NCBI GenBank assembly: GCA_030529995.1 | Contig: JAUMVT010000011.1 | Location: forward strand, 1 to 45,195 | DNA length: 45,195 bases | Origin: Clostridia bacterium | GTDB taxonomy: Bacteria > Bacillota > Clostridia > Christensenellales > Aristaeellaceae | Direction: 5' to 3' | Part shown: positions 1 through 45,195 of the stretch, one piece after another | Position numbering within the stretch: position 1 is the first letter of the stretch | Layout of the letters: every line of letters begins with the position of its first letter | Translations under genes and position numbers: made by a program | Notes under the pieces: generated by a model | Told to the model about the DNA's origin: nothing | Database searches by the model: none | What the model saw: only the letters and a program-made list of their open reading frames with translations

Positions 1-194
1 TGGATGGTTATACCGCTATCCCGTGGGTGATTTCCTCGGGTACAGGGTTTTCTAAAGAAGCAGTCGCGCTGGCACAGGAAAAAGGCGTTCGGCTGATTGA
101 CGGGCCCGAATTTGCCAGAATGCTTGTTGACGTGGGCATCGTGAACATTGATCAGGCGTTTGACCAGCCAGAAACGGGCAAACTTGAGCATTGA
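1..194 (+). CDS. Mrr-like restriction endonuclease family protein, C-terminal fragment
   Basis: Only the last 63 codons are in the window (reading frame from base 3, TGA at 192-194). The visible tail holds ISSGTGFSKEA, then VRLIDGPEFARML and a closing segment around GIVNID. This pattern of a G-x-F-[ST]-x-x-A stretch followed by a hydrophobic-LIDG element is known from the C-terminal end of the Mrr_cat/PD-(D/E)XK nuclease fold, found in type IV restriction enzymes and related membrane nucleases. The catalytic residues would lie upstream and cannot be seen, so activity and substrate are open. A strong intrinsic terminator follows 88 bp downstream. The family assignment rests on a short tail and is moderate at best. 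Confidence 0.5.
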   Translation, partial: DGYTAIPWVISSGTGFSKEAVALAQEKGVRLIDGPEFARMLVDVGIVNIDQAFDQPETGKLEH

Positions 195-281
195 CGGATC
201 TTTGCAATTACGGAAGGCGCGAGACGAACTCCGCCATGTGAACATATAAAACATATGGAAGTCAACGCTTAATCAAGCTTT

Positions 282-309
282 ACAGGCGCGTCCGTCGGGA
301 CGCGCCTGT
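282..309 (+). terminator. Intrinsic terminator downstream of the nuclease fragment
   Basis: A perfect 12-bp stem (ACAGGCGCGTCC, loop GTCG, GGACGCGCCTGT) is followed by a weak T-containing tail. It lies 88 bp after the stop codon of the nuclease-like gene. The outer 9 bp of the stem recur in the recA terminator at 20719-20752. Confidence 0.75.
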
Positions 310-325
310 ATTTGGTCTTGAATTG

Positions 326-412
326 TCAAGTCAAGTGCAGCACCGCACCATAAAAGACTTCCGCCGGTGATTTCCAGCCAAGCTATTTCACGATATTTTG
401 GACGAAACCTTG
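326..412 (-). pseudogene. IS30-family transposase C-terminal remnant
   Basis: Read on the minus strand, 382 down to 326 gives LGWKSPAEVFYGAVLHLT and a stop. This is the characteristic C-terminal signature of IS30-family transposases (GWK[ST]P-x-EVF, ending in a short LHLT-like tail). An in-frame stop (TAG at 383-385) sits just before the motif, where intact members have an RPRK-like stretch, and the weakly similar residues further upstream carry no DDE motif. This is therefore a dead relic of an insertion sequence. No inverted repeat or target duplication can be recognised around it. The family call is good for the motif; the upstream limit is uncertain. Confidence 0.6.
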
Positions 413-417
413 TATTG

Positions 418-441
418 TGGACGATACCCAGCTATCGTCCA
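418..441. other. Perfect hairpin in the gene-free region 413-630
   Basis: TGGACGATA and TATCGTCCA form a perfect 9-bp stem with a CCCAGC loop. There is no T-run on either side, so it does not look like a terminator. It lies in about 220 bp without any credible gene between the IS30 remnant and the tRNA terminator; apart from this hairpin I see nothing recognisable there. Confidence 0.5.
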
Positions 442-630
442 AAGTAGGGTGCATTCCATGATAAATCTCTGATTTCAACCCCGAAAAGCAGTCATGAGTA
501 GACTAAAAAGGGCCGAAGAGCAGAAACCTTCATCCGACAAAATGACGCCGAGCAGCTTATTTCTTGCGCCTATAGCCCGCGTTTGGTAGTTATAGCCTGT
601 ATTCTGACGGATTATCCATCTATAAATGCA

Positions 631-670
631 AAAAGAAGTCCTCATGCTTTGTATCAAAACATGAGGACTT
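631..670 (-). terminator. Terminator of the tRNA-Arg gene
   Basis: On the minus strand AAGTCCTCATG and CATGAGGACTT form an 11-bp perfect stem (636-646 with 660-670), followed by CTTTTTG. It begins four bases after the encoded CCA end of the tRNA. Confidence 0.85.
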
Positions 671-673
671 AGT

Positions 674-750
674 TGGTGAGCCCGGCGGGATTCGAACCCA
701 CGACCTTTTGATTCGTAGTCAAACACTCTATCCAGCTGAGCTACGAGCCC
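674..750 (-). tRNA. tRNA-Arg (anticodon ACG)
   Basis: The minus strand folds as a full cloverleaf. The acceptor begins GGGCTCG and pairs with CGGGCTC (two G-U pairs). The D arm contains AGCTCAGCTGGATAGAG. The anticodon stem TTTGA/TCAAA encloses the loop CTACGAA, giving anticodon ACG, which decodes CGU, CGC and CGA after A34-to-I editing. The T arm is GTGGG-TTCGAAT-CCCGC. Discriminator A is followed by an encoded CCA at 674-676. It is a single-gene transcription unit: a 17-bp-spaced promoter lies 43 bp upstream and a terminator immediately downstream. Confidence 0.97.
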
Positions 751-792
751 ACAGCCATCAGTCAGCGCATTGCCTTCCCTGACAGCTCAATC

Positions 793-821
793 AGTATACC
801 TCTATCTTATGAAAAAGTCAA
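793..821 (-). promoter_or_regulatory. Promoter of the tRNA-Arg gene
   Basis: On the minus strand TTGACT (816-821) and TATACT (793-798) are separated by exactly 17 bp. The -10 element ends 42 bp before the mature tRNA 5' end, which leaves room for a short processed leader. Confidence 0.85.
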
Positions 822-913
822 CCCCTTTTTGACGTTTTCAGAAAAACTTTTTGCTCGATGATATCTTTCCAGATTTCTCCATCTCTCAGGTGTGACGACC
901 TCCACAGCTTCTC

Positions 914-1738
914 TTACAGCGCCTGCTTCGGGCAGTTCTTGACACACTCCATGCACAGGATGCACTCCGTACCATTCAGCCGCTTTCTGGAAGGATCCGT
1001 CACATCCACTTGCATGGGGCAAACCCGCTTGCATTTGCCGCAGGAAACACATTTATCCGGATTGCAGCGAATGCGGAGCAGGGAGAAGTAACTCATAGGC
1101 TTCAGGAACACCGTAATCGGGCAGACGTATTTGCAGAAAGCTCTGTTATCCTGCAGCACATAGGCCAGAACAATGCCCACCAGATAGTACACTGCATTGC
1201 CGATGATAAACGCCCAGAACATGATCTGCTCCATGTGCTGCGTACCAGTCAGAAACAGCACCGCCACAAAAATCAAGGATGCCGCAAAGGTTACGTACCG
1301 GATCCAGCCTAAATTCTTTCTGGGATGCTTCGGCACTTTGTAAGGCAGGAAATCCAGCACCATGGCTGTCCAGCATGCGTAGCCGCACCATCCTCTGCCA
1401 AACAGCAGAGGACCGAAGATTTTCGCCACGGCGTAATGAATGGTCGCCGCCTCGAATACGCCGCTGAACAGATAATACCAGAAGCCTTCGATCTGCATGT
1501 TCTCGCCGCGGATAATGCCCAAGTACACCAGCATATACAGGCCCACCAGCAGCTGCACAATTCTTCTGCCGTAGGGATGCCGCTTAATCAGCAGGAACAT
1601 GCCCAGGGAAATGGATATACCGATGTAGCTGAAGTTGAACAGATAGAATATTTCGTTCTTCGTCAGCCACAGGGTTACGGCAATGGTTTCAAAAACCGTC
1701 AGCATCAGCAACGGCACCAAGTACTTTTTGATCTGCAT
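914..1738 (-). CDS. NapH/YccM-type membrane protein with two C-terminal [4Fe-4S] motifs
   Basis: This 274-residue membrane protein likely passes electrons between a membrane donor and a soluble or extracytoplasmic partner; no partner is encoded nearby. About five hydrophobic segments are visible (near residues 8-25, 38-52, 61-76, 148-165 and 172-196). Cys pairs typical of the NapH/NosR/RdxA-like family occur at GWCGYAC (C118, C122) and CKYVCP (C202, C206). Two ferredoxin motifs follow, CVSCGKCKRVCP (C230-C240) and CILCMECVKNCP (C259-C269). AGGAAG lies 11 bp before the ATG, and the gene starts 21 bp after the TGS-kinase stop, so the two are probably co-transcribed. No nap, nos or rnf gene is present, so this is an orphan of its family and its physiological role is unknown. 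Confidence 0.85.
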   Translation of the reverse strand: MQIKKYLVPLLMLTVFETIAVTLWLTKNEIFYLFNFSYIGISISLGMFLLIKRHPYGRRIVQLLVGLYMLVYLGIIRGENMQIEGFWYYLFSGVFEAATIHYAVAKIFGPLLFGRGWCGYACWTAMVLDFLPYKVPKHPRKNLGWIRYVTFAASLIFVAVLFLTGTQHMEQIMFWAFIIGNAVYYLVGIVLAYVLQDNRAFCKYVCPITVFLKPMSYFSLLRIRCNPDKCVSCGKCKRVCPMQVDVTDPSRKRLNGTECILCMECVKNCPKQAL

Positions 1739-1759
1739 TGTTTTTTTGCTTCTTCCTAT

Positions 1760-3406
1760 TTAATCCTTATCAAAAGTGCTGCCGCCGATAAACTCACGAA
1801 GGAGAGACGTGGGCGGAATTTCATCCAGCATATCCTTGGACACATTGGGGATGTAATGCAGCACCTTCACCAGCCGACGTGCCGGCAGATAGCAGGCTTC
1901 CGTAGACGGAATGGCCTTCAGCTGATCATACACCCACATTTTCAGGAAAGGCAGCTCGTAATGCAGCGTGGTATTGAACATTCTGTCCGCTGTTTCCTGA
2001 TAGGGGAAAATCCACCGATCCTCTCCCCGGCGCACGCTGGGCCACATGTTCAGCGTTGCCATGGGAGACATGCCCCGGAATTGGGCATCCCGCACAATCC
2101 GCCTCAGAAGCCGTGCATCCGTGGTGCGGATGCGATTGTGATCATCCAGGTTCAGGCAGGTCAGGGCACTGACAAAAACCCGGTAAATCTCTTGCTCCGG
2201 GATCCCCTCCGTCAGCATGGGATTCAATCCGTGAATGCCTTCGATGATGATCGGCTCACCCTGCCCCAGTGTTCGCACAACACCGTGTGCGGCACGTTCG
2301 CCGGCAGGAAAGTCGAAGGTGGGCGTTTCCACCGTTTCCCCCTGCAGCAGCGCACAAATCTGCTGCTGAAGCAGCGGCAGATCCAGGGTCTGGATATTCT
2401 CCAGATCCATACTGCCATCTGCTTCCTTGGGAATGTCACGCAAGTTGCGGTAATAGTTATCCAGACTCAACCTTGCCGGATGGTACCCCAGCACCCGCAG
2501 CTGAATGGCCAGCCGAGCCGCCGTCGTGGTCTTTCCGCTGGAGGAAGGCCCTGCAAGAAAAATGACCCGCTTCTTTTTCCGGGCAATTTCGTCTGCAATG
2601 CCGGCCAAGGCTTTTTCCTGCAAAGCCTCATTGACCCGGATGAACGTGCGCAGATCTCCCTGATCCACCAGTTCCGCCAGATCCGCCGCATTCCTGACCC
2701 CCAGGATGCTGCACCAGCGCACACTTTCGGCGAAGACGCTTAGGTGCTTGGGGTAATCCCGATAATAGGCCGGGATGCCGGGTGCCGTCTTATCCGGCAG
2801 CTGCATCACAAAGCCGCCGTCATGAGGCAGCAGGTCAAATACCTTCACATAGCCCGTAGAAGGTGCCATGGCACCGTAAAAATATTCCCACATGCCGCCG
2901 CATTCATACATTTCAAAATGCTTGAAGGGGCGCAGTTTCAGCAGCGCCACCTTGTCCGGCTGGCCGTCCCTGTCGAAGTAGTTAATGGCATCCTTCACCG
3001 GCCACTGTTCTTTGACAAAGGGAAGGTTCTCCTCCGTGATGCGGCGCATTTCCTGCTCCAGGTCATCCACCTGTTCCGCGCTGAGCGTAACTCCCGGCAG
3101 GCGAACCAGCACGCCCCCTGCCGCCGAATGCTCCACACGAACCCTTTGCCCGGGCATTTTTCTCCGCACTGCCAGCAGCATGACGAACCGAAGGGAACGC
3201 TCATAAATCCGCCTTCCCTCTTCTTGGGCAATGGTAATGGGCGTTAGTTCTCCATCGCCGGGAATCGTTTCATGCATTTCCAGCACTTGTCCGCCCCGAA
3301 TGGCGGCAAGGACTTGCGGAGTATCCGCCCCTAGGCAGCGAAGGCCTTCTGCTACCGTTGTTTGCTCAGGCACATGGCATTGAACACATCCATGGGATAT
3401 CAGCAT
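1760..3406 (-). CDS. TGS-domain nucleoside (uridine) kinase fusion
   Basis: The protein joins an N-terminal part resembling the threonyl-tRNA synthetase TGS and second additional domains (about residues 1-220) to a C-terminal uridine kinase-like P-loop domain with Walker A GPSSSGKTT near residues 286-294. This architecture is known as a nucleoside kinase family in Thermotogota and Bacillota and should phosphorylate a pyrimidine nucleoside in the cytoplasm; the exact substrate cannot be read from sequence. The frame is open to a GTG at 3418, but GGAGG at 3412-3416 would then lie inside the gene. It is spaced 5 bp from the ATG at 3406, which I therefore choose (548 aa). A promoter at 3448-3476 drives it, and the NapH-like gene follows. 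Confidence 0.85.
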   Translation of the reverse strand: MLISHGCVQCHVPEQTTVAEGLRCLGADTPQVLAAIRGGQVLEMHETIPGDGELTPITIAQEEGRRIYERSLRFVMLLAVRRKMPGQRVRVEHSAAGGVLVRLPGVTLSAEQVDDLEQEMRRITEENLPFVKEQWPVKDAINYFDRDGQPDKVALLKLRPFKHFEMYECGGMWEYFYGAMAPSTGYVKVFDLLPHDGGFVMQLPDKTAPGIPAYYRDYPKHLSVFAESVRWCSILGVRNAADLAELVDQGDLRTFIRVNEALQEKALAGIADEIARKKKRVIFLAGPSSSGKTTTAARLAIQLRVLGYHPARLSLDNYYRNLRDIPKEADGSMDLENIQTLDLPLLQQQICALLQGETVETPTFDFPAGERAAHGVVRTLGQGEPIIIEGIHGLNPMLTEGIPEQEIYRVFVSALTCLNLDDHNRIRTTDARLLRRIVRDAQFRGMSPMATLNMWPSVRRGEDRWIFPYQETADRMFNTTLHYELPFLKMWVYDQLKAIPSTEACYLPARRLVKVLHYIPNVSKDMLDEIPPTSLLREFIGGSTFDKD

Positions 3407-3447
3407 CATAACCTCCACCTTTGCAGCATTGTTTTGCGTTCTCCCCC

Positions 3448-3476
3448 ATCATACCCGAATTCGCGGCATGCGTCAA
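3448..3476 (-). promoter_or_regulatory. Promoter of the nucleoside kinase / ferredoxin unit
   Basis: On the minus strand TTGACG (3471-3476) and TATGAT (3448-3453) are spaced by 17 bp, about 40 bp upstream of the chosen ATG. Confidence 0.75.
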
Positions 3477-3712
3477 CTCAGCGCAGCGACAAAGTAACAG
3501 AGTCGCTTGGGCGATTGCTGCACTTGCTCACTCGTTGAACGGTTTCATCGTTCTCCCAGCCGTTGGTATAAGGAAACATCCTTTCGAATTGCCATGAAAA
3601 CCGTCCCATTGACCGCTCGAAGAGGCACGCCGGTTTTCGAGGAGAACACGAGAGGAGAGCTTTTGCCGCAAAAGCTTCCCCCTCGCAATTTTCCCGTCTC
3701 TCACGACTGTTT
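3477..3712. other. Gene-free divergent region
   Basis: These roughly 235 bp lie between two divergent promoters and show no gene with a ribosome binding site. I see two hairpins: GCGAC/GTCGC near 3485-3505, and an 8-bp perfect stem AGCTTTTG/CAAAAGCT with a CCG loop at 3658-3676. Neither has a T-tract long enough for a terminator. The second lies 37 bp upstream of the -35 box at 3713 and could be an operator, but this is speculative. Confidence 0.4.
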
Positions 3713-3741
3713 TTGACAAGCATCCGAAAAGCCGTTATAAT
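3713..3741 (+). promoter_or_regulatory. Consensus promoter of the phosphodiester glycosidase operon
   Basis: TTGACA (3713-3718) and TATAAT (3736-3741) match the sigma-A consensus at all twelve positions with a 17-bp spacer. The downstream start codon is at 3792. Confidence 0.93.
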
Positions 3742-3791
3742 AGGTACGGTTCATTTTTCCACTGCTACTTTCTAAAAGGAGGCCATCACGG

Positions 3792-4733
3792 TTGAAGACC
3801 TTTGTACGAGTCATTGCAGTGCTGCTGGCTCTTGTTTTACTGGCGTTCCTGGTTCCCTCCATGACGCCTCTGGCCATCGGTGAGGAAGCCGCTGCTTACC
3901 CTTCCTATACGCCCGTTACCCTGACGGCAGAGGATGTGGCTCCTCTTGATTACGCCGCAAAGGCTCCGGCTCCTCTGACCGATGCTTTCCTGCCGGATAA
4001 CGGCGGATACCTTGACGACACCCTGTCCGTCAAGGTTGAAACCATGCGGGCTTATGATACCACCATTATGCTGGTATGGGTGCAGATTGCCTCCCCTACC
4101 CAGCTGCGTACAGAGCTTTGCAAGCCCTATCCTTCCAAGTCCACCGCTCGGGCGGATACCATTGCCAAGCGGGTCAATGCCGTGCTGGCCATTAACGGGG
4201 ACTACTTCGTGTACCACAGCCAGGGCTACATTGTGCGAAACGGCAAAGTGCTGCGGGAGCGATACAATGACATTTATGATACCCTGCTCATTGATGATCA
4301 GGGGGATTTCACCATTATCCAGGGATTGACCAAGGAAAAAATCGATGCCTTCGAGGGCACCATCATGCAGGCCTTCACCTTCGGCCCCGGGCTGGTGGTG
4401 GATGGGGTCATGACCACGGAATTTCCGCTGAAGTCCTCCTCCCCCACCCACGAAACCCAGCGCATCGCCATTGCGCAGATGGATCATCTGTCCTATCTGA
4501 TTGTGGCCACGGAAGGTCCTGAAAACAAGGGTTCTACCGGCCTAACCATGGCGGAGTTTGCCCAGCTGCTCTACGACCTTGGGGCAAAGAATGCCTACAA
4601 TCTGGACGGCGGTTCCTCCTCCAGCGTGGTGCTGAATTACAAAAAGATCAACTCCCTGTCCACCGGAAAGATTCGTGCCATCGGGGATATCCTGTATTTT
4701 GCCACTGCAGAAACCGAGGAGGCCGCACAATGA
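3792..4733 (+). CDS. Secreted phosphodiester glycosidase (NAGPA/DUF2233 family)
   Basis: The 313-residue protein has an N-terminal hydrophobic segment (residues 5-25) read as a signal peptide or anchor, so the enzyme should act outside the membrane. The rest matches the phosphodiester glycosidase family related to the mannose-6-phosphate uncovering enzyme: AINGDYFVYHSQG, FGPGLVVDG, and the diagnostic AYNLDGGSSSS near the C-terminus. Such enzymes cut GlcNAc-phosphodiester-type linkages; in bacteria the substrates are thought to be cell-envelope or exopolysaccharide components. The start is TTG: AGGAGG lies 9 bp upstream and no ATG fits. Its stop overlaps the next start (ATGA). A paralogue lies at 38174-39037. 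Confidence 0.85.
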   Translation: MKTFVRVIAVLLALVLLAFLVPSMTPLAIGEEAAAYPSYTPVTLTAEDVAPLDYAAKAPAPLTDAFLPDNGGYLDDTLSVKVETMRAYDTTIMLVWVQIASPTQLRTELCKPYPSKSTARADTIAKRVNAVLAINGDYFVYHSQGYIVRNGKVLRERYNDIYDTLLIDDQGDFTIIQGLTKEKIDAFEGTIMQAFTFGPGLVVDGVMTTEFPLKSSSPTHETQRIAIAQMDHLSYLIVATEGPENKGSTGLTMAEFAQLLYDLGAKNAYNLDGGSSSSVVLNYKKINSLSTGKIRAIGDILYFATAETEEAAQ

Positions 4734-5662
4734 ACGAAACCACTGTTCTGCTGTCCGTAGGCGATCTTCAGCTGACCGCCTACAGCCTGTTGCTGGCCAT
4801 GGGCTCCCTGCTGGCCATTCTGCTGACCGTTTGCCTCGGCAAAAAGCGCATCGGCGTTGACGCAACCCTGTCCCTGTGTCTGGCAGTACTGCCCGGTGCC
4901 GTCATCGGCGCCCGGCTGGTGTACTGCGCCACCATGATCGAATCCATTCTGGTGGATTTTGACGGGCTCTCCTTCATTCCCCGAATTTGGGAAGGTGGCT
5001 TCACCCTGTACGGTGCCATCCTGGGCGGCATGATTTCCGCACTGATTTACACCCATGCCACCCACCGCAAAATTGTCCCTGTGCTGGATCTGCTTGCACC
5101 CGGTTCCGCCTTGGTGCTGTGCGTCGCCAGAGCCGCCGAGTATTTCACCTCTCAGGGGCTGGGAGATTACATCGAGGATGAAGCCTTTCAGCGCTTCCCC
5201 TTCGCTGTGGAAGCCAACGGTTCCTGGCAAATGCCGGTGTTCATTTATGAAGCCTTCGCAGCGGCGATCATCCTCGTGATGGTGCTCTGCCTGCTGCATC
5301 AAAATCGGGAGCCCGGCCGCACGGCGGAGGTTTTTCTGGTGTTGCTGAGCCTGAGCCAGATCATTCTGGAATCCTGGCGGGAGGATGAATTCATCCGCTT
5401 CGGTTTCGTCCGCTGGAATCAGATTGCCGCCGCCATTACCCTGACCGCTGTGCTGGTGCTGCGCCTGATCCGCAAAGGTCGTCCCCGGGAAAAGAGCCGG
5501 AAGATCTGGACCATCATGCGGGTGGTGCTCTATCTGGTGGGCGTGACGATGATTATCCTCATCGAGTTCGCGCTGGACAAGTCCTCCATTGAAAACACCC
5601 TGCTGTATGGGGTCATGGCCGGCACGCTGGTGGTCATGGGCGTTGCCATGCTGAAGGACTGA
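4730..5662 (+). CDS. Lgt-like (prolipoprotein diacylglyceryl transferase family) membrane protein
   Basis: The 310-residue polytopic protein has about seven hydrophobic segments and follows the order of landmarks of Lgt, which transfers diacylglycerol to the lipobox cysteine of prolipoproteins: [45 protein letters not shown] and [11 protein letters not shown]. Canonical Lgt has a His-Gly-Gly element and GRIGNFxNGE; here the latter reads [11 protein letters not shown], keeping the Arg but losing the Asn-Phe-hydrophobic core. It may be a divergent Lgt or a family member with another acceptor. ATG overlaps the stop of the glycosidase gene by 4 bp, so the two are translationally coupled. A typical lgt gene elsewhere in the genome would favour the second reading. 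Confidence 0.65.
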
Positions 5663-5673
5663 AAGGAAACACC

Positions 5674-6381
5674 ATGCTTGAAGAACTGAAACAGCAGGTT
5701 TATGAAGCCAATATGCTTCTGCCCGCCTATCACTTGGTTACCTTCACCTGGGGCAACGTTTCCGGCGTGGATCGGGAACAAGGCTTGTTCGTGATTAAGC
5801 CCAGCGGCGTCCCCTATGAGGACTTGAAGCCGGAAGACATGGTCGTGGTGTCCATTGCCGATGGCCACAAGGTGGAAGGCAGCCTGAATCCTTCCTCGGA
5901 CACGCCCACCCATGCGGAGCTGTATCGCCGTTTCCCTTCCATTGGTGGAATTGTGCACACCCACTCCCGCTGGGCCACCATTTGGGCGCAGGCCGGCCGG
6001 GATATTCCGGCTTACGGCACCACCCATGCGGACTACATTTACGGTACCGTTCCCTGCGCACGGGATCTGACCCCGGAAGAAGTGCAGCGTGCCTACGAGC
6101 TGGAAACCGGCAAGGTTATTGCTGAATGCTTCGAAGAGCGGCAGCTGAATCCTGTCCACGTGCCCTGCGTTTTAGCACGGCATCACGGCCCCTTCGCCTG
6201 GGGAAAGGATGCCATGGAAGCAGTGCACAACGCCGCCGTGCTGGAAGAAGTAGCCATGATGGCCTGGCATACGGAAAACCTTGCCGCCGCCCCGGTTGCT
6301 CCCCTGCCGGACTATGTGCGGGACAAGCACTTCCTTCGCAAGCACGGACCTAATGCCTATTACGGACAAATCAAAAAATGA
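5674..6381 (+). CDS. araD: L-ribulose-5-phosphate 4-epimerase
   Basis: This class II aldolase-fold enzyme interconverts L-ribulose 5-phosphate and D-xylulose 5-phosphate, linking arabinose or ascorbate-type catabolism to the pentose phosphate pathway in the cytoplasm. At 235 residues it has the normal length, with GNVSG, IKPSG and SSDTPTH. The metal-site residues Asp76, His95, His97 and His171 fall at the same numbers as in E. coli AraD. AGGAAA lies just before the ATG, 11 bp after the Lgt-like stop. No araA, araB or transporter for arabinose lies nearby; the only pentose-related gene in the window is the GH43 enzyme at 31564-33408. SgbE/UlaF-type use of another L-ribulose-5-P source is possible. 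Confidence 0.93.
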
Positions 6382-6394
6382 ATCGAGGCCTTGT

Positions 6395-7777
6395 ATGAGT
6401 CAGTCATCACCCTCCCCCAAGCGTGAAAACTTTGCCTCCCGTCTCGGTTTCCTGCTGGTCAGTGCCGGGTGCGCCATCGGCATCGGCAATGTATGGCGCT
6501 TTCCTACCGTTGCCGGACAAAACGGCGGCGGCGTGTTTGTGCTCTTCTATCTGCTCTTTCTGCTCATCATGGGCGTCCCTGTCCTGACCATGGAACTGGC
6601 CGTCGGCCGTGCGGGTCAAGGAACGGCCTCTCAGGCTTACAAAGCATTGGAGAAGAAGGGCAGCAAGTGGCACCTGCATGGCTATGTGTGCCTGCTGGGC
6701 TGCGTCATGCTGATGATGTACTACACCACCGTCAGCGGCTGGATGCTGAGCTACTTTGTCAAGTTCCTCACCGGCACCTTCAACAGCCTGTCCGCTTCCG
6801 ATGCTGCGGCCAATGTGTTCAGTCAGATGCTGGCGAACCCCTGGGAAATGGGGCTTTTCATGGCCATCACCGTTGTGCTTGGCATATTGATTTGCAGTCT
6901 GGGACTTCAAAACGGTGTGGAGCGCATTACCAAGGTGATGATGTGCGCCCTGATTCTGCTCATTGCTGTACTGGCTGTGCACAGCTTCACCCTGTCCGGT
7001 GCAAAGGAGGGGCTGTCCTTCTTCCTGCTGCCGGACTGGAGCCGTGCTTCCCAGCAGGGTATCGGTCAGGTGATTGTCTCCGCCATGAACCAGTCCTTCT
7101 TTACCCTGAGTCTGGGCATCGGCGCCATGGAAATCTTCGGCAGCTATATGTCCCGTGAAAACACCCTGTGCAGCGAAGCCGTGCACATCTGTGCCCTGGA
7201 TACCCTGGTGGCCATCAGCGCAGGGTTGATCATCTTCCCTGCCTGCTTCTCTTACGGCGTGTCCCCGGATGCAGGTCCCAGCCTGATTTTCATTACCCTG
7301 CCCAATGTATTTACCAACATGGCCGGCGGTCAGGTGTGGGGAACCCTGTTCTTCCTGTTCATGACCTTCGCCAGCTTCACCACGGTGGTGGCAGTGTTTG
7401 AAAACATCATTGCCAGCGTCATGGAGCTGTTTCACTTAAACCGCCGCACGGCCTGCGTGGTTTGCGGGGTGGGAATTCTCCTCCTCAGCCTGCCCTGTGT
7501 ACTGGGGTACAATGTGTGGAGCGGCTTCCAACCCAAGGGCGCCGGCAGCACCGTGCTGGACGGTGAGGACTTCATCGTATCCAATCTGCTGCTGCCCATT
7601 GGCAGTCTGATCTACCTGCTCTTCTGCGTAACGCGCTGGGGCTGGGGCTTCGATCACTATCTGGCAGAAGCAAACACCGGCAAGGGCATTCATCTGCCCC
7701 GATTCCTGAAGCCTGTATTCCAGTTTGTTATTCCACTACTCATTATCGTCATCATTGTGCAGGGGCTCATCGGGTAA
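6395..7777 (+). CDS. Sodium-dependent transporter of the SNF/NSS family
   Basis: A polytopic protein of 460 residues with about eleven or twelve hydrophobic segments. The first segment carries the family signature for sodium and substrate binding, AGCAIGIGNVWRFP followed by GQNGGG. Later hallmarks include NQSFFTLSLGIGAMEIFGSY and the helix-8 region TFASFTTVVAVFENI. Members resembling bacterial LeuT, MhsT and TnaT import amino acids with sodium; the substrate here cannot be told from sequence. The frame extends upstream into araD, but the ATG at 6395, 13 bp after the araD stop and behind a GAGG, gives the normal N-terminus. A terminator follows at 7799. Confidence 0.9.
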   Translation: MSQSSPSPKRENFASRLGFLLVSAGCAIGIGNVWRFPTVAGQNGGGVFVLFYLLFLLIMGVPVLTMELAVGRAGQGTASQAYKALEKKGSKWHLHGYVCLLGCVMLMMYYTTVSGWMLSYFVKFLTGTFNSLSASDAAANVFSQMLANPWEMGLFMAITVVLGILICSLGLQNGVERITKVMMCALILLIAVLAVHSFTLSGAKEGLSFFLLPDWSRASQQGIGQVIVSAMNQSFFTLSLGIGAMEIFGSYMSRENTLCSEAVHICALDTLVAISAGLIIFPACFSYGVSPDAGPSLIFITLPNVFTNMAGGQVWGTLFFLFMTFASFTTVVAVFENIIASVMELFHLNRRTACVVCGVGILLLSLPCVLGYNVWSGFQPKGAGSTVLDGEDFIVSNLLLPIGSLIYLLFCVTRWGWGFDHYLAEANTGKGIHLPRFLKPVFQFVIPLLIIVIIVQGLIG

Positions 7778-7798
7778 ACAATCATATTGCTCGTGCGC

Positions 7799-7834
7799 AA
7801 CAGGCTGTTCATCATGGAGGGAACAGCCTGTTTT
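7799..7834 (+). terminator. Intrinsic terminator after the sodium symporter
   Basis: AACAGGCTGTTC and GAACAGCCTGTT form a perfect 12-bp stem with a 10-base loop, ending in TTTTATT. It closes the transcription unit that starts at 3713. Confidence 0.9.
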
Positions 7835-7873
7835 ATTGTACCGGAAAAAAACATAAGAAAGGCAGCCTGCCTA

Positions 7874-7903
7874 TTGCAATCTTAGCGGTACACCATGTAG
7901 AAT
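7874..7903 (+). promoter_or_regulatory. Probable gdhA promoter
   Basis: TTGCAA (7874-7879) and TAGAAT (7898-7903) are spaced by 18 bp. The predicted 5' leader of about 80 nt holds a 7-bp stem (TGCTTTG/CAAAGCA, 7917-7940) whose role is unknown. Confidence 0.6.
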
Positions 7904-7916
7904 GGAGAAGCACTGA

Positions 7917-9326
<1,410 letters not shown>

Positions 9327-9344
9327 TTTTCCTATCCAATCATA

Positions 9345-9383
9345 GGGGCGAACCGTTGCAAAATCGGTTTCGCCCCCTTTTTT
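9345..9383 (+). terminator. gdhA terminator
   Basis: GGGGCGAA-CCG and CGGTTTCGCCCC pair with one bulged base, followed by CTTTTTT. It is immediately followed by the oppositely oriented alpha-operon terminator. Confidence 0.85.
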
Positions 9384-9391
9384 CTTGTAAT

Positions 9392-9424
9392 AAAAAAACC
9401 GTGTCTCTTGTGCGGGAGACACGG
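9392..9424 (-). terminator. Terminator of the alpha (rpsM-rplQ) operon
   Basis: On the minus strand CCGTGTCTC and GAGACACGG form a 9-bp stem, followed by TTTTTTT. It lies 35 bp after the rplQ stop. Confidence 0.88.
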
Positions 9425-9458
9425 CATTTGCTTTGATGTGTGGTATGTTTCTTATGAA

Positions 9459-9971
9459 TTACACCAGCTCGAGAACAACCATCTCGGCAGCATCGCCGCG
9501 ACGGGGTCCAAGCTTATAGATGCGGGTATAGCCGCCGTTGCAGTTCTTTTCTGCGTTGCGAGCCTTGTACTTGGGGCCGATTTCGCGGAAAAGCTTTTCC
9601 ACCACAGGATGCTTGTTGTCCTTGGTGCGCTCCTTGTACTCCTTCTTGGTCTCGTCGCTGTTCTTCTGCTCCTGCACATCGTACAGGTAAGCCATCATCA
9701 GGCGGCGAGCATGCAGCTTGGAGGGAGCGTCGTTCACAACGTCGATGGTCATGGACTGACCCTTGTCGTTGTGGGTCTCCTTGGTAGTGGCAACAGTGTT
9801 GTCACATTCCTTAATGGCCAGGGTGATCATCCGATCCGCAATGCGGCGAACTTCCTTAGCCTTGGCTTCAGTGGTCTCAATACGGCCGTACCAAATGAGG
9901 TTGGTCACCTGGTTGCGCAGCAGCGCCTTGCGCTGATCCGCAGTGCGACCCAGCTTACGTTGGCTTGCCAT
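9459..9971 (-). CDS. rplQ: 50S ribosomal protein L17
   Basis: Last gene of the alpha operon; L17 is a structural protein of the large subunit. The N-terminal half is canonical: [16 protein letters not shown], then a helix with [20 protein letters not shown], and the close includes [19 protein letters not shown]. At 170 residues it is about 40 longer than E. coli L17. The extra residues fall in the middle, between the KEVRR helix and GGYTR, and include a charged stretch around [17 protein letters not shown]. Such insertions occur in clostridial L17 proteins. The gene lies 66 bp downstream of rpoA. Confidence 0.97.
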
Positions 9972-10037
9972 GGGTAATTTCCTCCTTCACGGGCAGCAGG
10001 GAAAATCCGGTTGGTCTTTCCACGCATCCGCCCCGTC

Positions 10038-10985
10038 TTACTCTTCGTTGGGTCGCAAACTAAGTCCCAGTGCTTCCAGCTTCTGCGCGACTTCTTCCAG
10101 GCTCTTCCGACCCAGGTTGCGAACCTTCATCATGTCTTCCTGATTGCGCTGCACCAATTCAGACACGCTGTTGATGCCTGCGCGCTTCAGGCAGTTGTAA
10201 GCACGAACCGACAGATCCAACTCCTCAATGGTCATCTCGAGGACCTTTTCCTTCTTGTCGTCCTCAGGCTGCACCATGCTTACCGGAATGGGCTGATCCG
10301 TGAGGCTCACAAAGAGGCTCAGGTGCTCGCTGAGGATCTTGGCAGCGCCGCTGATGGCCTCTTCAGGCTTCAGGGTGCCGTTGGTCCAAATCTCCAGCGT
10401 CAGCTTATCATAGTCGGTAATCTGGCCTACACGGGTATCCTCAACGGTGTAGTTCACCTTCTTAATGGGGGTGAAGATACTATCCATGGGGATCATACCG
10501 ATCGGCATGTTGGGGTTCTTGTTCTTGTCAGCGCTGATATAGCCACGGCCCTTATCAAGGGTCAGCTGCATCTGCAGATGGGCATCCTCATTCAGGGTGG
10601 CGATGTGCATATCGGGATTGATGATCTCGATTTCATCATCCACCTTGATGGAGCCAGCTGTTACTTCGCAGGGACCCTGGGCATCGATCATCACCGTCTT
10701 AGGACCGTCGGAAACCATGGTTACCGCCAGACCCTTCAGGTTGAGGATGATCTCAGTCACGTCCTCTTTCACGCCGGGAACAGTCGAGAACTCATGCTGA
10801 ACACCTTCAATGTGCACAGCAGAGACCGCAACGCCAGGGAGGGAGGACAGCAGCACACGGCGGAGAGAGTTGCCCAGCGTGTGACCAAAGCCACGCTCCA
10901 GGGGTTCCACAACGAACTTGCCATAGCAGCCGTTCTGGCCAACCTCTACACACTCGATGCGTGCTTTTTCGATTGAAACGATCAT
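10038..10985 (-). CDS. rpoA: DNA-directed RNA polymerase alpha subunit
   Basis: The subunit dimerises to scaffold RNA polymerase assembly and binds UP elements and activators through its C-terminal domain. The 315-residue sequence has the alpha-NTD ([34 protein letters not shown]) and an alpha-CTD with the helix-hairpin-helix region [18 protein letters not shown] and GRKSLEEV. Length and order are normal. It lies between rpsD and rplQ on the minus strand; GGAGGGTTAACGAA precedes the ATG. Confidence 0.98.
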
Positions 10986-11076
10986 TTCGTTAACCCTCCT
11001 CTAATGGTCCTGGAAGAAAGACCGGCCAAATCCACCGTGCTATGCGGCCCAGCAGATTCGCTCAGTCTTTCCAATT

Positions 11077-11673
11077 TTAGCGGGAGTAGAACTCGACGAT
11101 CATGTTCTCCTGCAGCTGGAGGTCGATGTCCTCACGAGCAGGCAAGGCGTTGACCGTACCGGTCAGGTTGGGAGCGTCGAAGGTCAGCCACTTGGGGGTG
11201 AGCACGGTGGTGCCTTCCCGCAGGGACTTGAACATTTCCTTCTCAGCGGAAGCGGGACGCAGGGTAATCACGTCGCCCACCTTCACGGAGTAAGAAGGAA
11301 TGTCCACCTTCTGACCATTGACACGGATGTGGCCGTGCACAACGATCTGACGAGCCATGCGGCGGGTCTTGGCCAGGCCAAGGCGATACACCACATTGTC
11401 CAGGCGCTGTTCCAGCAGACGCAGCATGTTGTCGCCGGTAACGCCCTTCATGTTGGCGGCCTTCAGATAGTAGTGATGGAACTGCTTTTCCAGCACGCCG
11501 TAAACAAACTTGACCTTCTGCTTTTCCTTCAGCTGTGCGCCGTATTCGGAAACCTTCTTACGGCGGTTGCCGCCGGGGTTCCGGTTAGACTTTTTATTGC
11601 TGTAGCCCATAACGGCCGGGGAAATATCAAAGCTCCGGCACTTGCGGGCGATCGGCTGCTTATTGATAGCCAT
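11077..11673 (-). CDS. rpsD: 30S ribosomal protein S4
   Basis: A primary 16S rRNA-binding protein that nucleates small-subunit assembly and, in several bacteria, represses its own mRNA. The 198-residue sequence has an N-terminal extension without the zinc-type four-cysteine cluster, and the S4 RNA-binding domain around RLDNVVYRLGLAKTRRMARQ and VHGHIRVNGQKVDIPSY. Placement between rpsK and rpoA matches the alpha operon of most Bacillota. AGGAGGACAAC precedes the ATG. Confidence 0.97.
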   Translation of the reverse strand: MAINKQPIARKCRSFDISPAVMGYSNKKSNRNPGGNRRKKVSEYGAQLKEKQKVKFVYGVLEKQFHHYYLKAANMKGVTGDNMLRLLEQRLDNVVYRLGLAKTRRMARQIVVHGHIRVNGQKVDIPSYSVKVGDVITLRPASAEKEMFKSLREGTTVLTPKWLTFDAPNLTGTVNALPAREDIDLQLQENMIVEFYSR

Positions 11674-11697
11674 TGTACGTTGTCCTCCTTCAAATCC

Positions 11698-12099
11698 TTA
11701 GACGCGGCGGCGCTTGGGCGGACGGCAACCGTTGTGGGGAATGGGCGTCACGTCCTTAATCATGCTCACGTCCAGGCCGGCGGCCTGCAGGGAGCGGATA
11801 GCAGCCTCACGGCCGGAACCGGGGCCCTTAACGAACACTTCCACCGTCTTCAGGCCATATTCCATGGCTGCCTTGGCGGCAGTTTCAGCGGCAGTCTGCG
11901 CAGCGAAGGGCGTAGACTTCTTGCTTCCACGGAAGCCCAGACCACCGGCAGATGCCCAGGACAAAGCGTTGCCCTGCGTGTCGGTAATGGTCACGATGGT
12001 GTTATTGAAAGAAGAACGGATATGGGCTGCGCCACGCTCCACGAGTTTACGCTCGCGACGCTTGCGCGAAACCTTCTTAAGCTTTTGCTTGGGTGCCAT
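11698..12099 (-). CDS. rpsK: 30S ribosomal protein S11
   Basis: This 133-residue protein of the small-subunit platform near the E site shows the canonical [38 protein letters not shown] and the Arg-rich C-terminus CRPPKRRRV. It starts behind GGAGGGATGAATC, 57 bp after rpsM, and is followed by rpsD after 24 bp. Confidence 0.98.
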
Positions 12100-12156
12100 T
12101 GATTCATCCCTCCGTGCCCACAGTCAGTGGGCGTCAATGTCGCGTGAGACCGATCC

Positions 12157-12534
12157 TTACTTGGTGGCCTTCTTCTTGCCGGCAATGGTCTTCTTGGGAC
12201 CCTTGCGGGTACGAGCATTCGTCTTGGTGTTCTGTCCGCGAACGGGCAGGCCGCGACGATGGCGGACGCCACGATAGCAGCCGATTTCCATGAGCCGCTT
12301 CACGTTCAGGGACACCTCACGGCGCAGGTCGCCCTCCACCTTCAGGTGATGCTCAATATAGTCACGCAGCTTGCTGATGTCATTCTCGGAGAGATCCTTA
12401 ACGCGAACGTCGGGATCAATGCCGACTTCCGCGAGCATCTTCTGGGAAGTGGACAGGCCGATGCCATAAATATAGGTCAGGCCGACTTCCACGCGCTTTT
12501 CTCTGGGCAGGTCTACGCCCGCAATGCGTGCCAT
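12157..12534 (-). CDS. rpsM: 30S ribosomal protein S13
   Basis: S13 contacts the large subunit and P-site tRNA from the head of the 30S. The mature start is [15 protein letters not shown] at 12534 behind GGAGGTG; the open frame further upstream is just the untranslated leader. The 125-residue protein has the H2TH region and the basic tail [19 protein letters not shown]. It is the first gene of this operon: rpmJ, infA, map and adk, which usually lie directly upstream in Bacillota, are not here. Confidence 0.97.
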
Positions 12535-12810
12535 GTGTGTAAAACACCTCCGTATGTTGCTTGGCCGATTTCTATCGACCCTTTGAAAGAACCTGGATTT
12601 CACGGTACCTCTCAGGGGCAACCCACCCCGGAGTGGCCGGAACGCCAGACGCTCTTTGCCTGCGCTCGGTGAAAGCAAGCGCGCGGCGGCGCTCTCCATC
12701 CGCCAATTGGAAGGTGCGGATGAACAGCGCATGCAGAAGACGTATCAGCGTTTTCGTGGAACACATCCTTGCGGACATGCAGCCGCCCACGAACCCACTT
12801 TGATGAAACT
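12535..12810 (-). promoter_or_regulatory. Long 5' leader of the alpha operon
   Basis: From the promoter at 12816-12844 about 275 nt are transcribed before rpsM, with no credible gene. The RNA contains a 7-bp hairpin GGTCGAT-AGAA-ATCGGCC (12551-12569 region, one G-U) just before the ribosome binding site. Further upstream two small hairpins share bases and so exclude each other: CCAC/GTGG at 12623-12636 and GGGG/CCCC at 12615-12629. Long structured leaders before ribosomal-protein operons often bind an encoded protein (S4 or S13-type autoregulation). That this one does is inference. Confidence 0.5.
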
Positions 12811-12815
12811 CTGTA

Positions 12816-12844
12816 ATTTTACCATAGGCAAGAAAAAAATTCAA
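12816..12844 (-). promoter_or_regulatory. Promoter of the alpha operon
   Basis: On the minus strand TTGAAT (12839-12844) and TAAAAT (12816-12821) are spaced by 17 bp. It also shows that rpsM is the first gene of its transcript here. Confidence 0.8.
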
Positions 12845-12899
12845 TCCCTTTTTTGTCTTTTCTGACGGTTTTGCCTCAGAAAATTCCGGAAAATTTCTG

Positions 12900-13484
12900 T
12901 CAAATATTTTGGTAAAACAGTCCATCCCGTGTGCAGTACCATACCAGTCTGCCGTGGCCGATCATGGGAATCCGTGCCTGCAGGTTCCACTCGGGATACT
13001 GCTTCCGCATCACGACTGTGTCTCCGGTCACCAGTGCCACGAAGGAAATGTAGTGCTCCTTAGTCATGGGATGCTCGGTCGTAAGGAAATAGTCATTCTC
13101 GATTTTCTCAACGGTCAGCCTATGTTCCTCATCTGCCTTCTTCGCCTCCAGCGGCAGCAGCTTCTTTCCGCAGCAGCTTACGCTGCACTCCGTCATGCCG
13201 GTGATGATGTTGCCGCAATTGGGGCAAACGTAGAAATTCGTTTTCTTCATGCTTCCTCCCTGGGCGTCCTTTTCATTCAGGCTGCCTGCAAGCAGGCTGG
13301 CCAGGTCAACACCCAACAAATGTGATAATTCCGGAAGGAGAGAAATATCCGGGCAGCCCAAGCCTCTTTCCCATTTTGAAACTGTCTTATCGCTGATATG
13401 CATCTGCTCGGCTAGCTGCAGCTGGGTCATGCCCAGTTCCTTCCGCAGCGCAAAGATCAGCTTTCCTACGCTGGTATTGTCCAT
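12900..13484 (-). CDS. XRE-type HTH regulator fused to a desulfoferrodoxin-like domain
   Basis: The 194-residue protein starts at MDNTSVGKLI behind AGGAG with 8 bp spacing. Residues 7-65 are a Cro/CI-type HTH (MTQLQLAEQMHISDKTVSKWERG). Residues 85-107 carry CPNC (C87, C90) and CC (C104, C105), as in the iron-binding desulforedoxin domain. Residues 120-191 align with superoxide reductase: H121, HPMTKEHY (H138, H144) and YCTRDG (C184). In active superoxide reductases the last iron ligand is a His three residues after the Cys; here that position is Asp187. The protein is likely a cytoplasmic regulator sensing oxygen, superoxide or iron state rather than an enzyme. It has its own promoter and no obvious co-transcribed gene. 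Confidence 0.82.
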   Translation of the reverse strand: MDNTSVGKLIFALRKELGMTQLQLAEQMHISDKTVSKWERGLGCPDISLLPELSHLLGVDLASLLAGSLNEKDAQGGSMKKTNFYVCPNCGNIITGMTECSVSCCGKKLLPLEAKKADEEHRLTVEKIENDYFLTTEHPMTKEHYISFVALVTGDTVVMRKQYPEWNLQARIPMIGHGRLVWYCTRDGLFYQNI

Positions 13485-13508
13485 GTCCTTCGCTCCTTTC
13501 CGTGCTCC

Positions 13509-13537
13509 ATCATACGATGGCTTCGGGAGAAAATCAA
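13509..13537 (-). promoter_or_regulatory. Promoter of the XRE/desulfoferrodoxin gene
   Basis: On the minus strand TTGATT (13532-13537) and TATGAT (13509-13514) are spaced by 17 bp, 24 bp before the start codon. Confidence 0.7.
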
Positions 13538-13571
13538 TCAACGCTCCGTCGAGTTCCTACTACCTACTATA

Positions 13572-13606
13572 TAGAAAAGACTTTGACCCTTGCAGCCAAA
13601 GTCTTT
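13572..13606 (-). terminator. Terminator of the metQNI operon
   Basis: AAAGACTTTG and CAAAGTCTTT form a perfect 10-bp stem (13576-13585 with 13597-13606), followed on the minus strand by TCTATAT. It begins 18 bp after the metI stop. Confidence 0.82.
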
Positions 13607-13624
13607 GTATGCGTGCCCGTTGTA

Positions 13625-14332
13625 TCAATGTTTCAGTCGCTTATCGCACTTGCGGCTGAGCCACGTGCCAAAGGACTGCAAAATCTGCACCAGAATCACC
13701 AGCACAATCACCGCTAGATACAGCACAGCGTACTTGTACCGCTGATAACCCACCGTGATGGCAATCTTGCCCAGGCCGCCGCCGCCAATGGCACCGCTCA
13801 TGGCCGTGTAGCCCATAATGGTGGTAATGGCCAGCGTGAAGTTATTAATGAGGGAAGGCACGCTCTCCGGCAGCAGCACATGGAGCATGATCTGCATGGG
13901 AGTTGCGCCCATGCTCTGTGCCGTTTCAATAATGTTGGGGTTCACTTCCCGCAGGCTGGATTCCACCAGCCGTGCCACGAAGGGGAAAGCCGCCACCACC
14001 AGCGGAACAATGGAAGCCACCGTGCCCACGGAAGTGCCGATGATCAGCCGGGTCAGCGGAATGACCATGACGATCAAAATCAGGAACGGAATGGAACGCA
14101 ACAGGTTGATCACCACGTTCAGGAATTTCATCAGGGGCTTCGGCAGAGGCCGGATGCCCTTCGCATCCCCTGCCACAAGGATCATACCCAACGGCAAGCC
14201 GATCACAATGGCAAAGAAGGTAGCCAGGAAGGTTACATACACCGTGTCCCACAAGGCCTGAGGAAAGTCGCTGAGGAACATGGCCCAGGCTTCCTGCAGT
14301 TTTTCCGGGGTAAACGCATTAGCGAAGTTCAT
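13625..14332 (-). CDS. metI: Methionine ABC transporter permease
   Basis: The 235-residue integral membrane protein forms the dimeric translocation pore of the methionine importer. About five membrane segments are visible, with the EAA-type coupling region around NPNIIETAQSMGATPMQIMLHVLLPES and the following GYTAMSGAIGGGGLGKIA typical of MetI. Its ATG overlaps the metN stop by 4 bp (ATGA), so translation is coupled. It is the last gene of the operon. Confidence 0.95.
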   Translation of the reverse strand: MNFANAFTPEKLQEAWAMFLSDFPQALWDTVYVTFLATFFAIVIGLPLGMILVAGDAKGIRPLPKPLMKFLNVVINLLRSIPFLILIVMVIPLTRLIIGTSVGTVASIVPLVVAAFPFVARLVESSLREVNPNIIETAQSMGATPMQIMLHVLLPESVPSLINNFTLAITTIMGYTAMSGAIGGGGLGKIAITVGYQRYKYAVLYLAVIVLVILVQILQSFGTWLSRKCDKRLKH

Positions 14333-15363
14333 GCCTGTTCCTCCTTTACATCAGCTGCATACGTAACCTCTACCTGTACGTTCACGTTGGGGGTTGCCTT
14401 CAGGTACTTCACTGCCGCCGCCAGTTCATCCGGCCCGCCGGGGATTTCCAGCAGCATGTAGCCGTAGGTCTTCTCCCCCACTGCACGGACGGAAGCCGTG
14501 TGCACGCTGGCAGCAATGCCTTTTTCCATGGCCATGCGTGCCAGCAAAGGCTCCTGCACCGTGTTGGCGCCATTGAACACCAGCCGCACCAGCTGACCGC
14601 CGGGTGCAGGGGAAATATTGCCCTGGGCCATTTCCGGATACACAAGGTTCTGGGTAGCCTGTGCCTTGGGGTTGGCGAAAACCTCCGCCACATCCCCTTC
14701 TTCCACCACCGTGCCGTGCTCCAGAATGGCCACCCGGCTGCAGATTTCCTGCACAACGCTCATCTGGTGGGTGATGATAATCACCGTGATGCCCATCTTC
14801 GCATTGATGTCCCGGATCAGCTCCAGGATGGCATGGGTGGTTTTAGGATCCAGGGCACTGGTAGCTTCATCGCAAAGGAGCACATCCGGGTCTGTGGACA
14901 GTGCCCGGGCAATGGCCACACGCTGCTGCTGTCCGCCGGAGAGCTGGGCAGGATAGGCGTTGGCTTTGTCCGGCAAACCCACCGTTTCCAGCAGCTTCAT
15001 CGCCCGTTCTTCCGCTTCCTTTTTGCTAACGCCCGCCAGCCGCAGGGGCAGCATGACGTTTTTCAGGCAAGTGCGCTGCATCAGCAAGTTAAAGCCTTGG
15101 AAGATCATCGTGACCCGGCGGCGCACAGCCCGCAGCTCCTTCTTGTTCATCATTCCCAGGTCTTTGCCGTCTACCAGCACGGAACCCTCACTGGGTCTTT
15201 CCAGCAGGTTGATGCAGCGCACCAGGGTGCTCTTGCCTGCACCGGACATGCCGATGATGCCATAAATGTCCCCATTGTTAATGGTCAGGTTCACGTGCTT
15301 GAGCGCATCCACCGGACCGCCCGAAGTAGAAAAGCTTTTGGACAGGTTACGCAGCTCGATCAT
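14329..15363 (-). CDS. metN: Methionine ABC transporter ATP-binding protein with NIL domain
   Basis: This ATPase drives methionine import. Visible are Walker A GMSGAGKST, the Q loop region MIFQGFNLL, the signature LSGGQQQR, Walker B VLLCDEATSALD and the switch His in IIITHQMSV. After about residue 245 follows the NIL domain (to residue 344), which in the family binds methionine and shuts transport down when the cytoplasmic pool is full. It lies 80 bp after metQ, with a hairpin in the gap, and is coupled to metI by a 4-bp overlap. Confidence 0.96.
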   Translation of the reverse strand: MIELRNLSKSFSTSGGPVDALKHVNLTINNGDIYGIIGMSGAGKSTLVRCINLLERPSEGSVLVDGKDLGMMNKKELRAVRRRVTMIFQGFNLLMQRTCLKNVMLPLRLAGVSKKEAEERAMKLLETVGLPDKANAYPAQLSGGQQQRVAIARALSTDPDVLLCDEATSALDPKTTHAILELIRDINAKMGITVIIITHQMSVVQEICSRVAILEHGTVVEEGDVAEVFANPKAQATQNLVYPEMAQGNISPAPGGQLVRLVFNGANTVQEPLLARMAMEKGIAASVHTASVRAVGEKTYGYMLLEIPGGPDELAAAVKYLKATPNVNVQVEVTYAADVKEEQA

Positions 15364-15388
15364 GAAACTCCTCCGTTACGCGCAGAAA

Positions 15389-15428
15389 GCCACACCGGCT
15401 GTCCTTCATAGAGAGCAGCCGATGTGGC
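15389..15428 (-). repeat. Hairpin between metQ and metN
   Basis: GCCACATCGGCTG and CAGCCGGTGTGGC form a 13-bp stem (one A-C mismatch) with a 14-base loop. It is followed on the minus strand by TTTCTGCG, a poor U-tract. This suggests a partial terminator or an mRNA-stabilising end that keeps the binding protein in excess over the transporter, a common arrangement in ABC importers. Confidence 0.7.
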
Positions 15429-15443
15429 AGTGTTGATAGGAAA

Positions 15444-16289
15444 TTACTCGCCCTTCAAAGCGGTCAGGTCAGCCTGCTTGCCGGCGTACAGACCCATGGG
15501 CTCCACGTGGATGGCACCCACAGACACGATGTGCGTGCCATTCTCGGCGTTGAAGTTTTCCTGATAGGGCAGGTGAGCGAAATAGTTAGCAAACACTTCG
15601 CCGTCTTCCACCACGGTGTTGGGCAGCACATAGTCAGTGTACTCGATGATGTCCAGGGTGATGTCCTTCTCAGCCAGGATTTCCTTGGCAACGGCCAGGA
15701 TCTGGGCATGGGGCGTAGGAGAAGCAGCCACGGTAATGGTGGTGCCGGCCAGAGCAGCATAGTCTACATCGGCATCATAGCCATCGGTAGGATTCTCCAC
15801 CACGGAGATGGCAGCGCCGGCGAAGGTCTCGTTAATGTAGTCAGCAACCTTCTGGCTGGTCAGAGCGGCCAGCAGTGCCTTGGTGCGGGGATCTTCTTCG
15901 TTGCCTTCCTTCACGCACAGCACGTTGCTGTAGGGAGAGTTGGCATCTTCAATCAGCAGGGCATCGTTGACGGGATTCAGGCCTGCGTCCAAAGCGTAGT
16001 TGTTGTTGATGATGGCATAGTCCACATCAGCCAGCACGTTGGGCACCATTGCGGCTTCAACTTCCTGGAAGGTGATGTTCTTGGGATTGTCCACAATGTC
16101 AGCGGCGGTAGCGGTAATGCCGGCATCTTCCTTCAGGGTAATGATGCCGTTGGCTTCCAACAGCTTCAGGGCACGGCCTTCATTGGTAGGGTCATTGGGA
16201 ACGGCAATGGTAATGCCGTCAGCCAGAGCAACGGCGGTGCAGGACAGAACCAGGGCAGCAGCCAGAATCAGAGAAAGGAACTTCTTCAT
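15444..16289 (-). CDS. metQ: Methionine-binding protein MetQ, lobes in circularly permuted order
   Basis: Residues 1-23 are a signal peptide (LVLSC could be a weak lipobox; ALA-D fits signal peptidase I). Residues 25-165 then match the lobe that is normally C-terminal in MetQ/NlpA: IAVPNDPTNEGRALKLL, VDNPKNITFQEVEAA, VDYAIINNNYAL and EDANSPYSNVL. Residues 182-281 match the normally N-terminal lobe: TVAASPTPHAQILAVAKEIL, EYTDYVLPN, NYFAHLPYQ and VEPMGLYAGK, ending LTALKGE and a stop. All ligand-site motifs (GR, INNNYA, HLPY) remain and total length (281) equals one MetQ. The join points are the hinge and a linker at about 165-182. Start: ATG behind AAGGAGAG. First structural gene of the metQNI operon. 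Confidence 0.93.
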   Translation of the reverse strand: MKKFLSLILAAALVLSCTAVALADGITIAVPNDPTNEGRALKLLEANGIITLKEDAGITATAADIVDNPKNITFQEVEAAMVPNVLADVDYAIINNNYALDAGLNPVNDALLIEDANSPYSNVLCVKEGNEEDPRTKALLAALTSQKVADYINETFAGAAISVVENPTDGYDADVDYAALAGTTITVAASPTPHAQILAVAKEILAEKDITLDIIEYTDYVLPNTVVEDGEVFANYFAHLPYQENFNAENGTHIVSVGAIHVEPMGLYAGKQADLTALKGE

Positions 16290-16364
16290 GGAAAAATCTC
16301 TCCTTACTTTCGTTTCGTTTCATGGTGCGATGCGGTCAGTGAATCGGGTTTCCGTATTGACGGG

Positions 16365-16421
16365 TCACATTCGCTCGTTCAGTATGTTGCAGCGGATCAG
16401 CCGCCGCTCTGCTCGGTTCAT
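16365..16421 (-). CDS. 18-codon small reading frame between attenuator and metQ
   Basis: An ATG at 16421 follows GAAAGGAG with 8-bp spacing, as good a ribosome site as any gene here. The frame runs 18 codons to TGA. The peptide is basic (five Arg), with MNRAERRLIRCNILN at its start, and is not rich in Met or Cys. No family is recognised. It lies after the terminator hairpin and 75 bp before metQ, so it is translated only from read-through transcripts. It could be a second leader peptide, a ribosome-loading site or a microprotein. Confidence 0.45.
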   Translation of the reverse strand: MNRAERRLIRCNILNERM

Positions 16422-16448
16422 GGAACGATCTCCTTTCAAATCCCTCAG

Positions 16449-16486
16449 GAAAACAAAATGAGGAGCCTCTCGACGAAGCTCCTCAT
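16449..16486 (-). terminator. Intrinsic terminator (attenuator) in the metQ leader
   Basis: On the minus strand ATGAGGAGC (16478-16486) and GCTCCTCAT (16459-16467) form a perfect 9-bp stem with a 10-base loop, followed by TTTGTTTT. It sits 34 bp after the stop of the Met-rich leader frame and 170 bp before metQ, on the operon's own transcript. It is therefore placed to stop transcription before the structural genes. Confidence 0.8.
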
Positions 16487-16520
16487 CCTGCAGCCAACAC
16501 ATCGGACAAATTCATCCGAC

Positions 16521-16622
16521 TCAGCCGTTTATCTGAAAGCCCATCGAAACCTTGGCACAGCAAAGCATGCACATGCGACGCATGCACATCTCCATGGGCA
16601 TCATGCTGATAACCTTGCTCAT
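16521..16622 (-). CDS. Methionine/cysteine-rich leader peptide of the metQNI operon
   Basis: The ATG at 16622 follows AAGGAGAG with 9-bp spacing, about 26 nt after the predicted transcript start; the frame ends with TGA at 16521. Of 33 residues nine are Met (1, 7, 8, 10, 12, 14, 17, 19, 27) and four Cys (13, 18, 21, 22); the core is MMPMEMCMRRMCMLCC. The Met codons overlap a strong hairpin (TGCATGCG with CGCATGTGCA). Position between a consensus promoter and an intrinsic terminator, ahead of a methionine transporter, is the classic layout of a leader-peptide attenuator in which ribosome stalling at scarce aminoacyl-tRNA lets transcription continue. The antiterminator pairing was not identified by eye. 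Confidence 0.75.
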   Translation of the reverse strand: MSKVISMMPMEMCMRRMCMLCCAKVSMGFQING

Positions 16623-16654
16623 CTGGGCTCTCTCCTTTCCTTCAGGTTGGGCTT

Positions 16655-16683
16655 ATTATACATAAGGGCATCCTGCTTGTCAA
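16655..16683 (-). promoter_or_regulatory. Consensus promoter of the metQNI operon
   Basis: On the minus strand TTGACA (16678-16683) and TATAAT (16655-16660) match consensus at all positions with a 17-bp spacer. It starts 12 bp after the stop codon of the upstream HTH gene. So strong a promoter fits control by downstream attenuation rather than by an activator. Confidence 0.93.
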
Positions 16684-16694
16684 CCTGTTTTTTG

Positions 16695-18080
16695 TCACGT
16701 GCTTTGTTTTTCTCCTGTATTTTGGTCACCCACCAAATGCTTCAGGAAGGCAATGCTGTCCTCCTTGCTCATGGCATAGCAGGGGATCAGCGTCTTGCAG
16801 AAATACCGCCGCAGGGATCTGGCAAAGCCTGCGTCATGCACAAAGGTATCACAATGCAGATAGCCTTCATAGCTGCCAGGCATCAGTGCCACACCGTGCC
16901 CCAGGTTGGCAGACACATTATGGCTTACAAACAGCTGATCCTCGCCGGACAGGTGCAAATCAAAATGCTCATTCTGCTCCGCATAGGCAATGAGCGCGCT
17001 CAGAATCGACTTTCTCTCCTCCACGGTGAAGGGGCGCAGCTCCATCACTTTCCGCTTCAGCTGCCCGGTTGCCATAAAGTTCTCCACGCCCCTGCAGGAC
17101 ATCAGCAGGTGGGTGGCTCGCTTCTTGGTCAGCATGTTGGTGCACCGCAGGTAGCTGATGCGCCGAAGATCCACCATGGTGCCGTGATCTTCCCGCTCGC
17201 TGCGGAATGCGGCATGCAAAATGTCAATGGGCATGCAGGCAAAGGGCAGATCTTCCTGCATGATGCAGGTTTCCGTATCCTTTTCCATCTGGTACAGGGC
17301 TTCCAGATGCTCCGCACAGCTGCGGAAGTCCGACAGGTCATACACGTAGTTCAAATCCTTGGCATCCACCGCCACCTGCTGGAAGAAGTCGTACAAGCCG
17401 CCATCTGGCAGACTCATCATGCGAATCTTCTTGGAGGGCTGGGCAAGGAGCAGCCATTCCTGCCATGCATCCCTTTTCCGGCAGCGGAGAATCGACAAAT
17501 CCCCCGGGCTGCTGGCATGCTCCGGCAGCATAGACACCCGGCATCTGGTATCACAGAGAACAGGCATGGCGTCTGCGATAAAGCCGGGCATTTCCTCACT
17601 CTGCACCATATGCAGGCAGCACTGAACGTGCATCCGGTCGCCGAAGGTATCCAACAGGCTCATTAAATCCTGAAACAGAACCGTGCTGGAATGCTGAAAG
17701 GTCAGCACGTGAATTTCCAGCGCATCCTCCAACAGAGGCTGCAGCTGACGCAGTAGCAAATCCGTCCGGCTCCCTGCTGCAGGAAAGAAGATGCGGTGAA
17801 AGGCCTCTTCATGATCCACCGGGCCGGACTGCATTCGGTTCACATTCAGTGACGCACGGAAACGTGTTTCTTCCTGAGGGGACACCGGTGCATCCTGGGC
17901 AGCCAGCAGTGATTCCAGAAAAGTAAGGCAGCGCTTCGGCGTGCATTGATCGTGTCGCAGTCGGGAAATGGTGGTGGTGCTCCCCGTGCCGGTAATGGCC
18001 GCCACCTCTGCCGCAGACAGGTCGTGATCCAGCATCCACTGATCCAAGCACTTACCAAAGGTCATGGAATACTCCGTCAC
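16695..18080 (-). CDS. HTH-domain protein of unknown function
   Basis: A 461-residue soluble protein. Residues about 8-65 look like a short helix-turn-helix (LSAAEVAAITGTGSTTTISRLRHDQ) of the XRE/LacI kind. The remaining 400 residues match no family I can name; they are rich in Cys, Met and His, with a segment resembling an effector or phospholipase-D-like scaffold only vaguely. No signal peptide or membrane helix is visible. Start: GTG at 18080 behind GGAGG with 8-bp spacing; a later ATG at 18065 lacks a site. It has a near-consensus promoter and is divergent from the KDG-kinase-like gene. Its stop is 12 bp before the metQNI promoter. Probably a regulator; target unknown. Confidence 0.6.
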   Translation of the reverse strand: MTEYSMTFGKCLDQWMLDHDLSAAEVAAITGTGSTTTISRLRHDQCTPKRCLTFLESLLAAQDAPVSPQEETRFRASLNVNRMQSGPVDHEEAFHRIFFPAAGSRTDLLLRQLQPLLEDALEIHVLTFQHSSTVLFQDLMSLLDTFGDRMHVQCCLHMVQSEEMPGFIADAMPVLCDTRCRVSMLPEHASSPGDLSILRCRKRDAWQEWLLLAQPSKKIRMMSLPDGGLYDFFQQVAVDAKDLNYVYDLSDFRSCAEHLEALYQMEKDTETCIMQEDLPFACMPIDILHAAFRSEREDHGTMVDLRRISYLRCTNMLTKKRATHLLMSCRGVENFMATGQLKRKVMELRPFTVEERKSILSALIAYAEQNEHFDLHLSGEDQLFVSHNVSANLGHGVALMPGSYEGYLHCDTFVHDAGFARSLRRYFCKTLIPCYAMSKEDSIAFLKHLVGDQNTGEKQST

Positions 18081-18108
18081 AGCTCATCCCTCCCCGCACA
18101 TTGGCTAT

Positions 18109-18137
18109 ATCATATCAAAACTATCATTTATTGTCAA
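18109..18137 (-). promoter_or_regulatory. Promoter of the unknown HTH gene
   Basis: On the minus strand TTGACA (18132-18137) and TATGAT (18109-18114) are spaced by 17 bp, 28 bp upstream of the GTG start. No equally clear promoter is seen for the divergent kinase gene in the 170-bp intergenic region. Confidence 0.85.
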
Positions 18138-18250
18138 CAGTCATCGAACAAGCATTCGTCATTGCAGGAAAAACCAGCGTCCTCGGCAGGAAGTTTCCTA
18201 AGCCGCGGCGAATAGAAGAAACATGAAGAAAGCCAAGGGAGGACATCTGC

Positions 18251-19339
18251 ATGGAACATTCCAATCCGCTGCTTCGAGAATTGGATACCACCAAAAAGTT
18301 CATCACCATCGGGGAAATCATGCTCCGTTTGACGCCCCCCAATTACGATAAGATTCGTGTCGCCACCAATTTTGAGGCCAGCTACGGCGGCAGCGAGGCC
18401 AACATCGCCCTGGCGCTGGCCAACCTGGGCATCGACAGCACCTTCTTCTCTGTAGTGCCCAACAATTCCCTGGGCAAGAGCGCCGTTCGGATGCTCCGCT
18501 CCAACGATGTGCACTGCACTCCCGTGATTCTTTCCTCCCCGGAGGAGACTCCTTCCCACCGGCTGGGCACCTACTATCTGGAAACAGGCTACGGCATCCG
18601 TGCCAGCAAGGTCATCTACGACCGAAAGCATTCCGCCATGGCCGAATACGACTTCTCCAAGGTAGATCTGGATGAGCTGCTTACCGGCTTTGACTGGCTC
18701 CACCTGAGCGGCATCACCCCAGCCCTGGGTCCCAACTGCGCCAAGCTGGTGCTGGATTGCCTGAAGGTGGCCAAAGAGAAGGGTATGACCGTCAGCTTTG
18801 ACGGCAACTTCCGCTCCACCCTGTGGAGCTGGGAGCAGGCGCGGGACTTCTGCACCCTGTGCCTCCCCTATGTGGATGTGCTGCTGGGCATTGAGCCTTA
18901 TCACCTGTGGCGGGATGACAACGATCATACCAAGGGAGATGTGAAGGACGGTGTTCCGCTTCAGCCCTCCTATGAGCAGCAGGATGAAATCTTCCAGTGC
19001 TTCGTGGAGCGGTATCCCAACATCAAGTGCATCGGCCGGCACGTCCGCTACGCTCATTCCGGCAGCGAAAACAGCCTGAAGGCCTTCATGTGGTATGAAG
19101 GACACACCTTCGAAAGCCGGCTGTACACCTTCAACATTTTGGATCGTGTAGGCGGAGGCGACGCCTTTGCCGGCGGCCTGATTTACGCCATGATCCACAA
19201 CTTCCGCCCCATGGACATGGTCAATTTCGCCGTTGCCAGCAGCGTGCTGAAGCACACCATTCACGGTGATGCCAACATCATCGACGATGTGCAGACCATC
19301 AAGAATCTGATGAACATGAACTACGATATCAAGCGGTAA
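18251..19339 (+). CDS. PfkB-family sugar kinase, 2-keto-3-deoxygluconate kinase type
   Basis: This 362-residue cytoplasmic kinase should phosphorylate a sugar acid, most likely 2-keto-3-deoxygluconate in the pectin/uronate branch. Evidence: the N-terminal GEIMLRLTPP and YGGSEANIALALANLG motifs that mark KdgK-like members, and the PfkB signature DRVGGGDAFAGGL with catalytic Asp304. GGGAGGACATCTGC precedes the ATG. No KDPG aldolase or uronate isomerase lies nearby, so the substrate is inferred from family resemblance only. The divergent HTH gene could regulate it. Transcription ends weakly; only a short AGCGGT/ACCGCT repeat lies at the stop codon. Confidence 0.85.
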   Translation: MEHSNPLLRELDTTKKFITIGEIMLRLTPPNYDKIRVATNFEASYGGSEANIALALANLGIDSTFFSVVPNNSLGKSAVRMLRSNDVHCTPVILSSPEETPSHRLGTYYLETGYGIRASKVIYDRKHSAMAEYDFSKVDLDELLTGFDWLHLSGITPALGPNCAKLVLDCLKVAKEKGMTVSFDGNFRSTLWSWEQARDFCTLCLPYVDVLLGIEPYHLWRDDNDHTKGDVKDGVPLQPSYEQQDEIFQCFVERYPNIKCIGRHVRYAHSGSENSLKAFMWYEGHTFESRLYTFNILDRVGGGDAFAGGLIYAMIHNFRPMDMVNFAVASSVLKHTIHGDANIIDDVQTIKNLMNMNYDIKR

Positions 19340-19368
19340 CCGCTACCTTTTCCGCTCACTGCAAAACA

Positions 19369-19382
19369 CGAAACTGAGTTCG
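19369..19382 (+). promoter_or_regulatory. Candidate LexA (SOS) box of recA
   Basis: CGAAACTGAGTTCG is a 14-bp imperfect palindrome differing at one half-site base from the Bacillota LexA consensus CGAAC-N4-GTTCG. It lies 20 bp upstream of the likely -35 element, a position where repression would be plausible. Confidence 0.6.
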
Positions 19383-19401
19383 TCTTTTTCCGGTGTTCCC
19401 C

Positions 19402-19430
19402 TTGCAAACCATGGTTATCCGTGATACCAT
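19402..19430 (+). promoter_or_regulatory. Probable recA promoter
   Basis: TTGCAA (19402-19407) and TACCAT (19425-19430) are spaced by 17 bp. The region also forms an imperfect hairpin, CATGG-T-TATC with GATACCATG (19410-19431). Confidence 0.55.
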
Positions 19431-19506
19431 GCAGGGGACGGAATCATTGCGAAGCGTCCCTTCGCATGCCTATAAGGATGAACCGGTTAGGAGGAAATCT
19501 TGAATC

Positions 19507-20670
19507 ATGGCGACCAAAAAAGCAGCCGCTTCTAAGGCGGATAAAGCAGTCAAGTCCGGCGAAAACCCTCAGGAGGAAAAGCTGAAGGCGCTGGAGCACG
19601 CATTGGCAGATCTGGACAAGCAGTACGGCAAGGGTGCTGTGATGAAGCTGGGTGAAAATGTAACCGACCAGAATATCCCGGTGATTCCCACCGGCTGCTT
19701 GACGCTGGATGCGGCCCTGGGTGTCGGCGGCATTCCCCGTGGACGTATTGTGGAGATTTACGGACCGGAATCTTCCGGCAAAACCACCGTTGCCCTGCAC
19801 ATTGTGGCGGAAGCTCAGCGGGCTGGCGGCATTGCAGCCTTTGTGGATGCGGAGCACGCCCTGGATCCCGCCTATGCCAAGAAGCTGGGCGTGAACATCG
19901 ACGAGCTGTACGTCTCCCAGCCGGACACCGGCGAGCAGGCACTGGAAATCGCAGAAGCCCTGGTTCGCTCCGGTGCCTTGGACGTGGTGGTCATCGACTC
20001 CGTTGCCGCACTGGTGCCCAAGGCCGAAATCGACGGCGAAATGGGCGACAGCTTTGTGGGACTGCAGGCACGGCTCATGAGTCAGGCACTGCGGAAGCTG
20101 GCCGGTATCATTAATAAAACGGGCTGCGTGGCCATTTTCATCAATCAGCTGCGTGAAAAAGTTGGTGTCATGTACGGCAACCCGGAAACCACCCCCGGCG
20201 GCCGTGCGCTGAAGTTCTACGCTTCCGTCCGTCTGGATGTACGCCGCGGTGAGCAGCTGAAGGACGGCTCCACCGTAGTCGGCAATCACACCAAGGTGAA
20301 GGTTGTGAAGAACAAGGTTGCGCCTCCCTTCCGTGTGGCCGAGTTTGACATTGTGTATGGCGAGGGCATCAGCAAGGAAGGCACCCTGCTGGATCTGGCA
20401 GTGGAGCGGGACATCATCCACAAGAGCGGCGCATGGTTCTCCTACAAGGATCAACGCATCGGTCAGGGGCGCGAGAACACTCGTCTGTTCCTGAAGAGCC
20501 ATCCCGAAATCGCAGACGAAATCGATGCCGTGATTCGGCAGGAGCTGTTCAAGGCTAATGATCAGGCAGCCCCTGCTGCCGATGCTGCCCCCGTCGGTGA
20601 GGATGCCGAATCCTTCGATGAAGAAGACGATTTGGCTCTGCTGGAGGAGGATCTTCCCGACGAGGAATGA
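19507..20670 (+). CDS. recA: Recombinase A
   Basis: RecA forms ATP-dependent filaments on single-stranded DNA, drives strand exchange and triggers LexA self-cleavage. The 387-residue protein has Walker [10 protein letters not shown] (86-94), the following [12 protein letters not shown], Walker B region [16 protein letters not shown], loop L1 with [14 protein letters not shown], and loop L2 with [28 protein letters not shown]. The acidic C-terminal tail is normal for the family. TAGGAGG lies 13 bp before the ATG. A LexA-like box stands upstream and a terminator follows, so it is a single-gene unit. Confidence 0.99.
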
Positions 20671-20718
20671 TTTGTTGGTCTTGCCGAAAACGACTGTTTG
20701 ATGTATGATAGCATCAGT

Positions 20719-20755
20719 ACAGGCGCGACGCATTCACTGGCGCCGCGCCTGTTTT
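20719..20755 (+). terminator. recA terminator
   Basis: ACAGGCGCG and CGCGCCTGT form a 9-bp stem (20719-20727 with 20744-20752), followed by TTTTTGC. The same 9-bp arms occur in the terminator at 282-309. Confidence 0.85.
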
Positions 20756-20782
20756 TGCATTCTGCTGAAAGGGCACGGTAGT

Positions 20783-21847
20783 ATGAAGAAAATTGTTCTC
20801 ACCGGCGGCGGCACTTTGGGACATGTAACCCCCCATCTGGCGTTGATTCCTCACCTGCAGGAGAGCGGGTATGAGATTCACTATATCGGCACGGAAAAAG
20901 GCATGGAGCGGGACAAGATGGCCTCCGTTCCCGGAGTCACCTATCATGCGGTGAAAAGTGGTAAGCTGCGCCGTTATTTTTCCTGGCAGAACTTCACCGA
21001 CCCTTTCCGGGTGATTGCCGGTGCCTTTCAGGCCTCCCACGTCATCGGGAAGATCAAGCCGGACGTGGTGTTCAGCAAGGGCGGCTTCGTGGCCGTGCCG
21101 GTGGTCTTCGGCGCATGGGTACATCATGTGCCCGTTCTCTGCCATGAAAGTGACCTGACCCCCGGCCTTGCTAACAAGCTTTGCAAGCCCTTTGCCAAGA
21201 AAATCGCCACCACCTTCCCGGAGTGTGCGGCTGCCCTGGGCGCAAAGGCCGAAATGACCGGCACGCCCCTGCGGCCGGAGCTTTTCCGGGGCGACCGTGC
21301 CAAGGGACTGGCACTGCTGCACTTTGACGGCAGCAAGCCTGTTTTGCTGATGATGGGCGGTTCCTCCGGTGCACAGGCAGTCAACAAAGCCCTGCGGGAA
21401 GCGCTGCCACAACTGACCGGACAGTTCGATGTTGCCCACATCTGCGGCAAGGGCAACCTGGACGCCTCTCTGGAAGGCACCGCCGGCTATACCCAGGTGG
21501 AATTCTTGGATGCGGATCTGCCGGATGTGCTGGCTGCGGCGGATTTGGTGCTGTCCCGGGCGGGCAGCAACGCCCTGTGTGAATTTCAGGCACTTGATAA
21601 ACCTCTGCTGCTTGTCCCCTACCCCAAGGGAGCCAGCCGGGGCGACCAGATTCTCAATGCCCAGAGCTACGAAAAGCGGGGGCTTTGCCGGGTGCTGCTG
21701 CAGGAAAACATGACCGCTGATACCCTGGCGGAAGCCTTGAAGAAAACCTGGGCTGATCGAGCCGTCCTGGCTGCCAACGTGAAGGCCGCCCCGCCGGCAG
21801 ACGGCACCAAGCGTGTGCTGGAAATGATTGAAGAAGTCCAGCGGTAA
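20783..21847 (+). CDS. murG: UDP-GlcNAc--lipid I GlcNAc transferase
   Basis: MurG makes lipid II from lipid I on the cytoplasmic face of the membrane during peptidoglycan synthesis. The 354-residue protein starts at MKKIVLTGGGTLGHVTPHLAL and shows the family landmarks GTPLRPEL, MMGGSSGAQAVN, LSRAGSNALCEFQAL and PYPKGASRGDQ. GAAAGGG before the ATG at 20783 is a modest ribosome site; the open frame upstream lies in the recA terminator and is not coding. It is not in a dcw cluster here. The neighbour downstream is an L,D-transpeptidase, so both act in the cell wall. Confidence 0.95.
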   Translation: MKKIVLTGGGTLGHVTPHLALIPHLQESGYEIHYIGTEKGMERDKMASVPGVTYHAVKSGKLRRYFSWQNFTDPFRVIAGAFQASHVIGKIKPDVVFSKGGFVAVPVVFGAWVHHVPVLCHESDLTPGLANKLCKPFAKKIATTFPECAAALGAKAEMTGTPLRPELFRGDRAKGLALLHFDGSKPVLLMMGGSSGAQAVNKALREALPQLTGQFDVAHICGKGNLDASLEGTAGYTQVEFLDADLPDVLAAADLVLSRAGSNALCEFQALDKPLLLVPYPKGASRGDQILNAQSYEKRGLCRVLLQENMTADTLAEALKKTWADRAVLAANVKAAPPADGTKRVLEMIEEVQR

Positions 21848-21883
21848 CGATCTGCTTTTGTGTGAGCATAGGAGAGGAAACAA

Positions 21884-23572
21884 ATGAAACGCAGCTTACT
21901 GGCACTGTTGGCAGTTCTGCTTTTCCTCCTGCCCCTGGGGGCAATAGGTGAAGAAGAGGCTGTCCCTGTGGATGACCTGGATGACGACGGGTTTGAAATC
22001 ACCGTGACGGAAGATCGGGATCTGAAGGAAGGGGATGAAGGAGATGATGTGTCCACCCTTCAGTATCGCCTGAAGGATCTCTATTACCTGACCAGCGAAG
22101 CAACCGGCGTTTATGATGCCGCCACCACGGCAGCGATCAAATCCTTTCAGGAAGATTTCAGCCTGGAAGTCACCGGCGAAGCAGATGCAAAAACCCAAAG
22201 CCTGCTTTTTGCGGCACAGTACCGTCCCCTGAAGAAGGGCTGCATCGGGGATGATGTGAAGGAACTGCAAACCCGGCTGACGGTGCTGGGCTACTACAAA
22301 GGCAAAGTCAGCGGTGAATATCTGGATGCCACGGAAGAAGCCGTCCGTGCTTATCAGGAGGCCAACGGAGAAGAGGTCACCGGCATTGCCGATGTGGATA
22401 CACTGGCAGTTCTTCTTCAGGCATCGGAGGAATCCAGCGATACCGCCGATACCGGCACCGTCATGCAGGGAACCGTGGCCTATACCGAGCGGCTGGCCAA
22501 GGGTTCCACCGGAACGTTGGTCAAGCAGCTGCAAACCCGGCTGACAGAACTTGGCTACTACTCTGGCCCCATCAGCGGCAATTTCCTCGGCAAAACCATG
22601 ACCGCCGTGAAAGCCCTACAGAAGCAGAACGGTGTCACCGTGGACGGCATTGTGGGAGAAGTGACCTGGAACCTGATCTTCAACGATGCCTCCGTGGTGC
22701 TGCCAGATGCCACACCCAAGCCTACGCCTACCCCCACCCCTGTGCCTTATGCCATTACGGTGGACGTAGCCAATCAGGTCACCACCGTTTACGGGCTGGA
22801 TGAAAACGGTGAGCACACGGTGATTGTCCGGCAGATGCTGTGCTCCACCGGAACCAAGTCCAACCCCAGTGATCCGGGTGATTGGGTGCTGACCGGCCGG
22901 AAAGCCAAGTGGTGCTACTTCCCCAAGTGGGGCGGCCATGCCCGGTACTGGACACGAATCAACTCCTCCATTGCCTTCCATTCCGTGATTTACAACGCAG
23001 TGGATACCAAGGCATTGGCAAAGAGCAGCTACAACAATCTGGGCAAGCGTGTTTCCCACGGCTGCATCCGCCTAACCGTAGCCGATGCCAAGTGGATTTA
23101 CGACAACTGCGGTGAAGGCACGGTGGTCAGCATTGTGGAAGATATGCCGGCAGATCCGGAGCTTCGCGCTTCCCTGAAGCTGCCGGCGCTGAACACCAAA
23201 ACCATGCTGCCGGAAGAAACACCCGAACCCACCGCCAGCCCCACCTATGTTTCCGACGGTCTGCCGCCCATGCCTTTGGCGCAGCTGAAAAAGAATGATT
23301 CTTCCGAGGCCGTGTACTGGATGCAGATGAAGCTGACGGAACTGGGCTATTATCACGGCAAGTGCTCCGGCACATATCTGGACGGCACCGTACAGGCCGT
23401 GAAGGATTTCCAGAAGGCTGCCGGATTAAAGGTAACCGGCACGGCTACCGTGGCCACGCTGGAAGCCCTTTATGCCGATGTGCTGACCACCCCCACCATT
23501 GAGCCCACTCCCACCCTGGCACCCACCCCCACGCCGGTGGCATCCCTGCCCACCCCCGGCAGCGGCGAATAA
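21884..23572 (+). CDS. Secreted L,D-transpeptidase with four peptidoglycan-binding repeats
   Basis: After a signal peptide (residues 1-22) and an acidic stretch come three peptidoglycan-binding type 1 repeats (about 46-110, 116-180 and 203-268), a Pro-Thr linker (275-288), a YkuD catalytic domain (289-420; AFHSVIYN with His366 and SHGCIRL with the nucleophile Cys394), a second Pro-rich linker, a fourth repeat (about 475-535) and a Pro-Thr-rich tail. The enzyme should make 3-3 cross-links or attach proteins in the wall outside the membrane. Length (562) is large for the family because of the four repeats. It starts 36 bp after murG behind AGGAGAGG and is probably co-transcribed. Confidence 0.92.
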   Translation: MKRSLLALLAVLLFLLPLGAIGEEEAVPVDDLDDDGFEITVTEDRDLKEGDEGDDVSTLQYRLKDLYYLTSEATGVYDAATTAAIKSFQEDFSLEVTGEADAKTQSLLFAAQYRPLKKGCIGDDVKELQTRLTVLGYYKGKVSGEYLDATEEAVRAYQEANGEEVTGIADVDTLAVLLQASEESSDTADTGTVMQGTVAYTERLAKGSTGTLVKQLQTRLTELGYYSGPISGNFLGKTMTAVKALQKQNGVTVDGIVGEVTWNLIFNDASVVLPDATPKPTPTPTPVPYAITVDVANQVTTVYGLDENGEHTVIVRQMLCSTGTKSNPSDPGDWVLTGRKAKWCYFPKWGGHARYWTRINSSIAFHSVIYNAVDTKALAKSSYNNLGKRVSHGCIRLTVADAKWIYDNCGEGTVVSIVEDMPADPELRASLKLPALNTKTMLPEETPEPTASPTYVSDGLPPMPLAQLKKNDSSEAVYWMQMKLTELGYYHGKCSGTYLDGTVQAVKDFQKAAGLKVTGTATVATLEALYADVLTTPTIEPTPTLAPTPTPVASLPTPGSGE

Positions 23573-23586
23573 TAACAAGGTAACAG

Positions 23587-23622
23587 AAGAGCACAGGCCG
23601 AAATGAAGCCTGTGCTCTTCTT
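23587..23622 (+). terminator. Terminator after the L,D-transpeptidase gene
   Basis: AAGAGCACAGGC and GCCTGTGCTCTT form a perfect 12-bp stem with a 9-base loop, followed by CTTG. It lies 14 bp after the stop and could also serve the convergent M42 gene, whose stop lies on the other side. Confidence 0.8.
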
Positions 23623-23654
23623 GTATGTACGCCGATAGTGCCGAGGAATTCGGA

Positions 23655-24686
23655 TTACTTCACATGCTCCGCCACGTCGGTGACCAAGGCCAATGTGTTC
23701 ATCATGCCCCGAATATGGGTACGCTCATAGCCATGGGATGCGTACACGCCCTGTCCGCACAGGGCATAGCGGGCATCCAGACCAGCCTTCAGGGCCGTAG
23801 CCGTATCCGAGGAATAGCCGGGATAAATATCCACCACGTAGTCCAGCTTCAGCCGCTGGGCACGCTCCACCAGCTCGGTGGTAAAGTCATAGTCGTAGGG
23901 GCCTGCGCTGTCCTTTGCGCAGATGGACACCTGCGTTTCGTGACAGCCCAGATCATCACCCACGCAGCCCATATCCACCGCCAACAGATCCTCGATATCC
24001 ATCTTGTACACAGGGGATGCGCCGTGACCCACTTCCTCATACACGGTAAAGATCAGCGTTACCTTCCGGCCAAGGGTCACCCGACCTTCCGCCACTTCCC
24101 GTGCCAAGGTCAGCAGCACGGCACTGGAAGCCTTGTCATCCAGATGCCGGCTCTTCACAAATCCGCTTTCCGTAATCACCGTACGGGGGTCAAAGGAGAT
24201 AAAGTCGCCGGGACGAATGCCCAGTGCCTCCGTGGCTTCCTTGGACCAGGTTTCCTCGTCCACCACCACTTCCATGGACTCATCGTTTCTCGGCGTGGCG
24301 GTCTGATTGCCCCACACATGGCGGCTGGCATGGGTAGACTGCACGGTAGCGCTGTACCGCTTGCCGCTGCGGGTGTGGATGATCACGTTCTCATTTTCAA
24401 TGGCGTTGTCATTGTAGCCCCCCAGCTGGGTGTACCGCAGGCAGCCGTTAGACTTAATGGCACGTACCATGGCGCCCAATGTATCCACATGAGCAGAAAT
24501 GGCCAGAGGATGACCCGTGCCGCCGATGCAGCAGGTTACCGTGCCCTTCGGCGTACGCTCAGGAGCGAACCCAAGGCGGGTCAGCTCCGCCAGTAGGTAA
24601 TCCGTGGCTTCCCGGGTCATGCCTGTGGGGCTGGGAATGTTGGTCAGGGTTTTCAGCTGCTCAAGGAGATAGGTTTGCTTATCCAT
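23655..24686 (-). CDS. M42-family (glutamyl) aminopeptidase
   Basis: This 343-residue cytoplasmic metallopeptidase of the tetrahedral (TET) M42 family trims peptides from their N-terminus. Metal and catalytic residues are visible: SAHVDTLG (His and Asp), SRHLDDKASSA (bridging Asp) and the catalytic YEEVGHG, followed by the Asp ligand in AVDMGC and a C-terminal SHGYERTH. The start at 24686 (MDKQTYLLEQL) is chosen for GGAAG at 7 bp; a longer frame would overlap the upstream gene. It follows the unknown secreted protein by 22 bp. Confidence 0.92.
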   Translation of the reverse strand: MDKQTYLLEQLKTLTNIPSPTGMTREATDYLLAELTRLGFAPERTPKGTVTCCIGGTGHPLAISAHVDTLGAMVRAIKSNGCLRYTQLGGYNDNAIENENVIIHTRSGKRYSATVQSTHASRHVWGNQTATPRNDESMEVVVDEETWSKEATEALGIRPGDFISFDPRTVITESGFVKSRHLDDKASSAVLLTLAREVAEGRVTLGRKVTLIFTVYEEVGHGASPVYKMDIEDLLAVDMGCVGDDLGCHETQVSICAKDSAGPYDYDFTTELVERAQRLKLDYVVDIYPGYSSDTATALKAGLDARYALCGQGVYASHGYERTHIRGMMNTLALVTDVAEHVK

Positions 24687-24708
24687 ATAGAAACTTCCTT
24701 TCCATCGC

Positions 24709-26118
24709 TTACCACACGCCGGCCTCGCTGCGGAGCTCATCCCATGTGATGCCGGTAATTTGCAGGGTACCGTCGTCGCTGTTTGTTAAATGGATGCGGG
24801 TATTGTCATCCGTGCCTACGGTTACGTCAAAGTATCCGCAGGATGCATCCTTGCCGAAGAAATACCGTTCTCCGTACCAATCGCTGCCGGTAGTGAAATA
24901 CACCCGGTAGCTGCCGGGCTGCAAGGTCACCTGCAGCCGAACGCCCTGATGAATGAACCCGGACAGTACCTGCTGGCCGTTCCGCTCCACCAGCACATAG
25001 GCGTGCTGGTCGCTGCCCTTAGTGTCGAAGAAGACTCGGCTTCCCCCTTCATCGGATGCGCCGGTGAGGATACCCGTATCAATCAGGTCAATCTGAGGAT
25101 AATAAGGGAGGGTGGCCGCGTAGGTCATCAGGCTGTCAACGGTTTCATCCACAGCCGTCATGTATGTCCCGAAGAAATCCATCAGGTCACCGGCAGCCGT
25201 TGCGCCCTCCTGAGCCACCGCCGTCAGGTCAACGGTCATGTGCATGGTAGTGGGCTTTTTGCTGTCATAGGCGTAGGTCAGGAAGGTTTCCGCCATGGCT
25301 TCGCAAAGCACCCGATCCACATCATCCCGGGTGAAATCCGGCACGCCCAGCATGCTTTGCATATTGGTACGGGCTGTTTCCTCCGCATCGGACAGCATAG
25401 CCTTCCAGTTGCCGACGGTCATGGTCAGGTTCAGCTGAATGGCCTCATCCCCTGCTTCCGCCTTGGTGATTTTCATCAGCATCAGCAAGGGTGCAAGGCG
25501 ACGAGCCGCACTGTCGGCGGATACCTGCAGCTTGCCTGCCACGGCCGTGCCGTAGTCCGTCAGTGCGCTCAGGGTCGGCACGGTTTCCGGCTTTTTCTTG
25601 GGCAGTTCCGCTGCCTTTGGCAGAAGGACTTCTTCCAGTGCAGTGCGGATACCCTTGATTTGGTAGCTGCTCTTTGCTGCCGCGGCACGCTTCTTCGCCC
25701 CGGACAGCAGTTTGCTGGGGCTTTCGCTGCCGGACCACTTGAAAACCACCGTGCCCTCGGCGTTTTCCTTAATGCTGGCCGTCAGCTGATAGTCTGCCGT
25801 AGCCGTACCGGATACTGCCTGCATCAGGTAAGCTGCTGCGTCCGTAACCTCGGTTTTGCTGTCAACACCGGCCACGAGGGTGGGAACCGTCACCGTGGCC
25901 GTGGCGGACTTGCCATCCTCCGCAACCGTAACCCCGGCAATAACCGCCTGGGACAGGATCGAAGATGCCCATCCTGTCGCTTCCGCCTGGGCGGATGCAA
26001 GGCTCTCCTCCACTTTTTCCAACATCAGCGACTGCTGATCCATACTTTCGGCGTATGCGCTGCCAAAGGCCGTGCACAGGGTCGCAAGGGTCAGCATCAG
26101 GCAAATCAGCTTTCGCAT
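24709..26118 (-). CDS. Secreted protein of unknown function
   Basis: The 469-residue protein begins with a clear signal peptide (RKLICLMLTLATLCTAFGSAYA) and no lipobox. I recognise no family. The middle is helical and Ala/Lys/Glu-rich with repeated threonine-alanine stretches. The last 110 residues look like a beta-sandwich (VLVERNGQQVLSGFIHQG, QVTLQPGSYRVYF, GYFDVTVG) such as occurs in carbohydrate- or surface-binding modules. Two starts are possible: 26130 directly abuts GGGAGG, while 26118 has AAGGA at 4 bp and GGGAGG at 12 bp and yields the typical signal peptide; I choose the latter. It lies between the phosphosugar mutase terminator and the M42 peptidase gene. Confidence 0.7.
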   Translation of the reverse strand: MRKLICLMLTLATLCTAFGSAYAESMDQQSLMLEKVEESLASAQAEATGWASSILSQAVIAGVTVAEDGKSATATVTVPTLVAGVDSKTEVTDAAAYLMQAVSGTATADYQLTASIKENAEGTVVFKWSGSESPSKLLSGAKKRAAAAKSSYQIKGIRTALEEVLLPKAAELPKKKPETVPTLSALTDYGTAVAGKLQVSADSAARRLAPLLMLMKITKAEAGDEAIQLNLTMTVGNWKAMLSDAEETARTNMQSMLGVPDFTRDDVDRVLCEAMAETFLTYAYDSKKPTTMHMTVDLTAVAQEGATAAGDLMDFFGTYMTAVDETVDSLMTYAATLPYYPQIDLIDTGILTGASDEGGSRVFFDTKGSDQHAYVLVERNGQQVLSGFIHQGVRLQVTLQPGSYRVYFTTGSDWYGERYFFGKDASCGYFDVTVGTDDNTRIHLTNSDDGTLQITGITWDELRSEAGVW

Positions 26119-26145
26119 GGATTCCTTCATCCTCCCGGCATGATA

Positions 26146-26183
26146 CAAAAAGATGCCGGGCATGACCGGTCAGCCATGCCCGG
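26146..26183 (-). terminator. Terminator of the phosphosugar mutase gene
   Basis: On the minus strand CCGGGCATG and CATGCCCGG form a 9-bp stem, followed by CATCTTTTTGT. It lies 13 bp after the mutase stop and just before the secreted-protein gene, which therefore relies on read-through or an unseen promoter. Confidence 0.82.
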
Positions 26184-26196
26184 AGATAAACACCAA

Positions 26197-27918
26197 TTAC
26201 GCTTCCAGCAGCTTCTCACTGGCTTCACGGAGCTGTTCGTTCAGTGCTTCCGCTTCTGCCTTATCGGCAGCGTTACTGTTGACGTACAGCTTAATCTTCG
26301 GCTCGGTGCCGCTGGGACGGACGCATACCCAGTTGCCGCCATCCAGTTCATAATACAGCACATTGGAGGAAGGCAGCCCCGTCGGATCTTCCTTGCCGCC
26401 GCAGGTGCGCACACCGGTCAGATAATCACGCACTGCAAGCACCTTCTTGCCTGCCAGCTCCTTGGGCGGATTGGCACGAAGGTCGCACATGATCTTCTTC
26501 ATCAGCGTCAGGCCATCCTTGCCGGGAAGGGTCTTGCTGACAACCTTCTCCACATAGTAGCCGAACTCGGCATAAATCTGCTGCAGACGGTCGTAGAGGG
26601 TAATACCCTCTGCCTTGCAGGCTGCCGCAACCTCGGCAATCAGCAGGGAGGCATTCACGCCGTCCTTATCCCGCACAAAGGTGGAGGACAGGAAGCCGTA
26701 GCTTTCCTCAAAGCCGAAGAGGAAGGTATGGCTGCCCGTATCTTGGAACTGCTGAATCTTTTCACCGATGAACTTGAAGCCCGTCAGGGTCTCAAACATG
26801 GCAACACCATACTTCTCGCAGATTCTGTTGGCCAGGCAGGTGGACACAATGGACTTCACCGCCGCACCGTTCGCAGGCAGTTTTCCCTGCTTTGCCTTGG
26901 TGGAAAGGATGTAATGCAGCAGTACGCAGCCGATCTGGTTGCCCGTCAGCAGATGGAAAACCCCTTCATTGTCTCTGACTGCCACGCCCAGCCGATCGCA
27001 GTCCGGGTCGGTGGCGAAAATCACGCTGGCGCCCACCTGGTCTGCCAGTTTGAACGCCAGGTTATAGGCACCGGGATCCTCAGGATTCGGCACCTTGATG
27101 GTGGAGAAGTTGGGATCAGGCATTTCCTGTTCCTTTACCACGGCCACGTTGGTAATGCCAATCTCCTTCAGGATGCGGCGGACAGGCACATTGCCGCTGC
27201 CGTGCAGGGGGGTGTAGACGATGGACAGGGAAGCCCCTTCCTTGGCCAGCATTTCCGGCTGAATGCACAAGGTCTTCACCTGGGCAATGTAATCATCGTC
27301 CACTTCCTTGTTGCCGATAATGTGCAGCAGACCCTTGGCCTTGGCTTCTTCCTCATCCATCAGGGTGCAATCCTTGTAATCCAGCGCACGAATGAAGCCG
27401 GTAACGCCTTCCGCCGCTTCAGGGCCTACCTGAGCGCCGTCCTCACCGTACACTTTGTAGCCGTTATACTGGGGAGGATTGTGGCTGGCGGTAATCACCA
27501 CACCTGCAATGGCATGCAGATGGCGAACCGCATAGGAAAGAATCGGCACCGGACGAAGGGCATCAAACAGATACGCCGGCACGCCCTCCTGACACAGCAC
27601 CAGTGCCGTGTCCCTGGCAAATTCCGCAGAGCAGCGGCGGCTGTCGTAGGCAATGGCTACGCCCCGCTTCGCTTCTTCCGGGTTCTGCATCAGGTATTGT
27701 GCCAAGCCCTTGGTAGCCCGGCGCACATTGTAGCGGTTCATGCGGTTGGTGCCGGCACCCAGCACGCCCCGCATGCCGGCCGTGCCGAAAGAAAGCTCCG
27801 TATAAAACCGATCCTCAATTTCCTTGGGATCGTTGGCGATTGATTGAAGATCTGCGACCGTATCCTGATCAGCGGAAAAATCTCTTAACCATTGCTCGTA
27901 GGCCTGCTGAACGTCCAT
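26197..27918 (-). CDS. Phospho-sugar mutase (phosphoglucomutase/phosphomannomutase)
   Basis: The 573-residue cytoplasmic enzyme of the alpha-D-phosphohexomutase superfamily interconverts hexose 1- and 6-phosphates, feeding nucleotide-sugar and cell-wall synthesis. Visible are FGTAGMRG near the N-terminus, the phosphoserine loop VITASHNPPQYNGYK, the metal loop DPDCDRLG, the sugar-recognition FGFEESYG and the phosphate-binding RPSGTEPKIKLY. The length is that of the PgcA-type subgroup of Bacillota. GGAGGATGCAAC precedes the ATG; the promoter is at 27967-27995. Confidence 0.95.
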   Translation of the reverse strand: MDVQQAYEQWLRDFSADQDTVADLQSIANDPKEIEDRFYTELSFGTAGMRGVLGAGTNRMNRYNVRRATKGLAQYLMQNPEEAKRGVAIAYDSRRCSAEFARDTALVLCQEGVPAYLFDALRPVPILSYAVRHLHAIAGVVITASHNPPQYNGYKVYGEDGAQVGPEAAEGVTGFIRALDYKDCTLMDEEEAKAKGLLHIIGNKEVDDDYIAQVKTLCIQPEMLAKEGASLSIVYTPLHGSGNVPVRRILKEIGITNVAVVKEQEMPDPNFSTIKVPNPEDPGAYNLAFKLADQVGASVIFATDPDCDRLGVAVRDNEGVFHLLTGNQIGCVLLHYILSTKAKQGKLPANGAAVKSIVSTCLANRICEKYGVAMFETLTGFKFIGEKIQQFQDTGSHTFLFGFEESYGFLSSTFVRDKDGVNASLLIAEVAAACKAEGITLYDRLQQIYAEFGYYVEKVVSKTLPGKDGLTLMKKIMCDLRANPPKELAGKKVLAVRDYLTGVRTCGGKEDPTGLPSSNVLYYELDGGNWVCVRPSGTEPKIKLYVNSNAADKAEAEALNEQLREASEKLLEA

Positions 27919-27966
27919 GTTGCATCCTCCTTCGGTTTCTTCATTGGAACGACAGGATCTGTTTTT

Positions 27967-27995
27967 ATTATAATAAGTTTCCCCTCTTTTGGCAA
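27967..27995 (-). promoter_or_regulatory. Promoter of the phosphosugar mutase gene
   Basis: On the minus strand TTGCCA (27990-27995) and TATAAT (27967-27972) are spaced by 17 bp. It is divergent from the promoter at 28068. Confidence 0.85.
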
Positions 27996-28067
27996 GTTCT
28001 TTGCCGAGCCGGGGAAACCGTCGGAAACAATGACTCGTGTTTGCATGTCCCGCCGCTTTCGCAGCAC

Positions 28068-28096
28068 TTGCGCAGACGGTTCATCTTCGCTATAAT
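28068..28096 (+). promoter_or_regulatory. Promoter of the rhodanese-TtcA gene
   Basis: TTGCGC (28068-28073) and TATAAT (28091-28096) are spaced by 17 bp, 39 bp before the start codon. Confidence 0.8.
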
Positions 28097-28135
28097 GGAA
28101 AAGCTGCAAAATACGGTGCAAGAGGAGCAGAGTGC

Positions 28136-29284
28136 ATGATGAACAATGTCGAACTGTCGCAGGAGGCCTTTGAGGCGCTGAATCCTGATACCACGCTGCT
28201 CATTGATATCCGCAGTGCGGAGGATGTATCCTACGGCACCATTCCCGGCGCCAAGGTGAACACGGCAGAGGCCTTGGAGGCGCACCCGGAAGCTTTGCCC
28301 CGGGATAAGGACATTGTGATTTACTGCCATCGTGGAACCAACAGCATTCCCGTGGCGGAAGCACTCCGGGAGAAGCATCTATCCGCCTACAGCCTGCAGG
28401 ATGGCTACCTGGGCTGGCTGATGCGGAAGATCCAGTGGGAGCAGGAAGCAGACAAATGCAAGCAAATCGAGGTAGGACTCCGCACCACCTATCACAAGCG
28501 GCTGTTTTCCAAGTTTGCCAAGGCCATCCGCACCTATGATTTGGTGCAGGAAGGGGATCGCATTGCCGTATGCATTTCCGGCGGCAAAGATTCCATGCTG
28601 ATGGCCAAGCTGTTTCAGGAACTGCAGCGCCACCGGAAATTTCCCTTCGAACTGGTCTTTCTGGTGATGGATCCCGGGTATAATGCCGCCAATCGTCAGG
28701 TGATTGAGCACAATGCCAAGATTCTCGGCATCCCCGTCACCATTTTTGAAACAGACATCTTCGATATCGTATATAGGGAAGAAAAGAATCCCTGCTACCT
28801 GTGCGCCCGGATGCGCCGGGGGCACCTATACAGCAAGGCCAGGGAGCTGGGCTGCAACAAGATTGCTCTGGGACATCACTATGACGATGTGATTGAGACC
28901 ATCCTGATGGGCATGCTTTACGGTGCCCAGGTGCAGACCATGATGCCCAAGCTTCACAGCACCAACTTCCCGGGGATGGAGCTGATTCGCCCCATGTACT
29001 TCATCCGGGAAAATGACATCAAAACCTGGCGTGACGCCAATGACCTGCACTTCATTCAGTGTGCCTGCCACTTTACGGATACCTGCACCACCTGTGACCC
29101 GAATGGCCGCACGGTTTCCAAGCGGATGGAAATCAAGCAGCTGATTGCCCAGCTGAAGAAAGTGAACCCTACCGTGGAGGCCAACATTTTCCGCAGCATG
29201 GAGAATGTTAACCTGGACACGGTGATCTCCTACAAGCAGGGTAATCAGACCCACAGTTTTCTGGACGACTACGGGAAAAAATGA
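28136..29284 (+). CDS. Rhodanese - TtcA/TilS-type PP-loop ATPase fusion
   Basis: The 382-residue protein joins a rhodanese domain (about 1-100; active-site loop YCHRGTNS with Cys64) to a PP-loop N-type ATP pyrophosphatase of the TtcA family (about 105-382; SGGKDSM at 148-154, CxxC at C220/C223, and a later Cys cluster CACHFTDTCTTC). TtcA thiolates cytidine 32 of tRNA with an Fe-S cluster; the rhodanese part would hand over sulfur in cis, normally the job of separate relay proteins. The ATG at 28136 stands 8 bp after GAGGAG. It is a single-gene unit with its own promoter and terminator. Thiolation of another tRNA position or of a metabolite is the alternative. Confidence 0.85.
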   Translation: MMNNVELSQEAFEALNPDTTLLIDIRSAEDVSYGTIPGAKVNTAEALEAHPEALPRDKDIVIYCHRGTNSIPVAEALREKHLSAYSLQDGYLGWLMRKIQWEQEADKCKQIEVGLRTTYHKRLFSKFAKAIRTYDLVQEGDRIAVCISGGKDSMLMAKLFQELQRHRKFPFELVFLVMDPGYNAANRQVIEHNAKILGIPVTIFETDIFDIVYREEKNPCYLCARMRRGHLYSKARELGCNKIALGHHYDDVIETILMGMLYGAQVQTMMPKLHSTNFPGMELIRPMYFIRENDIKTWRDANDLHFIQCACHFTDTCTTCDPNGRTVSKRMEIKQLIAQLKKVNPTVEANIFRSMENVNLDTVISYKQGNQTHSFLDDYGKK

Positions 29285-29295
29285 TGCACACAGGA

Positions 29296-29349
29296 ATGCT
29301 CCCCTGAAGGATTACAAGCCTGTAACCGCTTCAGGGGAGCATCATTTTT
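29296..29349 (+). terminator. Strong, probably bidirectional terminator
   Basis: ATGCTCCCCTGAAG and CTTCAGGGGAGCAT form a perfect 14-bp stem, followed by CATTTTTATT. It ends the rhodanese-TtcA transcript and overlaps the stop codon of the convergent Gfo/Idh gene. Confidence 0.9.
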
Positions 29350-30370
29350 ATTCGCAACGTCCGCGATTCGCCGCATGGGCAGCGGTGTAGGCCGCCTCCA
29401 CGATACGGGTGGTCTTCAGTGCCTCGTCGCCGTCAATAGGAAAGTGCTTGTTTTCCTTCAGGCAATGGTAGAAATCCGCAATCAGGTGGCCGTGACCGTC
29501 CCCCCAATAATCCTTTCCCCACTGCCGACCGGAGGCATAGTCTTCGCTTTCTACTCGACCGTCATTCCAGAGTACCGTGACCCGGCTGCCAACCATGTGG
29601 ATGGCAGCTTTTTCGCATTTCAGGTATACCTGCACGGAGGTGTTTCCTACGCTGCTGTTGCTGGCATAGAAGAGCAGCCGTGCACCGGCGGAGGTGGTCA
29701 TCAGCAGATCACAGGTATCCTCCACCTCAATGGCGTTTTCCAGCCGCTTGGCGGACATGGAGCACTTCACATCCACCACCGGGTCACCTGCAAAATCCCG
29801 AAGAAGATCCAGGGTGTGGATAGCCTGGTTGATCAGCACGCCGCCGCCTTCCGTTGCCCACTTGCCGCGCCATGCGCCGGAAGCATAGTACTTCTCTCCC
29901 CGATCCCAAATCACGATGCCGTGGCCGCCCAGCACTTTACCCACCTCGCCGCTGTCCAATAGGGAGCGGATGCGGAGGGTTGCGCCGTTATAGCGGTTTT
30001 GGAAGCAAATGCCCAGCTGTCGGCCTGTTTCCCTGGCGGTTTTCGTCATGTCCTCCGCATCGGCAAGATGAATGGCCATGGGCTTTTCACTCAGCACATG
30101 CTTGCCTGCCTTCAGGGCGTCCACCGTCATTTGATGGTGCAGATAATGAGGCGTGCACACATGCACCACATCCACGTCCGGGTCAGACAGCAGGTCGTGA
30201 TAATCCGCATAGCCTTTCACCTGCTGCTCATCCATGGCTTTGGCAAGATGATCAGGGTCGCAGTCACACACGGCAACCAGCTTCACCCCATCCAGCTGTT
30301 TCAGTGCCTTGAAATGATTGGCGGATATTGCTCCGCAGCCAATGACGCCAACGCCCAGCGTATCCTTCAT
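29348..30370 (-). CDS. Gfo/Idh/MocA-family oxidoreductase (second in operon)
   Basis: The 340-residue NAD(P)-dependent enzyme has the Rossmann motif GVGVIGCGAISANHF, the conserved SEKPMAIH (EKP motif with the catalytic-site Lys) and the C-terminal-domain signature GGGVLINQAIHTLDLLRDF. Family members oxidise or reduce sugars, inositols and glycosides, often at C3. The ATG at 30370 is spaced 8 bp from GGAGG. It is the last gene of the six-gene operon, 45 bp after the other Gfo/Idh gene. Its exact substrate is unknown. Confidence 0.92.
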   Translation of the reverse strand: MKDTLGVGVIGCGAISANHFKALKQLDGVKLVAVCDCDPDHLAKAMDEQQVKGYADYHDLLSDPDVDVVHVCTPHYLHHQMTVDALKAGKHVLSEKPMAIHLADAEDMTKTARETGRQLGICFQNRYNGATLRIRSLLDSGEVGKVLGGHGIVIWDRGEKYYASGAWRGKWATEGGGVLINQAIHTLDLLRDFAGDPVVDVKCSMSAKRLENAIEVEDTCDLLMTTSAGARLLFYASNSSVGNTSVQVYLKCEKAAIHMVGSRVTVLWNDGRVESEDYASGRQWGKDYWGDGHGHLIADFYHCLKENKHFPIDGDEALKTTRIVEAAYTAAHAANRGRCE

Positions 30371-30415
30371 TTTCCTATCCTCCAACAGGCAGAGGGCTTT
30401 TTGCCCGCCGCCAAG

Positions 30416-31567
30416 TTACCCCAGTTGAATCCCCAGTTCCCCGGGGAGTTTCCATTCCTTTGCGCATTGCATGAAGATATTCTCAATGTCGTCAATGTAG
30501 CGGAAGGTATCGTCGGCCTGATGATCCACCGTGATTTTCTCCGGGGCTATGCTGCGAATCGGCATCTCTGCCGCCAAGCGCACCGCATGAATGTGGGGAC
30601 GCTCCGCCGCTACGCCGCATACCGGTGTGCCGCCATGCTTTACGCATTCCAGCGCATCCAGCAGCTTCTGCAAAGGTTCACCCGGATTCACCCGACTGTA
30701 ATCAATCACCGTACCGTCTGCCAGTTCACCACGGAAGCCCTTAACCTGACCCCCGTAGGTCACCCTGCCGCCGGTAAACTCCATCACCCCATAGGGGCCA
30801 AACTCCGGCGACGGCAGGGCGTGGGTGGTGTAGTACAGGATCTCTGCCCCATTTTCCATCCGGAATCGAAGGGCAGCCGTGTCGAAGTTCTCCACCTGAG
30901 GATTAGCCCGGTAAAGCTCTGCCTTCAGGTCGACAACGTCGCAGGCGGATGCCATCTCCTTCCCCATCAGGAAGGTCAGCAGCTGAAAGTTGTGGGCGGA
31001 AGCATTATTGAAGGGGCTGTCCAGCACTTCCCGTCCGTTGACGGTTTTATGGCCTGCCCAGTTATTCCTTGCGTAGTACTTTTCGCCCCGGCGGAAGCCA
31101 TGCACCGCCCGTGCCCGGATTGGCGTACCATAGCGGCCACTTACAATGTCCTGCTTCATCGCCAGTACATCCCGCTGATAGTCCAGCTGATAGCCTACCG
31201 CCAGAAATTTTCCGGCCTTCTCCGCCGCCTGCTGCATCTGCTCCGCTTCCGTCAAGGTCAGGCACAGAGGCTTCTCGCACAGTACATTGGTGCCGTGGCT
31301 CAGGCAGGCCAGGGTCATTTCCGTGTGAAAGTGCATAGGGGATGCGATCACTGCCAGATCTGCCTCATGCTCTTGATAAAACGCTTCCAGGGACGGATAC
31401 ACCGGAATCTGCTGTTCCTGAATCACCGGCAGCTTTTCACGAATATTCGGCATCACGTCACAAATGCTCGCGATGTCCGCCCCCGCGTCATGCTGGGTCA
31501 GGTAATCCAGATAGACACGACCATAGCCGCCTACGGCCACCAGCAATACCTTCGGCCGCATTGTCAT
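30416..31567 (-). CDS. Gfo/Idh/MocA-family oxidoreductase (first in operon)
   Basis: This 383-residue Rossmann enzyme is more divergent than its neighbour: the nucleotide loop reads LVAVGGYGRVYLDYL, and the EKP motif CEKPLCLTL is kept. The C-terminal domain contains HGFRRGEKYYARNNWAGHKTVNG and DSPFNNASAHNFQLL, a His-rich active-site region unlike the GG-x-LxDxGxHxxD signature. Its ATG overlaps the stop of the ankyrin-GH43 gene (ATGA), and GGGAGG lies 10 bp upstream, so translation is coupled. Two different Gfo/Idh enzymes in one operon suggest successive or opposite redox steps on one sugar. Confidence 0.9.
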   Translation of the reverse strand: MTMRPKVLLVAVGGYGRVYLDYLTQHDAGADIASICDVMPNIREKLPVIQEQQIPVYPSLEAFYQEHEADLAVIASPMHFHTEMTLACLSHGTNVLCEKPLCLTLTEAEQMQQAAEKAGKFLAVGYQLDYQRDVLAMKQDIVSGRYGTPIRARAVHGFRRGEKYYARNNWAGHKTVNGREVLDSPFNNASAHNFQLLTFLMGKEMASACDVVDLKAELYRANPQVENFDTAALRFRMENGAEILYYTTHALPSPEFGPYGVMEFTGGRVTYGGQVKGFRGELADGTVIDYSRVNPGEPLQKLLDALECVKHGGTPVCGVAAERPHIHAVRLAAEMPIRSIAPEKITVDHQADDTFRYIDDIENIFMQCAKEWKLPGELGIQLG

Positions 31568-33408
31568 TTTGCTTCCGCCTCCCACATGCGTTCGCTCCGG
31601 TTGCGGAATACCGCCGTACCGCTGCCGATGGCTGCCATGCCCAGCACGGCACCGGTAAACCGCTTGCCCATTTTCAGTCCTTCATCGGTCAGGTAAGGCG
31701 TAATCAACTCGGCCAGTGTCCTCCACTGATCCTGTTCCTTTACCTGCAGGGTTCGGCGCATACCGGCTGCCTGCACCCGAAGCTGAGCTTTGGTGTCATG
31801 CCAAGGCAAAGCAGCAACAAGCTGCTCTTCCAAGCCGTTCCGCTGGGTCACTTCCAGGCGGAAAGCCTCCCCCTCATGCACCAGTGCCAGCAGATACCAG
31901 CTATTTTCGTCATAGTAGCCTGTGAGTCCTGCCTTGCCTTCCAGATTTTCAGCATCCACTTCCGCCGTCTGCGTGAAGCACCGTTCCTCCTGCCGACGGG
32001 CAATGTGGTGCACCTCGTGGTATTCACCAAGCCCTGCGCCGGCCGTGATGGCAACGTCTTCTCCGACCCATTTGGTAAAGGTGCCGGGATTTGCCCGAGG
32101 GCTTACCCAGTCAATTTTCTCATCTGCCGCTTTCTCCATGGGCAGGATGGGCTTTTGCAGGCAGCTGGGTCCCTTCAGGTCATTCACCATGGGCCAGCCG
32201 TCCGCTGTCCAGGTCATGGGATCAAGAGCGGTTTCCCGTCCCATCATGGTCAGGCCTTCCTCCTGCCGACCGCAAAGGTAGATCATCACCCAGCGACCAT
32301 CCGCCAGCTGCATAGGCTTTCCGTGGCCGCTGCGCTGAACATAAGGATGCTCCTGCCGCTTGCCGAGAATGGGATTGAAGGGGCAGGCTGTAAAGGGTCC
32401 TTTCAAATGACGTGAACGAGCCACCGTTTCCATATGTCCGTAGCCCGTGCCGCCTTCCGCCATAAAGAGATAATACCAGCCGTCCTTGTACAGCATGTGA
32501 GGGCCTTCCGTGGTGATGCGCATGGCTCCTGCGTAAATCATTTCCGGGGTGCCCAGCATGTCGCCCTCGTCGCTGATTTCCACCATGGTCACGCCGGGAT
32601 TGGTCAGCATGTATCTTCTGCCGTCCACATCGGTGAACAGGGAGGGATCAATACCGTCAATGGGCAGGAACTTCAGTGCGCTCCAGGGGCCTTCCAGCTT
32701 TTCTGCGCTGGTGATCATTTGCAGACGGAAATGTGCCGTAGGTCTGCGCAGAGTGGCCATTACCCAGAAGCGTCCCTTGAAGAAGGAAATATCGGGAGCC
32801 CAGTAACCCATGCCCCCCGGCACATCCAACAGGCCGTACGCTTCCAAGTCGTTCACGGCGTGGCTGATGACCTGCCAATGCACCAGATCCCGGGAATGAC
32901 TGATGGGCAGTCCCGGGAAATACGCAAAGGAGGAGTTCACCATGTAGTAGTCCTCTCCCATCCGCAGCACGGACGGGTCAGGATGAAAGCCCCTTGCCAC
33001 GGGATTGCGGTACCCATCTTTGATATCGAAGCCTACCAGTTCCTTCAGGTACGCATAGGCACCCTGATCCTTGGCCTGGGAAGCCAAATCATAGGGCGTA
33101 ATGCCGCTGCTGTCCCCACGGAGAGGATCCAGTCCCAGCACCTCCACCACATACTGCACCATGTCTCGATGGCCGGTTTCGCAGGCGAAGTGGAGCAAGT
33201 CCCGGCCTGCATCATCCGTGCCGATCACCGTACCATGACAGCGACTGCACAGCAGTTTCAAGGTAGACAAATCCTGCTTGTCTACAGCTGTATGCATCAG
33301 TTCTACTTTTTCTGCCTTGGTCAGGGGAAAAAGCTCACCTCGGTTAAACATCGCCCTCAAAGTATCGATGTCCCCCTGCAGCACCAGTTCCTTTGCCTTG
33401 TTGATCAT
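31564..33408 (-). CDS. Ankyrin-repeat domain fused to a GH43 glycosidase
   Basis: The 614-residue protein has no signal peptide. Residues about 1-128 are ankyrin-like helices (GRDLLHFACETGHRDMVQYVVE and GITPYDLASQAKDQG). Residues about 133-425 are a five-bladed GH43 domain of beta-xylosidase/arabinofuranosidase type, with all three catalytic acids: Asp144 in FHPDPSV, Asp254 in GIDPSLF and Glu301 in TTEGPHMLY. The rest resembles the concanavalin-like C-terminal domain of such xylosidases (ERCFTQTAEVDAENLEGKAGLTGYY). It likely removes xylose or arabinose from a small imported glycoside in the cytoplasm. The ATG at 33408 overlaps the preceding stop by 4 bp, and GGAGG precedes it. Confidence 0.88.
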   Translation of the reverse strand: MINKAKELVLQGDIDTLRAMFNRGELFPLTKAEKVELMHTAVDKQDLSTLKLLCSRCHGTVIGTDDAGRDLLHFACETGHRDMVQYVVEVLGLDPLRGDSSGITPYDLASQAKDQGAYAYLKELVGFDIKDGYRNPVARGFHPDPSVLRMGEDYYMVNSSFAYFPGLPISHSRDLVHWQVISHAVNDLEAYGLLDVPGGMGYWAPDISFFKGRFWVMATLRRPTAHFRLQMITSAEKLEGPWSALKFLPIDGIDPSLFTDVDGRRYMLTNPGVTMVEISDEGDMLGTPEMIYAGAMRITTEGPHMLYKDGWYYLFMAEGGTGYGHMETVARSRHLKGPFTACPFNPILGKRQEHPYVQRSGHGKPMQLADGRWVMIYLCGRQEEGLTMMGRETALDPMTWTADGWPMVNDLKGPSCLQKPILPMEKAADEKIDWVSPRANPGTFTKWVGEDVAITAGAGLGEYHEVHHIARRQEERCFTQTAEVDAENLEGKAGLTGYYDENSWYLLALVHEGEAFRLEVTQRNGLEEQLVAALPWHDTKAQLRVQAAGMRRTLQVKEQDQWRTLAELITPYLTDEGLKMGKRFTGAVLGMAAIGSGTAVFRNRSERMWEAEAK

Positions 33409-35129
33409 GGCCGTCCCTCCTGTTCGCGATACGTCCGCCACACCCGTTCAAACCACTGATCTCTTTCCGGAATAGGACGAGCTGCACGCCTGCAGCTGAC
33501 GCCGTCCCGTGTCATCATAATCCCTTTGCCTTCGTGGGTCAAGTCATAGAGCATGGCACTCAGCACTTGGGTTTGGGTCACCATCATGTCTGCCAGGCGA
33601 AGCCTCTGCACTGCCAAAGGATCCATCGGCGATACCGTTTCCTGCTCCGCTCCCAAGGCGTTGATTTGGGTCATCAGCGCCCGTATGCCCTGCTCATTTC
33701 GAAGAAACGCCGCATCCTTGGTCATAGCCTGCTGAAGGTTCACCATCATGGCCGCCGGCTGTCCCTTTGGGGCGGTGGGCAGTGTTACCTCCAGTTCTCC
33801 CTCCGGGATTTTTCTCCGGCTGCGGCGTGCAATATGCCGTGCTGCACGCATGGAACCCACCTGGGTGCTGTTCAGTGCCGTGCCCCCGGGACGATAGGCG
33901 CCGAAGGTTCCTGCCGCTTCGCCGCAAACGTACAGCCCCGGCACGCAGGTTTGCCAGGTATCGTCCACCGCAATGCCGCCGTTGTGGTGCTGGGCGCACA
34001 CCTGCACCTCCAGCATTTCCTTTTCCAGATCAATGCCGTGATCCCAATACAGCTGAATGGCCGGTTCATTCATCGCCCGCAGGCGTTCAATAGGTGTTTG
34101 CTGGGTAGCGCCGCAGTGAATCAGATAGTTTCTCGCCTCTTCACTGACGGCAAAAAGATCATAACCGGAAGGATTGCGGCGGAAATCCATGAATACCTTC
34201 CTGCCCAGATCGTTTTCCTGCTTTACCAGCATATCCACCCGGGAAGAGCCCTCTGTCTTCGCCTCGTCAAAGGGCCACTGATACCCCTTGAGGAACGTCA
34301 TGTTCATGGCGTCAAGGATGCCCAGCTTTTCCGCCAGAAATTCATGTTCCGTGCCGTCCTCCTCCACGGAGACGTACCGAGGCATCACCTGCTGATAGCT
34401 GCCGGATACATTCCAGCGAAACTTGACGGAGGCCAAGCCATACTGCCACCGATCCAGATTTTCTCCTTCCGCCCCGGCAAGGAAGGCCATGCCGCTCATA
34501 CCGAACTGACTCACGGGATACACGCTGGCGCGGTAGATGGCTGCCGGGCCGCCGGTGCACAGCACCACGTGAGCGCACCGAATCAGCACCCAATCCTGCT
34601 GCACGGTGTCCAGGCAAAGCAGCCCCTCCACGCCTTCCTGCCCGGTGATGATGCGGCAGGCCAAGGTATGATCCGCAATCGGCACATGCCGTGCCCGGAC
34701 GCTCTTCTCCAGTGCTTCGGTCATGTAGCGGCTGGTCAGCGGTCCTGCGCTGGAGGCACGGCGGCGCAAATCATGATCCGTCTGATAGCCCACATATTCC
34801 CCGTAATCATTCACGGGAAAAGGCACGCCCAGCATGGCCAGCTTCAGGAAACACTGTGCCGAGCCAGCCGCCTCGCATAGAGCAAGATCCCCGTCCACAT
34901 CCTCATGCTTCAGGGTGGCGGCCATCAGGCTCACGCTGTCTTCCTCGTCCCCGGCCAAGGAAAGCTTATAATAGGTCTGCTTATCACTGCCGGTATTTCG
35001 GCTGGTGCCGCTGCACATGTTTTCCGTTACCAGCAGCACATCCTCCCCCATGGCAGCAAGCCAATCGGCTGCATTCAGTCCGGCACAGCCTGAACCCACC
35101 ACCACCGTGCGGGCTGCCATCTCTCTCAT
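33405..35129 (-). CDS. FAD-dependent oxidoreductase (fumarate reductase/SdhA flavoprotein superfamily)
   Basis: The 574-residue flavoprotein has the FAD Rossmann loop VVVGSGCAGLNAADWL at its N-terminus, the flavin-linked region SRNTGSDKQTYYKL, HNGGIAVDD, and the late FAD motif VPGLYVCGEAAGTFGAYRPGGTALNS. No signal peptide or covalent-FMN motif is seen, so it is cytoplasmic. Relatives reduce activated double bonds (fumarate, urocanate, enoates, 3-ketosteroids) or oxidise the reverse. GGAGG lies 9 bp before the ATG, only 3 bp after the SDR stop, and the gene overlaps the GH43 gene. Substrate unknown; the neighbours suggest an unsaturated or keto-sugar or aglycone. Confidence 0.88.
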   Translation of the reverse strand: MREMAARTVVVGSGCAGLNAADWLAAMGEDVLLVTENMCSGTSRNTGSDKQTYYKLSLAGDEEDSVSLMAATLKHEDVDGDLALCEAAGSAQCFLKLAMLGVPFPVNDYGEYVGYQTDHDLRRRASSAGPLTSRYMTEALEKSVRARHVPIADHTLACRIITGQEGVEGLLCLDTVQQDWVLIRCAHVVLCTGGPAAIYRASVYPVSQFGMSGMAFLAGAEGENLDRWQYGLASVKFRWNVSGSYQQVMPRYVSVEEDGTEHEFLAEKLGILDAMNMTFLKGYQWPFDEAKTEGSSRVDMLVKQENDLGRKVFMDFRRNPSGYDLFAVSEEARNYLIHCGATQQTPIERLRAMNEPAIQLYWDHGIDLEKEMLEVQVCAQHHNGGIAVDDTWQTCVPGLYVCGEAAGTFGAYRPGGTALNSTQVGSMRAARHIARRSRRKIPEGELEVTLPTAPKGQPAAMMVNLQQAMTKDAAFLRNEQGIRALMTQINALGAEQETVSPMDPLAVQRLRLADMMVTQTQVLSAMLYDLTHEGKGIMMTRDGVSCRRAARPIPERDQWFERVWRTYREQEGRP

Positions 35130-35132
35130 GCC

Positions 35133-35879
35133 TTACAACCTCCTCAGGGCAAAGCCTCCGTCTGCATCCAGCACCTGACCGGCCGAATAGTCCAGCAAGC
35201 CGGAGCAGCAGGCCAGCACCATCTTCGCCACATCCTCCGGCTTGCCGAAGCGCTTAATCGGCAGCAGGCCGTCGTCAATCAGCTTCTGATACTTTCCGTG
35301 CACCACTTGAGTCATGTCCGTGTCGATAATGCCGGGACGAACTTCAAACACAGGAATGCCTTCCCCGGCCAGCCGGTCGGCAAAAAGCTTGGTCACCATA
35401 TCAATGCCGGCTTTGCTGATGCAATACTCTCCCCGGGAGATGCTGGACGTATAGGCCGACATGCTGCCGATGTTAATGATCCGAGGCTGATAGTCCTGCC
35501 CCAGCTTTTCCTTGCAAGTAAGCATGGCCTTTGCGGCCGTTTGGCACATGAAGAGGGTTCCCTTCAGGTTCACGTTCAGCACTCGATCGAAGCTTTCCTC
35601 TGTCATTTCCAGCAGATCACGCCGTTCCAGAGGAGCGACGCCTGCATTGTTCACCAGTACATCCAGCCTGCCGAAGGTATGCAGTATATCCTCCACCACT
35701 GCCTGACGCTGAGTGCTGTCTCCAATGTTCAGCGGGTGATAGTTCCGTTCCGCCGGCAAGTCCGCCGGGCGTTCCGGCTTTGTGCCGGTGTAGACGACGG
35801 TATACCCGTTTTCCTGCAGCAAATCGGCAATGCCTCTGCCAATGCCCCGGCTGGAGCCTGTTACCAGTGCAACTTTCAC
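35133..35879 (-). CDS. Short-chain dehydrogenase/reductase
   Basis: The classical SDR of 248 residues has the cofactor loop TGSSRGIGRGIA, NNAG, the catalytic Ser in INIGSMSAYTSS, YCISK (Tyr and Lys) and PGIIDTDMT. The segment YTGTKPERP following the second strand suggests NADP(H). The start is GTG at 35879, overlapping the stop of the OYE gene by 4 bp (GTGA) with GGGAGG 10 bp upstream. It should interconvert an alcohol and a ketone on the operon's substrate. Confidence 0.92.
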   Translation of the reverse strand: MKVALVTGSSRGIGRGIADLLQENGYTVVYTGTKPERPADLPAERNYHPLNIGDSTQRQAVVEDILHTFGRLDVLVNNAGVAPLERRDLLEMTEESFDRVLNVNLKGTLFMCQTAAKAMLTCKEKLGQDYQPRIINIGSMSAYTSSISRGEYCISKAGIDMVTKLFADRLAGEGIPVFEVRPGIIDTDMTQVVHGKYQKLIDDGLLPIKRFGKPEDVAKMVLACCSGLLDYSAGQVLDADGGFALRRL

Positions 35880-37174
35880 AGCTTGTACACCTCCCGATCC
35901 CGAATGACGCATCCCGCAGGTTTCCCTGCACGGAGCAGGGCTGCGCAGCCGCCGCAGGTGACGCATGCCTGCCGCTTGTCCATGGTGCCCTGCTTGCGTA
36001 CCTCTTGCACAAAGGAAGGATCCGCAAAGGCCATGCGTCCGAAGCCTGCCATGGCGCAGTGACCGCCTTCCACCATGCCGGCAGCCAAATCAGGAGCAAA
36101 TTGACGCAGGTAGCTGAAGGCACTGCCCAGCACCGGCAAGTCTGGATAAGCGTGCTGAATTTCGCTGACGCCCTGCATCATCCTTCCCAAGCCTTCCAGC
36201 GGATGTTCCTCCGGCACGTAATTGCCGTGATCATAGGGGCGGTTCACATGAGGATTCCGATAGGGGTTGCCCATGGTGATGTTGATCATAGGGATATTAA
36301 ATTCCTGCTTCAGCTCGCCGATGAGCCGAATGGCTTCACTCATATCCGGCGTCAGGCTGCCTTCCTTAACGCCGAAGCCATAGGGATACGGGAAGCCATC
36401 GTAGGCGTTCAGCCGGCTGGTGAGGAAGAAGCCCGGCGCATTCACCGCAGCCGCTGCCGCCCGATAGGCATTCTTCAGGAAACGGGTACGATTTTCATAG
36501 CAGCCGCCGTAATCGCCGGGACGTGTGTAAGCGCTGAGCAGTTCGCAGGCCAGATACCGATGACAGCATTTCACGTCCATGCCATCAAACCCAGCCTGTG
36601 CGCACAGCTTGGCCGTGGGACCGAAGGCGGCTTCATACCGCTTCAGGGTATCATCGGAAAGGATTCGCTCCTTAGGCAGCGGCACATCCTCCAGAGGCGG
36701 ACAGGAATAGGCAATCAGCGGTTCCGGGTATCCGTTGGGCTTGGAATAGCGACCTGAGTTGGTTGCCTGCATCGCAATCACCGGCACATACCCGTTTTCC
36801 TTCAGGCAGACCTCCCGCATGTGGTCTGTTAAGCGTTTGAAGGCATCCACGTTCTTCTCCGTCAGGTACAGCTGATGGGCGCTGGCACGGCCTTCCGGCA
36901 CCGTTGCCACGGCCTCAAACCAGATCAGTCCCGGCCCGGCCTTGGCAAAGCGTTCATAACGCCGCCAAGTCATTTCCCCCGGTGCGCCGTCCTCCGTACC
37001 GTCCGTGCCCTCCATGGGCTGAAAGGCAATACGGTTTTCCGCCTCATGGTCACCGATTTTCAGCGGCCGGTACAGTACTTCCGTGCTCGTGGACATAGGC
37101 AGAAACACGTTCATCTCCTGCGCCTTTTCCTTCACTTCATCCAGCGTGCCATAGTGGAATGTTTCATGCTGCAT
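35876..37174 (-). CDS. Old yellow enzyme-type NADH:flavin oxidoreductase with Cys cluster
   Basis: The 432-residue protein has an FMN-binding TIM barrel: NRIAFQPMEG, MQATNSGRYSKP, GFDGMDVKCCHRYLACELLS, YGGCYENRTRFL and the phosphate-binding GFGRMAFADP. It closes with CVTCGGCAALLRAGKPAGC, a C-x2-C-x2-C-x11-C cluster like the [4Fe-4S] site of 2,4-dienoyl-CoA reductases and BaiCD/BaiH. The second FAD/NAD domain of those ~650-residue enzymes is missing, so electrons must come from a partner, perhaps the FAD flavoprotein two genes on. AAGGAG lies 8 bp before the ATG at 37174. First gene of the six-gene operon and divergent from the AraC gene. Confidence 0.9.
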   Translation of the reverse strand: MQHETFHYGTLDEVKEKAQEMNVFLPMSTSTEVLYRPLKIGDHEAENRIAFQPMEGTDGTEDGAPGEMTWRRYERFAKAGPGLIWFEAVATVPEGRASAHQLYLTEKNVDAFKRLTDHMREVCLKENGYVPVIAMQATNSGRYSKPNGYPEPLIAYSCPPLEDVPLPKERILSDDTLKRYEAAFGPTAKLCAQAGFDGMDVKCCHRYLACELLSAYTRPGDYGGCYENRTRFLKNAYRAAAAAVNAPGFFLTSRLNAYDGFPYPYGFGVKEGSLTPDMSEAIRLIGELKQEFNIPMINITMGNPYRNPHVNRPYDHGNYVPEEHPLEGLGRMMQGVSEIQHAYPDLPVLGSAFSYLRQFAPDLAAGMVEGGHCAMAGFGRMAFADPSFVQEVRKQGTMDKRQACVTCGGCAALLRAGKPAGCVIRDREVYKL

Positions 37175-37286
37175 AACAGTATCTCCTTGTCTTTTTGCTG
37201 CTTCTATGATAAAGTAAAAGCCAGGGAAAGAATCGGCTGTTTTATCCTGAAAATATGTAAAATCCATTTTGTGAGGTGAACCGCCC
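37175..37286. promoter_or_regulatory. Divergent control region of the OYE operon and AraC gene
   Basis: In 112 bp between the two starts I find a -10-like TATCAT for the operon (minus strand, 37206-37211) without a good -35 box, as expected for an activator-dependent promoter. A TAAAAT (37257-37262) could serve the AraC gene. No clear repeated AraC half-sites are visible by eye. Confidence 0.4.
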
Positions 37287-38102
37287 GTGCCCTTTGACAT
37301 TGTTTACAGCGAGCAGCTGGTGACCCATCAGCTGCACACCCATGTGTACTATGAATTACTCTACATCACCAAAGGGTCTGTGCTGTTTACCATTCGCGGA
37401 CGGGATTTTCAGGCTGAGGCAGGGGCACTTGTGTTTCTGAATCAGTTTGACGAGCATGCCACCAAGCTGCTGACGGACGAATACCACCGGTATTATGTGC
37501 AGATTCCCGTGCATCAGCTGCAGGCCTTTCACAATGATGTTCTGCTGCTCTCCGTTTTCCGCCTGCACGGGGAACAGTTTGCCTACGTAATGCAGTCAGG
37601 GGCGGAGAAGCCCCGGTTTGACGCCTACTTTGCCATGCTCAAGGATGCGGCAGACCGAGGCGGTCCTTACCGGGACACACGCATGGAAGCGCTGATGACC
37701 CTGATTCTCACCGAAGCTCAGGAGCTGCGGCCGGATCTGTTCCTGCCTGAGCAGGCCGTTTCCTTCCTGCCCATGCAGGAAATCCTGAACGTTCTGGACA
37801 AGCACCTGACGGAGCCGCTGAACCTTTCCGCTTTGGCAGACCAATTTCACGTAAGTCCCGGCTGCATGTCCGCTCATTTCAAGAGACAAGTAGGCATTAG
37901 TCCCATGCAGTACATGACCCAAAGCCGGCTGAACCGCTCCAAGATTCTGCTGTCAAAAACGGAGCTGAGCGTCATGGAAATTGCCGGGCAATGCGGCTTT
38001 GGAGATGTGAGCAACTTCGTCCGCCGCTTCCGGCAGCAGTATCACATGACGCCCCTGCAGTTCCGCCGCAGCGTCCGGGAAGTGCCGCAGCCGCCGACCT
38101 GA
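37287..38102 (+). CDS. AraC-family transcriptional regulator
   Basis: The 271-residue protein has an N-terminal cupin-like sensing domain (residues about 10-95, starting HQLHTHVYYELLYITKG) and a C-terminal double helix-turn-helix (about 165-262; LNLSALADQFHVSPGCMSAHFKRQVGISPMQYMTQSRL and VMEIAGQCGFGDVSNFVRRFRQQYHMTPLQFRR). Such proteins usually activate the neighbouring operon upon binding a sugar or aromatic compound; here that is the divergent six-gene set. The start is GTG at 37287, 8 bp after GAGGTG. Confidence 0.93.
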   Translation: MPFDIVYSEQLVTHQLHTHVYYELLYITKGSVLFTIRGRDFQAEAGALVFLNQFDEHATKLLTDEYHRYYVQIPVHQLQAFHNDVLLLSVFRLHGEQFAYVMQSGAEKPRFDAYFAMLKDAADRGGPYRDTRMEALMTLILTEAQELRPDLFLPEQAVSFLPMQEILNVLDKHLTEPLNLSALADQFHVSPGCMSAHFKRQVGISPMQYMTQSRLNRSKILLSKTELSVMEIAGQCGFGDVSNFVRRFRQQYHMTPLQFRRSVREVPQPPT

Positions 38103-38114
38103 TTTCCCCAAGGC

Positions 38115-38144
38115 TTGCCAATCTCCCTGCCCCTGTGTTATAAT
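38115..38144 (+). promoter_or_regulatory. Promoter of the second phosphodiester glycosidase gene
   Basis: TTGCCA (38115-38120) and TATAAT (38139-38144) are spaced by 18 bp, 29 bp before the start codon. Confidence 0.82.
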
Positions 38145-38173
38145 GCCGGAAGATTGCGAATGGAGCGTGAACC

Positions 38174-39037
38174 ATGATGAAGCGAGCACTGGCTCTTCTT
38201 TTTGCCCTGTTGATGCTGACTTCTTCCGCCCTGGCGGAGGATTTTACCCCCATTCCCTGGGATGCGGAGGTCATGCCCTACGCCCCCCACGAGGAATGCT
38301 ATCTGCCGGACAACGCGGGCTACCACGATGATTCCCTGGACATCCGCATTGAAACCTTCCGCCGGGACGATACCACCGTGATGGCTGTGTATGTGACCGT
38401 GGCGGATGCAAGCCAGATTCGCACCGGCATTGCCGGCAACTGGAAGACCAAGAAGACCGCTCCCGTCAGCAAAACCTTGGCCAAGTACGGCGGCGTGCTG
38501 GGCATTAACGGCGACTACTACACCTACCACAGTCAGGGCATTGTGGTGCGCAACACCGAGCGTATCCGCTTCAATCCCATTGCCGGCCGTGAAACCCTGA
38601 TCATCGATGACAAGGGCGATTTCACCATCATCCGCCCCACCACCAAAGAAGCTTTCGAAAACTTTGAGGGCACGGTGGTGCACGCTTTCTGCTTTGGCCC
38701 TGGGCTGGTGGTAGACGGCGAAGCCATCACCGACCTTTCCAAGGTGACCATGGACAACGGCAAGGGAAAGAAAACCCAGCGCATTGCCATTGGGCAAACC
38801 GGCCCCCTGTCCTATCTGATTCTCACCTGCGAAGGCCCGGAAAACCCCGGCTCCGTTGGCTTTGACCTGCTGCAGATGGCAGCACTGTGCAAGGAACTGG
38901 GCTGTATCAATGCCTACAATCTGGACGGCGGTTCTTCCTCCACGGTGGCCATGCGTGGGGAAAAGATCAATGCCGTGTCCTCCAACAAGGTTCGCTCCGT
39001 CAGCGACATCATTTTCTTCGCCACGCTGGTGCCTTAA
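38174..39037 (+). CDS. Secreted phosphodiester glycosidase (NAGPA/DUF2233 family), second copy
   Basis: The 287-residue paralogue of the protein at 3792-4733 has a cleavable signal peptide (MMKRALALLFALLMLTSSALA) and the same landmarks: GINGDYYTYHSQGIVVRN, FGPGLVVDGEAI, KKTQRIAIGQ, and INAYNLDGGSSSTV. It should hydrolyse a GlcNAc- or sugar-phosphodiester bond outside the membrane. Unlike the first copy it has ATG as start (GGAG 8 bp upstream; a second ATG follows directly), its own promoter and a strong terminator, and no coupled Lgt-like gene. Confidence 0.88.
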   Translation: MMKRALALLFALLMLTSSALAEDFTPIPWDAEVMPYAPHEECYLPDNAGYHDDSLDIRIETFRRDDTTVMAVYVTVADASQIRTGIAGNWKTKKTAPVSKTLAKYGGVLGINGDYYTYHSQGIVVRNTERIRFNPIAGRETLIIDDKGDFTIIRPTTKEAFENFEGTVVHAFCFGPGLVVDGEAITDLSKVTMDNGKGKKTQRIAIGQTGPLSYLILTCEGPENPGSVGFDLLQMAALCKELGCINAYNLDGGSSSTVAMRGEKINAVSSNKVRSVSDIIFFATLVP

Positions 39038-39048
39038 GCAAATAAGCA

Positions 39049-39094
39049 AGCGGCTGTCTCCGTGACCCATCAGGTCGGAGACAGCCGCTTTTTT
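39049..39094 (+). terminator. Terminator after the second phosphodiester glycosidase
   Basis: AGCGGCTGTCTCC and GGAGACAGCCGCT form a perfect 13-bp stem followed by TTTTTT on the plus strand. It also lies just behind the convergent cysS stop. Confidence 0.92.
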
Positions 39095-39102
39095 CTATGC
39101 GC

Positions 39103-40551
39103 TTACAGGCGCTTCCACACTGCGCCGCCGGGCACGTCCGTTACTTCAATGCCCCGGCTCTTCAATTCATCCCGGATCCGATCCGCTTCGGCAAAGTTCC
39201 GCTCTTTCTTGGCCTGGGCACGCCGGAAGATCAGCTGATCAATCTCCGCATCCCCTTCGCCGGTTACGGTGTAGTCTCCTGCCGTGCTGGCTTCCGCCTT
39301 AGCCTTGGCTTCCTCTTCACGGAGTTTGGCTGCCTTTTCCGTCAGGCTCAGGCTCAGCACGGTATCGAAGCTGTCCAGCAAAGCCAGCTTGGTGGCATCA
39401 TTCAGGTCGGCCTTCAGCACATCGTAAACGGCTGTAATGCCCAAGGACGTGTTCAGATCGTTGCCCACCTGCTGCAGGAATTTTTCCTTGTAAACAGCCA
39501 CGGCCGCTGCATCCGCTTCGCCTTCCTGCTTCAGTGCCGCCACACGGCGAATCAGCTTCCGATAGGTTCCCTGCGCATTGTCCAGATTCTCCCATGAGAA
39601 AACAAGGTTCTTCCGATAGTGGCTTTGCAGGCAGAAGAAACGATAGCTGAGGGGATCGTACCCCTTCTCCTCCAGGAGGGACACGGTGAGGAACTCGCCC
39701 TTGGACTTGGACATTTTCCCCGTTGCCGTGTTCAGGTGATGCACATGGAACCATTGAGGGCACCAGGGGTGCCCAAGGAAAGATTCTGACTGAGCAATCT
39801 CATTGGTGTGGTGAGGGAAGGCATTGTCAATGCCGCCGCAATGCAGATCCAGATATTCCCCATTGTACTTCATGGAAATGCCGGAGCACTCAATATGCCA
39901 GCCGGGATAGCCCACACCCCAGGGAGAATCCCACTTCAGCGCCTGATCCTCGAACTTGCTCTTGGTGAACCACAACACAAAGTCGTTCCGATTGCGCTTA
40001 TTGGTATCTTCCTCCACGCCTTCCCGCACGCCTACGGCCAAATCCTCTTCATTATGATCGTTGAAGATATAGTACCGCTTCAGCTTGGAGGTATCGAAGT
40101 AAACGTTGCCCCCGGCCTGATAGGCAAATCCCTTCTCCAGCAGGGCGGTAATGATCTTGATATACTCGTCAATGCATCCCGTTGCAGGCTGCACCGTGTC
40201 GGGCCGCTTAATGTTCAGCTTCCGGCAGTCTTCAAAGAAAGCATCCGTGTAATACTTGGCAATCTCCATCACCGTCTTGTGCTCCCGACGGGCGCCCTTC
40301 AGCATCTTGTCCTCACCGGTGTCCGCGTCGCTGGCCAGATGTCCCACATCGGTAATGTTCATCACCCGGTTCACGGTGTTGCCCTCGTAGCGGAGGAATT
40401 TCTCCAATACATCCTCCATGATGTAGCTGCGCAGGTTGCCAATGTGGGCGAAATGATACACCGTAGGTCCGCAGGTATACATCTCCACATGACCGGGGGT
40501 ATGAGTCACGAAGGGTGCCTTTTGATGGGTGGCCGAATTATACAAATACAT
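39103..40551 (-). CDS. cysS: Cysteinyl-tRNA synthetase
   Basis: The class I synthetase charges tRNA-Cys. The 482-residue protein has the zinc-binding MYTCGPTVY (Cys27), the HIGH-type motif AHIGN (residues 35-39), the further zinc ligands in GWHIECSGIS and GGIDNAFPHHTNE, and KMSKSKGEF. The C-terminal part ends in the RAQAKKERNFAEADRIRDELKSRGIE region normal for CysS. Length is typical. It is expressed from its own promoter behind a cysteine-type T-box; AGAGGAGG precedes the ATG. Confidence 0.98.
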   Translation of the reverse strand: MYLYNSATHQKAPFVTHTPGHVEMYTCGPTVYHFAHIGNLRSYIMEDVLEKFLRYEGNTVNRVMNITDVGHLASDADTGEDKMLKGARREHKTVMEIAKYYTDAFFEDCRKLNIKRPDTVQPATGCIDEYIKIITALLEKGFAYQAGGNVYFDTSKLKRYYIFNDHNEEDLAVGVREGVEEDTNKRNRNDFVLWFTKSKFEDQALKWDSPWGVGYPGWHIECSGISMKYNGEYLDLHCGGIDNAFPHHTNEIAQSESFLGHPWCPQWFHVHHLNTATGKMSKSKGEFLTVSLLEEKGYDPLSYRFFCLQSHYRKNLVFSWENLDNAQGTYRKLIRRVAALKQEGEADAAAVAVYKEKFLQQVGNDLNTSLGITAVYDVLKADLNDATKLALLDSFDTVLSLSLTEKAAKLREEEAKAKAEASTAGDYTVTGEGDAEIDQLIFRRAQAKKERNFAEADRIRDELKSRGIEVTDVPGGAVWKRL

Positions 40552-40586
40552 CAGCGTTTCCTCCTCTTGCTTGGTGCTTCACGGAT

Positions 40587-40770
40587 AAAAAAAGCCCTCC
40601 TGCGCCCACCATCAGGCACAAGAGGTGCGGTATGCACGGTTCCACTCTTGCATTCACTTGCACAGGGCTGTATCGGTCCCTTACCGGGCAGCATTGCCTG
40701 CCGCGCTCCCGAATGCACTTTCCCGCCTTTCCCCGAAGAACGCTTTCAATCTGCGGCGCTCTCTCCCTGT
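40587..40770 (-). promoter_or_regulatory. T-box riboswitch (cysteine type) of cysS
   Basis: The minus-strand leader has the parts of a T-box in order. Stem I begins with GGGAGAGAGC near 40767. The specifier-loop strand reads AAAGTGCATT, with codon TGC (40715-40717, Cys) followed by A. The T-box sequence is AGAGTGGAACCGTGC (40634-40647), near the consensus AGGGTGGNACCGCG, and can pair in the antiterminator with the following GCAC-containing strand. The terminator has CCTCTTGTGCC pairing with GGCGCAGGAGG, then GC and seven T (40587-40593). Uncharged tRNA-Cys would read UGC and switch cysS on. Confidence 0.92.
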
Positions 40771-40812
40771 CAGGGCAGCTGACGGTACTCTTTTCGTTCA
40801 CTGCGCATGAAC

Positions 40813-40841
40813 AGTGTATCATCATGCACTGCCTTCGTCAA
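40813..40841 (-). promoter_or_regulatory. Promoter of the cysS T-box transcript
   Basis: On the minus strand TTGACG (40836-40841) and TACACT (40813-40818) are spaced by 17 bp. It is 42 bp upstream of the first T-box element. Confidence 0.72.
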
Positions 40842-40872
40842 GGGGAAAATCAGGGATCATTCACGCCCCTGT

Positions 40873-41517
40873 TCAGGCTTCCGTCTGCCTTGCCTGCCGC
40901 ACAAGACAGTACTGCTTCAAGGGAAAATGATGTTCCTCCACCCGGTACACATCGAACCCGAAGTTCTGATAGAAGGGCACGTTGTGCTCATTGTGAGTTT
41001 CCAGCGAAACCATCAGCCCATGCTCATCCGCATAGTGCAACACCTGATGCAGCATCTCCGCCGCAATCCCGTGATGCTGCAATTCCGGATCCACTGCCAG
41101 ATAAACAATGTGCAGCCGCTCCTTCGGAAGCCCATCTGTCCAGCGGGAATTCAGGTAATCAATGCCCTTTATGAAATTGTGCAATGTTTGCAGGGAGGCA
41201 TCCTCTTTCACCAAAAAGGCTTCCGTCATCAGGGTGGCCTTCGCCTCGGTATAGATGTAGTGAAGCATGTTGTAGCTTTCGCCCTCATTGCTGACCACCA
41301 TCAGGCCGTTCAGTTCCTGACTGTTGGCAAAGATTTCGCAGGTTGCAAACATTTCGTCCATATCACACCGGAAAAGCTCCGGCATCAATCGCTTACGGAT
41401 TTCATCATCCGGGATCAGCGTCTGATACAGAGGATCTGCCGCAAAGCAGATGTTCAGGATCTCTTCCAGCCGGGGCAAGTCCTTCTTTTCAACCCGGTAC
41501 AGTTTCTCTAAGTCCAC
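40873..41517 (-). CDS. GNAT-family N-acetyltransferase
   Basis: The 214-residue protein shows the GNAT core: the substrate-side strand around IVYLAVDPELQHHGIAAEMLHQVL, in which QHHGIA is the acetyl-CoA pyrophosphate loop, then VSLETHNEHNVPFYQNFGFDVY near the C-terminus. The acceptor is unknown. The start is GTG at 41517 with AAAGGAG 9 bp upstream. It lies 48 bp downstream of the M28 peptidase gene and is probably in its transcript; the next promoter downstream belongs to cysS. Confidence 0.85.
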   Translation of the reverse strand: MDLEKLYRVEKKDLPRLEEILNICFAADPLYQTLIPDDEIRKRLMPELFRCDMDEMFATCEIFANSQELNGLMVVSNEGESYNMLHYIYTEAKATLMTEAFLVKEDASLQTLHNFIKGIDYLNSRWTDGLPKERLHIVYLAVDPELQHHGIAAEMLHQVLHYADEHGLMVSLETHNEHNVPFYQNFGFDVYRVEEHHFPLKQYCLVRQARQTEA

Positions 41518-41565
41518 GAAAAGGGACTCCTTTCAGCCAATCGTTGCCGCTGGGGTGCCAGCCGA

Positions 41566-43557
41566 TCAGAAGAGACTTACAAAGTCCATCATGGTCTGAA
41601 GCACCTTTTCCAGCAGCATTTTCTGATTTTCGCCTGCCTGATGCAGCCGTTTCTGCTCGCTTTGGCAGTCAGCCGAACCGGCGGCATGCTTATCCAGCAA
41701 TGCACGCACGGTGGTGTACAGGTCGGCATGAGGCATCAGCCGCCCGGCGCCCCACTTGAGCCGCTCCTTGGGCTGATCCGTCATATAGGTGGTAAAGTGG
41801 CGGAACACGTCCTCATCAAAGGTGAACGCGTAGGCATTGTTATCCACCTGATACAGGTGGCGCAGGGCGCAAGGCACGTTCTCCTGCCGAAGGCCTTCCT
41901 CGGCCTGCTGCAGATGCTCGATGCTGCTCAGCACCAGCTCATGGGGATAGAACACATGACCATCCCAGTCAATGCGCACCAGGGTGTCCTGCTCCTGCTT
42001 GAACCGTGCCAGCAGCTGCTTTTCTTTCTCCCGGCAGGATTGATACAGCTGCTCCGCTTCATCCTCCCTGCCCTCATCCAGCAGAGCGGCATAGCGTAGA
42101 TTGGTCTCCCGGATGCTGCGATACGCCTGTTCCGCAGCTCCTCGTGCCGCCTCCGCCGCCTGACGCAGGGGGGCAAGCTGCCGGCAAAGACTTTCATCCT
42201 CCGGCAAATACTTGAGCACCCGCTCCATCACCGGGGCAAAGCACAAGGGAACCAGACAGGTGTGATCCAGTGCCGCAAGGAGATACGCAAACAATTCATG
42301 ATGATAGCGGTATACCGCCGGATCATACTGTTCCTCTGCGTCCAGCTGGCTGTGATAATGGGTCTCCATAAAGGATCCGCCGGTAAAGTCATTCACCATG
42401 GAGGGAATGCCTGCAATGGCCATGGAGAAATCATCGCTCATGGTTTCAATGGGTGCCACCACGCTGGGCGGATCCCGATAGGCGTCCGTCAGCTGGGGCA
42501 GCTTCGCCATGAATTCCTGCAGATACCGCACATATTCATAGCAGCAGCGAATCCGTGCCCGGGTGCCGTGGGCTACTGCCGGTAGTTCAAAGTTCAGGTC
42601 GGCGATCACCTTGCCAGCCCATTCCGGGTGCAGGGTGTTGACCTGCTCAAAGGCGCCGGTAGACCAGTCGAACCAGCTGTCCGTCACGCCCCACTCTTCC
42701 GCAGCCATGGCACAGAAGACCAAGGTGTTCTTGGGCTTGCATCCGCTTTTCACAATGGCTCGTGCCAATCCAAGCATCATGGCAATGGCCGTGTTATCAT
42801 CCTGAAAGCCGGAAAAGTAGCTGTCGTAATGGGCAGAAAGAAGCACCAGCCGATCCGGATGTTCTCCCTCGATTTCGCCGATGATGTTGCCATCCCGTGT
42901 ATCAGGGATCACCCGAGTATCGGCGCAGAAGGAAACCGTGGTTTCACTGCCGGCATCCAGCACGCTCATCAGCGCATCCGCATCCCGCCGCGCCATGGAA
43001 AAGGCAGGCGCATCTGCCGGGCCCGCAATGTCCTGGGCATTCAGTGCTTCATCATCCGCATCCCCGTAGCCGCCCCGCTGAACGGCAATCAGGGCTTTTG
43101 CGCCTTTCAGATGCGCCTGATAAACAGGATAATTGATCCACCATTCATCCCGCTGGTTAATATCCGCCAGCACCAGCTTGCCTTTGACATCAAGGCCGGC
43201 ATAATCCTTAGCTTCGCCCCGGCCAACATAAACCAGCTGACAAGTTTCCCAGCCTTCTGTCTGCAAAGTGGTTTGGTAAGCGCCAAGCACAGCCTTCCGC
43301 TTTCCTTCCGGGGTATCAAAGAGCATCTCTGCGTGATGAAACTCCCATCCGTCTACGACAAACTCTTCCCGGCGCACATGAGTCAGGCCAATGTCCAGCA
43401 TTTCCTTGCGGAGCATTTCACCGGTCTTCTTTTCCGCATCCGACCCGGCAGGGCGATAACCCAATGTAGGATTGGAGCCGTGCTCCTCCATTCTCTTCGC
43501 CAACCGATAGGCATAGTCAATGTCCAGTTGGCGAACCACCCGTTCGCTGTCCAGCAT
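41566..43557 (-). CDS. M28-family metallopeptidase with PA-type insert
   Basis: A 663-residue zinc aminopeptidase without a signal peptide. After an N-terminal helical part follow a PA-like domain (about 75-190; DYAGLDVKGKLVLADI) and the M28 catalytic core with SAHYDSYFSGFQDDNTAIAMML (His and bridging Asp) and FCAMAAEEWGVTDS (catalytic and metal Glu). The last 250 residues are mostly helical and carry Glu/Gln-rich coiled-coil-like segments (EEAARGAAEQAYRS; EKEKQLLARFKQEQ). The start at 43557 lies 8 bp after GGGAGG; upstream codons lie in the promoter. Likely cleaves N-terminal residues from imported peptides in the cytoplasm. Confidence 0.88.
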   Translation of the reverse strand: MLDSERVVRQLDIDYAYRLAKRMEEHGSNPTLGYRPAGSDAEKKTGEMLRKEMLDIGLTHVRREEFVVDGWEFHHAEMLFDTPEGKRKAVLGAYQTTLQTEGWETCQLVYVGRGEAKDYAGLDVKGKLVLADINQRDEWWINYPVYQAHLKGAKALIAVQRGGYGDADDEALNAQDIAGPADAPAFSMARRDADALMSVLDAGSETTVSFCADTRVIPDTRDGNIIGEIEGEHPDRLVLLSAHYDSYFSGFQDDNTAIAMMLGLARAIVKSGCKPKNTLVFCAMAAEEWGVTDSWFDWSTGAFEQVNTLHPEWAGKVIADLNFELPAVAHGTRARIRCCYEYVRYLQEFMAKLPQLTDAYRDPPSVVAPIETMSDDFSMAIAGIPSMVNDFTGGSFMETHYHSQLDAEEQYDPAVYRYHHELFAYLLAALDHTCLVPLCFAPVMERVLKYLPEDESLCRQLAPLRQAAEAARGAAEQAYRSIRETNLRYAALLDEGREDEAEQLYQSCREKEKQLLARFKQEQDTLVRIDWDGHVFYPHELVLSSIEHLQQAEEGLRQENVPCALRHLYQVDNNAYAFTFDEDVFRHFTTYMTDQPKERLKWGAGRLMPHADLYTTVRALLDKHAAGSADCQSEQKRLHQAGENQKMLLEKVLQTMMDFVSLF

Positions 43558-43599
43558 GCTGCACGCCTCCCTTCCCGTTGTGAACCAAAGCCGGAAGGT

Positions 43600-43608
43600 A
43601 TTATAGCA
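43600..43608 (-). promoter_or_regulatory. Extended -10 promoter of the M28 gene
   Basis: The minus strand reads TGCTATAAT (43600-43608), an extended -10 element. No good -35 box is seen at the right distance, which extended -10 promoters tolerate. The start codon is 43 bp downstream. Confidence 0.6.
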
Positions 43609-43701
43609 CGATTTCATAAGGAGGGAAAGGGCTTTGTGGGATTGTCGATTGGTCATCCGAGAGTAGGTCTCTGCTGCACGTCAATGCATCATGCTCATCT
43701 G

Positions 43702-44391
43702 TCACCATTCAATTTCCAGCACTTGAAGATAATGTTCCTTGCCTTTCCATTCTTCTAAATAGGACAACGCTCTTTCACATCTGGACGTAAAGGAAGCTAT
43801 ATCAAAATGATCCAGCATCATCTCTTCCTTCAGAAAAGGCCAATTGATTCGCGGATATGCAATCGCATATACCCATGCTGATTGCGTATCCAAGTTACAG
43901 TCACATGTTACTCTGTCACCGGACGCACTATCCTCCACCAGAAAAGAAGAAATAAACCATTCCTCTTCATTTTTTGTCACTTCAATGTATAGCCATTGTT
44001 CGTCCGTTGTTATGTCAAAATACGGATGACCGTCATTCAGGTGGTCAAGCAGTTGATGAGGATTGCTGTTATAATCATCGAGTGACAAAATACCGGAGCT
44101 CATTGACACAACAGTATAACAGCCCGTTTCCTCTTTCTGCAAAATGCAGAGGTGGACTTCGTGGTCTGTCAAAGATTCTACAGCTGCAAAAGCTTCTTCC
44201 GTTGACCCGGCAGTCCACGCACCATCAAGAATCTTTATGTCTGTCTGCACGACTGAAATCTCGTTGGCGTTAAATACGGATGCATCAATCGGTGATGCAC
44301 TGGCAGAAATGAACGTCATGCACAGCAGTACCGTAAGCAGGAAAATTCCCATCAAAGGCTTGCTGCCTTTTGCTATCAATCTTTCTTTCAT
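43702..44391 (-). CDS. Secreted protein of unknown function, tandem copy 1
   Basis: The 229-residue protein has a signal segment (LMGIFLLTVLLCMTFISASAS) preceded by the basic KERLIAKGSK. I recognise no family. The mature part is acidic and Trp-containing, with CILQKEETGCYTVVSMSSGIL, HPYFDITTDEQWLYIEV and the C-terminal LEIEW. Two Cys (CDC) in the middle might bind metal or form a disulfide. GGAGG lies 8 bp before the ATG. A near-copy follows at 44454-45170 with long identical stretches, so this is a recent tandem duplication. Lower GC than the neighbours suggests acquisition. Confidence 0.72.
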   Translation of the reverse strand: MKERLIAKGSKPLMGIFLLTVLLCMTFISASASPIDASVFNANEISVVQTDIKILDGAWTAGSTEEAFAAVESLTDHEVHLCILQKEETGCYTVVSMSSGILSLDDYNSNPHQLLDHLNDGHPYFDITTDEQWLYIEVTKNEEEWFISSFLVEDSASGDRVTCDCNLDTQSAWVYAIAYPRINWPFLKEEMMLDHFDIASFTSRCERALSYLEEWKGKEHYLQVLEIEW

Positions 44392-44453
44392 TTTCTCCGC
44401 CTCCTCAGCATCCGGAGCAGAGCTCATTCAATGGTATACGCTTTTTGCATCCT

Positions 44454-45170
44454 TCACCATTCAATTTCCAGCACTTGAATGTTATGCCCCTTACTTGCTA
44501 CTTCTTGTAAATATGATGATGCTCTTTCGCATTCACTTATAAAAGAAGATAGTTCAAAATAATCCAGTATCAGCTCTTCATGCAAGAATGGCCAGTTGAT
44601 TCGCGGACGTGCCATAGAATACACCCATGCCGATAACGTTTCAAGGTTACATTCACAGTTTAATCCTTCTTCTGCATCAATATTCCTTACTGAAAAGGCG
44701 GAAATATACCATTCATTCTCATCACTCTTCTCCACTTGAATGTACAGCCATTGTTCGTCTGTTGTTATATCAAAATAAGGATGTCCATCTGCTAGGTGAT
44801 CAAGTAACTGATGAGTGCTATTTTCATAAGCTTCAGGTGACAAAATGCCCGAACTCATTGACGCAACAGTATAACAGCCCGTTTCCTCTTTCTGCAAAAT
44901 GCAGAGATGGACTTCGTGGTCTGTCAAAGATTCTACAGCTGCTAAAGCTTCCTCCGTGGCCCCGGCAATCCACGCACCATCGAGGATCTTTATGTCTGTC
45001 TGCACGACAGAAATCTCGTTGACATTAAATACAGATGCATCAATCGGTGATGCACTGGCAGAAATGAACGTCATGCACAGCAGTACCGTAAGCAGGAAAA
45101 TTCCCATCAAAGGCTTGCTGCCTTTTGCTATCAATCTTTCTTTGGTTGATTGTAAAATGAAGTTGGACAC
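44454..45170 (-). CDS. Secreted protein of unknown function, tandem copy 2, 5' end altered
   Basis: From residue 10 (KERLIAKGSK) to the end (VLEIEW) this frame parallels copy 1, including the signal segment and the HPYFDITTDEQWLYI stretch. Homology stops exactly where copy 1 has its ATG: at 45144-45146 this copy reads ACC instead. The frame continues to a GTG at 45170, but no ribosome binding site precedes it and that DNA looks like the end of an insertion sequence. The gene is therefore probably silent, or expressed only from an IS-borne signal. The body is free of stops and frameshifts, so the damage is recent. Confidence 0.62.
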   Translation of the reverse strand: MSNFILQSTKERLIAKGSKPLMGIFLLTVLLCMTFISASASPIDASVFNVNEISVVQTDIKILDGAWIAGATEEALAAVESLTDHEVHLCILQKEETGCYTVASMSSGILSPEAYENSTHQLLDHLADGHPYFDITTDEQWLYIQVEKSDENEWYISAFSVRNIDAEEGLNCECNLETLSAWVYSMARPRINWPFLHEELILDYFELSSFISECERASSYLQEVASKGHNIQVLEIEW

Positions 45171-45195
45171 TTAAAAAGAAAAATCCATAGTGATG
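45151..45195. mobile_element. Probable insertion sequence terminus, cut by the window edge
   Basis: From 45151 the plus strand begins TGTAAAATGAAGTTGGACAC and continues A-rich. A terminal TG and an internal AGTTGGACA are typical of IS3-family inverted repeats of Bacillota. It coincides with the point where the tandem copy loses homology. Without the rest of the element the family stays uncertain. Confidence 0.4.

Follow-up and report, generated by a model that had tools for sequence, protein, structure and literature searches.

A Met- and Cys-rich leader frame and a terminator precede metQNI

The window (i.e., the whole stretch of 45,195 nucleotides from a Clostridia bacterium that was analysed) carries on its minus strand, in order, a promoter, a leader frame rich in Met and Cys codons (uORF1), an intrinsic terminator, a second short frame (uORF2), and the methionine transporter genes metQ, metN, and metI (Table 1). 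The initial annotation had described a consensus promoter, a well-initiated 33-codon frame with nine Met and four Cys codons, and, 34 bp past the leader stop, a terminator with a T-rich tail followed by metQNI, and all of these were confirmed. The terminator stem, given there as 9 bp, was found to comprise 12 uninterrupted pairs, and its hairpin starts 34 nt after the uORF1 stop. A Shine-Dalgarno sequence, AAGGAAAGGAGAG, lies just upstream of uORF1. Among the 124 Shine-Dalgarno-led ORFs of 18–60 codons on both strands of the window, uORF1 has the most internal Met codons (eight; the runner-up has four). The leader RNA fold had a z-score of -4.9 and was better than 200 of 200 dinucleotide shuffles. 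The terminator was recovered by RNAfold and by a second scan; a simple terminator scan gave a hairpin inside uORF1 instead. Region 2, for which region 1 and the terminator are alternative predicted partners, begins 25 nt past the cluster's final Met codon and 20 nt ahead of the stop. Upstream, a 461-aa ORF on the same strand (16695-18080) with a near-consensus promoter of its own (18137-18109) ends 11 nt ahead of the leader promoter; it had no NCBIfam match.

Table 1 Features of the metQNI leader and operon in the window
Feature	Position	Strand	Details
Sigma-70 promoter, TTGACA-17-TATAAT	16655..16683	-	12/12 consensus matches
Region 1, GAGAGCCCA; Shine-Dalgarno to start-codon spacer; 5' strand of helix P1	16624..16632	-	pairs with region 2
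uORF1, leader peptide MSKVISMMPMEMCMRRMCMLCCAKVSMGFQING, 33 codons + stop	16521..16622	-	9 Met (start counted), 4 Cys
Region 2, TGGGCTTTC, within uORF1	16535..16543	-	pairs with region 1 or terminator loop/descending arm
Terminator ascending arm, ATGAGGAGCTTC	16475..16486	-	sequence and fold
Terminator loop (GTCGA) and descending arm (GAGGCTCCTCAT)	16458..16474	-	sequence, fold, cross-locus pairing; descending arm alone, 16458-16469
Terminator T-rich tail, TTTTGTTT after hairpin	16450..16457	-	sequence
uORF2, second leader peptide MNRAERRLIRCNILNERM, own Shine-Dalgarno, ends CGA ATG TGA	16365..16421	-	
metQ, methionine-binding protein, circularly permuted by alignment	15444..16289	-	
metN, methionine ABC transporter ATPase	14329..15363	-	NCBIfam TIGR02314 ABC_MetN best, E 1.3e-107, below curated cut-off
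metI, methionine ABC transporter permease	13625..14332	-	NCBIfam NF008049 MetI best, E 1.4e-60, just under cut-off

By alignment, the MetQ of the window is circularly permuted relative to solved MetQ/NlpA proteins. Its residues 183-276 match the front of 4ib2 and its residues 22-161 the back, and a two-stretch match is likewise seen for 21 other solved relatives (22 sequences with 4ib2). About 115 places match the permuted order nearly full length, and among the papers listed by a literature search none had the words circular permutation.

The leader recurs ahead of methionine genes

We looked for relatives of uORF1 in three ways. A peptide search of 300 same-family genomes matched 15 at E 0.1, and five of the matched loci (L003-L007) are leaders ahead of metQ or metN; L008, L011, L012, and L017 were chance matches on inspection, and L009, L010, and L013-L016 lay outside the inspection. 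A profile built from six leaders gave matches, a large share of them weak, in 77 of 308 genomes at E values of 0.5 or less. Inspection covered 30 loci from this search (matches without loci lay outside it), and 25 were leaders and five chance (L037, L039, L040, L043, and L046). Finally, the Met core was sought at the DNA level with a pattern that is blind to gene context and in which four Met codons were set and Cys-like codons preferred; it found at least 119 stretches in 84,980 species, with 80 loci listed. Within 1.2 kb downstream of 52 of these 80 loci lies metQ or metN. The other 28 are 23 records not labelled as Bacillota (mostly Proteobacteria, two unclassified), L070, L086, L119, L104 (at a contig end), and L107. 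In L107, an Oscillospiraceae metagenome-assembled genome (MAG), the same leader and terminator stand ahead of metY-metA (NCBIfam TIGR01326 and NF047918, both above cut-off), which points to methionine, rather than transport, as the common theme of the downstream genes.

With duplicates and L064 removed (L064 and L104 were excluded as contig ends of one bin), 63 leaders were mapped, window included: 25 from the family searches and 38 from the pattern scan. They are followed by metQ (37), metN (24), metY-metA (L107), or a contig end (L032). Met makes up 521 and Cys 221 of their 2043 residues after the start, both counts being inflated by how the loci were found. In 62 of the 63, the best promoter hexamers within 150 nt agree with the consensus at 10 or more of 12 positions, as a raw count without shuffle comparison. 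The initial annotation had staked its reading on conservation in relatives, and the Met-rich leader, stop codon, terminator, and met gene do co-recur in the mapped set. The recurrence of this anatomy with met genes is not chance.

We also sampled by metQ position, using 60 upstream regions: 40 from the family, taken from the upper part of the ~115 near-full-length metQ matches with known-leader loci left out, and 10 permuted and 10 canonical metQ from other families of the class. A Shine-Dalgarno-led ORF with at least four internal Met codons within 350 nt was present in 18 of the 50 family and permuted regions, or 17 after discounting L200, whose ORF was judged chance. The Met leader was thus found at 17 of the 40 further family metQ loci and at none of the other 23, and, outside the family, at 0 of the 10 permuted metQ loci. 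Among the 10 canonical loci, L219 alone carries a Met-rich ORF, ahead of metN. A 21-leader profile run at E 0.02 against 391 genomes sampled at even density across the class hit the genome of the window and 0 of the 390 others; it missed L219, so the sensitivity of this search is incomplete. The leader is patchily distributed in the class. Named carriers, with labels as deposited, include Oscillibacter sp. ER4 (Oscillospiraceae) and MAGs labelled Ruminococcaceae, Lachnospiraceae, Christensenella, and others.

Region 2 is predicted to alternate between two partners

Because subgroups of the leader alignments A2 and A3 differ in register, we did not rely on pair counts in these alignments and instead compared the duplex energy of each locus's own strands with that of partners taken from distant loci. 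The structure set of 60 loci leaves out L036, L062, and L115; a second set of 62 leaves out L115 only and uses revised starts for L018, L028, L029, L034, L036, L062, and L076. For helix P1 (region 1 with region 2), the true partner beat those of distant loci in 51/60 (p 4e-9), and in 54/62 with revised starts (p 2e-10). Pairings include GAGAGCCCA:TGGGCTTTC in the window, GCGAACCGT:GCGGTTCGC in L054, CGGGTCATG:CATGACTCG in L057, GGAAATCCCAT:ATGGGATTTCC in L038, and TCAGTCCAT:ATGGACTGA in L045, and there are 33 distinct P1 helices of at least seven pairs among the 60 loci. When single contiguous P1 helices were compared with distant loci, 14/60 ranked in the best 5% and 22/60 in the best 10%; few rank high individually, and the evidence for P1 is thus collective.

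The initial annotation had proposed computing alternative folds for an antiterminator, and the cross-locus comparison supports one. Pairing of region 2 with the terminator loop and the start of the descending arm beat distant loci in 52/60 (p 2e-8), or 50/62 with revised starts (p 3e-7), and was better than with shuffled region 2 in 52/60 (47/62). A trp-like antiterminator with the ascending arm was rejected: it showed no excess over distant loci (27/60 and 23/62). Against shuffled region 2, the ascending arm scored 36/60 (p 0.018) and 37/62 (p 0.065), and a broader first test with ascending arm plus loop gave 34/60. By comparison and folding, an antiterminator that would exclude the terminator and is alternative to the protector helix is present.

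Region 2 also appears to be held as RNA. Its letters, GATGGGCTTTCAGATAA, are read in frame as MGFQ in the window and as RWAFR-stop in L032. In A3 these letters are kept while 1- and 2-base gaps shift the frame there, and such conservation across frame shifts argues for a role of the RNA. In both A2 and A3, the gaps between the start and the end of the Met cluster have lengths divisible by three, and those past the cluster do not; L060 and L123 in A2 carry a one-base change past the Met cluster.

Averaged over the 60 loci, the terminator (-21.2 kcal/mol) is stronger than the antiterminator (-12.3 kcal/mol), and it is the stronger at equilibrium in 58/60, so that any switch must be kinetic. In simulated folding of the growing transcript of the window with a ribosome at Met19, region 2 stayed in its downstream pairing up to the point at which 29 of the terminator's 39 nucleotides had been made, and then the terminator won.

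Judged against the size of a ribosome footprint, the spacing of Met cluster, region 2, and stop in the window is as an attenuation mechanism needs. Across loci, geometry was rejected as evidence for attenuation. The distance from the last cluster Met to the P1 strand had a median of 14 nt and was at least 13 in 36/62 loci, no better than the control with mismatched partners (median 12, fraction 0.50), and the place of the P1 strand relative to the stop (median -28) equalled that control; earlier uncontrolled figures had been a median of 22 nt, with at least 13 in 55/60 loci. In 22 loci, Met accounts for 178 of 502 codons before region 2 and 6 of 241 after it, an excess that stems in part from the search itself, which looked for region 2 only past the last cluster Met.

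uORF1 is a candidate methionine attenuator

Taken together, the recurring anatomy and the antiterminator found by comparison support the initial annotation's reading of a Met leader-peptide attenuator. uORF1 is very probably part of a trp-type ribosome-mediated transcription attenuator that senses charged tRNA-Met, and perhaps also tRNA-Cys, to control metQNI. When Met is ample, the ribosome would reach the stop codon and mask region 2, so that the terminator folds and transcription ends. When Met is short, the ribosome would stall in the Met cluster, beyond region 1 and before region 2; the free region 2 would capture the emerging terminator loop and descending arm, and RNA polymerase would continue into metQNI. 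With no ribosome loaded, P1 would form and the terminator would remain on. In the window, uORF2 would add a further step ahead of metQ. Against the attenuator stand its patchy distribution, the uninformative spacing, the equilibrium advantage of the terminator, the low individual ranks of most P1 helices, and the double role of Met. Translation starts with Met as well, which puts a conflict into any Met attenuator: Met shortage limits initiation too, and this would favour termination. The same conflict makes the leader a direct test of whether attenuation follows the charging of elongator or initiator tRNA.

Met is taken as the main signal on the strength of the genes that follow and of how often its codons occur, and Cys is also enriched. 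In a Cys-sensing version of the same attenuator, which we judge unlikely, the ribosome would stall at UGC/UGU codons; a stall at Cys21 or Cys22 in the window would leave region 2 free too. No mapped leader lacks Cys (0/63), Cys makes up 61/502 codons before region 2 and 14/241 after it even though Cys was unused in placing region 2, and it reaches 8.4% in the 18 ORFs picked by Met count and place alone. However, the downstream genes are methionine genes, Met is more than twice as frequent, and Tyr, Phe, Arg, Ser, or Gly replaces Cys in many leaders, with L179, which was found by position, having none. The invariant Met columns call for caution, being largely a product of the DNA pattern, with its four set Met codons and its preference for Cys-like ones.

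The strong folding, the recurring alternative helices, and the conservation of region 2 as RNA through frame shifts would also fit a metabolite riboswitch in which the reading frame is incidental. This reading is very improbable given that no Rfam riboswitch matched in the window or in the 40 family metQ upstream regions (17 with the leader), that a Shine-Dalgarno sequence of at least 5/7 precedes each frame (starts having been chosen for it), and that alignment gaps keep to multiples of three only as far as the Met cluster in both alignments. A small functional protein co-expressed with the transporter, such as a metal-binding Met/Cys peptide, is extremely improbable. Copper-binding repeats do carry Met/Cys motifs, and those of uORF1 resemble them, but the terminator separates uORF1 from the operon, the tail past the Met cluster differs among groups, and region 2, although within coding sequence, matches its non-coding partners locus by locus.

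Relation to known leader systems

Methionine control in Bacillota is taught as a matter of S-box or T-box RNAs, or of repressors. At gathering score, Rfam found only a distant tRNA in the window, with no S-box, no T-box, and no match to the Trp, His, Leu, or Thr amino-acid leader families. The 40 family metQ upstream regions likewise contained no S-box or T-box; among the 10 canonical metNIQ loci, which come from elsewhere in the class, 5 had an S-box. Unlike a leader read by codon decoding, the S-box (SAM-I, RF00162) senses SAM, and it is absent from the metQNI leader of the window. The only S-box match in the genome of the window, L047 (G000:C67:15123-15241; RF00162, 83 bits), lies ahead of metK (TIGR01034, above cut-off). 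Some Clostridia of gut and rumen, most of them uncultured, seem to read Met from translation itself, and the leader may serve as an annotation rule for metQNI operons without any known riboswitch.

The trp, his, leu, and thr leader-peptide attenuators of Proteobacteria combine regulatory codons, a protector helix, mutually exclusive antiterminator and terminator, and a cognate pathway downstream. The window leader shares the regulatory codons, a predicted protector helix, the predicted exclusive folds, and the cognate genes downstream. It differs from them in its Met codons, its Clostridia host, the second leader downstream, and a region 1 that overlaps the spacer between Shine-Dalgarno and start. 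Moreover, its putative antiterminator involves the terminator loop and descending arm, where the trp type uses the ascending arm.

Four published systems come close. The uORFC-8-2 motif before cysS in Rhodobacterales has two tandem Cys codons, ribosome-mediated attenuation, and a terminator (PMC8632094); it shares attenuation at codons for a sulphur amino acid with the window leader and differs in its alphaproteobacterial host and synthetase gene. The His leader of hisS/hisZ in bacilli is a leader-peptide attenuator in Bacillota (PMC2965389) but has His codons and serves synthetase paralogues. In Streptococcus, the fthC motif pairs a uORF with a terminator and is tied by its authors to methionine level (PMC11109978); it is proposed to act via initiation rate (tRNA-fMet), and the accessible portion of that report mentions no Met cluster. 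The Cys leader peptides of Actinobacteria share sulphur amino-acid codons with uORF1, with a Cys run near the stop and, in Mycobacterium, without a conserved terminator hairpin (PMC1262725).

Among the open-access papers that our searches listed, a scope that leaves subscription journals and preprints outside, we found no precedent for a methionine leader-peptide attenuator, in agreement with the initial annotation's view that this would be new for the lineage. Attenuation of this class is long established. As far as these searches reach, the novelty would lie in the amino acid and the lineage, with variations on known attenuators in how the antiterminator is wired and in the presence of a second leader.

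A second leader, uORF2, ends in a CGA-AUG codon pair

Between the terminator and metQ lies uORF2, whose nucleotide motif is CGAATGTGA. Scanning before metQ/metN for Arg-Met-stop with any Arg or stop codon returned CGA-AUG-UGA in every match except L215, which has a UAA stop and no frame. The sequence CGAATG[TC]G within 165 nt of metQ was found at 45 distinct loci with permuted metQ (the window and 44 others), and a Shine-Dalgarno-led in-frame start was present at all 45; the other two frames gave 3 and 5. Within the mapped set, the CGA-AUG motif occurs at 24 of the 37 metQ-first and 0 of the 24 metN-first leaders. At the peptide level, N-x-E-S/T-R-R-M with any CGN codon occurs at 40 places in 39 of 308 genomes (the reversed control gave 11 among the matches listed), and CGA is used at 17 of the 17 places beside metQ and 2 of the 23 elsewhere. 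The tail of uORF2 in the window's own genome, NILNERM, falls outside this pattern. Compared with a TnaC-type arrest peptide, the C-terminus shows a recurring Arg-Met and a frequent NRESRRM, and at some loci the stop has shifted position.

CGA is decoded slowly through I:A wobble. We tentatively suggest, with rather less confidence than an even chance would warrant, that metQ stands under two leaders in series: the uORF1 Met attenuator, and uORF2, whose CGA-AUG pair, often after NRESR, would halt the ribosome under Met-tRNA shortage. With the slow CGA in the P site and the hungry AUG in the A site, the two codons would form a codon-pair sensor, which would act on transcript fate or on metQ translation. 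We know of no codon-pair switch for methionine in print.

Other accounts of uORF2 were considered. A fold around it that hides the metQ ribosome site was rejected (mean z -0.20, with 2/45 below -2), and around uORF2 no complement of CGAAUGUG was found beyond what shuffled motifs gave. C exceeds G downstream of uORF2 in 32/45 loci compared with 32/91 controls, an excess too weak to claim a Rho-type reading. At five loci, L186, L187 (g26), L188, L189, and L192 (g11), there is seemingly one merged leader, with Met codons, CGA-AUG inside, and an FRM-stop end.
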